In this document: positions 1 through 48,100 of the stretch, piece after piece
How positions within the stretch are numbered: the first letter of the stretch is position 1
Layout of the letters: each line of letters opens with the position of its first letter
NCBI GenBank assembly: GCA_001771505.1
Contig: MEUA01000034.1
Location: 1-48,100, forward strand
DNA: 48,100 bases
Reading direction: 5' to 3'
Source: a candidate division WOR-1 bacterium RIFOXYB2_FULL_36_35
GTDB lineage: Bacteria; Margulisbacteria; WOR-1; XYC2-FULL-46-14; XYC2-FULL-37-10
Notes under the pieces: model-generated
Database searches by the model: none
What the model was told of the DNA's origin: nothing
Seen by the model: only the letters and a program-made list of their open reading frames with translations
Made by a program: the position numbers and the translations under genes

Positions 1-41
1 TTCCGCAATTTGTCATCCCCGCGAAAGCGGGGATCCATCTT
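1..41. repeat. Fragment of the miniature transposon family
   Basis: The segment from about position 5 to 41 matches the inner left part of the element at 7656-7774: a Bam-type palindrome core preceded by GCAATTTGTCATCCCC and followed by ATCCATCTT. The rest of the element would lie left of the window, and the match stops on the right where fliM coding begins. The fliM stop codon (TGA, minus strand, 15-13) lies inside this repeat, so the last residues of FliM are encoded by it. Confidence 0.7.
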
Positions 42-1470
42 CTTTTTCTTCTTCATCTAAATCCAAATCTAGATCAAGGTCATCTTCGTCAAAATCTTCA
101 TCAAGCTCTAAATCATTGTTCTTAGTTTCATTTGGTTTTTTTATTGCGGTAAGTTTCTTGTTTGGTTCAAGATCAAATAGATCATCATCTTCTAAGCCTA
201 AATCATCCTCAAAATTGACTTGGTTTTTTGATTCAATAATACTCTCTTTGGGCTCTTCTTCAATTATGTCTTTATCAAAATCCTCATCAAAAAGATCATC
301 TTTGTCGAGTTCTTCTTCATCAATATCTTCCTCAGGGACTATTTCTTTTGTTACTATGGGGTGAGGAGCCTCTTTGACTTTTGCTGTTTTGAGCGGGGGT
401 TCTTCTGTTGTTTTTAATACAGGGGTCTTAATAGGTTCGTCATCTTTTAGTACGGGTTCTTCTAATATAGGCGCTTCTTGTTGGTAAATGGGTGGTTCCA
501 CTTTTACTGATTTTTCTTTTTCAAAACCTACAACTCTAACAATAATCTTGCCGTCTTTTTTCCCGGGTTGGCCGAGTATTACGCGGCCATCGGCAAGCAC
601 GATTTGGATGGCATCTTCTATCTTTTGTTCAAAGGAGACTACATCCCCAGGTTCAAGGCTGTAAATCTCAGACATGGAAAGGCTTGAATTGCCGATTGTT
701 GCATGTACGGGGAGTTTGACCGAGTTAAATATTGAGGGTGGGATTTTGTGTATGGGGAGTGGGGAGGATTTTTTGTTTTGATTTAAATCTTTTAAAATGT
801 TTTTGATAAAAGCTCCGCTATAACCGAACGTTATTCTTCCTATATTGCCATTTATGCTTAAATCTATAGGAAAATATACAAATGTTGATTGCAGGCTGAT
901 ACTCTGGTCCGGCGTTAAGTTTGGCGCCCCGATTTTTAAAAACTGAGGATTTTGTAATACGTCTTTGAAAATAGTGTAATAGCTTGGCATGTATTCATTA
1001 AGGAAAGCATCCAAAACAATTTCTTCCGCTTTTGTCAATCCTCTTGACAGCCTTGATGTGTCTTGGCTTCCCAAAGCAAAATTTATCAATGAATCTATAG
1101 TTTGTAAATCAAAGGAGATAAAAATTTCATCGTTATAATTTTCGGTTATAATTTTGCCCTGAAAGATTAGCATGTTTGAAGATTTTATAAAGTTTGAATA
1201 TACATTTTGATGGGCTTCTACGGAATATATTTCTGTCCCGGTTCGCATTTTTTCTTTAAGGGCTTTTGAAAAAGTTAAAGCAAAGTTGTAATGTAAAAGA
1301 TGTGCTTGTTTTAATTCCTCTTCAGAGAGCCTGTCAAACCCATACAGGCCTAATTTTATCTTTTTGACAGTTGTTTGTGGCGGCTTATAGGTTGTCCAGT
1401 CGCCAATCATAGGCGTAAGCTTTAGGCTTCTTTTCTGCGGAGATATATCTGCTTTATTCTTTTCTGCCAT
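13..1470 (-). CDS. fliM: Flagellar motor switch protein FliM with long acidic tail
   Basis: FliM forms the C-ring middle layer that couples CheY-P binding to rotor switching. The 485-residue protein has a FliM/CheC-like middle domain (about residues 40-235) and a SpoA/FliN-type C-terminal domain (about 250-320, with PVHATIGNSSLSMSEIY and a GQPGKKDGK loop). Beyond that comes about 160 residues rich in Asp and Glu, not usual for FliM (typically about 330 residues). The canonical N-terminal CheY-binding peptide (LSQxEIDALL type) is not visible. The last residues (GSPLSRG) are read from the repeat at 1-41, so the natural C terminus was probably replaced. It is the distal gene of the fliK-flgD-hook-fliM run. 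Identity is firm at domain level; the function of the tail is unknown. Confidence 0.85.
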   Translation of the reverse strand: MAEKNKADISPQKRSLKLTPMIGDWTTYKPPQTTVKKIKLGLYGFDRLSEEELKQAHLLHYNFALTFSKALKEKMRTGTEIYSVEAHQNVYSNFIKSSNMLIFQGKIITENYNDEIFISFDLQTIDSLINFALGSQDTSRLSRGLTKAEEIVLDAFLNEYMPSYYTIFKDVLQNPQFLKIGAPNLTPDQSISLQSTFVYFPIDLSINGNIGRITFGYSGAFIKNILKDLNQNKKSSPLPIHKIPPSIFNSVKLPVHATIGNSSLSMSEIYSLEPGDVVSFEQKIEDAIQIVLADGRVILGQPGKKDGKIIVRVVGFEKEKSVKVEPPIYQQEAPILEEPVLKDDEPIKTPVLKTTEEPPLKTAKVKEAPHPIVTKEIVPEEDIDEEELDKDDLFDEDFDKDIIEEEPKESIIESKNQVNFEDDLGLEDDDLFDLEPNKKLTAIKKPNETKNNDLELDEDFDEDDLDLDLDLDEEEKEDGSPLSRG

Positions 1471-1477
1471 TATTTTT

Positions 1478-2293
1478 TTAAGATCCTAGTCTGCTTATTA
1501 CCTGGGAAATCATGTCTGATGCGGCTTTTACCATTGATAAGTTTGCGCTCATTGCTCTTTGATATTCAAGGGCTTTAATGCTTTCTCCCGTATAAAAGAC
1601 ATTTGATCCTTCTAATTGACCTGATTTAATGTTTCCTGCTGTGCCTCCTACCGTTAAAGGAATCGCGGGAGACCCTGATGCTAAGCTTTCTGCAAATGTT
1701 GTGCCGCTTTTTTGTTCAAGCCCTGATGGATTTTGAAAGTATGTTAATGCTATTTTATAACCTGTTGAGCCTCCCTTGTAAAGCAATTCCCCTGTCCCTT
1801 CATTCCATGAATAATCTTGTTGCCAGTCTCCGATCAATCCTGTTATAGGTGCAATAGTTCCCGCTTCATTTAAACCATAAAGTTGCATCCCTTTATCTGT
1901 TACTAAATTTCCGTAACTGTCAATAAAAAACTGTCCAGCCCTTGTATAAAGATATGATGAACCCCCATTATTTGAAACTATAAAAAATCCTCTTCCTTCT
2001 ATACCTAAATCTCCCGGCGCGTTTGATTCAGCAAGCGCCCCTTGAGAAAAATCTAAACTTATATTAGCAATCCCGACCCCTTGTCCCAGTTGTACGGGGT
2101 TTGTTCCTCCGATATTGGAAAATGTGGACGCAGGAGTTCCGGATCTTATTAAATTTTCAAATATGGATTGAAAAGATGGGGAAAGTCCCTTATATCCTGT
2201 GACATCCATATTTGCAATGTTGGTAGACGTTATGTCCAACGCGGCATTGTATATTTCCATCGCATTTTGGGCCCGGCTCATAATATCAAACAT
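1478..2293 (-). CDS. flgE: Flagellar hook/basal-body rod protein (FlgE/FlgF/FlgG family)
   Basis: This is an axial protein of the flagellar rod or hook, exported by the flagellar type III system. The 271-residue product has the N-terminal basal-body rod motif (NAALDITSTNIANMDVTGYK, about residues 16-35), a middle region with GIEGRGFFIV and YTRAGQFFIDSYGNLV, and a C-terminal coiled rod segment (ALEYQRAMSANLSMVKAASD). The length resembles FlgF/FlgG rather than a full FlgE of 400 or more residues, but its place directly after flgD argues for the hook role, so the symbol is tentative. The ATG at 2293 follows an AAGGGGG ribosome-binding site. It ends 8 bases before fliM begins and follows flgD closely, so one transcript is likely. 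Confidence 0.8.
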   Translation of the reverse strand: MFDIMSRAQNAMEIYNAALDITSTNIANMDVTGYKGLSPSFQSIFENLIRSGTPASTFSNIGGTNPVQLGQGVGIANISLDFSQGALAESNAPGDLGIEGRGFFIVSNNGGSSYLYTRAGQFFIDSYGNLVTDKGMQLYGLNEAGTIAPITGLIGDWQQDYSWNEGTGELLYKGGSTGYKIALTYFQNPSGLEQKSGTTFAESLASGSPAIPLTVGGTAGNIKSGQLEGSNVFYTGESIKALEYQRAMSANLSMVKAASDMISQVISRLGS

Positions 2294-2297
2294 GGAA

Positions 2298-2759
2298 TTA
2301 CCCCCTTATCGACAATAAGTTTTCAGGAGGGACTATTTTGTCTCCTATTTCAATTGAAAGGGAGCCTCCCTGAACAGAGACCCCTTTGACAGTTCCACTT
2401 ACTTTTTCCCCGGTTTTTGGATCGACGGCTTCGACTATTTTACCTATAAGATTTGCTTTGGCAACCATCTGATCAAAGACTCCCGATGTTCCAAAAAGTG
2501 AACTGGCTGTCTGATTTTGAAAGGGATTGGTTGGCTGAAGTCCGCTCCAAAAAGTATCTTCAGTCTCGTTCTCTTCATTACTGCTCATCATTTTTAATAT
2601 TTCTGATGTTATAAAATTTTGAAAAGAGGGGACGTCTAAAGATTTTTGTCCCGTGGCAGACGGCTGAAAAATGCCGTTAAAAGTATCCAGAGAAGAGGCA
2701 TTTCTGTTTAGTATAAGATCATTTGCAAAATTATTAACCGGCAAAGAAATTTCCGTCAT
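2298..2759 (-). CDS. flgD: Flagellar hook capping protein FlgD (short)
   Basis: FlgD caps the growing hook and is needed for FlgE polymerisation. The 153-residue protein keeps the two usual marks of the family's N-terminal half. One is a helix equivalent to FLxLLxxQLxNQDP (here FQNFITSEILKMM, followed by a degenerate loop). The other is the conserved QMVAKANLIGKIVEA segment leading into a small beta domain (GTVKGVSVQGGSLSIEIGD). The C-terminal FnIII/tudor-like part of longer FlgD proteins is absent. Its start overlaps the end of fliK by 26 bases, which suggests translational coupling. Confidence rests on both the IGK segment and the position between fliK and the hook gene. Confidence 0.75.
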   Translation of the reverse strand: MTEISLPVNNFANDLILNRNASSLDTFNGIFQPSATGQKSLDVPSFQNFITSEILKMMSSNEENETEDTFWSGLQPTNPFQNQTASSLFGTSGVFDQMVAKANLIGKIVEAVDPKTGEKVSGTVKGVSVQGGSLSIEIGDKIVPPENLLSIRG

Positions 2760-3498
2760 GTTCTTGTACCTCCACGATTTTTATTTGATCAAACTTAATA
2801 TTTGCCAGATCAAGAGCTTCTTCTAATTCGTCAACTGAATCTTGAAGACTTTTCCTAAGTTCCGAAGAAGCTGATATTTGAATTGAAATAAGCCCGTTAT
2901 GGCTTGCAAAAGAGAGTCCTATATTTCCTAATTGTTCTTCTTTAAGAAGGAGAGATAGCTCAACTCTTCTTTGGCTTTTAACCAGTTTTGCTTGTTCTAC
3001 TATCTTATCAATTAATATTTGCAAGTCTATCTTTGAAACAGTATTTACATTTGTGTTTGCTTCAAGATTTCCCAAAAAGAATGTGGGGATGATTGTTGGG
3101 TTGGGGATAAATTTTATAAGCGCCTCTTTTATATCTTTTACATTGTTTAATATAAAATTATTGTCCTGTTGAGCGTTGCTTGGATCTCTTTGCGAGGTTA
3201 AAGAACTTTGCCAAGATTCATCTTTATGGAAGTCGGAAATTTTTTGTGCTTCTTTTGATTGATTTTTAGCCCCATAATCGGCATCTATGTTTGTTGTAAA
3301 ATTAAAATTTAAAGGGAGAAATCCTACAAGTGACTCTAAACGTTCCCACGTTTTTGATGAGATCAGATTTTTTGTTTTATTTTTCAAGTCAGTTTGAGCT
3401 TTTTCTAATTTTTCATTAAAAGAGCCATCTGCACGACTTTGTTCTGCATTTGAGGAGTTTTCAACTCGGCTGACTTGTGAAACTTCTGTCACATTCAT
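2734..3498 (-). CDS. fliK: Flagellar hook-length control protein FliK
   Basis: FliK is the secreted ruler that sets hook length and switches export specificity. The 254-residue protein has a low-complexity, Asn/Ser/Lys-rich N-terminal two thirds and a recognisable C-terminal FliK domain. The pattern there is VELSLLLKEEQLGNIGLSF, then GLISIQISA, then a long helix ending LDLANIKFDQIKIVEV, matching the family's LxLxPxxLGxVxVxL block. It is the first flagellar gene of this cluster, 54 bases downstream of the tRNA-Leu gene. No sigma-54 type -24/-12 box was seen in that gap, so it may be read through from murF and the tRNA. Confidence 0.72.
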   Translation of the reverse strand: MNVTEVSQVSRVENSSNAEQSRADGSFNEKLEKAQTDLKNKTKNLISSKTWERLESLVGFLPLNFNFTTNIDADYGAKNQSKEAQKISDFHKDESWQSSLTSQRDPSNAQQDNNFILNNVKDIKEALIKFIPNPTIIPTFFLGNLEANTNVNTVSKIDLQILIDKIVEQAKLVKSQRRVELSLLLKEEQLGNIGLSFASHNGLISIQISASSELRKSLQDSVDELEEALDLANIKFDQIKIVEVQEHDGNFFAG

Positions 3499-3551
3499 GC
3501 CTCCATACTTATTTTCGTAACAATAGAGATAAAACTTGTAAAGAAGTTTCC

Positions 3552-3632
3552 TGCCGCGGGGGAGACTCGAACTCCCAAGGGTTTCCCCATACGCACCTTA
3601 AACGTACGTGTCTGCCATTCCACCACCGCGGC
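3552..3632 (-). tRNA. tRNA-Leu, anticodon AAG
   Basis: On the minus strand the sequence folds as a class II tRNA: acceptor GCCGCGG/CCGCGGC, D stem GUG/CAC, T arm GGGAG-UUCGAGU-CUCCC, and a long variable arm GGGG-AAA-CCC typical of leucine tRNAs. The anticodon stem pairs fully (UACGU with GCGUA) only if the loop is UUAAGGU, giving anticodon AAG. The UAA register leaves an A-C mismatch and several G-U pairs. The discriminator base is A and no CCA is encoded. A34 leucine tRNAs are uncommon in bacteria, where GAG is the usual isoacceptor for CUU/CUC. It lies between murF and fliK on the same strand. Confidence 0.9.
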
Positions 3633-3647
3633 ATGCTTAAAAGTATA

Positions 3648-4922
3648 TCATGCTCTTAGTGCGTCGACAACGTAATCAAGCTTCATACCGCGTGAACCTT
3701 TTACAAGTAAAACAACCCCTTTTTTAAGAGTGGTTCTTAGAAATTCTATCACTTTTTTGTTCGATGTAAAGTGGTAATTTCCTTTTATATATTTTGACTC
3801 TTTGCCTATTGTAATTAATAGGTCTATTTTCAGCTTTTTAGCTAGTTTTCCTATGTCTAAATGTAGTTTTTTTGAATTTTTACCAAGTTCCAGCATATCG
3901 CCCAGTAGCGCGATTCTTGTTTTAGCCTTATAGCTTGCGAACATAGTAAGAGCGGCTTTCATTGCCAACGGGTTCGCGTTGTAGCTATCGTTTATTATCG
4001 TAATGCCATCTCTTCTTTTTATGATTTCCATTCTTTTGCTTGAGGGTTTAAATTTTCTTAATCCCTTTATTATAGATGAATCATTAACCTTCAAAAGTTT
4101 TGCGATTTTAACAGCAACAAGGGCGTTTAATAAATTGTGGTTTCCCGGAAGCCTCACCCTGATTTCAGTAGTTATATTATTTTTGAGGCTGTTTCTTCCG
4201 AAAGTTATTATATTTACCCCTTTTGGAATGGCTTTTTTCATGTATTTAAAATATTTATCATCTTCTGGAAGAATTGCCGTGTTGCCGGGCTTTAAGAAAG
4301 AAAAAATTTCCGATTTTGTTTTTGCTATCTCTTTTTTGTTTTTAAAGTATTTCAAATGTGCTTCGCCTATATTTGTGATTACCGCTATTGTAGGCGCTGT
4401 AATTGCTGCAAGCTCTTTTATTTCGCCTTTTTTTTGCATCCCCATTTCTATGACTGCTGCTTTATGCTCCGACCTTAGATTCAAAAGGGTAAGCGGAACG
4501 CCTATTTCATTATTGAAATTTTCTTTTGTTTTTAATGTGTTTAGCTCTTGAGAAAGGACTGAGGCGATCATATCTTTTGTTGTTGTTTTTCCCGCGCTTC
4601 CTGTTACGCAGATTACGGGGATATCAAACTTCATCCTGTGATAATGGGCGATATCTTGAATGGCCTTTAGAGTGTTTTTTACTTTTATGACAGCGGCTTT
4701 TTTAGTTGAAAAAGATTTTGAAACGATTAATGCTGCTGCTCCTTTCTTAATTGCTTTGTCTAAGAAATTATGGCCATCAAACTTTGGGCCTTTTAAGGCA
4801 AGAAAAGCATCCCCTTTTTTTATTTCGCGAGTGTCGGTTGAAATGGAATTTATTTTTTGATTTAGATTTCCGTTTAGCAGTTTACCATTAGCGGCTTTTA
4901 ATATTTCTTCTATAGAAAACAT
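3648..4922 (-). CDS. murF: UDP-N-acetylmuramoyl-tripeptide--D-alanyl-D-alanine ligase
   Basis: MurF adds D-Ala-D-Ala to UDP-MurNAc-tripeptide, the last cytoplasmic step of peptidoglycan precursor synthesis, using ATP. The 424-residue protein shows the three Mur-ligase domains: an N-terminal substrate domain ([18 protein letters not shown]), the central ATPase domain with P-loop GSAGKTTTK and the GxAH motif ([12 protein letters not shown]), and a C-terminal domain with [11 protein letters not shown] and LLGDMLELG, ending in the MurF-typical [17 protein letters not shown]. Its ATG overlaps the reading frame of the broken HEPN gene just upstream, so its own upstream sequence looks rearranged. 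The identification is secure. Confidence 0.96.
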
Positions 4923-5011
4923 GATTGTATCATATCGATTGCTTGCAGATCGTGATCCCCCTTAATAAGCCATTCTTTATACTTTTCAATATTTAGGTTG
5001 TCGTCGCTCAT
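4910..5011 (-). pseudogene. Truncated HEPN-domain partner of the MNT gene
   Basis: Starting at an ATG that overlaps the end of the MNT gene, a 33-codon frame reads MSDDNLNIEKYKEWLIKG, then [13 protein letters not shown] and a stop inside the start of murF. The pattern (an early Trp, then a helix with D-L-x-A) resembles the first helix of HEPN proteins, which normally follow MNT nucleotidyltransferases and are about 120-140 residues long. Only that first helix remains and the catalytic RxxxxH region is missing. I read this as a deletion joining a HEPN gene to the murF start. The short match means the HEPN assignment is inference. Confidence 0.55.
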
Positions 5012-5318
5012 ATAAAACTTTTCCTGTATTTAAGATTTTGTTGATAAAGGAGCCTTCTTTTGCTTTTAATGTTTTTACTTCATCTGGAGTATATACAAAT
5101 ATATCCATAGGATAAATAATATCTTTAAGAAGTTTTCTCACTTCTATATCTCTTTCATCGCGACGAAGAGGGGATTCTTTAATGACTAGTAAATCTATAT
5201 CACTGTCTTTCCCTGAAGTTTCTGATGCTGTAGACCCAAACAGGACTAATTTTTCCATATTAGATCCGGATACGATTTTTTCTACTATTTTATTAATTAT
5301 AGATTTATAATTTTCCAT
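4986..5318 (-). CDS. MNT-type nucleotidyltransferase (antitoxin-like)
   Basis: This 110-residue protein of the minimal nucleotidyltransferase family carries the signature LFGSTASETSGKDSDIDLLV: Gly28-Ser29 and the metal-binding Asp40-x-Asp42. In MNT-HEPN modules such proteins inactivate the HEPN RNase toxin by AMP transfer to it. Length and C terminus look complete for the family. The normal partner gene follows with a 26-base overlap but is cut to 33 codons, so this appears to be an orphan antitoxin-like enzyme. A TATAAT-like box lies just upstream (near 5335) without a clear -35 box. Confidence 0.82.
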   Translation of the reverse strand: MENYKSIINKIVEKIVSGSNMEKLVLFGSTASETSGKDSDIDLLVIKESPLRRDERDIEVRKLLKDIIYPMDIFVYTPDEVKTLKAKEGSFINKILNTGKVLYERRQPKY

Positions 5319-5397
5319 TATTTATAAATTATAACACATAAGAAAAGGTTTTGTGCGGCCTCATATCGGGGATTTGCTTTAGGCTGAAACGAAAAAG

Positions 5398-6774
5398 CTA
5401 TCTCCCGCCGATAACTATCTCGGGAATTCTAATTGTCGGTTGGGCGTCTGATACGGGCGCGTGGTCATACTTTCCGCAAACCCCCACCTGAAAACCGAGA
5501 TCTGATCCTACCATGTCGATTGTTTCCAGAACTTTTGGCCCGTTTCCCGTAAGAATTGCTCCTCGGACGGGCGATGTGATTTGCCCGTTTTCTATAAGAT
5601 AAGCTTCATTGATTTCAAAAACAAAATCCCCGTTTGTAATGTTTACCTCTCCTCCTCCCATCCTTTTGACAAAAAGGCCGTTTTTGACCGAACTGATAAT
5701 TTCTCCAGGATCTGTTTTTCCCTGAGCTATTAATGTATTTGTCATGCGTGGCACAGGTTTTGTACGAAACGATTCTCTGCGGCCGTTTCCTGTTGGTTTT
5801 ATTTCAAGTTCTCTTGCCGTGTACCAGTCATTTAGATAGCCTTTAAGAATCCCATTTTCTATTAAAATTGTTTTTTGGGCATGAGTCCCTTCATCGTCAA
5901 ACGCGTAAGATCCAAATTTTCCTTGTAGAGTTGTGTCATCCATGACGGTAACAAGAGGGGAGGCGACCTGTTTTCCGATTTTGCCGCAAAAAATTGAAGT
6001 CCCTTTCATTATAAAGTCGGCTTCAAGCGCATGTCCGCATGCTTCATGGATAAGGGTTCCGCCGGCTTCGGAAGATAGGACTACCATCATTTTACCGGAT
6101 GGGGCATGCGGGGCATCAAGCATTTTTATGGCTCTTTCTGCTGCCTTTTTCGCATATTCTGCGGCAGGATAAAGATCAAACAGTTCAAACCCGACAGTTC
6201 CTCCGGGAGCTTCGTAGCCTGTTTGCAAAACGCCATTTTTCTCGGCGATTACGTTTATAAAATATCTGGTGCGGATTCTATTATCTTCTACGTATATCCC
6301 TTCGGAATTTACGATGGTTACAGCCTGATTAGAGTCTGAGTATCTGACAGTGACCTGTTTTATTTTATTTCCAAAAGATCTTGCCGTTTTATTTAAAACC
6401 TCAATCATTCCTATTTTTTCTTCTATGGGGATTTGATCGGGTCTTTTTTTTATTGTTTCTAATTGAGATGAAATTTGAGGTGTAAGTTCAAAGTCGGCAT
6501 TTGATTTTTTCCCTTTTATTAACGATGAAACTTTTATGGCGGCTTCTTTTAACGCGGTAAAAGATGTCTCTGTTGTTGATATATATGATGTCTCTTTGTC
6601 TGATATCAGCCTGATTCCGGCGCCCATATCTCTTCCGGATAAGATCTTTTCTATTTTGTCGTCTTCACAGAGGATTGAATTGCTTCCTGTCTCTTCAATA
6701 AAGACCTCAGCAAAATCTCCGCCGTTTCGTAGGGTTATCTCTAATAATTCTTTTAATTCTTCGCGTGAAAGCAT
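5398..6774 (-). CDS. tldD: Metalloprotease TldD
   Basis: TldD pairs with TldE/PmbA to form a zinc protease that degrades unfolded peptides, matures microcins and processes some modified peptides. The 458-residue protein has the family's zinc motif HEACGH (His243, His248) with the third ligand region near the C terminus (GVCGK), and the conserved stretches FDDEGTHAQKT and RMTNTLIAQG. Length is normal. No pmbA/tldE gene lies in the window. It starts 2 bases after the PIN toxin gene ends, so it may share the promoter at 7464-7492. That arrangement would tie a housekeeping protease to a toxin-antitoxin operon; this is inferred from spacing only. Confidence 0.93.
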   Translation of the reverse strand: MLSREELKELLEITLRNGGDFAEVFIEETGSNSILCEDDKIEKILSGRDMGAGIRLISDKETSYISTTETSFTALKEAAIKVSSLIKGKKSNADFELTPQISSQLETIKKRPDQIPIEEKIGMIEVLNKTARSFGNKIKQVTVRYSDSNQAVTIVNSEGIYVEDNRIRTRYFINVIAEKNGVLQTGYEAPGGTVGFELFDLYPAAEYAKKAAERAIKMLDAPHAPSGKMMVVLSSEAGGTLIHEACGHALEADFIMKGTSIFCGKIGKQVASPLVTVMDDTTLQGKFGSYAFDDEGTHAQKTILIENGILKGYLNDWYTARELEIKPTGNGRRESFRTKPVPRMTNTLIAQGKTDPGEIISSVKNGLFVKRMGGGEVNITNGDFVFEINEAYLIENGQITSPVRGAILTGNGPKVLETIDMVGSDLGFQVGVCGKYDHAPVSDAQPTIRIPEIVIGGR

Positions 6775-6776
6775 GA

Positions 6777-7178
6777 TTATTTAAGTCTCTTAATAAAGTT
6801 GAAAGGAGTTGTTATTTTAATGTTTTTAAAAAATCCTATTTCTAATAGATGCTTATCTCCTGTTACAATAAAACTTGCATTCCCATCGATAGCTGATGAT
6901 AAAATCATGTTGTCGGTCGGATCTTTTGTTATTTTATTTACTTTGGATGAAACATATGTTAATTGTGTCAACTTTAAGATGTCTTGTTCTATTTTATAGA
7001 GGTGGTCGTTTGGTATGTTGAATTTGTCTCTTAAAACCTTTTGTATCTCCCACAAAATGTAATCAGAGGATATGATTATAATTTTTTTATTTCTTGCAAA
7101 GGCTATTATTTTTTGAGGAATTCCACCAAATAATATAGCTGAAATATAAACATTAGTGTCAAGAACAACCTTTTTCAT
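6777..7178 (-). CDS. PIN-domain ribonuclease toxin
   Basis: This 133-residue PIN-domain protein is likely the toxin (RNase) of a VapC-like pair. The acidic catalytic residues are visible in the expected order: Asp7 (VVLDTN), Glu44 (ILWEIQKVL), Asp89 (TDNMIL) and Asp108 (VTGDKHL). It matches the subgroup often annotated as putative toxin-antitoxin component, PIN family. Its start overlaps the antitoxin gene by 4 bases, the usual coupling. The active site looks intact, so the toxin is probably functional. The target RNA cannot be told from sequence. Confidence 0.88.
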   Translation of the reverse strand: MKKVVLDTNVYISAILFGGIPQKIIAFARNKKIIIISSDYILWEIQKVLRDKFNIPNDHLYKIEQDILKLTQLTYVSSKVNKITKDPTDNMILSSAIDGNASFIVTGDKHLLEIGFFKNIKITTPFNFIKRLK

Positions 7179-7426
7179 CTCTTTGGACTTCTTATCTCGT
7201 TAATTGCTTCCTGTATGTTTTTTTTCTTTATTTTCTTTGTTTTTGCAAAATTTTTCCCCCAGAAGAATATTTCATCCCAATAATCTTGTTTTGGTTTTTC
7301 TAAAACAACTTCGTTGCCGTTTATCAGCTTTACCCTTAATATATCGCCTGTTTTTAATGGCATTTTTTTTAGTGTATCCGTTGGTATTTCTATAAGACAA
7401 TTTTTTGCTATTTCATCCTTTGTCAT
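7175..7426 (-). CDS. AbrB/MazE-type antitoxin
   Basis: The 83-residue protein has an N-terminal AbrB/SpoVT-like swapped-hairpin domain (about residues 8-48; ending LRVKLINGNEVVLEKP), followed by a charged, Lys-rich tail that would wrap the PIN toxin. It precedes the toxin gene with a 4-base overlap and follows an AGGAGG ribosome-binding site. As in other such pairs, it should neutralise the toxin and repress the operon. A perfect small inverted repeat between its promoter boxes (7470-7483) is a plausible operator. Confidence 0.82.
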   Translation of the reverse strand: MTKDEIAKNCLIEIPTDTLKKMPLKTGDILRVKLINGNEVVLEKPKQDYWDEIFFWGKNFAKTKKIKKKNIQEAINEIRSPKR

Positions 7427-7463
7427 TTTACAACCTCCTACAAGGCAACTCTTTTATTTTTTA

Positions 7464-7492
7464 ATTATAAAGCACTTTTGCTTTTTATTCAA
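7464..7492 (-). promoter_or_regulatory. Promoter of the AbrB-PIN operon with internal inverted repeat
   Basis: On the minus strand there is a -35 TTGAAT (7492-7487), a 17-base spacer and a perfect -10 TATAAT (7469-7464), 38 bases before the antitoxin ATG. Inside the spacer lies AAGCA-AAAG-TGCTT (7483-7470), a perfect inverted repeat. It is in the right place for an autoregulatory operator bound by the AbrB-type antitoxin. The promoter is read directly from sequence; the operator role is inference. Confidence 0.65.
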
Positions 7493-7582
7493 ACTTAGAT
7501 TTAGCGTTTGCTTGGGTGAGGACACAAGGCTGTCCTGCTTGTCTTAGGGCTTATTTCTTAGGGATTATACTCTCTAGCATTC

Positions 7583-7604
7583 ACCCCGATTAGAAAATCG
7601 GGGT
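7583..7604. repeat. Dispersed palindrome CCCCGATT/AATCGGGG
   Basis: ACCCCGATT-AGAA-AATCGGGGT, an 8-9 base-pair stem. It is one of about ten copies of a palindromic family in this window (others at 9446, 11547, 30703, 35117, 35312, 37104, 44526 and 45608). No T-run follows, so it is not a standard terminator. The stretch from 7500 to 7582 shows no gene. Confidence 0.8.
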
Positions 7605-7655
7605 TCATACCTGAATCAATAACTAACAAATTGTCAAACATTACTCGAGTATGAA

Positions 7656-7774
7656 GGGCTTGTTGCATAATAGCAGTTTTTGCAATTTGTCATCCCCTCG
7701 AAAGCGGGGATCCATCTTGTTTTCTGAGAAATAGATTCCCGTTTTCACGGGAATGACCATTTTGCAACAGTCCC
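7656..7774. mobile_element. 119-bp miniature inverted-repeat element with 5-bp target duplication
   Basis: The element begins GGGCTTGTTGCATAAT and ends ATTTTGCAACAGTCCC, which is an imperfect terminal inverted repeat. It is flanked on both sides by ATGAA (7651-7655 and 7775-7779), a 5-base target-site duplication. Inside are two hairpins (CATCCCC...GGGGATC and ATTCCCG...CGGGAAT). It has no coding capacity, so it must be moved in trans. A second copy with its own duplication is at 33496-33583. The right target copy joins directly to half of a dispersed palindrome (AATCGGGGTT, 7781-7790). Confidence 0.85.
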
Positions 7775-7799
7775 ATGAATAATCGGGGTTAAAGTGACG

Positions 7800-9182
7800 T
7801 TATTTAGGGCGGAGCGAGGATTCTATGAAATTATATTTTTCTAAAACTCTTTCCGAGCAATTCTCCTTATTTACCATATCGAGCTTTGATTGAGCTTCGG
7901 TAAATAAATTAAAATCCATTAAAATTCCAGCTTGTATGATTAAAATTACATCTCTTTCCCATGGGAAAGCCAGTTTTAATTGAAGATCAAAGTATTTTAG
8001 TGCTTCGGGAAGATTGTGTTTTTTTAATTCAATTACTGCTTTATACTCATTTAATGTTCTTAATTGTAAATTAGATAGTTCTGATTTTCTTGCATCTAAT
8101 TTTTGCAAAGTTTTTATTGTGTTACGAGGATCGTTTAACCTCAGATATAGTCTCGTGAGAATTAATAATGCTTCGATGGCTTCTTTGCTGTTTGGAAAAT
8201 GATATTGTATGTCGTTGAATTTGATAAGCGCTTTCATATCTTTCCCCTTATCTAAGAGAGCTAACCCTTCATCCAATAATATTTCACTTGCAGATTTCTC
8301 ATGGCCTGCCCCTTCAAATCCGAAATGGTGTCTGTCCAGCGCCTCCAGCGGGCTGGCCTCGTCGGCAGCGGTGATATCTATTTGTGTTGCCACAATTTTA
8401 TCTTGTCTTACTTCTAATACTACGCTCCATACATGATTATGATTTTGTAAATATCCAAGAAAGAGATTCTCCATCTTCCCATTTGCTTTTTTAATTTCTG
8501 TAAATACAGCCTTAAATAAAGTTATATAATTTCTGCAAACTCCTCCACCTTCTTTTATTCTTTCCTCAAGAGGCTTATCAGGTCGATCTATTTTATCGGT
8601 TTTATCTTGGAATCTTAGCAGACTCATTGTTATTTGAGCTGCCAATTCGAGCGCCTGTTTTGGGGTTAGCGATTGAATCTCTGTACATCCTAATTGTGAT
8701 GCTATGCTTTTAATGTTTACATTGAAAGTATTTTCATCGCTTAAATAGTAATAATCATAGTTTGTAACTCCGTATGGGTTTGTAAATATTGATAATTCAG
8801 ATCCAAGTGATGGTTTGGTGGTTGCTTCGTTAGGGTTGAAATTGTCATATGGAATAGTTTCAACAGGCAAACTATCAAAGGAAAATCCCTTTCCTGTGAA
8901 TTCAGAGGATTGAGCTATGGCCAGGAAATATTCAAGTTGTAACGACATTCTATCAACTATTTCCATATTATTTTCTTCCCTGGGGAAATATTTAAATGCT
9001 TTTGCTAGAAATTCTTTGGCTTTTAAAAATTCGCTATTCGCACGATAAAAATCATATAATTCATAGTTAACAGCAAAACTTTCTGGATATAAAACTTTGT
9101 TTCTATTTATGAAAAAATCTAAAGCATCTGACGCATTGTTAAATAATTGTGACCATGTTTCTCTTTCATCATTGTTGCTCAT
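7800..9182 (-). CDS. TPR protein with transglutaminase-like cysteine protease core
   Basis: The middle of this roughly 460-residue protein has the transglutaminase-fold catalytic pattern: Cys in GGGVCRNYITLFKAVF (about residue 216), His in NHNHVWSVV (about 250) and Asp in QIDITAAD (about 269). Helical TPR-like repeats lie on both sides (about 30-90 and 300-460). In bacteria such cores are usually cysteine proteases or amidases rather than true cross-linkers. The start at 9182 is chosen because it forms an ATGA overlap with the stop of the upstream TPR gene and has GGGG 8 bases before it; an in-frame ATG at 9194 is the alternative. There is no signal peptide, so it is probably cytoplasmic. The substrate is unknown; partnership with the upstream TPR protein is inferred from coupling. 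Confidence 0.7.
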   Translation of the reverse strand: MSNNDERETWSQLFNNASDALDFFINRNKVLYPESFAVNYELYDFYRANSEFLKAKEFLAKAFKYFPREENNMEIVDRMSLQLEYFLAIAQSSEFTGKGFSFDSLPVETIPYDNFNPNEATTKPSLGSELSIFTNPYGVTNYDYYYLSDENTFNVNIKSIASQLGCTEIQSLTPKQALELAAQITMSLLRFQDKTDKIDRPDKPLEERIKEGGGVCRNYITLFKAVFTEIKKANGKMENLFLGYLQNHNHVWSVVLEVRQDKIVATQIDITAADEASPLEALDRHHFGFEGAGHEKSASEILLDEGLALLDKGKDMKALIKFNDIQYHFPNSKEAIEALLILTRLYLRLNDPRNTIKTLQKLDARKSELSNLQLRTLNEYKAVIELKKHNLPEALKYFDLQLKLAFPWERDVILIIQAGILMDFNLFTEAQSKLDMVNKENCSERVLEKYNFIESSLRPK

Positions 9183-11485
9183 AGATAGCCCCATAAAAGA
9201 GATTGCAAATAGTGTCTTGCTGATGAAAAAGAAGGATCTAGTTTATGTGCTTTTTCGGCGTATTTTAATGCTTTATCTGGATTATTTAATTCCATAAAAC
9301 ATGTTCCAATATTAAGCAATATTGATGAATCGTTTGGCGATAGGCGGAGCGCTTTTTCATAGAAATCTATAGCTTTTTGATATTCTCCTCTTTCTAAATT
9401 TATTGTTCCCATCAAATAGTTATAGTCGTAACTATTTGAATCTTCACCCCGATTAGGAAATCGGGGTTTAGTTCTAAGGGTTTCTTCTAGGCGATCAAGA
9501 AGAAGCGCTGATCTTTCAAAGTTTTCTTTGCCACCCTGGTAGTAAATGGCATTATTTAAGGCAAGACTTATTGCCGCATCATCAGGATATAAAGAGTTTA
9601 ACCTTGTTAAAAGTTCTTCCGCCTTTTCATATGCCATACATACAATATATGTATTAGCTAAACTATAAATCATAGATCTACTTAGAGGATTTTTTGCTAA
9701 TCCTTCTCTCATTATTTTTATCCCTTCATCTGATTTCCCTTCATTTGCTAGATGGTTGGCTAGGTTTATATATGCTCTGACATCTTCAGGGTTCTTACTT
9801 ATACATTGTCTTAGCATAGGCTCTATCTTACTTTTTATTCTATCTGCTTCCTCCTTTTTATTAGACAACATCAAGCTTTCATATAATGTTGCATAAGCCT
9901 GATAAAGATTTGTTGCTGAAAGATCAGATTCTCTTGTTAAAACAAGAGTTAGAATGTCTATCGCTTCACTGCAGCTATCAGTTGTTCCGGATGTTGTGCA
10001 TATAAATCTGGCAATATTGATCAGCTCTTCACCGTTTTTATTTAGCTGCTCTAGCCCTTCTTTTGTCTTGGTAGCGCTTGCAAAAGCCAAACTAAAAGAA
10101 TCTCTGGCTTTTGCAAGGCCATCTGATTCTGATAGATATATTTTCCCTAATTCATAATAGAGCTCTGAGTTGCCAGGAAATTTTTTTAATCCTTCCTCTA
10201 AATATCTTATTGCTTCACCTGTATTATTTGATAGGCTTGATATGTCGATAAAATTTTCATAGTCTGCTGTCCCATCTTCTATTTTTGTTTTTATTTTTAA
10301 CATCAAATTTTCTTTTTCAGTATCAAAACTTATTTGTTCCCCTTTAAAGGTAAAGAGGGTCTCTTCTCCATTTTTAAATAGAATTGTTACTTTGCCTGTT
10401 TGTAGGTTTAGATTTTCTGGATCAGCTTTAATCATTTCTGATAAAAGTTCATAAGCCTCTGTAAGCTTGTTGTTGTCTATAAATAAAGATACTAAGGCAA
10501 ATTTTACGTCTGTATTGTCTGTAAAACGTTTTAAAGCCTCTCTCCCCAAAAGTAGGGCTTCCTGTAAATCGCCAAGATCTTTTGTCATATCTATTCTTTC
10601 GAGGAATTTCTCAGGAGTCATGGTTGTGGGGAGTTGTTCAATTTTGGCTTGCAGGTCTAAAATGGTTGGCAAGGAAGCGGTAGTCGGCGGATGAATTTCG
10701 GCAACCTTAGCCCATTCAAATATTTTATCAGCATTATTTATATCTTTGCATTTTACGTATATGGGGAATATGATTCCCAATATCTCTTTTTGTATCCGCG
10801 TGTTAAATTGCGAGCCAAAAGCAAGCAGCCTTAACTCGGCGGCATCTTTAGGATTGTTTTGGGTTATGGGCGAATCTATGGGGACATTTTTTGCTTCATT
10901 TAAAAAGACCGTGAAAGCTTTTCCCATATTGTCGGGATCTAATTGATATTCTATATATTCCTGTTGAATTAATTCTTCAGCTGCCAATCTTTTTGTTTTG
11001 TCGGTAGGGGTGATCCTGTTAAGCTGAGCGTCTTTGTCAAAATAAAGTTTCCAGGCTGTTTCTTCCGAAATCCCTTCTCTGTCAGCATATTCAGAAACTT
11101 TTTGGCTGGCAAGAGCGGCCTCTGTTTCGTCAATTACTTCTCCTTCGACTCCTGATTGGGAACCTTTTTCGCCCGTTAATTTCCATCCCCTAGCTGCGAT
11201 CGCGATAAAATCTATTTCCTGCGGGTTTATGCCAAGCGCTTTTAATTCTTCAGAATTTAATCCGTCTGAAAGATCGACTTTAACAGAATCTTTTGGCTGG
11301 GACTCGGAAGAGGAGGTTAAAGTTATGGTGTCTCCTTCTGTTTTTGCGTATACGAATGTTTGATCGGAGTTGTCCCCTTTGTCATTTGTCGCTTTGAGCT
11401 TTGCCAGTTGTTCCTGGCTTAAGTTTTTGTTGCCATATTTTAATATAGTGGCATAAGCATCACTATTAATTTTTGGTTCGCCCAT
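9179..11485 (-). CDS. Large tetratricopeptide-repeat protein
   Basis: This protein of about 768 residues has many TPR units from roughly residue 280 to the end, clearest at the C terminus (GEYQKAIDFYEKALRLSPND and ALKYAEKAHKLDPSF). TPR arrays are protein-binding scaffolds. The N-terminal 270 residues match no family I know. I start it at the ATG at 11485, which has GGGGA 8 bases upstream; the frame stays open to a TTG at 11533, but that start lacks a ribosome-binding site. A dispersed palindrome (9446-9467) sits in frame between the last TPRs and encodes about seven extra residues (around KPRFPNRGED). It is coupled by a 4-base overlap to the transglutaminase-like gene. Confidence 0.75.
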   Translation of the reverse strand: MGEPKINSDAYATILKYGNKNLSQEQLAKLKATNDKGDNSDQTFVYAKTEGDTITLTSSSESQPKDSVKVDLSDGLNSEELKALGINPQEIDFIAIAARGWKLTGEKGSQSGVEGEVIDETEAALASQKVSEYADREGISEETAWKLYFDKDAQLNRITPTDKTKRLAAEELIQQEYIEYQLDPDNMGKAFTVFLNEAKNVPIDSPITQNNPKDAAELRLLAFGSQFNTRIQKEILGIIFPIYVKCKDINNADKIFEWAKVAEIHPPTTASLPTILDLQAKIEQLPTTMTPEKFLERIDMTKDLGDLQEALLLGREALKRFTDNTDVKFALVSLFIDNNKLTEAYELLSEMIKADPENLNLQTGKVTILFKNGEETLFTFKGEQISFDTEKENLMLKIKTKIEDGTADYENFIDISSLSNNTGEAIRYLEEGLKKFPGNSELYYELGKIYLSESDGLAKARDSFSLAFASATKTKEGLEQLNKNGEELINIARFICTTSGTTDSCSEAIDILTLVLTRESDLSATNLYQAYATLYESLMLSNKKEEADRIKSKIEPMLRQCISKNPEDVRAYINLANHLANEGKSDEGIKIMREGLAKNPLSRSMIYSLANTYIVCMAYEKAEELLTRLNSLYPDDAAISLALNNAIYYQGGKENFERSALLLDRLEETLRTKPRFPNRGEDSNSYDYNYLMGTINLERGEYQKAIDFYEKALRLSPNDSSILLNIGTCFMELNNPDKALKYAEKAHKLDPSFSSARHYLQSLLWGYL
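9446..9467. repeat. Dispersed palindrome inside the TPR gene
   Basis: ACCCCGATT-AGGA-AATCGGGGT lies within coding sequence and is read in frame on the minus strand. The encoded residues interrupt the TPR pattern between two clear repeats, so the palindrome probably arrived after the repeat array formed. It belongs to the same family as 7583-7604. Confidence 0.8.
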
Positions 11486-11546
11486 AGATTTCCCCAAAAA
11501 ATAAAATAACCCTACTAACAGGCATGCCCTCAAAAGGAAGACAAAT

Positions 11547-11575
11547 TAACCCCCGATTATGATAATCGGGGTTAA
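11547..11575. repeat. Dispersed palindrome, near-perfect copy
   Basis: TTAACCCCCGATTAT-G-ATAATCGGGGTTAA, the most complete copy of the family, lies in the divergent gap between the TPR gene (minus) and the GMC gene (plus). Being upstream of both genes it cannot terminate either one. Confidence 0.85.
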
Positions 11576-11717
11576 GGTTTTTTGTATCGGGTAATATTTA
11601 TTTTTCTATAGTATTTATCGTAATACCCAGCCAAAAACTTGTGCGATTGCAAAATAACCTGAAATTTCCATAAAACCATCCTGATAACTTCGCAAAAGAG
11701 AAAAGGGGGAATTTAAA

Positions 11718-13892
11718 ATGACACTAGCCAACTATTTTGCGTTTGAAAGACCTAATCCGATTCCTGGTCGTTTATCTCAACAATTAAAGGCAACGAAGAT
11801 TTTTAAGCGATTGAATATTCCAAATATCCGTCTGTCGGTCATTGAAGATTTTGCCGGTCATATAGTTAAGCGGTTTATTCCTGGCAAGGTGGATTTAAAG
11901 GAGTTTTTAGCGGATGTTTCAGGCTATGATTTTGGCAAAACGGCAAAAAAGAATTTTGGAGAATTTACTTTTAAAGCGGTATTCCCTTCTATTTTAAAAG
12001 CGGCAAGAAAAGTAGGATATGAATTATATCCTGACAGAAAACTGGTGAATAGTAATCATTTTGAAGATAATTTAAGAGTTATCTTGAGCAAAATGTCGGG
12101 AGTTACAAGGCTTATGATAGTTGGTATTATTGTCATGGGAAGCAATAAAACAATTCTTAGAGCTTTAAATGGATCTAAGACGCAATCGGCAATGACCATT
12201 TCTCTTGCAGCAAGGGTTATTGCCGCATTGGTAGTGGATAATCCAATAATGGAGAAGAAGGTCGGGGTTCCAACAAGGCCAAAACATATTCAAAAAGATC
12301 AGCCGGAAAAGCCTGATTTTATGTCTCTGCCAAATGCTTACAACAGTGTCGATTCTCTCCCCCATGAAGCTTTAAGACATCCTGATGTTGTCTGCATAGG
12401 AAGCGGACCCAGCCTTGCCGCGGTTGTTGAAATATTAAGAAAACATCCGAATAAAAGTGTCTTGATAATAGAATCAGGCGGACATTTGTCGAATGAGGAA
12501 AAAGGCGGACTCACTCAAATGAGAAGAACCGTTTTAGGATATGAACAGGCTGGATTGACGACCGCATTGGGTTTTGATTTTTCAAACGGTATTTCGAATG
12601 CTCTATTTGGGGCATCAATCCCCATGCCAAATTTGGTAGGGGGAGGACCCGGTATTTTTAGCGGGACAATAGAAGATCCAGAACCTTATATAATACGGCA
12701 GATTTTTTCCGGAATGAATGTTGATCATTTAAATGAAAGAGCTGAAGAGATGCTTGGGGTTGGCCTGATTCCAAAAGAATTAATGCCTCAGGGAAGTATA
12801 GAGTTTTTAGAAACAGCCCTCTCAATGGGTTATAGCGGCCGTCCTCTTAATGGGATGAATATGGCAAGAAGACGACCTAATCAGACGCTTTGTGAAGGAA
12901 GGGCAGAATGTCCGTCTCAATGTCCGATCGACGCAAAAGAGAACCCGTTTTTAAGAGAGGCTTTGCAATATCCTAATGTTATACTTGTCGCAAATACGGA
13001 GGCGCAAAGAATAGAGTTCAAAGGTGATGAGCCTGTTTTAATTCCTGTTATTTCTAAGCTTTCTGGTAGAAAATTTAATATAAATGTAGAGGGTGAGGCT
13101 AGAATCCTTGTGGGGGCGGGGACTTTTGGTTCTGCAAAGCTTCTTGCAAGATCAGGCATTTCTCCAAAGGGGAGGATAACATTTCATCCAGCGTCAGAAG
13201 TTTCAGCCTTTAATCCTGACATGGGGCTTGTTGATCCAAGAGGGAGACTTCAGTCTTTCCTTGTCGAATTTCGAAAAAACATAGAAGGAGTTCAAGGGGC
13301 CAATGAAGGAGTAAGACCTTATTTTCCTCTCCTTCTTTTAGCATCCCCCGGAATAATAGGAGAGAGAGCTGTTGAATTATTAAATTTATATCCACGGACA
13401 GAGACTTACGGAATAATGATGAGTGAAGGAGATGATTCCGGCGGATCTTTTATCCGCATTCCTGGTTTTAATGAATTACAGATGATTTACAAAATGAGCC
13501 AGGAAGACAGGCTTCGCATGAAGATGCTGGCGTTTAAAACACTTGAGATAGCTGCCCACACGAAAAGGGGCCTTTTTTTAAGGGCGCTTACTTTTCCTCT
13601 TTTTCCAAGCAAGCTGGCGGGAGAATTTTCTCAATTAGGATTTTTTCACAGAGATGAAATTGAAAGGTTTAAGGGACATCTACTTGATAATAAAACATTC
13701 ATGTTGAATTTAGGATTTCATCCGTTGGGATCTTCGACTGGAAATATTGACAGGAGAACAGGGTTGCTTCTGGGGAGAAAAAGGACATATGTTATTGATG
13801 GCTCAAGCATTACAATAACAAAAGTAAACCCGACAAAGACAATTGTAGTTAATGCAATGGATAAAGGAGATAAAATTGCAAGAGATATGTAG
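11718..13892 (+). CDS. GMC-family FAD-dependent oxidoreductase
   Basis: This 724-residue flavoprotein resembles GMC (glucose-methanol-choline) oxidoreductases. The FAD-binding Rossmann motif is at about residues 222-255 (DVVCIGSGPSLAAVVEIL then SVLIIESGG; the usual GGG is replaced by PSL). It also has the bacterial GMC Cys cluster (CEGRAECPSQC followed by IDAKENP), LVGAGTFGSAKLL, and the C-terminal block GFHPLGSSTG with TKVNPTKTIVVNAMDKGDKIA that contributes the active-site His. About 200 N-terminal residues precede the FAD domain and match nothing I recognise. An AGGGGGAA ribosome-binding site precedes the ATG. The degenerate RelA/SpoT gene follows after 37 bases, so the two are probably co-transcribed. 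The substrate is unknown. Confidence 0.78.
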   Translation: MTLANYFAFERPNPIPGRLSQQLKATKIFKRLNIPNIRLSVIEDFAGHIVKRFIPGKVDLKEFLADVSGYDFGKTAKKNFGEFTFKAVFPSILKAARKVGYELYPDRKLVNSNHFEDNLRVILSKMSGVTRLMIVGIIVMGSNKTILRALNGSKTQSAMTISLAARVIAALVVDNPIMEKKVGVPTRPKHIQKDQPEKPDFMSLPNAYNSVDSLPHEALRHPDVVCIGSGPSLAAVVEILRKHPNKSVLIIESGGHLSNEEKGGLTQMRRTVLGYEQAGLTTALGFDFSNGISNALFGASIPMPNLVGGGPGIFSGTIEDPEPYIIRQIFSGMNVDHLNERAEEMLGVGLIPKELMPQGSIEFLETALSMGYSGRPLNGMNMARRRPNQTLCEGRAECPSQCPIDAKENPFLREALQYPNVILVANTEAQRIEFKGDEPVLIPVISKLSGRKFNINVEGEARILVGAGTFGSAKLLARSGISPKGRITFHPASEVSAFNPDMGLVDPRGRLQSFLVEFRKNIEGVQGANEGVRPYFPLLLLASPGIIGERAVELLNLYPRTETYGIMMSEGDDSGGSFIRIPGFNELQMIYKMSQEDRLRMKMLAFKTLEIAAHTKRGLFLRALTFPLFPSKLAGEFSQLGFFHRDEIERFKGHLLDNKTFMLNLGFHPLGSSTGNIDRRTGLLLGRKRTYVIDGSSITITKVNPTKTIVVNAMDKGDKIARDM

Positions 13893-13929
13893 CAGTGGTA
13901 AACTTATGACCTGTGGAGTTGATTGATTA

Positions 13930-16092
13930 GTGGATATTTCTCTGGTTCCGCGCGGATATTATCGAAGAGGGAATTTTTTCTCTAAAATAATTCACGATAC
14001 ACTACATAAGAAAACCCTCTCTTCTTCAGGCACGCCTTTTTATGTTACAAAACAAAATGTCTTAATTTCTCCATCCCAATATTTAGGGCATATTGATAGT
14101 TATGTAAGACGGGCGGAAAAGCTGGCTTTGAGCTTTGAACCAAAAGATCCTTTAGGAGCTTGCAGAATAAGGAGCGCTTTTTCTCTTGCAAACAAAACTC
14201 ATTATGGACAATTTAGATTGAGTGGTGAGCCTTATATTATTCATCCTCTTTCAGTTGCTGAATTTTTAAGAAAACGTGGTGCAGACGAAGAGACTGTTGT
14301 TATAGCTTTGCAACATGATATTTTGGAAGATGGAATTATTGACGGGAAAAAAGCAACTAAAGAGTTTTTGGCAGGAGAGATGGGAGAGGCTATTTCTTTT
14401 GGCGTTGATGGTGTAACTCAGTTGGGAAAACCTTCTCTGGTAGATAAGCATTCCAAACATGTTGAATACGCGATTAAAAATATCAGGGTAATACTTGTTA
14501 AACTTGTTGACAACCTTCATAACATGAAAACACTCCGTTATAAGAAGCCTGAAAGACGAAGGACTATATCAATGGAAGCTTTAAATGTATATGCTCCTCT
14601 TGCAAACCGTCTTGGAATATGGGATGTTAAACGTGAACTTGAAGATCTGGCCTTTAGATGGCTTGATCCGAAAATGTTTAGGAAGATCAGATCGAAAAGA
14701 AAAACTCTAATATCTTCCAGCGTAGAAAGAATTTCAGAGATTAAAAAAACGTTGCTTCCCGCCTTGCAAATGATAGATCCCGATGTGAGACTGGTTTTAG
14801 AAACAAGATGTATATATGAAATTTACCAGAGGATGCAAAAAAGGAATATTTTAGATGTGGAGCATTTATCCCCCGCTGATATCTGGAGGGTTAATGTTGT
14901 TGTTTCTGATAGAGAAAAATGTTTTACCGCCTTGGATTATGTCCATAGGATGTACCACCCGGATAGAAATAATTTTCCCGACCACATAAACTCTCCGGAA
15001 CCAAATGGAGCGCAATTTTTGCATACATATGTGATGGTTCCAGGCTTTGGTATGTTACTTGTTCAAATAAGAGATCCACAGATGCAGGCATATTATCATT
15101 CCGGAATTATAGCAAATCCTTCGCTTATGAAGGATTCTTCATGGCTGGTCGGATTGCTTAAAGACTTAAGAAGCCAGATGCTTACTGTTGATGATGAAGT
15201 TTACAATGTGATGGAGCAGCATATTTTGCCAATTACTGTTTATACCGATAAAGGAGGAGAATTTCAGACTCTTTTCGGCTCAACGGTGTTGGATGCGATC
15301 AGAGTATTTGGTGAAAAATCTTTTTTACATGCCCTTGTTGATGAAGATGAGAAGAGTCTTTCTCGTCAGCTTGCCGATGGGTGTACCCTATCTATTAGGA
15401 CAGCGGAAAATATTACGGCGAAGCTTACATGGCTTAATAGTCTTAATACTTTAGACGCGATCCATACCCTGCAAGATTATTTAAAGAGCTTGAGTGATGA
15501 AGAAATTTTATCAAACGCTAAAAAAGCTTTGGATAAAGGCAGCCAAAAATTTTATTTGCCGGCGGAGGTCTTGATTAAAACAAGGCTTTTTAAAAAATAT
15601 ATTTCTTCTTTGGGGTTTGGCTCTGTAGAGGAGTTTTTAAGAAAAGTCGGCATTGGGGAGATACGCGTTCAACATGTTGTTCCTCAGATGAATAATGAAA
15701 TTTATAGAGAAGAATTGTTAAAAGCTGAAAAAAAAGAATATGCGCCATATTATTATTTTATAAGAACTCTGGACAGATCTCAGATTTTAAGCCGTCTTTC
15801 CTGGTCTCTTTGCACGCGATTGGGTTTTAATATGGTTGAATTTTCTCCTGTTTATACAGGTGAGGTTTTTAGAGGGAGAAGAGAGGTTATTGTTGTTTTT
15901 GGAGTTGAGCTTTATAGGGGAGGGATTGATGATAATATGGTCTCTGAAATTCAACGGTTGCAAGTGCAGACGATAGCAGAAAGGGTTCTTCTTTATGACC
16001 CTAAAATAATAAAATATCCCAATATTGGGTATGGAGCGTTATCGAAAAATGAAGTTGATGCGTTGATTTTATTGAAAATTAAAACAAAGTAG
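13930..16092 (+). CDS. RelA/SpoT-homologue with intact HD hydrolase and degenerate synthetase domain
   Basis: This 720-residue long RSH-like protein starts with GTG. The N-terminal HD hydrolase has its metal and catalytic residues (His105 in GEPYIIHP; His129-Asp130 in HDILED; Asp194 in KLVDNLHNMKT), and the linker NVYAPLANRLGI is very RSH-like. The following synthetase domain (about 310-395) keeps the fold (PDHINSPEPNGAQFLHT, VQIRD) but loses hallmarks. The catalytic Glu of ExQIRT is Leu377, the guanine-stacking Tyr of NGYQSLHT is Ala361, and the PK lysine is Glu357. A TGS-like domain (about 433-505) and an ACT-like C-terminal segment (about 610-685) follow. I infer a (p)ppGpp hydrolase or nucleotide-phosphohydrolase without synthesis. 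It follows the GMC gene and ends 9 bases from the convergent polA. Confidence 0.8.
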   Translation: MDISLVPRGYYRRGNFFSKIIHDTLHKKTLSSSGTPFYVTKQNVLISPSQYLGHIDSYVRRAEKLALSFEPKDPLGACRIRSAFSLANKTHYGQFRLSGEPYIIHPLSVAEFLRKRGADEETVVIALQHDILEDGIIDGKKATKEFLAGEMGEAISFGVDGVTQLGKPSLVDKHSKHVEYAIKNIRVILVKLVDNLHNMKTLRYKKPERRRTISMEALNVYAPLANRLGIWDVKRELEDLAFRWLDPKMFRKIRSKRKTLISSSVERISEIKKTLLPALQMIDPDVRLVLETRCIYEIYQRMQKRNILDVEHLSPADIWRVNVVVSDREKCFTALDYVHRMYHPDRNNFPDHINSPEPNGAQFLHTYVMVPGFGMLLVQIRDPQMQAYYHSGIIANPSLMKDSSWLVGLLKDLRSQMLTVDDEVYNVMEQHILPITVYTDKGGEFQTLFGSTVLDAIRVFGEKSFLHALVDEDEKSLSRQLADGCTLSIRTAENITAKLTWLNSLNTLDAIHTLQDYLKSLSDEEILSNAKKALDKGSQKFYLPAEVLIKTRLFKKYISSLGFGSVEEFLRKVGIGEIRVQHVVPQMNNEIYREELLKAEKKEYAPYYYFIRTLDRSQILSRLSWSLCTRLGFNMVEFSPVYTGEVFRGRREVIVVFGVELYRGGIDDNMVSEIQRLQVQTIAERVLLYDPKIIKYPNIGYGALSKNEVDALILLKIKTK

Positions 16093-16101
16093 TGACATAA
16101 A

Positions 16102-18804
16102 TTAGGATTTTCCCCAACTATCTCCAGCCCCAATATCCACCACAACAGGAACATCAAGCGGGATCGCTTTTTCCATCTCTTCCTGGACGATCTTTTTGAT
16201 CGTTTCTATTTCATTTTCTTGAACTTCAAAAACAAGTTCATCATGTACCTGCAATATGAGTTTGCAGTTTACAGTGTACAGTTTACAGTAAATATTAATC
16301 ATTGCTATCTTTATCATGTCAGCTGCGGTTCCCTGGACTTTAGTATTAATCGCTGTCCTTTCTGCAAATCCGCGGAGGCCCTGGTTTGGTGAATTGATAT
16401 CGGGAAGAGGGCGCTTTCTTCCAAGCATTGTTGCAACATATCCGTTTTCCTGCGCCTCTTTAATTGTCTTATCCATAAACTTTTTTACTCCCGGGTAACG
16501 ATTGAAATATTTTTCAATAAATTGTGCCGCTTCCGTCTTTTTGATATTTAAGTTTTTAGCTAATCCAAAATCCGATATCCCGTAAACTATGCCAAAATTG
16601 ACAGCTTTGGCAGAAGAGCGCATCTTTTTTGTGACTTCATTAATTGAGATGTCAAAAATTTCCGCCGCGGTTGCCGTATGGATGTCTTCGCCGGATTTAA
16701 ATGCTTTTATCATGTTTTCATCTTGCGATAGATGAGCCAAAACCCTAAGTTCTATCTGCGAATAATCAGCGGCAAGGATTTTATACCCCTTTTTCTGCGG
16801 AACAAATGCCTCTCTTATTTTTTTTCCCATATCGGACTTTATAGGAATATTTTGCAGATTGGGTTTTGAGCTTGAAAGGCGACCCGTTGCCGTTATTGTT
16901 TGGTTAAAACTTGTATGGATTCTTCCCGTATCTTGTCTTATAAGAGTGGGAAGGGCGTCGACATAAGTCGATTTTAATTTTGCTACTGTCCTGTATTCCA
17001 AAAGTTTCTCGGCTATTTCAAAGTCTTTGGCCAAAGTTTCCAAAACTTCCGCGTCGGTCGAAGCCCCTGTTTTTGTTCTTTTTATCATAGGGAGTTTTAA
17101 TTTTCCGAAAAGAATCTCTGAAAGTTGCTTCGGTGAATTTAAATTAAAAGTCTCTCCCGATATTGCAAAAATGTTTCTCTCAAGATCTTTTATCTGTTCA
17201 TCCATTTCATGGCTTAATTTTTCAAGCTCTTTTGAATCGACAAAAACCCCTGTTTCTTCCATTTTAATTAAAACTTCAAGGAGAGGCATTTCAACTTCGT
17301 GAAAAAGTTTTTCCATTTCCTCTTTTTTTAACAGGTCTTCAAAAACAGTTTTTAAACTAAAAGTAACCTCCGCGTCCGAACAGCCGTAATCTTTTGCTAT
17401 TTCAACAGGGACTTCCGCAAAGTTGTTTGCTTCCGCTTCTTTTCCTATCAGTTCATCAAGTTTTATCATCTCATGACGCCCAAGATACTGCGCACCTGCC
17501 CGTTTCAAGCTGTACCTTTGGACAGTTGGATCAATCAAATATGCCGCGACCATTGTGTCAAAATATGGTTGAGCGACTTCAATGTCGTATTTTAAAAGAA
17601 CTTCGACATCATATTTTAAATTATGACCGATTTTTAGGGTTTCTTTATTTTCTAGTACAGGCTTTAACGCGACCATGGTCTTTTTGATGTCAAGGTTTTT
17701 TTTCTCTTTATGCCCTAAAGGTATGTAAAAAGCCTCCCCACGGTTCATTGAGAAAGATATCCCTATCAGGTTTGCGGAAAAAGTGTCAAGGCTATCTGTT
17801 TCTGTGTCAAAAGCGAACGAATCGGCTTTATGAAGTTTTTCACAAAGTTCTTTTAAGTCTGATTCGTCTTTTACAAGTTTAAAATCAAACTTTGATATTT
17901 CCATGCGTTTTGCTTCAACTTTTTCTTCGTTTGTTAGAGTCTGTTTTTTTTTATATTTGTTTATGAGAGACTTAAATTCAAATTTTTCAAAAGCTTCGAC
18001 AGCTTTATCCCAGTTAATCTCCAGTTTTTTTGAAAAATCTACCTCTATCGGTGCATCTGTTACAATAGTGCCAAGCCTTTTGCTTAAAAGTCCTTTCTCC
18101 TGTTCGTTTTTTAGCGTCTCTTTCAATTTTGGCTTTTCAATCTTATCCGCATTGGCAAAGATATTGTTTAGCGTTCCGTATTTTTGCAGAAGTTCTGTTG
18201 CAGTCTTTTCACCAATCCCCGGCATCCCCGGAATATTATCAGATGTATCTCCTTTTAGAGCTTTAAAATCGATTAACTGTGTGGGGGCAAGCCCGTATTT
18301 TTCTATAACCGCTTTTTCATCATAAACTATAATATCGGAAATTCCTTTTCTTGTTGTCAGAACTTTTATCCTGTCGTTTACAAGCTGGAGGGGATCCAAA
18401 TCACCGGAGACTATTTCAACATTAAACCCTTCTCTTGAAGCTTTTATGGCGAGGGTTCCTATGACGTCATCCCCTTCAAACCCTGCAAGCTCAAGCATGG
18501 GAATATTTATCTTTTCCACAAATTCTTTTATAAGGGGCATTTGCTCATAAAGAGAAGGAGGCGCCTTTAACCTTTTTGCCTTGTACTCTTTATATTCTTT
18601 ATGGCGGAATGTTGGCTCTCTTCTGTCAAAAGCAATTGCCAAAAAATCTGGGTTCTCTTCAATTATCTTAAGGAGCATCATCGTAAATCCATAAATTGCG
18701 TTGGTAACAAGTCCTTCGGAGTTTTTCATAGTATCGGGAAGAGCATAGAAGGCTCTATATGCGAGCGAATTTCCATCAATTAGTATTGCTTTTTTTGGGG
18801 GCAT
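16102..18804 (-). CDS. polA: DNA polymerase I
   Basis: PolA fills gaps and removes RNA primers. The roughly 900-residue protein has all three parts. The 5' nuclease domain starts ILIDGNSLAYRAFYALPDT. The 3'-5' proofreading domain has intact acidic residues (FAFDTETDSLD, IGHNLKYDVEVL, YGCSDAEVTF). The family A polymerase domain carries AADYSQIELRVLAHL and the VHDELVFEV catalytic Asp. The frame is open to a TTG at 18843, but the family start fits the ATG at 18804 (MPPKKAILIDGN), although no strong ribosome-binding site precedes either. It converges on the RSH gene. Confidence 0.97.
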   Translation of the reverse strand: MPPKKAILIDGNSLAYRAFYALPDTMKNSEGLVTNAIYGFTMMLLKIIEENPDFLAIAFDRREPTFRHKEYKEYKAKRLKAPPSLYEQMPLIKEFVEKINIPMLELAGFEGDDVIGTLAIKASREGFNVEIVSGDLDPLQLVNDRIKVLTTRKGISDIIVYDEKAVIEKYGLAPTQLIDFKALKGDTSDNIPGMPGIGEKTATELLQKYGTLNNIFANADKIEKPKLKETLKNEQEKGLLSKRLGTIVTDAPIEVDFSKKLEINWDKAVEAFEKFEFKSLINKYKKKQTLTNEEKVEAKRMEISKFDFKLVKDESDLKELCEKLHKADSFAFDTETDSLDTFSANLIGISFSMNRGEAFYIPLGHKEKKNLDIKKTMVALKPVLENKETLKIGHNLKYDVEVLLKYDIEVAQPYFDTMVAAYLIDPTVQRYSLKRAGAQYLGRHEMIKLDELIGKEAEANNFAEVPVEIAKDYGCSDAEVTFSLKTVFEDLLKKEEMEKLFHEVEMPLLEVLIKMEETGVFVDSKELEKLSHEMDEQIKDLERNIFAISGETFNLNSPKQLSEILFGKLKLPMIKRTKTGASTDAEVLETLAKDFEIAEKLLEYRTVAKLKSTYVDALPTLIRQDTGRIHTSFNQTITATGRLSSSKPNLQNIPIKSDMGKKIREAFVPQKKGYKILAADYSQIELRVLAHLSQDENMIKAFKSGEDIHTATAAEIFDISINEVTKKMRSSAKAVNFGIVYGISDFGLAKNLNIKKTEAAQFIEKYFNRYPGVKKFMDKTIKEAQENGYVATMLGRKRPLPDINSPNQGLRGFAERTAINTKVQGTAADMIKIAMINIYCKLYTVNCKLILQVHDELVFEVQENEIETIKKIVQEEMEKAIPLDVPVVVDIGAGDSWGKS

Positions 18805-18860
18805 TACGAAAGTTATTATAAGTGGAGTGAGGGAGGAAAGCAATATTCTTCTGAAGTTCG

Positions 18861-19186
18861 GGCTTCTTAAAGAAAAAAATTATTGATAAAATAAATAGTA
18901 TTTTTGCTAAACATCCTCAAGCAGAGGAATCTATTCTTATATGGTGTCACGCGCAAAAGGGACTTTTAAGAAAGGTTCTGATATAGACCTTGTACTTAAA
19001 GGGAAAAACTTAGACATTTCTTTGGTGAATAAGATAAATCTTGAAATTGATGATTTTTTGCTGCCATATTCTTTCGATATATCCATTTTAGATCAAATAA
19101 ACAATTCAGAACTGATTGATCATATCAAAAGAAACGGGATTATTTTTTATTTTTCTAAAAGGGCTTCAGACTCAAAAGCGGATTAA
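18861..19186 (+). pseudogene. Frameshifted MNT nucleotidyltransferase
   Basis: An open frame from 18941 (ATG) encodes SRAKGTFKKGSDIDLVLKG plus a complete-looking C-terminal half (ISILDQINNSELIDHIKRNG), but the first Gly of the MNT motif is missing. The expected N-terminal half (KKIIDKINSIFAKHPQAEESIL) lies just upstream in another frame, from about 18870 to 18934, with no ATG. The frames meet around 18935-18945, where one lost base would restore ILIYGSRAKG. I therefore read this as a single MNT gene broken by a frameshift and lacking a start. It overlaps the convergent tsf gene by 4 bases, and no HEPN partner is present. Confidence 0.65.
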
Positions 19187-19785
19187 ATCTTTTCTCCGAC
19201 CTGATATCTTACAAACCTGCTGACAACAATCTTTTCGCCTATTTTTGCGGACAGGTCACCTAGAAGGTCTTTGATTTTTATTTTGGTCTCTTTTATAAAT
19301 GGCTGGTCCATAAGACAATTTAATTCATAAAATTTTTCAATCCTGCCGGCAATAATTTTTTCCATGGCGGCTTCGGGCTTACCTTCCTGTTTTGCCTGAT
19401 CCAATAGGAGCTCTTTTTCTTTGGCTAATATCTCTTCCGGAACATCTTCCCGAATTAAATATTGAGGAGCTTGCGCCGCTATTTGCATTGCGACATCTTT
19501 TGCAAATTTCTGAAAATCATCATTTTTTGCGACAAAATCGGTCTCACAGTTAACCTCAACCAAAACCGCAATTTTTCCGCCGAGATGCACGTAAGAAGCT
19601 ATTGTTCCTTGAGCCGCGGTTCTTTCAGCCCTTTTAGCTACGGCAGCCAATCCTTTTTTTCTTAAACTGGTGACGGCTTCTTCCATGTTGCCAGCAGCCT
19701 CTGCAAGGGCTTTTTTGCAATCCATCATACCGCATCCAGTACTCTCCCTGAGTTTTACTATCATTTCTGTTGTTATTTGAACCAT
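19183..19785 (-). CDS. tsf: Elongation factor Ts
   Basis: EF-Ts is the guanine-nucleotide exchange factor for EF-Tu. At 200 residues it is the short form found in several phyla. It has the N-terminal UBA-like domain (IVKLRESTGCGMMDCKKALAEA) and the core TDFVAKNDDFQKFAKDVAMQIAA; the C-terminal helix pair QPFIKETKIKIKDLL is complete. It follows rpsB on the same strand with a gap of about 46 bases, the standard order, and shares the promoter at 20748-20776. Confidence 0.97.
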   Translation of the reverse strand: MVQITTEMIVKLRESTGCGMMDCKKALAEAAGNMEEAVTSLRKKGLAAVAKRAERTAAQGTIASYVHLGGKIAVLVEVNCETDFVAKNDDFQKFAKDVAMQIAAQAPQYLIREDVPEEILAKEKELLLDQAKQEGKPEAAMEKIIAGRIEKFYELNCLMDQPFIKETKIKIKDLLGDLSAKIGEKIVVSRFVRYQVGEKI

Positions 19786-19831
19786 TTTTCAAGATATCCT
19801 TTCTTATTCTATTTCTATTGTCTGATTGTTA

Positions 19832-20707
19832 CTAAAATCCGGTTCTTTCTTCAACTTCTTTTTCTTCCTCTTCTTCAACAATTTCAGGGGCTAATTCACT
19901 TAAACGTTCTTCTTCGCTTAGCATTAAAGCTTCCTCCATTGTTTCTGTGTCCATGCTGTCAACCGCATTTGCCTGATCTTCTTCAGGAATTGCGATATCT
20001 GCATTTCTTTCTTCTGGAGGTTTTGCGAGCTCCCTTGCCACAAGGACCGCCTCTGCAATAATTGATGTTAAAAGTTTTATGGAACGGATTGCATCATCAT
20101 TTGCAGGTATGGGGAAATCTATATTGTCAGGGTCGCAGTTAGTGTCTACGACTGCGATTACAGGAATGCTGAGTTTTTTTGCTTCGGCAATTGCTGTTGT
20201 TTCATTTTGGCTGTCTATTACAAAAATGACGTTTGGAAGTTTGTTCATGTCGCGAATGCCACCAAGTCCTCGGATCATTTTTTTGTGCTCTCGTTTTAAG
20301 GATGCAACCTCTTTGCGTGGTAGGGTTTCAAACATACCGTCTATCTCCATTTTTTCAATTTCTTTCATTCTGGAAATAGTCTTTTTGATGGTTTTGAAAT
20401 TTGTGAGAGTTCCCCCAAGCCATCTATCTTTGACATAAAACATGGAACATCTTTTTGCTTCTTCTTCAATGGCCTCTTGCGCCTGTTTTTTTGTCCCTAC
20501 AAAAAGCACGCTTCCATTATTTTTTATGACTTCTTTCACAAATTCAAAAGCTTTTTCAATTAATGGAATAGTTTTATGAAGATCTATAACATGTATTCCA
20601 TTTCTGGAAGAATATATATATTCCTCCATTTTGGGGTTCCAACGTTTACTTTGATGTCCGAAGTGTACCCCAGCTTCGAGCAATTCTTTCATTGTTACTA
20701 CTGGCAT
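19832..20707 (-). CDS. rpsB: 30S ribosomal protein S2 with acidic C-terminal extension
   Basis: S2 is a late-assembling small-subunit protein that helps bind S1. Family signatures are clear: [20 protein letters not shown] at the start, [30 protein letters not shown], and [21 protein letters not shown]. The 291 residues exceed the usual length of about 230-260. The extra 45 or so C-terminal residues are strongly acidic, ending in a run of Glu before ERTGF. A strong AAAGGAGGA ribosome-binding site precedes the ATG. It is the first gene of rpsB-tsf. Confidence 0.97.
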
Positions 20708-20747
20708 GAAAAATTAAATCCTCCTTTATTAATACATACAAAACTTA

Positions 20748-20776
20748 ATTTTATCATGAAAATATGGGCTTGGCAA
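20748..20776 (-). promoter_or_regulatory. rpsB-tsf promoter
   Basis: On the minus strand there is a -35 TTGCCA (20776-20771), a 17-base spacer and a -10 TAAAAT (20753-20748), with the rpsB ATG 41 bases further on. This lies across the ATG at 20764 of the divergent giant gene, which is one reason to place that gene's start at 20857 instead. Confidence 0.65.
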
Positions 20777-20856
20777 TTAGGAAAAGATCGGAAAAAAGTG
20801 GTGAAAACAGGAAATTACGCCGCGTTTTTTTCGATAATCATGTAGGAAATCAAAAT

Positions 20857-23800
20857 ATGCCGTGTGATCTTAAAAAAATTGTTGTTTCTTCTCCCACCTC
20901 AGTTTATGCAGGGGAGATTCCTGCTTCCACAAAACTTCTTACTGTTTTTGGACGGGTAATCCCGTTTGCGATGGATAGCACCTTAAAAACAGCTTCGTTT
21001 TGCGCATCTTTGTTTAAGCTAAACAATTTTCAAAGAGAACTATTAAGGACAAAAGATATGCGTGTGGTTGATTGGGAATCTTTTGTAAGGCAGGGAGCAA
21101 AAGAAGATCAGTTTGCAAAAGAGCTTGCGGTAAACGGGCTTGAAGCTATACGAGGGATAAAAATTGTGGGGATGTATGGGATGGGGAGGCTTATGTCATT
21201 AAGATATGTAAGAGGTGTTGCAAATGCCTTTATTGAAGTTACAACTAGAGTTGTTTCTGATGTGGGGAGGGTTGTCAGATTTTTAAGCATAGAAGCAGAT
21301 GGCAGAAAAGATGTGTCGATTGAATTGAGGGAGAGGGAGAATACAGAATTTGAACATGGGACACAGGTTGAGGTAAGGAGTAGTCTCCTTACTAACCTTA
21401 ATAATAAAATATTGGAGGGGATTCATAATACATTTAGATTTGTAATGGATGTTGATGTTAAGGCAAATGCCGCGCGGGTTAATAATCCTCAAGAGTGGTT
21501 GAGCTTGAAACATGGAGATATAAACAAGGAATCAAAGGGAAAGTTAGAGATACAAGTATCTGGCGATAGTTTTAAGGTAAAAGACAGCGGCCATGGAATG
21601 GGGGCTGACAGATTGGTAAAAGGATATTTGGGGTTGGGGAGTTCGGAGGGGAGCTTGGAGAGAGAATATAGGGATGACATACAAGAGGCAGATATTTATT
21701 ACTCAAGAGATTGTTCTAAAGGAGAGCAAAGAGTTATTAGTAATGGGAGAGTCAGTTTTTTGATGTGTGGGGTGGAGATAATAGGAATAGATATCTCAGG
21801 GGTTAATATTGAAAATAATTTGGGGATTGAGCTTGGAATAGGGATCAGGCCTTCTCAATCAAAAGATAAAATTAAACTGGGAGGAGAAGAGGTAAAAAGG
21901 ATAAGTGAGTTGATTAAGCAGGTTTTGACGATTGCGGGGGAACGCAAGTGGTCAATCTTAAACAGTATAGCAGCGGCGCTGGAATCAAAAGAGCTTTTGT
22001 TTGAAATGGGGGAGAAAGATGCCCTCCTTAAGTTCATGTGCGTGGAGGGGAAAAAGGTCAGTGAGATGGAGGCTTGTTTCGAAACCCTCCTATTGCCTAA
22101 CGAAAGAGGATTTGTTGATCTTAAAGTTTCAAGAAGAAAGGTTTACGTAAGAAGGGAACTTTTGGCTGAGTTTAAGATAAGCGATGCGGGGGTAGAGACC
22201 TATGACTCCACATTGTATGAGAGTAGAAGGGGATATATTGTACATTGGGCGGAATTTAACAGTGATGATGTGTGGGTGGAGGTAGGAAAGAATGTGATAA
22301 TAAACAGGAAGTATCAGGGCAATAAATTGATGTTGAATCTGAGAGCCGGATTTTATGTCGGATATGGAGATAGGGAGATGCCGAAATTCAGATTGCTGTG
22401 GCCGTGGGAAGTTGATAATAGCGCCGATAATAGCATGGGGGAAGCAGGGGGAGTTGAAAATACTCATGCAAAAAGAGAGTTAAGCAATTATACGGATTTT
22501 TTGAGTAGACTTGGTGAACAAGATAGAAAGGGGGCTGCTGTATATCTGAGGATTTTTGGGGATAGTAAGGAGGCAAGGAGGTTAATTAAAGGTGTAATAA
22601 AGCGAAGAGATAAATTGGGAGCTGGACAAATTCCATTGGAAAAAGTTTTATTTAGGGCTAAGGAGCTTAGTAAGGCTAACGTTGATTTTTATTGTATTGC
22701 AGGGAGAGAATTTGTCAGATTTTCCAAACCTTTGGATCATATGTGTGAATTATATGAACTTGTGAATGGAAGACTTATTAAAACGGGAATTTTTTCTGAT
22801 TCCTTAGAACTTTATCATTTTGAGGATGAATTATTCATTGTTGAAAAGAAATTTGATGATAATGGAGGTGAAAGCTTTATTATCTGGCTAAAAGGCAGAG
22901 ATGGGAAGTTAAGAAGAGTTTTTTCCGGCAATAATAAATTTATTAATCTCTATTCGCATGAAAACAGAATTGTTGTTATTTTTCAGGATAATAGCAGTCG
23001 GGATACTCCGTTTGTTGTCTGTGAAGGGTCAAAAGATAGGCTGATATTTGAATATAAGTTTGAAGTTCCGAGGTGTCGGGCTTTTAATTTTTCAGGTGAT
23101 TCCGTGATAACAGCTGTCGGAAATGTAATTGTAGATAAAACAATTGATGGTGATTTAAAAGAGATTACATTTGGAGAGAAATCTTTGTTATTTGTTTGTA
23201 AATATGATGAGGGTTACTTGATTCAGACCTTTTCTTCTTGTGAAGATAAGAAGATATTTCTTTTTCGCCAGGGGGAAGCAACTCTTGAGATAGATTCTCC
23301 CGGATTCATGCAAAGAGCAAGAGTTGTCGGGGATAAAATATTCTTGAATGGAATCACAGATAGCCATGTTAATGCTTTTTTTGAGATGGGATTAGATTAT
23401 AAATTAAAAGAGAGTAGCGCTAAAGAGTTTTTTCTTTTAGATGGTGAAGCCGGATGTTTTTCTTTTTCTAACATGAATAAAATTGATAGGGAGACTTCTT
23501 TTTATAAAATAGGGACGCCTCTTCCCGTTTTGATGGTATTTTTTTTAGAAAAAGAAGGCGGTTCTCGCTTTTCAGATTTTGCTTTCTTAGAAGAAAGAAG
23601 AGATATTTATAGGTGTGCAGCCATTCCTGCTCATATCCCTACCAAAAAAGCATGGTTTTCATCCAATGATGAGAGAGAAACATATGAGAATCGCCGTCAT
23701 GAGATGCTCTGCCGTATTGTGGCAGGGGATTATTCAAAAGGAGTTCAAAATCTTGAACTGTTTGGATATTTTCCTGCAAAAGCTGTTGAAAGTTTGGGAG

Positions 23801-26076
23801 ATGAATTGGTTCTTAAAATTGAAGGGAGGCTTTCAACTAGAATTGGTGAAGCATTTAGGTTTCAAGAGGCATATTTGTCATTTATTGAAAAGTTATGGTA
23901 TGCAAGTTATGGAGAAATAGAAGGAGATCTATTCAGGCGTGTTGTTTCAAGATGGGATATCTTGGTAAATGTCTTAGCGGGGGATATTGAAGAGCTTGAA
24001 AGGATCCTGGAGTATTTTGATGAGAAGGGTATCTATATGTATCTTTATAATGGAAAGGAGCTTCCGGATGATCCTGAAGTAAAAGGATTTGTTCATCTTC
24101 TAACCCGCGAAGATTTAAAGGTAAGAGAGGCCAATCTCCCTGCAACGGTAAGGGAAATTCCAAAAAGAGGGGGATGGACTGGGATTGTAGAGAGGCATGA
24201 TTTGGCATTTTACTATTGGGCGGGGCTTTATGATCCCGGCTGGTCGCAAGAAAGAGAAAAGCACGCTAGATTACTTGCAGATTGGACAAGGGGTTATTAT
24301 AAAGGAGATAGGATCGATCATAAAGTTTTTAAGTCTTACGTAAGGAGCGAAGTAAAAGGACAGGATTTAAAAAGGGATATTTGCGGAAGAGAGTTTATCC
24401 AAAATGGGATAGACGCGGGGGCCAAGAAGATGGATATTTTGACATCTACTCAAAGAATAGGGAGAGATTTATATCATTTTGCAACCTATCGGGATGATGG
24501 GCGAGGATTATCAGATTCAGGGGTTAAAGAGTTGTTATTGAATTTAGGCGTTTCAGACAAAAGGGGCGGGGGATTAGAAGGTAAAAAGAATATAGGTAAG
24601 AACGGGATAGGCTTTGAAAGCGCGTTAAATGATAATGATGTGGTTGTAGTAAAATCGTCATCAGGAGATGGAAATTATGTGGAAGTAGAGCTTCGTGGGA
24701 ATAACCTTGATGCTCAAGTTTCAAAATATATTAATGGTTTAACTGATGCGGGAGTGAGCGGCTTTGAGGTCTCTGTAGGGAAGAAGATAGGGTCTGTATT
24801 TGATGAAGAAGAAAATAAGATAAAGATAGCATTTAGAGAGATGGCGCTGGAGTTTAGAGTAAGGGATATGGCGGGATTGGTCGATCCTGCTGTTTTAAAT
24901 ATTTCTTATAAAGGGGTTGGGATAGCAGAAAGAATTTTAAACAAGGAGAGTCTTGCATTAAAAGGGAGGGGGGTATATTCATTGTTAAAAGTGGAAAAGG
25001 AGCATGAGGATAGAGTTGTTCAAAACGGGTTGATAGTAAATCATTCTAAGGAGAGATATTTAAAATATTTTCCTGAGTTTTTAAAAAGATATGTGGAAGA
25101 TTGCGCTTTTGAGATTGGAGAAAATGAGGAATTGACAAGAGGGAGAGATGATGTGATGGAAGATGAGAGGGTGGTTGCAAATATCTTTATACAACTTGCT
25201 ATGCAAAAAGCCATAAAAGAGTATCTTCAGACTGGAGAAGAGTTTGGAAATTTACCGAAAGATTATCTCTATTCGCAGCATGTAGAGCTTGGGAATGGTA
25301 ATTTGGAGGGGAATATTCCCATGGAGGTAAAAACCCTGGCAGAAATTATAAATGGAGGGGATATCAATCTTGTTGATTTGACGGGATATCAGGGGAGAGA
25401 AGAGGAATTGACAATGCTTATGACTCTGATTGGAATAAAAGATAGCGATGGGAAGATAATTTCTTTACAAGATGTGCGAGATTCTGTTGCGAGAGGCGCG
25501 TTGTTGGAAAGCTCGTTAATATCATCTTCATTTAGAATGATAATGACAAGCGCAACTAGAAGAAGAAGAGAGTTTCTAGAAGCGTATCAAGCAGAAAATG
25601 AAAGAGAAGATGTTGCCTATCTGCCTACGCATCTGGAAAAGTTTCAAGCGATGATGCTTGAGATATATCAGGCTATGGGATTACATGATCCGAAAGTCGT
25701 ATTTTATTCAAATCCTAAAGAGATAAGGATTGCAACCTTTGGACCGAATGTCTTTAAGTTTAGGCGGGAGGCGATTGAGGATGATGCGAAAGAGTTGAAT
25801 AAAATATTGGCATTGAGGCAGGAAGGGCTCCTTGCTAAACTTGCAATGAGAGGAGAAGATTTGGTCATTAGAGACCTTGCCTATAGGGCGGACACAGCAA
25901 TTAAGATGTTATCTTCTTTAATAGAAGGCACGGGAATTCATGAAGAAGTACATGAGCATTTTGTCAGACTGGGAATTCCTGAGGGGTGGAGTCATGGGAA
26001 GAGATTTAAAGATAGGGCGATCGGCTTTGTCGATGTGATGTTAAAAAATGGTTATAATCCTCTTATTCCCCAGTAG
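20857..26076 (+). CDS. Giant protein with two GHKL-type ATPase modules and a C-terminal HExxH zincin-like motif
   Basis: About 1739 residues; no known family recognised. Module 2 is a standard GHKL order: N-box (EFIQNGIDAGA, Glu1179, Asn1183), G1 (RDDGRGL, about 1213-1217) and G2 (GKNGIGFESAL, 1247-1252). Module 1 has an N-box (KELAVNGLEA, Glu89, Asn93), a G2-like MYGMGRL (about 106-111), a GTQVEV strand (about 168) and only then a G1 box (VKDSGHGM, Asp243), an order unlike Hsp90, MutL or histidine kinases. The middle (about 620-880) is beta-rich and propeller-like. The C terminus has HEEVH (His1695, His1699) with SHGKRF 14 residues on (His1713), as in SprT-type metallopeptidases. There is no signal peptide or clear membrane segment. 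The start at 20857 has TAGGA upstream; an ATG at 20764 lacks one and overlaps the rpsB promoter. I infer an ATP-driven conformational sensor joined to a protease. Confidence 0.72.
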   Translation: MPCDLKKIVVSSPTSVYAGEIPASTKLLTVFGRVIPFAMDSTLKTASFCASLFKLNNFQRELLRTKDMRVVDWESFVRQGAKEDQFAKELAVNGLEAIRGIKIVGMYGMGRLMSLRYVRGVANAFIEVTTRVVSDVGRVVRFLSIEADGRKDVSIELRERENTEFEHGTQVEVRSSLLTNLNNKILEGIHNTFRFVMDVDVKANAARVNNPQEWLSLKHGDINKESKGKLEIQVSGDSFKVKDSGHGMGADRLVKGYLGLGSSEGSLEREYRDDIQEADIYYSRDCSKGEQRVISNGRVSFLMCGVEIIGIDISGVNIENNLGIELGIGIRPSQSKDKIKLGGEEVKRISELIKQVLTIAGERKWSILNSIAAALESKELLFEMGEKDALLKFMCVEGKKVSEMEACFETLLLPNERGFVDLKVSRRKVYVRRELLAEFKISDAGVETYDSTLYESRRGYIVHWAEFNSDDVWVEVGKNVIINRKYQGNKLMLNLRAGFYVGYGDREMPKFRLLWPWEVDNSADNSMGEAGGVENTHAKRELSNYTDFLSRLGEQDRKGAAVYLRIFGDSKEARRLIKGVIKRRDKLGAGQIPLEKVLFRAKELSKANVDFYCIAGREFVRFSKPLDHMCELYELVNGRLIKTGIFSDSLELYHFEDELFIVEKKFDDNGGESFIIWLKGRDGKLRRVFSGNNKFINLYSHENRIVVIFQDNSSRDTPFVVCEGSKDRLIFEYKFEVPRCRAFNFSGDSVITAVGNVIVDKTIDGDLKEITFGEKSLLFVCKYDEGYLIQTFSSCEDKKIFLFRQGEATLEIDSPGFMQRARVVGDKIFLNGITDSHVNAFFEMGLDYKLKESSAKEFFLLDGEAGCFSFSNMNKIDRETSFYKIGTPLPVLMVFFLEKEGGSRFSDFAFLEERRDIYRCAAIPAHIPTKKAWFSSNDERETYENRRHEMLCRIVAGDYSKGVQNLELFGYFPAKAVESLGDELVLKIEGRLSTRIGEAFRFQEAYLSFIEKLWYASYGEIEGDLFRRVVSRWDILVNVLAGDIEELERILEYFDEKGIYMYLYNGKELPDDPEVKGFVHLLTREDLKVREANLPATVREIPKRGGWTGIVERHDLAFYYWAGLYDPGWSQEREKHARLLADWTRGYYKGDRIDHKVFKSYVRSEVKGQDLKRDICGREFIQNGIDAGAKKMDILTSTQRIGRDLYHFATYRDDGRGLSDSGVKELLLNLGVSDKRGGGLEGKKNIGKNGIGFESALNDNDVVVVKSSSGDGNYVEVELRGNNLDAQVSKYINGLTDAGVSGFEVSVGKKIGSVFDEEENKIKIAFREMALEFRVRDMAGLVDPAVLNISYKGVGIAERILNKESLALKGRGVYSLLKVEKEHEDRVVQNGLIVNHSKERYLKYFPEFLKRYVEDCAFEIGENEELTRGRDDVMEDERVVANIFIQLAMQKAIKEYLQTGEEFGNLPKDYLYSQHVELGNGNLEGNIPMEVKTLAEIINGGDINLVDLTGYQGREEELTMLMTLIGIKDSDGKIISLQDVRDSVARGALLESSLISSSFRMIMTSATRRRREFLEAYQAENEREDVAYLPTHLEKFQAMMLEIYQAMGLHDPKVVFYSNPKEIRIATFGPNVFKFRREAIEDDAKELNKILALRQEGLLAKLAMRGEDLVIRDLAYRADTAIKMLSSLIEGTGIHEEVHEHFVRLGIPEGWSHGKRFKDRAIGFVDVMLKNGYNPLIPQ

Positions 26077-26107
26077 ACATCCTAAATTATCTATTCCTCA
26101 AAACCCT

Positions 26108-26136
26108 TTGATTATAAAGCTAAATCAGGTTAAAAT
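26108..26136 (+). promoter_or_regulatory. rpoN promoter, probably giving a leaderless mRNA
   Basis: A -35 TTGATT (26108-26113), a 17-base spacer and a -10 TAAAAT (26131-26136) place the transcription start at about the rpoN ATG (26142). No ribosome-binding site precedes that ATG, which fits leaderless translation. Confidence 0.45.
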
Positions 26137-26141
26137 TAGAT

Positions 26142-27491
26142 ATGGTTGAGCTTAGTTTCCATCAAGAGATAAATCAAGAATTGCAACTTATGCTTTCCCC
26201 TAAGTTACTTGCCATGCTTCGCATTTTGGCCCTCCCTTATGTTGAGATAATAACAGAAATAGAAAAAGCCTCGGAAGAAAACCCTCTTGTTGAGATACAA
26301 TCCAACGAAAAGTTGATGGAATATCTTGAGTACCTGGGATCTAATAAAAAAATCAGGAAGCAGGTCGATTTTGATGAGTATCCGGGATTGGAGAATATAA
26401 AAAATACGCCTAAAAAACTGAAGGCTTTTTTATTGGATCAACTGAATTTAATTGATCTTGATGATAATAAATTTGATATTGGCCGTGAGATTATAGAAGA
26501 GATAGATGATCGCGGTTATATAAAAAATTATAATGAGGTTAGAGATAAAATCGTAAAAGATTTTAACGTCTCTTTTCATGTTGTAGATGAAGTTTTAAAA
26601 GTGATTCAGACATTTGAACCTGAAGGTGTTGGCGCTAGGGATTTTAAAGAGTGCTTGTTGTTACAGGTCCAGAATTTTGGGTTTGAATCTGATAAATTGC
26701 AAAAGCTTATAGAAAAAGTTATAAAAAATCATCTTGAAGAGATCTCAAAAAACAATGTTTCTAAAGTGGCGGAGATTTTGAGTATATCCCAAGAGGGGGT
26801 TTCCCAGGTAATGGATTTTATAAAAAAAAATCTCAATCCTAATCCGGGTTTAAATTTCGGAGATGAAGCGCAAAGAGTTATTCCATCTTTTTCCATAGAG
26901 GTTACGGAAAAAGGCGAAGAGGTAAAACTTGTTAATCTTGAAAAGGAATACGGTCCTAAAATAAATATATCTGAAGAGTATCAGAAAATGCTAAAAGATT
27001 CTAAGACGGATAAAGAAACAGTGAAATTTTTAAAAGATAAGCTTGAAAAAGCAAAAGAATTAATAGAAAACCTTCGCAAAAGAGGGGAGACCTCCCAATC
27101 AATTATGAATATAATTATAGAGGTGCAAAAAGGGTTTTTTAAAAAGGGGGCGCAAATGCTCCTTCCTTTGGCGCAAAAAGATTTGGCCGAAAGATTAGGC
27201 CTGCATCCTTCTACTATTTCTAGGGCATTATCTGGCAAATATGTGCAGACTCCAAAAGGACTTGTTCCGCTTAGTTTTCTCTGCCAAAGGGAGCTTAGCG
27301 GTTTTTCTCCTATGGCAATAAAGGGTAAAATTATAGAGATAGTTAAAAATGAAGACAAGAAAAACCCTTTAAGCGATAAAGAGATTTTAGAAACATTAAA
27401 AAAGCATTTTGTTGTTGTAGGTAGGCGAACCGTGGCTTCATATCGTAAGCAGCTTGGGATTTTATCGGCAGATGAGAGGATCTCTTTGTGA
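26142..27491 (+). CDS. rpoN: RNA polymerase sigma-54 factor
   Basis: RpoN directs polymerase to -24/-12 promoters and needs an AAA+ activator to open DNA. The 449-residue protein has the Gln/Leu-rich region I (QEINQELQLMLSPKLLAMLRIL), the core-binding domain (DIGREIIEEIDDRGYI, VGARDFKECLLLQ), a helix-turn-helix (DLAERLGLHPSTISRALSGKY) and the RpoN box (VGRRTVASYRKQLGI; the canonical start Ala is Val-Gly). The 4-base overlap with the downstream activator gene shows that the two are one unit. No -24/-12 promoter was found in front of the flagellar genes here. Confidence 0.96.
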   Translation: MVELSFHQEINQELQLMLSPKLLAMLRILALPYVEIITEIEKASEENPLVEIQSNEKLMEYLEYLGSNKKIRKQVDFDEYPGLENIKNTPKKLKAFLLDQLNLIDLDDNKFDIGREIIEEIDDRGYIKNYNEVRDKIVKDFNVSFHVVDEVLKVIQTFEPEGVGARDFKECLLLQVQNFGFESDKLQKLIEKVIKNHLEEISKNNVSKVAEILSISQEGVSQVMDFIKKNLNPNPGLNFGDEAQRVIPSFSIEVTEKGEEVKLVNLEKEYGPKINISEEYQKMLKDSKTDKETVKFLKDKLEKAKELIENLRKRGETSQSIMNIIIEVQKGFFKKGAQMLLPLAQKDLAERLGLHPSTISRALSGKYVQTPKGLVPLSFLCQRELSGFSPMAIKGKIIEIVKNEDKKNPLSDKEILETLKKHFVVVGRRTVASYRKQLGILSADERISL

Positions 27492-28870
27492 ATAAAAACG
27501 AGAAAAAAGCTGTTATTTTAATTGTAGATGATGAAAAGTCATTGCGTGATTCAATGCAGATGCTTTTATCTGATAATTATGAAGTTATTTTTGCTTCTCG
27601 GGGACTTGAAGCCATAGAAAAAGTTAAACAGTTTTTCCCTGATCTTGTATTGCTTGATATTCGACTGCCGGAGATTGACGGACTTGAAGTTTTGCGCCGT
27701 ATTAAAGATATAGATCCTGATCTTGATGTTGTTATGGTTACTGCCATGAATACCGTGCAGTATGCCGTTGATGCCATGAAGGCCGGAGCATATGATTATA
27801 TAACCAAGCCTTTTGATGTCGGGACAATCTCTTCTTTGATATCAAAAATTTTGGAGCAAAAAAAACTTAGAAATCAGAATATATTTTTGAAAGAGGAAGT
27901 GGATAAAAGATATCGATTTGAAAAGATGGTTGGGATAAGCCCTGAAATGCTGGAGCTGTTTTCAGTTATTTCTCAAATTTCAGAAAATGATTCGACGATT
28001 CTTATCTATGGGGAATCAGGGACGGGAAAGGAACTTGTTGCCCGCGCGATTCATAATCTTAGCAAACGGAGTAACAATCTTTTTGTCCCGGTAAATTGTG
28101 CGGCAATTCCTGAAAATCTTTTAGAATCAGAGCTTTTTGGGCATGAAAGAGGCTCTTTTACCGGGGCGGTCGAGAAAAAATTAGGCAAGTTTGAAATTGC
28201 TGATGGGGGAACCCTTTTCCTTGATGAAGTAAGCAGCCTTCCTTTGGCAATGCAGGCAAAGCTTTTAAGAGCCCTTCAGGAAAAGGAGATCGAACGGGTA
28301 GGCGGCCAACATCCTATTCCTGTTGATGCAAGAATTGTATCGGCGACAAATATAAATCTTTTGGAGGCTGTCAAAAAAAATGAATTTAGAAATGATTTGT
28401 ATTATAGATTAAATGTTATTCCTATAAATATTTCTCCTTTAAGGGAAAGGAGAGAAGATATTCCTGTTTTGTTAAAACATTTTCTTGATTTTTATAACGT
28501 TGAGTTCGGTAAAAAAATCAAAGGGTTTTCCGTCGATTGTGAAGATGCTTTAATAAGTTATGATTGGCCCGGCAATGTAAGGGAATTGCAAAACCTTATT
28601 GAGCGTTTGGTCGTTTTATCAAAAGATGATGTAATCTTGGAAGAAAAACTTCCTTTAGAGATTAGACAGGCGGGGGGAGACGGGTTTATAGAAATAGATC
28701 CTGGCCTTGACACTATGAATCTTCGTTTGGCTTCCATGAAATTTGAGTCGGAGTTTATTAAAAAGGCGTTGGAAAAAGTTGGAGGGAGAAAAAATAAAGC
28801 GGCCGAGCTTTTGGGGATTCATCGTAATACTCTTATTCAAATTGAAAAAAAATTAAAAAAACAAAATTGA
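27488..28870 (+). CDS. Sigma-54-dependent response regulator, NtrC family
   Basis: The 460-residue protein has a receiver domain (about 8-122; phospho-acceptor Asp in LVLLDIRLPEIDGLEVL, switch Lys in ITKPF), an AAA+ domain (Walker A GESGTGKE; sigma-54 contact loop GSFTGA in place of the usual GAFTGA; Walker B GGTLFLDEV), and a Fis-type helix-turn-helix (NKAAELLGIHRNTLIQIEKKL). The GTG start overlaps rpoN by 4 bases. No cognate kinase is adjacent. The tight pairing with rpoN suggests it is the main sigma-54 activator of this organism, perhaps for flagella as in FlgR/FleQ systems, which is inference. Confidence 0.94.
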   Translation: MNKNEKKAVILIVDDEKSLRDSMQMLLSDNYEVIFASRGLEAIEKVKQFFPDLVLLDIRLPEIDGLEVLRRIKDIDPDLDVVMVTAMNTVQYAVDAMKAGAYDYITKPFDVGTISSLISKILEQKKLRNQNIFLKEEVDKRYRFEKMVGISPEMLELFSVISQISENDSTILIYGESGTGKELVARAIHNLSKRSNNLFVPVNCAAIPENLLESELFGHERGSFTGAVEKKLGKFEIADGGTLFLDEVSSLPLAMQAKLLRALQEKEIERVGGQHPIPVDARIVSATNINLLEAVKKNEFRNDLYYRLNVIPINISPLRERREDIPVLLKHFLDFYNVEFGKKIKGFSVDCEDALISYDWPGNVRELQNLIERLVVLSKDDVILEEKLPLEIRQAGGDGFIEIDPGLDTMNLRLASMKFESEFIKKALEKVGGRKNKAAELLGIHRNTLIQIEKKLKKQN

Positions 28871-28902
28871 TCCTATCTAAGAATTATGTTAGCATTTAGA
28901 AA

Positions 28903-29160
28903 ATGAAGGAGATTTCTTTTTGTTCCCATGCACAAGAAAAATTCAAAATACTAGAAGAGCATGGGTTTTCTGTTAGCAAAGAAAAAGTATTGGATGTTAT
29001 TAAAAAACCTGATAAAAAAGAAAAAGGATTTAAAGATAGATTCATAGCTCAAAAAGCCATAGACTTTAAGCATGTTTTAAGAGTTGTTTATGAAGAAAAA
29101 GACAATTTAATAGTAATAATTACTTTTTATCCAGGGAGGCGAAGTTATTATGAAGGTTAG
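28903..29160 (+). CDS. DUF4258 protein, likely toxin
   Basis: This 85-residue basic protein has the DUF4258 pattern: an N-terminal SHAQEKFKILEEHGFSVSKEKV helix, then FKHVLRVVYEEKDNLIVIITFYPGRR. The family belongs to the RelE/BrnT-like RNase fold and is usually paired with a DUF2283 gene, as here (11-base overlap). A weak promoter, TTGATC then 17 bases then TAGCAT, ends 7 bases before the ATG. Toxin activity is inferred from the pairing. Confidence 0.72.
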   Translation: MKEISFCSHAQEKFKILEEHGFSVSKEKVLDVIKKPDKKEKGFKDRFIAQKAIDFKHVLRVVYEEKDNLIVIITFYPGRRSYYEG

Positions 29161-29362
29161 ATATAATAGGGAAGCGGACATTGCTACACTTGAACTTAAT
29201 TCAAAAAAAATTGATCATGCTCAAGAAGCTCAAAATATTATTATACATTTTTCAAAAGATGACGAGCCCGTCCTACTTGAAATATTAAATGCAAGCGAAT
29301 TTTTGACTGGGATAACAAAAGCAACTATTCGTTCGACAAAAGAAAAAGCTGTTAAGCTTTAG
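29150..29362 (+). CDS. DUF2283 protein, likely antitoxin
   Basis: The 70-residue protein starts MKVRYNREADIATLELN and contains the DUF2283 core (IIIHFSKDDEPVLLEILNASEFL). These small proteins regularly accompany DUF4258 genes. The start overlaps the DUF4258 end by 11 bases with a GGGAGG ribosome-binding site inside the upstream gene. An antitoxin role is inferred from this arrangement. Confidence 0.75.
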   Translation: MKVRYNREADIATLELNSKKIDHAQEAQNIIIHFSKDDEPVLLEILNASEFLTGITKATIRSTKEKAVKL

Positions 29363-29375
29363 AAGCCTCAACTGG

Positions 29376-29405
29376 TTGAATGATTGTTGTTGTACGGAGT
29401 ATAAT
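29376..29405 (+). promoter_or_regulatory. ahcY promoter
   Basis: A -35 TTGAAT (29376-29381), an 18-base spacer and a perfect -10 TATAAT (29400-29405), 32 bases before the ahcY ATG. The same -35 hexamer is used by the AbrB-PIN promoter. No SAH riboswitch-like fold is seen in the short leader. Confidence 0.6.
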
Positions 29406-29407
29406 AA

Positions 29408-30697
<1,290 letters not shown>

Positions 30698-30702
30698 TAT
30701 AA

Positions 30703-30726
30703 ACCCAGATTATTCATAATCGGGGT
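30703..30726. repeat. Dispersed palindrome after ahcY
   Basis: ACCCAGATTAT-TC-ATAATCGGGGT with one mismatch. The sequence that follows (AAAGAGAATAGG) recurs after the copy at 35312-35366, so the repeated unit is longer than the palindrome itself. There is no T-run. Confidence 0.7.
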
Positions 30727-30783
30727 AAAGAGAATAGGGAAAAAGGGCAACTTAGAAGGAGTAGGTTTTGATAAAGGTGACTG

Positions 30784-31062
30784 ATGTATAATATGGCAGA
30801 TGATAGACTTATAGAAGCTATAGAGAGTATCCGCAGGGACAGAAAAGATCCTCTACGCTATATCTTTTTTACCTTTTTAAATGGTATAGCTTATGGTTTT
30901 GGCATAGGCATAGGAATGACGGTTATTCTTGGATTTATCTTGTTTGTTTTGACTCATGTTATTTCTGGCATGGTAGATATCCCTTTAATAGGACATTATT
31001 TTAATGAACTTGGAAAGATAATAGAATCTTATAGCGTCCAGAATGCTATAATAAGAAGATAG
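30784..31062 (+). CDS. DUF5665 membrane protein
   Basis: This 92-residue protein has a short polar N terminus (DRLIEAIESIRRDRKDPLR), then two hydrophobic segments (FFTFLNGIAYGFGIGIGMTVILGFILFVL region, about 28-58), and the family's IPLIGHYFNELGKIIE. The pattern fits DUF5665, small inner-membrane proteins of unknown role. The stop is immediately followed by the lspA ATG, so it is in an operon with lspA, lgt and the pseudouridine synthase. AAGGTGA precedes the ATG. Confidence 0.72.
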   Translation: MYNMADDRLIEAIESIRRDRKDPLRYIFFTFLNGIAYGFGIGIGMTVILGFILFVLTHVISGMVDIPLIGHYFNELGKIIESYSVQNAIIRR

Positions 31063-31494
31063 ATGCAATTTTTTATTATAACAGCGTCAGTTCTTTTATT
31101 TGATCAGTTTTCGAAATTTCTTGTTCATCGCTTTATGTTTGTAAACCAAAGCATTCCAATCATAGAAAATATTTTGCATTTAACTTACGTTCAAAACAGT
31201 GGGGCTGCTTTTGGTTTGTTTAGAGGTAAGATTTTATTTCTTTTAATAACGGGAGTACTGGTTATTGCCGCGATTTTTTATTTTCATGAGCGGCTAAGAT
31301 TTGATGATCATCTTCAAACGCCTCTTGCTCTTCTTTTGGGTGGGAGTCTTGGCAATATGTCAGACAGGGTTTTTCGCCGTTATGTAGTCGATTTTATCGA
31401 TTTTAGAATATGGCCAGTTTTTAATGTCGCGGATGTTATGATTAATGTGGCGGTCTTTTTTATAATTTTTATTGTTCTTAAGGAGGGAAAATGA
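31063..31494 (+). CDS. lspA: Lipoprotein signal peptidase (signal peptidase II)
   Basis: LspA cleaves the signal peptide of prolipoproteins after lipid attachment. The 143-residue protein has four membrane segments and the conserved blocks FDQFSKFLV, QNSGAAFGLF, GGSLGNMSDRVFRRYVVDFI and the second catalytic aspartate in FNVADVMIN. It begins directly at the DUF5665 stop codon and is followed by lgt, which acts one step earlier on the same substrates. Confidence 0.96.
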   Translation: MQFFIITASVLLFDQFSKFLVHRFMFVNQSIPIIENILHLTYVQNSGAAFGLFRGKILFLLITGVLVIAAIFYFHERLRFDDHLQTPLALLLGGSLGNMSDRVFRRYVVDFIDFRIWPVFNVADVMINVAVFFIIFIVLKEGK

Positions 31495-31495
31495 C

Positions 31496-32233
31496 GTGCA
31501 TCCAATTTTGCTTAAAATAGGCAGTATGACTATTTATTCTTATGGATTTATGTTGGCGCTAGGTTTTTTAGCCAGTATTATCCTTGCTTGTTTTTTGGCG
31601 CGTAAGATATCTATTAAGCCAGAAAATATTTTAGATGTTGCAATGTTTGTTTTTATTGGGGCAATTATCGGCGCCCGTACTTTTTATGTAATATTCTTTT
31701 GGTATGAAATTAGAAACCCATGGGAAGCTTTTATGATATGGAACGGCGGTCTTATATTTTATGGCGGTCTTGTTTTTGGCCTTTTAGGGCTCATTTGGGC
31801 GTGTAAGATATTTAAAATTTCAGTTATGGACATGCTTGATATTGCAACTCCTGCCACTTTTTTGGGATACGCAATCGGAAGAATAGGTTGTTTTTTAAAC
31901 GGATGTTGTTATGGTGTAAAATGTTCTCTCCCTTGGGCTGTAGAGTTTCCTCATCTTTTAGAGCTTCGTCATCCTACTCAGATTTATGCCTCTATTTCTG
32001 GTTTTATTATAATGGGTATTTTGTTGTTTTTGTTTTATAGAAGAAAGTTTCAGGGACAGATTTTTGCTCTGGGAATCATTTTTTATCCTTCTTACAGGTT
32101 TTTAATAGATTTTATAAGGGATAATACACGCTATTTATTTGGTTTAACAAATGCCCAAATAGGATCAATTTTTATTATTATTTTCGGTCTTATACTTTAT
32201 GGAATATTTAGTAGACGCGTCGAAATTAAATAG
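31496..32233 (+). CDS. lgt: Prolipoprotein diacylglyceryl transferase
   Basis: Lgt transfers diacylglycerol from phosphatidylglycerol to the lipobox cysteine. Seven hydrophobic segments are visible, along with the Lgt signature region GRIGCFLNGCCYG (usually GRxGNFxN) and the downstream HPTQIYAS motif. The GTG at 31496 is chosen because AGGAGGG lies 9 bases upstream; a TTG at 31472 in the same frame lies inside lspA. The end overlaps the next gene by 35 bases. Confidence 0.95.
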   Translation: MHPILLKIGSMTIYSYGFMLALGFLASIILACFLARKISIKPENILDVAMFVFIGAIIGARTFYVIFFWYEIRNPWEAFMIWNGGLIFYGGLVFGLLGLIWACKIFKISVMDMLDIATPATFLGYAIGRIGCFLNGCCYGVKCSLPWAVEFPHLLELRHPTQIYASISGFIIMGILLFLFYRRKFQGQIFALGIIFYPSYRFLIDFIRDNTRYLFGLTNAQIGSIFIIIFGLILYGIFSRRVEIK

Positions 32234-33107
32234 ACGGCTTGACATTTTTGTTTCGTCCTTGGATGTTGGGCTTTCAAGATCTCAGGCTTGCAATTTAATA
32301 AGAAACAATGACATTTTGGTAAATGACAAGGCTTCTAGACCTTCCTATAAATTAAAAATAAATGACAAAGTATCTGTCAATATTCCCAGGCCAAAAGAAC
32401 TGAAGACTGGAGCAGAAGATATCTCTTTAGATATTATTTATGAAGATTCAGATATTATTGTTATAAATAAACCTCGCGGGATGGTTGTTCATCCTGGAGC
32501 TGGCAATTATTCCGGGACTTTGGTTAATGCTTTACTTTATCATTGTAAAGATTTATCGGGAATAGGAGGTGTTTTGAGACCGGGAATTGTCCACAGACTT
32601 GATAAAGATACGTCAGGCGTTATTATTGCGGCAAAAAGTGACGAGGCCCATAAAGCTTTAAGCCGTCAATTTAAAAACAGGACAATTAAAAAGATTTATT
32701 TAGCTTTGGTTAAAGGGATCGTTAAAGAAGATTCAGGAGTTATAGATGTACCTATAGGAAGGCATCCCGTGAATAGGAAAAAGATGGATGTGGCAAGTCC
32801 ACAAAAAAAGCAAAGATTTCGGAAGGCTATTACACATTATAAAGTTATTAAAAAATTTAAAGATGTTACTTTGCTTGAGATTGAACCTAAGACGGGGAGA
32901 ACTCATCAGATAAGAGTTCATTTGGCAAGTATCGGACATCCGGTTGTTGGCGATGTTTTGTATGGAGGTTCAAAGTATAAGGCTCAAAGTACGGAAAAAA
33001 GCGGGCAGTTGTTGCATGCCAAGAGTATTAGGTTCATGCATCCAACAACTGGAAAATATGTTGAGTTTGAGGCAGACGTTCCTGAAGACATGAAAAGTTA
33101 TTTATGA
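32199..33107 (+). CDS. rluD: RluD-type 23S rRNA pseudouridine synthase
   Basis: The 302-residue protein has an N-terminal S4 RNA-binding domain (about residues 8-68) and a pseudouridine synthase domain with the catalytic Asp in GIVHRLDKDTSGVI, plus NKPRGMVVHPG and GRTHQIRVHLASIGHP. This is the RluA/RluD group; RluD modifies helix 69 of 23S rRNA, but the exact site here is not certain. It overlaps lgt by 35 bases and ends the DUF5665-lspA-lgt operon, an order common in many bacteria. Confidence 0.92.
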   Translation: MEYLVDASKLNRRLDIFVSSLDVGLSRSQACNLIRNNDILVNDKASRPSYKLKINDKVSVNIPRPKELKTGAEDISLDIIYEDSDIIVINKPRGMVVHPGAGNYSGTLVNALLYHCKDLSGIGGVLRPGIVHRLDKDTSGVIIAAKSDEAHKALSRQFKNRTIKKIYLALVKGIVKEDSGVIDVPIGRHPVNRKKMDVASPQKKQRFRKAITHYKVIKKFKDVTLLEIEPKTGRTHQIRVHLASIGHPVVGDVLYGGSKYKAQSTEKSGQLLHAKSIRFMHPTTGKYVEFEADVPEDMKSYL

Positions 33108-33177
33108 CTCAAATAGTAGCAATTTCCATCTGTCAAAAAAACGGTGCAGGCCGTAATCTGTGTGTATTGTTTTTTGT

Positions 33178-33345
33178 TTAAAATATTATAAACGATGACA
33201 AGAATCCTATTGCAGATGGGAATAGAACCAAAAGTGATTGCTCTCCTCCCATATCAATGCCGGTTACCTTGAAACTTGTATAGACCGCTAACCCGATCAG
33301 CAAACTTACCCCACTCCCTTTTAATATTCTTTTTATGATGATCAT
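33178..33345 (-). CDS. Small two-helix membrane protein
   Basis: This 55-codon frame on the minus strand reads MIIIKRILKGSGVSLLIGLA at its start, then a short loop (KVTGIDMGGEQS) and a second hydrophobic stretch (LLVLFPSAIGFLSSFIIF). The ATG is preceded by AGGAG at 9 bases. Two membrane segments joined by a polar loop are predicted by eye. I do not recognise the family. It is convergent with the pseudouridine synthase gene. Composition and ribosome-binding site argue that it is real; no homologue check was possible. Confidence 0.6.
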   Translation of the reverse strand: MIIIKRILKGSGVSLLIGLAVYTSFKVTGIDMGGEQSLLVLFPSAIGFLSSFIIF

Positions 33346-33495
33346 TTTAATCATCTCCTATATTTATATCGGGGGGCTATTTTGGAAATTTCAGGTTAAA
33401 TGATAATATATTGATGAAGGGAGAGCGCCAGGAAGGGCTAGAAAAGTGAGGAATGTGCCCCGATATGGGGTTAAAGAGAGGAAAAAAAACAATAG

Positions 33496-33583
33496 GGGTC
33501 TGTTGCATAATGGTCATTCCCGTGTGGCTCCCCGCTTTCGTGGGGATGACAAATTGCAAAAACTGCTATTATGCAACAAGCCC
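33496..33583. mobile_element. 88-bp miniature inverted-repeat element in the coaX leader
   Basis: A second copy of the 7656-7774 element, in the opposite orientation. Ends are GGGTCTGTTGCATAAT and ATTATGCAACAAGCCC, with flanking 5-base target duplications AATAG (33491-33495 and 33584-33588). It is 31 bases shorter than the first copy, having lost most of one internal hairpin. Its right end lies 24 bases before the coaX ATG. A decayed palindrome (CCCCGATATGGGG, 33459-33470) lies upstream. Confidence 0.87.
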
Positions 33584-33607
33584 AATAGGGGTTATAGGAG
33601 ATTAGAA

Positions 33608-34330
33608 ATGATAAGCAGGGAGAAAGCCATAAAAATTAAGGCGCTTGCGATTGATATCGGAAACAGTTCTACCGCTTTTGGATTGTTTGAAGGTGAGCGG
33701 CTAAAAAAGCGTTGGATTTGTGATACAAAAAAACTTAAAAAAGCTGATTTGAAAATTTTTAAGGATTGCAAAGTTGTTGTCTCTTCTGTTGTTCCATCTG
33801 TTGATAAGCTTATAAAAAAGATTTTATCAGGGGCAAGATTTATTGATCCTTCCAAGTTTGATTTATTAAAAATTAAAATTAGAAATAAAAAAGAAATCGG
33901 AGCGGATAGGGTTGTTAACGCTTATGCGGCAAAAAAACTGTATGGATATCCTGTCATAGTTGTGGATTTTGGCACGGCAACTACCTTTGATGTCGTTTCA
34001 AGTAAAGGTGAATACATTGGAGGCTCTATAGTTTCGGGCATTCGAATGACCTGCGATGCGCTTTCTGAAAAGACGGCAAAACTTCCTAATATTACAATCA
34101 AGCCCCCCAAAAAAATAATTGGTGGTTCAACTGTTGAGGCGATGAGATCCGGAATTTTATATGGCTATGTATCTCTTGTTGAAGGAATGATTGCAAGGCT
34201 TCAAAAAGAGATGGGCGTAAAAGTAAAAGTTGTCGCAACAGGCGGTTATGCAAAATTAATTGCGCAATATGCTAAAGGGATAGATGTTGTTGATATGAAC
34301 TTAACGCTTAAGGGGTTGTCTCTAGTGTAG
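33608..34330 (+). CDS. coaX: Type III pantothenate kinase
   Basis: CoaX phosphorylates pantothenate, the first step of coenzyme A synthesis, using an ASKHA fold. The roughly 240-residue protein has the phosphate loops IDIGNSSTAFGLFEG and VDFGTATTFDVV, the GADRVVNAYAA segment and IGGSIVSGIRM (the family usually has GAIxPG). The frame is open from 33446, but the added N terminus is just translated transposon. The ATG at 33608 with AGGAG 8 bases upstream is the natural start. Its end overlaps the convergent lipoprotein gene by 23 bases. Confidence 0.92.
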   Translation: MISREKAIKIKALAIDIGNSSTAFGLFEGERLKKRWICDTKKLKKADLKIFKDCKVVVSSVVPSVDKLIKKILSGARFIDPSKFDLLKIKIRNKKEIGADRVVNAYAAKKLYGYPVIVVDFGTATTFDVVSSKGEYIGGSIVSGIRMTCDALSEKTAKLPNITIKPPKKIIGGSTVEAMRSGILYGYVSLVEGMIARLQKEMGVKVKVVATGGYAKLIAQYAKGIDVVDMNLTLKGLSLV

Positions 34331-35084
34331 GGTATGAAATTATTAGCGAGAGATAAGAGGCGTTGTAGTCATTAAAATAAAAAGTTATCCCTAATCCTGA
34401 AGGGGTTTGTTCTTTTTTAATCGGTTGGGTGCAGAAAGGTGTTTTTAAGAGTAAAGATTGTGGTTCCCAGATCCCACCAATAGGATTATTTTCCATATCA
34501 ATAAATGCAAAAGCTACTTCACCTATATTTTCATCAGAAGTGATACTATTTCCTACTCCATCTACAAATCCAATTAAACTAAGGCAAGCTTTCTCGCCAG
34601 AAGAAAGATGTCCAATTATATCCTGCGGGTAACCGTAAAATATGCCAACATTTCCTGTTTGGCTTGGGTTGTTTCCCCAGAAAGAGGTATTGTGTGTATC
34701 TGGATTAGTTGGAGAAGTTCCACAACTTTTACCAAATGAATCGCAAATCCATGTCCAATTTTTTGATTCCCATACAGTGGTTAAATCTGGTTGAGGTGTT
34801 GGAGTAATCATTGGAGATGGTGTTGGCTCAGTTGGGAGTGTCGGAGTTGGAGTAATTATTGGAGATGGTGTTGGCTCAGTTGGGAGCGTTGGTGTTGGGG
34901 TAATTGTTGGAGTAGCTTCTGGAGCTAGAGGATCTAAAACAATATTGCTGTTGCTTTCGCAATTGATCAATGATGCAACTAAAAATAATAATATAATATT
35001 ATTCGATTTATTAAATCCAATGTTCCTGTGTAGAATTAAATTTGATTCTCTTCTATGACAAGTTGGGGCTGTTATTGGTCTCAT
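34308..35084 (-). CDS. Putative lipoprotein with Pro/Thr-rich linker
   Basis: Near residue 28-42 there is a hydrophobic stretch ending LFLVASLINCESN, which resembles a lipoprotein signal with Cys42 (Asn at -1 is atypical). Then comes a linker of repeated TPTPTLPTEPTPSP units and a C-terminal domain of about 150 residues with four Cys (WICDSFGKSCG, EKACLS, TPFCTQP) that I do not recognise. The N-terminal 27 residues before the hydrophobic stretch are unusual for a signal peptide and no ribosome-binding site precedes the ATG, so the true start may be further in. Function unknown; probably surface-anchored. Confidence 0.6.
   Translation of the reverse strand: MRPITAPTCHRRESNLILHRNIGFNKSNNIILLFLVASLINCESNSNIVLDPLAPEATPTITPTPTLPTEPTPSPIITPTPTLPTEPTPSPMITPTPQPDLTTVWESKNWTWICDSFGKSCGTSPTNPDTHNTSFWGNNPSQTGNVGIFYGYPQDIIGHLSSGEKACLSLIGFVDGVGNSITSDENIGEVAFAFIDMENNPIGGIWEPQSLLLKTPFCTQPIKKEQTPSGLGITFYFNDYNASYLSLIISYPTLETTP
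34802..34915. repeat. 48-bp tandem repeat, about 2.3 copies
   Basis: Units start at 34802 and 34850, with a partial third copy from 34898. The period of 48 bases encodes the 16-residue Pro/Thr unit of the linker above without a frame change. Such units commonly vary in number between strains. Confidence 0.85.
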
Positions 35085-35116
35085 GAATAATTATCGAAAA
35101 AGAGTGAGAGAATTTC

Positions 35117-35190
35117 ACCCCGATTATTCATACCTAAGGATTCTCTCAACAACCTACTAGAATTCTGTTCATCCATGAATAATCGGGGTT
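35117..35190. repeat. Split palindrome: 15-base arms around 43 bases
   Basis: ACCCCGATTATTCAT (35117-35131) and its exact reverse complement (35175-35189) are separated by 43 bases that have no resemblance to other copies. This looks like the dispersed palindrome enlarged at its centre. The gap between the lipoprotein gene and the caspase-like gene (35085-35402) holds this and the next repeat and no gene. Confidence 0.75.
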
Positions 35191-35311
35191 CAAGTAATTT
35201 TAAAACAGCCCAGGTTTTATCCTTATTTTCTGCAATCTCATCTTAAAATTTTCGATAGATATATGTGATAACAAGGGAAAGGCATGACTTGTAGAGTGAA
35301 AAAAAACGATG

Positions 35312-35366
35312 AACCCCGATTGTTTACTGTAAAACTAAAAACTAACCCGACTATCATAATCGGGGT
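35312..35366. repeat. Split palindrome with long loop
   Basis: AACCCCGATT (35312-35321) pairs with AATCGGGGT (35358-35366) across a loop of about 36 bases. The 3' flank AAAAGAGAATAGG matches the flank of the copy after ahcY. Confidence 0.65.
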
Positions 35367-35402
35367 AAAAGAGAATAGGCTTTGAATGTGAGGAGATTTT
35401 AA

Positions 35403-35537
35403 GTGGTAAAAATATCTCAATTTGGACAGAAGGCCCCTTTAAAAAGAATAAAAGAGATAATCCTTGGACAAGCTTCCCCTAAAAAAAAAGATTATTATGC
35501 GCAATTATCCAGAGCTGGTTTTGAAAAAAATCGATAA
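35403..35537 (+). CDS. 5' fragment of the caspase-like gene in a different frame
   Basis: A 44-codon frame begins with GTG 7 bases after GAGGAG, the best initiation site in front of the caspase-like gene. It reads VKISQFGQKAPLKRIKEIIL, then YYAQLSRAGFEKNR and stops. At an A7 run (35524-35530) a shift of -1 joins it to the long frame as GFEKKSINKLWEAN. The two frames overlap only between 35525 and 35537, exactly across this run. I read it as the true N terminus of the next protein; it could also be a short separate peptide. Confidence 0.55.
   Translation: MVKISQFGQKAPLKRIKEIILGQASPKKKDYYAQLSRAGFEKNR
35524..35530 (+). other. A7 run: programmed -1 frameshift site or indel
   Basis: In the frame of the 5' fragment this reads GAA AAA AAT, so A AAA AAT fits the X XXY YYZ slippery pattern. 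A GGGAGG lies about 16 bases downstream (35547-35552), on the 3' side. A lost or gained A would give the same picture. Confidence 0.45.
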
Positions 35538-35572
35538 ATAAATTATGGGAGGCAAACATAGAATTAGATGGT

Positions 35573-37654
35573 TTGCTTAAATTATCTAAATATTGTTATA
35601 CGTTAAATGAAGGAGAATTTGCGCTTTATTATTCGGATTTAGTTGCTCATTTTTTAAGTAAAAAGAGTGTAACTGTTCAGTATTGTATTGACCTTGCCAA
35701 GATATGTGATAGTAACGGAACTCGTATATTATCCCGAAATGCTAACATAGGCAAGTTTTTATCAGAAGCTTTTCCTTTAAAAGATGTTAAAAGAGTTGCG
35801 GACTTAAAAGATAGTGAAGGGAGGACTATTTTTAGAAACGATGAAATTGAATATAAATGCAGACTTGATGATATAAGAAATCTTTTGAAGACCGGCATCT
35901 CCTTAAAAACAGTTGAAAGACTTGTGAGTGAAGTAGTATTTGATAGTGGGGCAACTGTTTTTCAAACACCGAGAGATATTATTAGATTTTTAAAATCTGG
36001 CGGAGATTTAGAATATGCACAATCTGCGATTGGGATAAGAGATCATGAAGGAAGAGAAATTTTTAATGAATTTACATTAGGCTTGTGTAAAGAGAATGGC
36101 TTTACGATTCTGCAGCTGCGACAGATTGTTGATATTTCAGATACAGAAAGTCATACTATTTTTTCTGATGGAGAAGATGTTTATGCTGTATTGCGGAGGG
36201 ATCAATTAAAACTCGATTTGGTTTCCTTAAGAAATACAGAGGAGGCTACGGTTTTTAGAGATGGAGCTGATATAAACAGGTTTGTGGCGGCAGGAGGGAC
36301 ATATGAAAGGGGAAGCGAGTATGTATCTGTACGAGTTAATGGGGCAACAGCTTTTAACGGTCATGATATAGCGGTTTTGCAATCTAATGGAGTTCCCGCG
36401 GATTACACGCAAAAAATGGTTGAAGCTGGGCTTAACGCGGATACTATTATTTATTATTATAAATTGGGACTAAAGTCCATAGATATTGATTTTAAGAATG
36501 ACGGCAGACCAAAAGCTCTATTTTTATATCCTACAGACGATCCTACTTTTTTGGGTGATTGTGTTTTTAGCGAAGAGAGAGCTATAAATGTAATTTCTAT
36601 TATTAAAGATCATTACGATATTAAGCTTAGGGCTATATCTACAGTTGAAGAGATGTGTAAATGTTTGGATGAAGATAGTGATCTTAAATTACTTGTGTTG
36701 GGGGGGCATGGATCAAGAGAGACTCTTACTTTTGGATGTAGCCGTCCTAAATATGGGATACACTATTCTGATGATTCTAGAGAGTTAAAAGTTAGTAAAT
36801 TTAATTTGAAAGAACATTTAAGAAAATTACCTGAGGATCTCGTCATATTTCTTGACTCATGTTTAAATGGTGAGGGTGGTGCGGAAGGAGAAAACATGGC
36901 GAATTATGTGGCCCAAAGTGCTCCGGGGAGGAAAGTTATCTCTTCAATGGTTGCTTTTAATGGTGGGGATATATGTTTTCATAGTTTTATACCTTTTGAT
37001 ATAGATATATTTAAGCATTTGAAAAGGGGGACATATATTCCGGAAAATGGATGGAGAAAAATAAAATTTTCACCAACAGATACCCTAATCTGTTCGTCTA
37101 TGAACCCCGATTTCGTAATCGGGGTGAATAATCGGGGTTTAAGTTTTCCTTTTTTGCATTTGCCTAATAATCCTACAAGAGAAAGATTTTATGAAATGAT
37201 AGAGAGGGCAAGAAGTTCATTAATTATGAATGAAATAGTAAGTGGCTTTGATTTGGAACTTATCGAGAGTAGAGACTATTGTGATGATTGTAATACTGGA
37301 TATTTTGGGTTAGAGTATGTTTTCTATAAAAGATTTATGCAACCGTGGGCAGCAAATGGTAAAGCTTCTCTGTTTTTGTATTATAATGATTCTTTGACAG
37401 GAAAAGAGCTAATTCCTCCCTTCCCTTTTCTTTTCTCTAAAGGGTTTAGGCCTGTTGATTATCCTTTAAATGGAGACGTAGTCGCTTATTTTTTGAGAAA
37501 ATTTGATAGACCGGAATATTTTGGAATATATGATGATGGCCGAGTGATTTCTAAGTTAGGGTTTGGTCATATTGTTAGGCATGATCTCTCTTTAGTCCCT
37601 TATTCTGAGTATACTCCTACAGATTCTGTGGCATTTTTGAGATATTTTGGTTAG
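35573..37654 (+). CDS. Caspase-like protease with N-terminal tandem repeats
   Basis: The roughly 690-residue main frame has no good start of its own (TTG at 35573; an ATA at 35558 follows GGGAGG). The N-terminal 300 residues hold about six repeats of 30-35 residues with the pattern x-D-x-E/A-x-x-x-I/V-F-x-x-x-x-D-I (DSEGRTIFRNDEI, SGATVFQTPRDI, TESHTIFSDGEDV, TEEATVFRDGADI). From about 313 a caspase fold is suggested: a first strand KALFLYP, LLVLGGHGS (His379) and VIFLDSCLNG (Cys430), the His-Cys dyad 51 residues apart, then APGRKVISSM. A palindrome at 37104-37140 is read in frame after the protease core. No membrane segment is seen. I infer a cysteine protease with a sensing array; the substrate is unknown. 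Confidence 0.68.
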   Translation: MLKLSKYCYTLNEGEFALYYSDLVAHFLSKKSVTVQYCIDLAKICDSNGTRILSRNANIGKFLSEAFPLKDVKRVADLKDSEGRTIFRNDEIEYKCRLDDIRNLLKTGISLKTVERLVSEVVFDSGATVFQTPRDIIRFLKSGGDLEYAQSAIGIRDHEGREIFNEFTLGLCKENGFTILQLRQIVDISDTESHTIFSDGEDVYAVLRRDQLKLDLVSLRNTEEATVFRDGADINRFVAAGGTYERGSEYVSVRVNGATAFNGHDIAVLQSNGVPADYTQKMVEAGLNADTIIYYYKLGLKSIDIDFKNDGRPKALFLYPTDDPTFLGDCVFSEERAINVISIIKDHYDIKLRAISTVEEMCKCLDEDSDLKLLVLGGHGSRETLTFGCSRPKYGIHYSDDSRELKVSKFNLKEHLRKLPEDLVIFLDSCLNGEGGAEGENMANYVAQSAPGRKVISSMVAFNGGDICFHSFIPFDIDIFKHLKRGTYIPENGWRKIKFSPTDTLICSSMNPDFVIGVNNRGLSFPFLHLPNNPTRERFYEMIERARSSLIMNEIVSGFDLELIESRDYCDDCNTGYFGLEYVFYKRFMQPWAANGKASLFLYYNDSLTGKELIPPFPFLFSKGFRPVDYPLNGDVVAYFLRKFDRPEYFGIYDDGRVISKLGFGHIVRHDLSLVPYSEYTPTDSVAFLRYFG
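37104..37140. repeat. Dispersed palindrome plus extra half-site inside the caspase-like gene
   Basis: ACCCCGATT-TCGT-AATCGGGGT followed by GAATAATCGGGGTT. Together they encode the in-frame stretch NPDFVIGVNNRGL. This is a second case, with 9446-9467, of the palindrome sitting in coding sequence without breaking the frame. Confidence 0.78.
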
Positions 37655-37688
37655 AAAATCCCCCATCGAATTCTCTCTCTTAAATTGG

Positions 37689-37694
37689 TATAAT
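37689..37694 (+). promoter_or_regulatory. -10 box of lysS
   Basis: TATAAT 26 bases before the lysS ATG in the 60-base gap after the caspase-like gene; AGAGGAG follows at 37703-37709. No good -35 hexamer is visible. Confidence 0.4.
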
Positions 37695-37714
37695 AAACAA
37701 AAAGAGGAGCTGTT

Positions 37715-39208
37715 ATGTCAGAAGAACTAAGCGATTTGTTGAAAGTAAGGCGGGAGAAACTTGAAGATTTTAAAAAGGCCGGTGTCAATCCGTATCCTTA
37801 TAAATATGAGCGGACTATTACCGCGATTGAAATACTTCAAAAATTTGAAGGAATAAAAGAACACGAAGAGAGCCCCGAAATTGTTTTTATTTGCGGGCGT
37901 GTTATGGCAAAGAGGGGACATGGGAAAGCTTCATTTGGACATATCCAGGACGAAACCGGCCGTATCCAGATTTATGCTAAACAGGATATTATAGGCGAAG
38001 CAAGCTACGAGCTTTACAGAAAAGTTGATATGGGCGATTTTATCGGCGTGAAAGGGCATATTTTCAGGACCAAAACGGGAGAACTTACAGTCCGTGTGGA
38101 AGAGTGGGTAATGCTTTCAAAAAATCTTCATCCGCTTCCTGAAAAATGGCATGGACTCCAAGATAAAGAGCTTAGATATCGTCAGCGTTATGTTGATTTG
38201 ATGGTAAATCACGAAGTTAAAGATATTTTCGTAAAAAGATCAAAGATAATCTCAGGGATCAGAAAGTTTCTTGAAGAAAAAGGGTTTATGGAGGTTGAGA
38301 CTCCGATTTTGCATGTTTTGCAGGGAGGCGCCGCTGCCCGACCTTTTAAAACGCATCATGAAGCTTTGGATATGCCTTTGTTTTTGCGAATTGCTCCTGA
38401 ACTTTATCTGAAAAGATTGTTAGTCGGCGGATTTGAAAAAGTTTTTGAAGTCGGGAGATCTTTCCGTAATGAAGGGATATCTTTCAAGCACAATCCCGAG
38501 TATACGATGCTTGAAGCTTATCAGGCATATGCCGACTATAATGATGTTATGTCTCTTGCGGAGAGTATGATTTCAAAAGTCATAGAAGAAACGGTTGGGA
38601 CCCTCGAAATAGAATTTAAAGGGGAGAGACTTGATTTTAAGCCTCCTTTTAAAAGAATCCCTTTGCTTGAAGCCTTAAAACATTATGGACATATTGATAT
38701 AGATGGGAAATCGGAAGATGAGATAAAAAACATCGGGAAAGAGAAAGGGATAGAGGGGGCGCTTGAAATAGGGGTCGGCAAGGTTATCAATGAATTGTAT
38801 GATAAATTTGTCGAACCGAATCTTAGACAGCCGACGTTTATAATTGATTATCCAATCGAAACATCTCCGCTTGCCAAGAAAAAAAGAGATAATCCCCGTT
38901 TGGTTGAAAGATTTGAATTGATTGTTGCCGGCATGGAAATAGCCAATGCTTTTTCCGAGCTTAATGACCCAATCGATCAGAGGGAGCGATTCCAGAAACA
39001 AGCAGACCTTAAAGCGGCAGGTGATCTTGAAGCTGAATCCATGGATGAAGACTTTTTGCAGGCTTTGGAGTATGGCATGCCGCCAGCAGGCGGGCTTGGG
39101 GTTGGAATCGACCGCCTTGTTATGCTTGCGACAAATTCTCCATCAATTAGAGATGTGCTGCTATTTCCTCATATGAGACCGTTGCTTAAAAATGAAGATA
39201 TGGCATGA
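37715..39208 (+). CDS. lysS: Lysyl-tRNA synthetase, class II
   Basis: LysRS charges tRNA-Lys. The 497-residue protein has an N-terminal OB-fold anticodon domain (GRVMAKRGHGKASFGHIQDETG) and the class II catalytic core: motif 1 in GFMEVETPILH, motif 2 in FEVGRSFRNEGISFKHNPEYTMLE, motif 3 in GLGVGIDRLVML. Length is standard. It starts with a good AGGAG site and its own TATAAT box. Confidence 0.97.
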   Translation: MSEELSDLLKVRREKLEDFKKAGVNPYPYKYERTITAIEILQKFEGIKEHEESPEIVFICGRVMAKRGHGKASFGHIQDETGRIQIYAKQDIIGEASYELYRKVDMGDFIGVKGHIFRTKTGELTVRVEEWVMLSKNLHPLPEKWHGLQDKELRYRQRYVDLMVNHEVKDIFVKRSKIISGIRKFLEEKGFMEVETPILHVLQGGAAARPFKTHHEALDMPLFLRIAPELYLKRLLVGGFEKVFEVGRSFRNEGISFKHNPEYTMLEAYQAYADYNDVMSLAESMISKVIEETVGTLEIEFKGERLDFKPPFKRIPLLEALKHYGHIDIDGKSEDEIKNIGKEKGIEGALEIGVGKVINELYDKFVEPNLRQPTFIIDYPIETSPLAKKKRDNPRLVERFELIVAGMEIANAFSELNDPIDQRERFQKQADLKAAGDLEAESMDEDFLQALEYGMPPAGGLGVGIDRLVMLATNSPSIRDVLLFPHMRPLLKNEDMA

Positions 39209-39242
39209 AAATTGCTATATATTCTTGAGGAGGCGCTAAAAT

Positions 39243-39602
39243 ATGGCAATTACGAAGGAAGATATAGAAAAAATGTCAGAAGTTTTTCTTACAAAGACGG
39301 AATTTCGTTCTTTCACTGATGAAAATTTATCAGTAAAGAGTGATGTTGCGGTACTGAAAAGTGATGTTTCGATACTGAAGAGTGATGTTTCGATACTGAA
39401 AAATAAAGTTTCTGACCTTGAAGTCTTGATGTCAAAATTTGACATAGGGCAAGAACAATTGATTAGAGGTCAAGATAAATTGTTGAAAATGTTTGAAAAT
39501 TTATTTACTGAACAAAAAATAAATTTTGTTCAATATAGACGGCATGATGACCAACTAATTAACCATGAGGAAAGAATCGTAACTTTAGAGGCAAAGGTTT
39601 AA
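39243..39602 (+). CDS. Coiled-coil protein with heptad repeats
   Basis: This 119-residue protein has a central run of exact heptads KSDVAVL-KSDVSIL-KSDVSIL-KNKVSDL (about residues 31-58), encoded by near-identical 21-base DNA repeats, so the coil grew by duplication. The ends are polar and also helical in character. No enzymatic motif or membrane segment is present. GAGGAGG lies before the ATG. It sits between lysS and metF. It resembles many small coiled-coil proteins of unknown role. Confidence 0.7.
   Translation: MAITKEDIEKMSEVFLTKTEFRSFTDENLSVKSDVAVLKSDVSILKSDVSILKNKVSDLEVLMSKFDIGQEQLIRGQDKLLKMFENLFTEQKINFVQYRRHDDQLINHEERIVTLEAKV
39327..39410. repeat. 21-bp tandem repeat encoding heptads
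   Basis: Four units with period 21 (AGTGATGTTTCGATACTGAA type). Two neighbouring copies are almost identical. The repeat keeps the frame and adds one coiled-coil turn pair per unit. Confidence 0.85.
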
Positions 39603-39605
39603 TTG

Positions 39606-40463
39606 ATGAAAGTTGTAGATATATTTGAAAAAGATAAACTTACTCTCTCTTTTGAGTTTTTCCCGCCTAAAACAGAAGATCAGGAAAGAAATCTTTTTTA
39701 TGTGATTTCGGAACTTAAAAATTTTAATCCTGATTTTGTCTCTGTAACTTATGGCGCTATGGGGACAACACGAGACAAAACATTTTTATGGTCCAAAAAG
39801 ATCAAGCATGAGCTTAAAATTGAACCCGTTGTACATTTGACTTGTGTTTATGCAGATAAAGATACAGTGGAAAAGCAGGTCAGGGAATTAAAAAAATACG
39901 GGATAGAAAATATCCTTGCCCTAAGAGGAGATCCTCCCATTGAAGATATTTATATTCCGCCTAAAAACGGGTTTTTATATGCAAAAGATCTTGTCTCTTT
40001 TGTAAAAGAAATTGCTTGTGATTTTTGTGTCGGAGTTGCGGGGTTTCCCGAAGGGCATTGTTCTATTTCCGACTTAAGCGTTGATACAAATTATTTAAAA
40101 GAGAAGATAGAATCTGGCGCTGAATATGTTATTACGCAGATGTTCTTTGATAACAGGTATTTTTTTGATTTCAAGGAGAGATGCGAAAAAAAAGAAATTT
40201 CTGTCCCTATAATCCCGGGGATTATGCCCATTACAAATGTCGGGCAGATAAAAAAAATGACACAGATTTGCGGGGCTACAATTCCAAAAGAATTGCTAAA
40301 TAAGATAGAAAAACATTCTTCTGATTATGCCTCTGTAATGGAAATAGGCGTTGAACACGCGATTAAACAAACTTTAGAACTTGTCAAAAACAATGTTTTA
40401 GGCCTTCATTTTTTTGTTATGAACCAGTCTGGCCCTGTCTCCAAAGTTCTTTCAGCTTTATAA
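39606..40463 (+). CDS. metF: 5,10-methylenetetrahydrofolate reductase
   Basis: MetF reduces methylene-THF to methyl-THF for methionine synthesis, with FAD. The 285-residue protein has the family's opening LSFEFFPPKTEDQERNLF, FVSVTYGAMGTTRDKT, ENILALRGDPP, and QMFFDNRYFFDFKERC, with the FAD-site Asp and Glu in place. The ATG at 39606 is chosen over the TTG immediately before it. It connects functionally with ahcY in the methyl cycle, though the two are 9 kb apart. Confidence 0.95.
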   Translation: MKVVDIFEKDKLTLSFEFFPPKTEDQERNLFYVISELKNFNPDFVSVTYGAMGTTRDKTFLWSKKIKHELKIEPVVHLTCVYADKDTVEKQVRELKKYGIENILALRGDPPIEDIYIPPKNGFLYAKDLVSFVKEIACDFCVGVAGFPEGHCSISDLSVDTNYLKEKIESGAEYVITQMFFDNRYFFDFKERCEKKEISVPIIPGIMPITNVGQIKKMTQICGATIPKELLNKIEKHSSDYASVMEIGVEHAIKQTLELVKNNVLGLHFFVMNQSGPVSKVLSAL

Positions 40464-40562
40464 CTTTTTATTTTTTCTGAAATTTTTCTGAAAAGATTAA
40501 GATGAAGCTTTGTCAACAAGAATAATGTTTTATTATTACTTTTAAAAAGAGGGTGATTTGTT

Positions 40563-42389
40563 TTGAGGAGTAGTTTTACTTATAAAAAAGGTGGTTCATC
40601 GTCAACTTATAGGACTGTTGCAGCAGATTGGCTTAAACCTGCTGGCCCGATAAGTATGTTTCAGCCTTTTGCATATGATATGGCATTTGCTGTCAGGCGT
40701 ATGGCAGGAGACTCTCAAGTTTTAACGATTTCTCCAGATGGTTTTTGCGTTTCTGATAAGTTGTTAGCATTGAATACTTCTTATCCTAAAGGTTTATGTG
40801 ACAAGCTTATTTTTGGTGGCATTAGATCTATTAAGGTAAATCGTCCATTGAGAACGATAGAGGTTACGAACGGTTTAGTTGCGATTTTTGAAGTCGTAAT
40901 GAATCCAAACGGGAAAACTTTAGAAGGAGTTATTAAAGAGCTTACGGATAAAGGGATTATTGCTCCTGAGCTTGTTGCTCAGGATGATAAAAAAACGGAG
41001 ACTGAGCCCCCTTTATTAATTAATGCGGTTAAACCTTCTATTCCTGTTATCAGTGTAGGAGATAGGCCCCTTAAAGAGCAATTAGATGAAGTTTTTCAGT
41101 ATTGGAGGGAGATTCTTTCTCCATCCTTGACAAATCTTATAGAAGAAAACCATTATAACGCAGAACAGGCTGAAAAAGCTTTGGATATTGCAAGAAATGT
41201 AAGAATCGATTTTTTCTCTTGGGATGGGCTTGGCGCAAAAGATGCTTCAAGATTTTCAAGGCTTTTGTATCATTTATATATTGAAGCAACAGGAGGGCAT
41301 ATAGCAGGGATTCCTCGGCGTCAACCGGGGACCACTCTTCAAACAGAAATTTATTATAGACTGGGGTTTAAGCCTGTTACTAAAGATGACAAAGATAAAG
41401 ATAAACGAGTTACGTATGAATGGGATTCATATACGAGAGATAAAGAATTTCTTTCATTTTTGAAGAAGAGATTTTTTGATGAATCTACAGGTAAATTATC
41501 TCACCATAAATATAAAGAAAAAAAACGAATATATAATGGAAGGTTTGGATTAGGTAGACTTACTTTTGATGAAATCTTGTTACTTGAAGCCATTTTTAGG
41601 GGAGAAGTTCCTCTTATTGATGGGAAAGAGAACCTGTTTAAAATGAAAACAAATGAGGCTGTTTCCTTGGTGGAAGGGAAAGAAACAGAAAGAGACCCTT
41701 ATTCAAAAATAATAATAGAGATGAGAGAAAAATTTCCTTTCTTTGGAGTATACCTTCCTATGGATGAGGTAAGATGGTGTAAAGATGTTATTTCCCGAAA
41801 AATTGATTTATCATTTAAAGATAGGATTCGTGTTGAGAGAGTTTTAAAAAGGGTTATTTTAAAAGAAATTGGACTGTTGGAATTTAATGCAAGAGAGATA
41901 AAGTGGATAATAAATTATATACTTTGCCATATTCTACTTCATCAAACAGACTATGTGTTTCATATGGCAAAGGAGAGAAAGAGCCTTACTTTTAATGGAA
42001 AAGAGATACAACGTGCGATAGCGGAGAGACTTAAAGAGATCAATCAAACAGGAAAACTTTTTCCTGAAGAGGCGTTGATGATACATCATGATGGTAAGAT
42101 TGTAGTTTCTGCTGAGCATCGTCAAGCCCTTGAAGAACCTGTTTTACAGATGATTGTAGACTACATGAAGACTAATGTTCTTTCTGCGCAAAATATTATA
42201 ACCGCATATGAAAAGGGGTATGAATCTCTTCATAAAAAAGATTCAGGAGATGTCAAATTGGTTAGAACAGAAGATGGGACACCTATTGTATGGACGGAAT
42301 TTTTATCCATACTTGAGCTTTATGAAAAAGGGGAATACCCTCCTGTTTTGATGGAAGATCCTCTTTGGGAGAAATTTCAGAAGACATAA
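40563..42389 (+). CDS. 608-residue protein of unknown function
   Basis: I do not recognise a family. The start is a TTG after GAGGGTGA. The N-terminal 130 residues look beta-rich (VLTISPDGFCVSDKLLALN, RTIEVTNGLVAIFEVV). A linker follows, and then a long mainly helical, Lys/Glu-rich region from about 165 to the end. Features worth noting are IAGIPRRQPGTTLQTEIYYR (about 240-260) and ILCHILLHQTDYVFHMAKE (about 455-475), but no catalytic motif stands out. There is no signal peptide or membrane helix. It lies alone between metF and phoB in a 100-base gap context and belongs with the other large orphan proteins of this window. Confidence 0.7.
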   Translation: MRSSFTYKKGGSSSTYRTVAADWLKPAGPISMFQPFAYDMAFAVRRMAGDSQVLTISPDGFCVSDKLLALNTSYPKGLCDKLIFGGIRSIKVNRPLRTIEVTNGLVAIFEVVMNPNGKTLEGVIKELTDKGIIAPELVAQDDKKTETEPPLLINAVKPSIPVISVGDRPLKEQLDEVFQYWREILSPSLTNLIEENHYNAEQAEKALDIARNVRIDFFSWDGLGAKDASRFSRLLYHLYIEATGGHIAGIPRRQPGTTLQTEIYYRLGFKPVTKDDKDKDKRVTYEWDSYTRDKEFLSFLKKRFFDESTGKLSHHKYKEKKRIYNGRFGLGRLTFDEILLLEAIFRGEVPLIDGKENLFKMKTNEAVSLVEGKETERDPYSKIIIEMREKFPFFGVYLPMDEVRWCKDVISRKIDLSFKDRIRVERVLKRVILKEIGLLEFNAREIKWIINYILCHILLHQTDYVFHMAKERKSLTFNGKEIQRAIAERLKEINQTGKLFPEEALMIHHDGKIVVSAEHRQALEEPVLQMIVDYMKTNVLSAQNIITAYEKGYESLHKKDSGDVKLVRTEDGTPIVWTEFLSILELYEKGEYPPVLMEDPLWEKFQKT

Positions 42390-42416
42390 TGGCTTAATTT
42401 TTCTCTCTGGTGTAAA

Positions 42417-43115
42417 ATGTTTGTAATGCAGGAAATTTTGATAATTGATGATGAAAAAGATATTGTTTCCGCAATAGAATACAATCTTGTAAAAGATGGG
42501 TTTAAAGTTTCAAAAGCTTTTGACGGCCATAACGGGCTAAAGCTTGCAAAAGATAAAATTCCGCAGTTAATTTTACTTGATCTTATGCTTCCTGGTATCC
42601 CAGGGCTTGAAGTTTGCAAAATATTAAAAAGCGATCCTAAAACCAAAGAGATCCCTATAATTATGCTTACAGCAAAAGTGTCTGAAACTGATAAAGTAGT
42701 CGGGCTTGAGCTTGGAGCCGATGATTATATTACAAAACCTTTTAGCATGAGGGAGCTTTTGGCTCGAGTAAAGGCAATTCTCAAAAGATATGGAAAAGAA
42801 GACCCTCTTATTTATTCTCCTATTATCAGATTTTCTAATCTTGAAATAGACTCAGAAAAACATGTCGTTAGAGCTTTGAATAAAGAACTTGAATTGACTG
42901 CAAAAGAGTTCGACCTTTTAAAATATTTTGCCGAAAATGAAGGGAGGGTTCTTAACCGTGAAAAGCTTCTTGATAAGGTTTGGGGGATAGATGTTGCAAT
43001 TGAAACTCGTACTGTTGATGTTCATATAAGACGGTTAAGGGAAAAACTTGGTAAGGTGGGAAGCTATATCCATACTTTGCGTGGAGTAGGATATAAGTTT
43101 GAGGCTAAAAGATGA
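42417..43115 (+). CDS. phoB: Phosphate regulon response regulator PhoB
   Basis: The 232-residue OmpR/PhoB-type regulator has a receiver domain (IIDDEKDI; phospho-Asp in LILLDLMLPGIPGLEVC; Lys in ITKPF) and a winged-helix DNA-binding domain (LTAKEFDLLKYFAENEGRVLNREKLLDKVWG, ETRTVDVHIRRLREKLG, LRGVGYKFEA). It overlaps the kinase gene by 4 bases (ATGA). An in-frame ATG at 42426 is an alternative start. A Pho role is supported by the neighbouring porin, pstS and Pho-box-like repeat. Confidence 0.9.
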   Translation: MFVMQEILIIDDEKDIVSAIEYNLVKDGFKVSKAFDGHNGLKLAKDKIPQLILLDLMLPGIPGLEVCKILKSDPKTKEIPIIMLTAKVSETDKVVGLELGADDYITKPFSMRELLARVKAILKRYGKEDPLIYSPIIRFSNLEIDSEKHVVRALNKELELTAKEFDLLKYFAENEGRVLNREKLLDKVWGIDVAIETRTVDVHIRRLREKLGKVGSYIHTLRGVGYKFEAKR

Positions 43116-44521
43116 AAGGCTTTAAAAAAATTAAATATGCGCTTTTTTTTGCGTTTTTTGGTATATCTATTTTAAGCTTGTTTTTGTTTATTTTTTTGTT
43201 TTTTTCCCCCCTTTATTCGATCCCTTATAAAAATGAAATTATAAATCATGTTCATAGGGCCTCAACTATTGCCTTGTTTGTTTCATTGTTTGTTGCTGTG
43301 GCGGTAAGCATTCTTTTCTCTAAGTTTTTTTCAGATCCGATTATAAGGTTGTCTGAAATTGCAAAGATGATTGCGAAGGGCAAATTCCCTCAAACAATAA
43401 TTCATAAATCGAAATTTGAGATAGGAGAGCTGGAAAAATCGATGGAGCTTATGAATGAAAGTCTACAGACTACAATCCAAAAATTTTCTTCAAAAAACAG
43501 TCAGATTTCTGCCGTTTTATCAAGTATGAATGAAGGCGTTTTGGCCGTTGACAGGAGAGGCAGGGTTATCTTCGCAAATTCTGCGATTGAAAAGATACTT
43601 GGCGTTACAGAGCCTGAGATTTTGCAAAAAACCATAAGAGAAGTTATTCGCAATAACGAAATAACCGATATTGTTGAAAAATCTTTAAAAACAGGCGAGC
43701 GAGTAAAAGAAGAGATTAATGTTGTTCTTCCGTTTGAAGGCGTTTTTGATGCTAATGCCAATCCGGTTATTGATGAAGAGAAAAATATTTTAGGGGTGGT
43801 TTGTGTTTTGCACGATATTACAGAAATAAGAAAACTTACGAGACACAGGTCTGAATTTGTTGCTAATGTTTCACATGAGTTAAAGACTCCTCTCACAGCT
43901 ATTCGCAGTTATGTTGAAACTCTTCTCCTGGGGGCTATTGGTGATAAAGAAAATAATATTAAATTTTTAGGGAAAATTGATAAACATGCTAAAAATCTTT
44001 CGGCGTTGATAGATGATATTCTTGAAATTTCAAAACTGGAATCAAAAAAAGAGCTTGGTCCTTTTGTGAGGATCGATATTACCAAAATTATGGAACATGC
44101 CGTAGATACCGTTCTGGAAAAAGCCCAGAAAAAAAATATAATATTTGGAAAAAAATGTCAGGGAGAATCTATTTTTGTTTTTGGCATAGAAGACCATATT
44201 TATAGAGCTATTTTGAATGTTTTGGATAATGCTGTTAACTATAGTAATCATGGCGGAAGCGTAAAGATTTCGTGCGCAAAAAATGATGGAAAGGTTGTTA
44301 TATCGATTTCAGATACAGGAATAGGAATTTCAAAAGACCATATTCCAAGGTTGTTTGAGCGTTTCTATAGAGTTGATAATGCCCGCTCACGAGATCTTGG
44401 GGGGACAGGGCTTGGTCTTGCGATTGTTAAACATGTTATGAGTGTGCATAATGGAGAAGTAAATGTAATAAGTAATGAGGGGACAGGTTCTACCTTTACC
44501 TTAATTTTTCCTGGCATTTAA
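43112..44521 (+). CDS. phoR: Phosphate regulon sensor histidine kinase PhoR
   Basis: The 469-residue kinase has two membrane helices (about 9-33 and 48-68) with only a short outer loop, as in PhoR, which senses through the Pst complex rather than directly. HAMP (about 70-122), PAS (about 128-232), HisKA with His in FVANVSHELKTPLTAIRSY, and a complete GHKL ATPase (NVLDNAVNYS, ISDTGIGI, GGTGLGLAIVKHVM) follow. It is coupled to phoB by a 4-base overlap. Confidence 0.9.
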   Translation: MKGFKKIKYALFFAFFGISILSLFLFIFLFFSPLYSIPYKNEIINHVHRASTIALFVSLFVAVAVSILFSKFFSDPIIRLSEIAKMIAKGKFPQTIIHKSKFEIGELEKSMELMNESLQTTIQKFSSKNSQISAVLSSMNEGVLAVDRRGRVIFANSAIEKILGVTEPEILQKTIREVIRNNEITDIVEKSLKTGERVKEEINVVLPFEGVFDANANPVIDEEKNILGVVCVLHDITEIRKLTRHRSEFVANVSHELKTPLTAIRSYVETLLLGAIGDKENNIKFLGKIDKHAKNLSALIDDILEISKLESKKELGPFVRIDITKIMEHAVDTVLEKAQKKNIIFGKKCQGESIFVFGIEDHIYRAILNVLDNAVNYSNHGGSVKISCAKNDGKVVISISDTGIGISKDHIPRLFERFYRVDNARSRDLGGTGLGLAIVKHVMSVHNGEVNVISNEGTGSTFTLIFPGI

Positions 44522-44525
44522 CTTT

Positions 44526-44550
44526 AACCTCGATTATCATAATCAGGGTT
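44526..44550. repeat. Dispersed palindrome between phoR and the CDF gene
   Basis: AACCTCGATTAT-C-ATAATCAGGGTT, with two mismatches in the arms. It fills the 27-base gap between two convergent genes and could act as a two-way mRNA end, though no T-run is present. Confidence 0.7.
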
Positions 44551-45466
44551 AAAGCTTTTCAGGTTCGGTGTGAATATTTATAATAGTTCCTTCTCCGTAT
44601 CTTCCTTTTATTTTATTTTCGATTTCAGTATTAATATTGTGCGCCTCAATGATGCTTAATGTCCTACAAACTCTTATATGAATGTCGATTACTATTTTAT
44701 TCCCGATTTTCCTTGTTTTTAAATTATGCGGATCCTTTGCGCCGCTTGTCGTTTTTACAATGCCAACTATTTCATCTTCTGTTTTTTCATCCAATGATTC
44801 TTCAAGTAGTTCATTGATACTTCCTATCAAAATAACATAAGCGGCTTTTAATATGAAGAAGCTTACAATAATTGCGGCCAGAGGATCGAGTATAGTCCCT
44901 TTCTGTCCGAGTAAAATTGCCCCTCCGATTCCAAACAATACGCCGATAGAAGAAAACGCATCGGCCCTATGGTCCCATGCGTTTGCGATTACAGCCTGGC
45001 TTTTTATCTTAGCGCCGATTGTGATAGTGTATCTATAAAGTAATTCTTTGGTTGTTATGGAGACAACTGCGGCTATTAAAGCGATAATCCCTGGAGTGGG
45101 GAGGGGATTTTTTAATATTATTACTGAATAGATGTTTTTTCCTCCGGTATACAAGATTCCGATACCTACAAAAAAGAGAGTAAGGCCGATTATTGTTGTT
45201 ACAAGTGTTTCAAATTTCCCATGACCATAATCATGATCCTTATCGGAAGGTTTTTTTATTATTTTAAGGCTGAGTAGCAATATTATATCTGTAATAAAAT
45301 CGGACAATGAATGGATGGCATCTGCTATCATCGCTTCACTTCTTCCAAATATTCCTGCAAATAATTTGAATGAAGTTAAAGCTAAATTCACAAATAGTCC
45401 GGCCCATGTGACATGGCTCGCTCTCTTTGCTCTAAATTCATCTGAATTAATTTCTGTTTTATCCAT
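44549..45466 (-). CDS. Cation diffusion facilitator family transporter
   Basis: CDF proteins export divalent metals (Zn, Fe, Mn, Co) by proton antiport. About 305 residues; six membrane helices; the metal-site motifs HSLSDFITD (helix II, HxxxD) and HRADAFSS (helix V, HxxxD) fit the canonical Zn/Mn/Fe subgroup; a C-terminal cytoplasmic domain (TRKIGNKIVIDIHIRV) completes it. I use the ATG at 45466; the frame runs to a TTG at 45496 that lies in a common repeat (see 45483-45525). The metal cannot be told by eye. Confidence 0.88.
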   Translation of the reverse strand: MDKTEINSDEFRAKRASHVTWAGLFVNLALTSFKLFAGIFGRSEAMIADAIHSLSDFITDIILLLSLKIIKKPSDKDHDYGHGKFETLVTTIIGLTLFFVGIGILYTGGKNIYSVIILKNPLPTPGIIALIAAVVSITTKELLYRYTITIGAKIKSQAVIANAWDHRADAFSSIGVLFGIGGAILLGQKGTILDPLAAIIVSFFILKAAYVILIGSINELLEESLDEKTEDEIVGIVKTTSGAKDPHNLKTRKIGNKIVIDIHIRVCRTLSIIEAHNINTEIENKIKGRYGEGTIINIHTEPEKL

Positions 45467-45482
45467 TTGATTGTTGTTAAGC

Positions 45483-45525
45483 TCATCCTTCGACAAGCTC
45501 AGGACAAGCTCAGGACAAGCTCAGG
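45483..45525. repeat. Tandem CAAGCTCAGGA repeats at the CDF 5' end
   Basis: Three copies of an 11-base unit (ACAAGCTCAGG) inside the longer motif TCCTTCGACAAGCTCAGGAT, which occurs in many bacterial genomes. It overlaps the first codons of the open frame of the CDF gene, which makes the upstream TTG start doubtful. Confidence 0.8.
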
Positions 45526-45607
45526 ATGACATTTCGAAACACGCCCTTAATTATAAACCAGTAATTATTAATGTCTAGTTTTTTCAAAAAGAGAGCTTCT
45601 CAGTCTT

Positions 45608-45632
45608 AACCCCGATTATGATAATCGGGATT
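45608..45632. repeat. Dispersed palindrome upstream of the Pho box
   Basis: AACCCCGATTAT-G-ATAATCGGGATT. It lies 26 bases before the Pho-box-like direct repeats, in the gap between the divergent CDF and porin genes. The rest of that gap (45702-45800) shows nothing else beyond a ribosome-binding site. Confidence 0.8.
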
Positions 45633-45657
45633 CATAGTCTAGCGGGAGGGAAGTAAC

Positions 45658-45679
45658 TTTGTAACCTTTTTGTAACATT
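45658..45679 (+). promoter_or_regulatory. Pho-box-like direct repeats
   Basis: TTTGTAACCTT followed directly by TTTGTAACATT, an 11-base direct repeat; a weaker third unit (TTCTTCATATT) follows to 45690. The 7-base core plus 4-base spacer geometry is that of PhoB boxes (CTGTCAT-N4-CTGTCAT in E. coli). It lies 145 bases before the porin ATG. A TTAATAAT sequence at about 45694-45701 could be part of the -10 region. Confidence 0.62.
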
Positions 45680-45823
45680 TTCTTCATATTCTCTTAATAA
45701 TCTTCCTGGATAATGTAATTGTAAGTTTGTTAAATGATTTTTTTATTGGGAGGTGAATTAAATTAGAAAGCAGTAAGCGGATGTAGGGGCGCAAAGTTTT
45801 GCTCTTTTAATAGGAGGTATATT

Positions 45824-47065
45824 ATGAAAAAAGTTTCTTTATTAATTTTTAGTTTAATCATTTTATTGGGATTTACATCGGCTTCTATTGCGGCAACTGT
45901 TGATGAAATAAAAATTTATTTGGAACAGCTCAACCAGAAGCTTATGCAGGCAAAAGCTGACAAGGATTTTGACAGGATAAAAAAAGTGCAAACTCTGATT
46001 TCTAAAACCAGTAAAGAATTAGAAGAAGCTAAAGTGGAGGATGATTTTGCAAGCGTTGATGAAAGCGTTCAAGATGTAAAAGAAGAGATGAACCTTGCCT
46101 TTACAGATTTAAAGAGTCAGATTGACAAAGTTAAAAAAGATAACAGTGATGTAAAAGTAAGCTCCGAAATTCATTTTAATTGGGTTAATACAGGGACTGG
46201 CTCTACCGGATTTGATGTTACCAGGGCATACATCAATTTCAAAAATAAACTTGATTGGAATGCTTCTGCTCGTATAACGCTTGACGTTGCAAGATTAAGT
46301 ACAAGCGTTGATACCCAAAGCCGAAATCAGCAGCTTTCTGACTATCTAAAATATGCGTATGTCGAAATACCACTTGGAATCTCTTCCTCGATTTTTCCCA
46401 ACTTAACAGGAAAAGTTGGCCTTCAGCATACTGTGTGGATTGATTGGGCGGACAAAATGCTTGGAATGCGTTTTATAGCAAAGAGCCTTGTTGATAATGA
46501 AGGGATTATGTCTTCTGCCGACTTTGGATTAGGGGCGTTGGGTAAAATATCAGCTTCAGGGCTACCAGAAATTGAGTATCATACGACACTTATTAACGGT
46601 TCTGGCTATAAATCCGCCGAAACCAACACAAGCAAAGACTTTGGAATTAGGCTTAATTCAACTGTTTATGAAAACGAAAAAACAGGAAATATTATTGCTG
46701 GGCTATTTGGCAATATAAAAGGAATTGATACTAATGATACAGATGGAACAAGCAGGCAGGTTGGGACAATGGTTGGATTAAAAAATAATATGGGAACTAT
46801 TTATGGTGAATACATTTATGGAACAGGAATTTCGGGCTATAGCTTTGGCGGCAAATATGAGCTTTATCCAAGGTATACTCTGTTTGCGCGTATGGATAAT
46901 TATGATCCCAACAGAAGTGTTTCTAATGATCAAACAGACCGTGCTTTTTACGGCATAACATATAAAGCAGGGGATAATATTGATTTTGCCATAGATGCGC
47001 AAAGCCAAACAAGAGCTAACGCAACAACAACTGCTCTATATTTTCATACAAAAGTCGAAATGTAG
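45824..47065 (+). CDS. Outer-membrane porin, probably phosphate-responsive
   Basis: The 413-residue protein has a clear signal peptide (about 1-23, ending SIAA), then a coiled-coil segment (about 25-110; IYLEQLNQKLMQAKADKDF), then a beta-rich barrel with alternating pattern (SSEIHFNWVNTG, TVKVGLQHT-type strands). This resembles OprP-like phosphate-selective porins. The C terminus ends in VEM rather than the usual aromatic residue. A Pho-box-like repeat lies upstream and pstS follows, which together support a role in phosphate uptake across the outer membrane. AGGAGG precedes the ATG. Confidence 0.75.
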   Translation: MKKVSLLIFSLIILLGFTSASIAATVDEIKIYLEQLNQKLMQAKADKDFDRIKKVQTLISKTSKELEEAKVEDDFASVDESVQDVKEEMNLAFTDLKSQIDKVKKDNSDVKVSSEIHFNWVNTGTGSTGFDVTRAYINFKNKLDWNASARITLDVARLSTSVDTQSRNQQLSDYLKYAYVEIPLGISSSIFPNLTGKVGLQHTVWIDWADKMLGMRFIAKSLVDNEGIMSSADFGLGALGKISASGLPEIEYHTTLINGSGYKSAETNTSKDFGIRLNSTVYENEKTGNIIAGLFGNIKGIDTNDTDGTSRQVGTMVGLKNNMGTIYGEYIYGTGISGYSFGGKYELYPRYTLFARMDNYDPNRSVSNDQTDRAFYGITYKAGDNIDFAIDAQSQTRANATTTALYFHTKVEM

Positions 47066-47122
47066 CCTTTGCTCAGCGCCCTCCCCCAATTTATAGATGG
47101 TTTGAGGGTTGGAAGACATGAA

Positions 47123-47143
47123 CCCTCTCCCAAAGGGAGAGGG
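47123..47143. terminator. Hairpin between porin and pstS
   Basis: CCCTCTCCC-AAA-GGGAGAGGG, a perfect 9-base-pair stem with a 3-base loop. No T-run follows, so it may be an attenuator, an mRNA-stabilising hairpin for the porin message or a dispersed repeat rather than a true terminator. Confidence 0.5.
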
Positions 47144-47163
47144 GATTAAGGAGGAGAAAAAAG

Positions 47164-48100
47164 ATGTTAAAAAAAATGTTATTAGTTTTACTTTCACTTG
47201 TTTTTGTTTCGGGAGCGGCCATGGCTGTTGACTTAAGCGGTGCGGGGGCCACATTCCCATACCCGATATATTCAAAATGGATTTCTGACTACTCAAAAGC
47301 GACCGGTAACAAAATAAACTATCAACCAATAGGTTCGGGAGGTGGGATACGTCAATTTACGTCGGGCATTGTCGATTTTGGAGGATCTGATGCTCCAATG
47401 ACAAACGATGAAATTTCAAAAGCGGGAGGAGATATTCTTCATATCCCGACTGTAATGGGCGCAGTATCAGTTGTTTATAATCTTCCGGGGATAAAAGGCT
47501 TAAAACTTGATGCTAATTCCTTGGCCGGTATTTTCCTTGGGAATATTAAAATGTGGAATGATGATGCAATTGCAAAATTAAATCCTTCCGCAAATCTTCC
47601 CAATAAAGCAATTACTGTTGCTCATAGGAGTGACGGGAGCGGAACAACAGATATATTTACAAATTATTTAGCCAAAGTAAGCACCGGTTGGGCCTCAAAA
47701 GTTGGTGCCGGAAAAGCGGTAAATTGGCCTGTAGGGGTCGGAGGAAAAGGAAATTCCGGAGTTGCGGGAGTTGTTAAGGTTAATGAAGGGGCAATTGGTT
47801 ATGTTGAGTTATCATATGCTATGGAAAACAACCTTTCTGTTATATCTCTAAAGAACAGGGCAGGATATTATGTAATTCCATCTCTTGATTCTACTTCAGC
47901 CAGTGCCGATGGAGCTCTTAGCAAAATTCCGTCAGATTTCAGAGCCGACCTTACAAATGCGCCCGGCAAAAATTCTTATCCAATTGTCGGAATGACCTGG
48001 CTTTTGGTTCACAAAAACCAAAAAGATACTGCAAAGGGAAAGACTCTTGTCGATTTTTTGAAGTGGTCGCTTACAGACGGACAAAAATACGCGGCTGATC
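47164..48100 (+). CDS. pstS: Phosphate ABC transporter substrate-binding protein PstS (partial)
   Basis: PstS captures phosphate in the periplasm for the PstCAB transporter. The frame begins with a signal peptide (about 1-21, ending AAMA) and runs off the window after about 312 residues. Family motifs are present: LSGAGATFPYPIYSKW, the phosphate-binding GSGGGIRQF and DFGGSDAPM, and RSDGSGTTDIF. A strong AGGAGG lies before the ATG. It follows the porin gene; pstC, pstA and pstB are expected beyond the window. Confidence 0.96.
   Translation, partial: MLKKMLLVLLSLVFVSGAAMAVDLSGAGATFPYPIYSKWISDYSKATGNKINYQPIGSGGGIRQFTSGIVDFGGSDAPMTNDEISKAGGDILHIPTVMGAVSVVYNLPGIKGLKLDANSLAGIFLGNIKMWNDDAIAKLNPSANLPNKAITVAHRSDGSGTTDIFTNYLAKVSTGWASKVGAGKAVNWPVGVGGKGNSGVAGVVKVNEGAIGYVELSYAMENNLSVISLKNRAGYYVIPSLDSTSASADGALSKIPSDFRADLTNAPGKNSYPIVGMTWLLVHKNQKDTAKGKTLVDFLKWSLTDGQKYAAD

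What the first reader, a model, noticed from the sequence alone, without database searches (positions are those of the whole stretch)
20857..26076. Giant protein combining two GHKL ATPase modules with a C-terminal zincin-like motif
Seen: a second module with N-box, DDGRG and GKNGIGF in the normal order, a first module with N-box and G-boxes, and HEEVH followed 14 residues later by SHGKRF, at the very C terminus. Known: paired ATP lids of Hsp90/MutL/MORC proteins act as ATP-driven clamps, and HExxH...HGxxF is the SprT-type metalloprotease pattern. Inference: an ATP-gated clamp carrying its own protease, perhaps for quality control or a conflict system. I know of no described family with this architecture.
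Basis: partly seen in the sequence, partly recalled or inferred. Interest (0 to 1): 0.9.

Follow-up and report, generated by a model that had tools for sequence, protein, structure and literature searches.

The report
Double Hsp90-like ATPase with built-in protease
An uncultured Margulisbacterium encodes a 1,739-residue protein that joins two Hsp90-like ATP-binding modules, one with its parts in a scrambled order, to a metal-protease-like site at its end; it belongs to a small family not described in any database or paper searched here, and looks like an ATP-controlled protease or chaperone.

Summary
The gene (20857-26076, 1739 aa) is one of seven homologues in 3 of 74 Margulisbacteria genomes (about 20% identity to the most distant). 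In all seven, the only invariant columns of the C-terminal domain are H, E and H of HExxH and one later His, so a zincin-type site is very likely. Its class is open: Pfam does not see SprT, and HGxxF is in only 3 of 7. Both ATPase modules are real and closest to Hsp90, not MutL or MORC.

Module 2 is canonical. Module 1 keeps every ATP-site motif, but the strand-D-box-lid segment has moved from between N-box and G2 box to the equivalent of Hsp90's N/middle junction: order N-G2-D instead of N-D-G2. Each block matches Hsp90 separately (0 of 200 shuffles). Put back in canonical order, two of four tested module-1 sequences pass Pfam GHKL cut-offs that none reaches in native order. The arrangement is in all seven and is not a circular permutation. 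In the distant homologues module 2's D-box is degraded while module 1's is intact.

Likely role: ATP-driven two-module clamp controlling a C-terminal metalloprotease; inferred. AlphaFold models failed (three-sequence alignments).

The parts
20857..26076 (+). Gene for the 1739-aa double-GHKL/zincin protein
   Evidence: Open frame; RBS-like AGGA upstream; homologues have an in-frame stop just upstream of the equivalent Met; 53% ortholog in L045/G002
21109..21147 (+). Module 1 N-box (AKELAVNGLEAIR region); Glu and Asn invariant in 7 of 7
   Evidence: matches HtpG N-box, 0 of 200 shuffles
21154..21510 (+). Module 1 G2 block: GxxGxG box, strands, GT strand and start of a middle-domain-like strand; directly follows the N-box
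   Evidence: matches HtpG 133-210 and module 2; TRAP1 125-235
21535..21678 (+). Module 1 relocated segment: beta-hairpin, D-box DxGxGM, lid-like helix
   Evidence: matches HtpG 80-121 and module 2 D-box region; HtpG 7u4c 44-99; D, G, G, M invariant in 7 of 7
22021..23610 (+). Variable middle region, partly beta-rich, no family assigned
   Evidence: no Pfam hit; poorly conserved columns; a repeat model failed outside one homologue
24361..24429 (+). Module 2 N-box (GQDLK..ICGREFIQNGIDAGA)
   Evidence: Pfam HATPase_c_3; R, E, Q, N, D invariant
24481..24558 (+). Module 2 D-box (RDDGRGL) and following helix; degraded in the two distant homologues
24577..24633 (+). Module 2 G2 box (NIGKNGIGF)
25126..25152 (+). 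LTRGRD motif, possibly equivalent to the catalytic Arg loop of the Hsp90 middle domain
   Evidence: T and R invariant in 7 of 7; the equivalence is an inference, hhalign to the HtpG middle domain not significant
25621..26073 (+). C-terminal zincin-like domain
   Evidence: only H, E, H, H invariant among 7 sequences at 10-59% identity
25939..25953 (+). HEEVH, predicted zinc ligands and catalytic Glu
25993..25995 (+). His1713, predicted third zinc ligand
   Evidence: invariant in 7 of 7

Best explanation
This is a member of a small, previously unnamed family of giant proteins (about 1600-2100 aa) of Margulisbacteria that carry two Hsp90-like GHKL modules and a C-terminal zincin-type metalloprotease domain. 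Module 2 is canonical. In module 1 the strand-D-box-lid segment was moved out of the N-terminal ATPase domain to the junction with the middle-domain-like part. It probably folds back to complete the same ATP site, because every ATP-contact motif in it is invariant. Proposed mechanism: the two modules act as a built-in heterodimer (an intramolecular clamp); ATP binding closes them on a client held by the variable middle region, and closure exposes or aligns the C-terminal HExxH...H site, so that cleavage depends on ATP state. Shown: the domains, the rearrangement, motif conservation. Inferred: that both or either module hydrolyses ATP, that they pair, that the zincin cuts protein, and that the two are coupled.
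For: Module 2 is GHKL by Pfam; the whole-family profile finds Hsp90 N domains in the PDB at 7e-9. The module 1 profile finds HtpG and TRAP1 at 2e-8 to 9e-8; in the two printed alignments it comes as two pieces in swapped order. Three module 1 blocks each align to HtpG and to module 2 at the expected places, 0 of 200 column shuffles each. Of six block orders the canonical one scores best in 13 of 14 comparisons and lifts two of four tested sequences above Pfam cut-offs (HATPase_c 33.9 bits, cut-off 26.4; HATPase_c_3 26.2 and 25.4, cut-off 25), none of which pass in native order. 10 of 15 invariant columns of module 1 are ATP-site motif residues. HExxH and a later His are the only invariant residues of the C-terminal domain. 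Seven homologues, from three genomes in two classes, share the plan.
Against: No reliable structure: pLDDT 40 and 47 from three-sequence alignments. Foldseek on the weak model of the C-terminal half gives mostly GHKL proteins at the top (MutL, MORC, Topo II) but none significant (best E=0.08). No homologue of the zincin domain in Pfam or PDB by sequence. Neighbours are unrelated housekeeping or unassigned genes, so context gives no functional hint. Module 2's D-box is degraded in both G053 proteins, so a two-ATP clamp cannot be general to the family.
Confidence: 0.5

Rival explanations
1. The relocated D-box/lid of module 1 does not complete module 1 but is swapped into another subunit or into module 2, so that the protein works as an obligate interlocked oligomer.
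For: The segment sits after the middle-domain-like strand, far in sequence from its usual place. In the G053 proteins module 2's own D-box is degraded (DPAGM, ENSGR) while module 1's is intact, as expected if one D-box could serve another site.
Against: In the five closer proteins module 2 has its own intact D-box. All module 1 motifs are co-conserved, which is simplest if they form one site.
Confidence: 0.2
2. A defence or inter-microbial conflict protein: the middle region senses an invader or target, and GHKL switching unleashes a suicidal or target-specific metalloprotease.
For: Patchy presence (3 of 74 genomes), several divergent copies per genome (2, 3 and 2), strongly diverging middle regions, no conserved neighbourhood. 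GHKL proteins such as the BbrUII family occur in restriction systems, and this family gives weak hits to them.
Against: No PADLOC hit, no phage or plasmid homologue of the C-terminal half, no full-length relative in viral contigs. The window copy lies among housekeeping genes (rpsB, tsf, polA, rpoN) and not in a defence island.
Confidence: 0.2
3. An Hsp90-like chaperone or scaffold in which the C-terminal HExxH domain is a zinc-binding structural or dimerisation element without protease activity.
For: No similarity to a characterised peptidase family beyond the motif. The class to which the organism belongs has no HtpG (0 of 31 genomes), leaving room for a substitute.
Against: The catalytic Glu of HExxH is invariant with the three His; a structural zinc site needs no Glu. 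Most genomes of the class lack both HtpG and this family, and G053 has both, so it is not simply an HtpG replacement.
Confidence: 0.15
4. An artefact: chance motifs, or an assembly chimera.
For: A single draft-genome contig; short motifs can arise by chance.
Against: The same order and motifs recur in seven proteins of three assemblies at down to about 20% identity; shuffles never reach the scores.
Confidence: 0.02

Closest known systems
Hsp90 family (HtpG, TRAP1, GRP94) N-terminal ATPase domain
   Same: Best sequence relatives of both modules; N-box, D-box, GxxGxG and GT motifs kept; module 1's match to TRAP1 continues to the first strand of the middle domain
   Different: Two modules in one chain; module 1 has D-box/lid relocated; no Pfam HSP90 (PF00183) match anywhere in this genome; zincin added
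Sacsin-type GHKL (NCBIfam sacsin N-terminal ATP-binding-like domain)
   Same: Giant protein with more than one Hsp90-like module (sacsin: own knowledge); weak below-cut-off hits for module 2, E=3.9e-6
   Different: No hit over cut-off; rearranged module and zincin are not part of sacsin as I know it
MutL / MORC / BbrUII-type GHKL proteins
   Same: Same superfamily, ATP-driven clamp logic; BbrUII model hits the own-genome paralogue below cut-off
   Different: Not the best sequence relatives; nuclease and CW parts not found
SprT/SPRTN metalloproteases
   Same: HExxH followed by a His; SHGxxF in the window protein and two homologues
   Different: No Pfam SprT match; variable spacing, HG and F not conserved family-wide

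Membership tests
GHKL (Bergerat) ATPase superfamily, module 2 | N-box, D-box, G2 box in canonical order, recognised by a GHKL profile | tested here: met
   Pfam PF13589 35.3 bits over cut-off 25; HtpG profile aligned through the whole domain, E=1.7e-11
GHKL (Bergerat) ATPase superfamily, module 1 | All ATP-site motifs present | tested here: met
   E, N, D, G, G, M and GxxGxG invariant in 7 of 7; each block matches HtpG
GHKL (Bergerat) ATPase superfamily, module 1 | Canonical linear order N-box, D-box, G2 | tested here: not met
   Order is N-box, G2, D-box; no native-order sequence passes Pfam, two of four do after reordering
GHKL (Bergerat) ATPase superfamily, module 1 | Bergerat three-dimensional fold | tested here: inconclusive
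   AlphaFold2 model pLDDT 39.6
Hsp90 family | Hsp90 middle and C-terminal domains (PF00183) | tested here: not met
   PF00183 search: no match in the own genome
SprT-like metalloprotease | Match to the SprT family profile | tested here: not met
   Pfam scan of seven C-terminal segments at E up to 10: none
SprT-like metalloprotease | HExxH with downstream HGxxF | tested here: inconclusive
   In 3 of 7; the others have THGED, THGTN, THQRD, VHDET
Zincin metallopeptidase (class level) | HExxH plus third ligand conserved among homologues | tested here: met
   The only invariant columns among seven sequences
Zincin metallopeptidase (class level) | Zinc binding and peptide hydrolysis | not testable with these tools
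   Needs biochemistry
Known anti-phage defence systems | Match to a PADLOC model | tested here: not met
   No hit for three family members at E up to 1

The most novel reading that the evidence does not exclude
Module 1 is a working Bergerat ATPase with a non-circularly permuted topology (N-box, G2, D-box), a chain order not found described for GHKL proteins in the searches made here, and it drives a C-terminal metalloprotease: an Hsp90-derived, ATP-gated protease in one polypeptide.
Probability: 0.4. Interest if true: 0.85.

Novelty: new variant of a known kind. Interest (0 to 1): 0.7.

Why it matters
Known ATP-driven proteases mostly use AAA+ motors; an Hsp90-type clamp coupled in one chain to a metalloprotease would be a different way to join chaperoning and proteolysis. 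The rearranged module 1 shows that the Bergerat ATP site can apparently tolerate moving its D-box and lid to another place in the chain, and explains why domain scans miss it. That raises the question of how many other GHKL proteins are hidden from profile searches by rearrangement, which can be tested by searching with block-reordered profiles.

Tried and rejected
Foldseek of the C-terminal-half model: top rows mostly GHKL but none significant. SprT assignment by Pfam and PDB profile: nothing beyond the HExxH itself. Beta-propeller in the middle region: a repeat model seeded in one homologue found nothing in the others, so only 'variable, partly beta-rich' is claimed. A degenerate zincin after module 1: no significant alignment between halves there. 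True circular permutation of module 1: rejected, because the invariant N-box lies before G2 and the helix after the GT strand lacks conserved Glu and Asn. Full-family profile pattern scan failed for lack of conserved stretches. Empty-site comparison: rpsB and rpoN are not close neighbours in relatives, so no clean test. HtpG replacement: not supported by co-occurrence. Homologues of the C-terminal half in plasmids or phages, and of the whole protein in viral contigs: none. Open-literature searches found no description.

Full report
What is there. The window is contig C34 of a 1.95-Mb genome. The nearest named relative found is a WOR-1 (Saganbacteria) genome, MEUB01000017, so the organism is placed in the Margulisbacteria; the placement rests on that relative and on my knowledge of WOR-1 taxonomy. 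The gene at 20857-26076 (+) encodes 1739 aa. The longer ORF from 20764 is unlikely to be the real start: AGGA stands before 20857 and two homologues have an in-frame stop immediately upstream of the equivalent Met. Residue numbers printed for the 1770-aa form (for example) are 31 higher than those for the 1739-aa form. The gene is divergent from rpsB/tsf and 65 bases upstream of rpoN. Flanks of the other family members that I scanned are housekeeping or unassigned genes, so context gives no function.

The family. One ortholog (53%) and further paralogues were found: G000 has 2 copies, G002 of the same family has 3, and G053 of another class has 2; no other of the 74 Margulisbacteria genomes held has one. 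One G002 copy is split into two overlapping frames. The C-terminal half has no plasmid or phage relative, and a pattern scan of viral contigs with the whole protein found none. The genome contigs pattern scan reached only the WOR-1 loci; that method sees close relatives only, so distant members elsewhere cannot be excluded.

The protease-like end. All seven proteins carry HExxH near the C terminus, where 0.001-0.01 are expected by composition in the last 100 residues. In a seven-sequence alignment at 10-59% identity to the window protein, the only invariant columns are H, E and H of HExxH and one later His. That pattern is what a zincin active site leaves. The spacing to the third His varies from 8 to 22 residues, and the SprT-like HGxxF is in three of seven. 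No Pfam family reached its cut-off; a weak hit to a putative metallopeptidase family (DUF6782, E=0.15) in one homologue is noted only. A profile search of the PDB brought weak, non-significant aminopeptidase hits that share little more than HExxH.

The ATPase modules. Pfam recognises only module 2. The family profile's best PDB relatives are Hsp90 N domains. NCBIfam gives below-cut-off hits to sacsin-type, Hsp90 and BbrUII-type models. Module 1 contains an N-box, a GxxGxG box and a DxGxGM box, but the D-box comes last. Several tests show that this is a real rearrangement of an Hsp90-like domain. First, profile alignment of module 1 with module 2 and with HtpG returns the blocks as separate alignments in swapped order. 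Second, each block taken alone matches HtpG and module 2 at the expected place, with 0 of 200 column shuffles reaching its score. Third, the module 1 profile finds HtpG and TRAP1 in the PDB in two pieces in swapped order, and the TRAP1 alignment runs into the first strand of the middle domain (FPLYLNGRRMN); the D-box segment therefore sits at the equivalent of the N/middle junction. Fourth, of the six possible block orders the canonical one scores best in 13 of 14 tests against HtpG and module 2, and reordering lifts two of four tested sequences over Pfam GHKL cut-offs that no native-order sequence reaches. The order A-C-B is not a cyclic rotation of A-B-C, so 'circular permutation' is the wrong name. 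Ten of fifteen invariant module 1 columns are ATP-site motif residues.

Asymmetry. In the two G053 proteins module 2's D-box is degraded (DPAGM, ENSGR) while module 1's is intact. The unusual module is thus the one whose motifs are kept throughout, which suggests that it is the essential ATP site.

Mechanism. From established knowledge, paired GHKL domains close on ATP binding and drive Hsp90-, MutL- and topoisomerase-type clamps. With two unequal modules in one chain, the simplest reading is an intramolecular clamp around a client bound by the variable middle region, whose ATP state controls access to the C-terminal zincin. The domain content and the rearrangement are shown; pairing, hydrolysis, proteolysis and coupling are inferred. 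Structure prediction could not help: both models were of very low confidence because only three sequences could be used.

Relation to Hsp90 biology. None of the 31 genomes of the organism's class that were searched has a PF00183 HtpG, whereas many in other classes do, including G053, which has both HtpG and two of these giants. The family is therefore not a simple replacement.

Limits. Seven sequences; one phylum searched in depth; the literature search covers open-access papers only; no reliable 3-D model; no biochemistry.

Noticed in passing
G000-G030 (31 genomes of the organism's class): No canonical HtpG/Hsp90 (PF00183) in any of 31 genomes, while 33 of 43 genomes of other classes in the phylum have it.
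   Followed up: partly
L021:4330-9917 (-): Third family copy in G002 is split into two overlapping frames in the middle region; the second frame has no ATG for its first 193 codons, so it may be a frameshifted gene or an assembly error.
   Followed up: partly
window 35573-37654, 40563-42389, 45824-47065: Three long ORFs (693, 608, 413 aa) without any Pfam, NCBIfam or PHROGs match.
   Followed up: no
window 13930-16092: RelA/SpoT-like protein well below the family cut-off, with an N-terminal extension.
   Followed up: no
window 11718-13892: 724-aa protein with only a partial GMC oxidoreductase match.
   Followed up: no
window about 18870-19186 (+): Between polA and tsf, letters read by eye as a small nucleotidyltransferase-like reading (GSDIDLVLKG); no ORF of 100 aa or more there.
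   Followed up: no
G053 family members L023 and L024: Module 2 D-box degraded (DPAGM, ENSGR) although the rest of the module is kept.
   Followed up: yes
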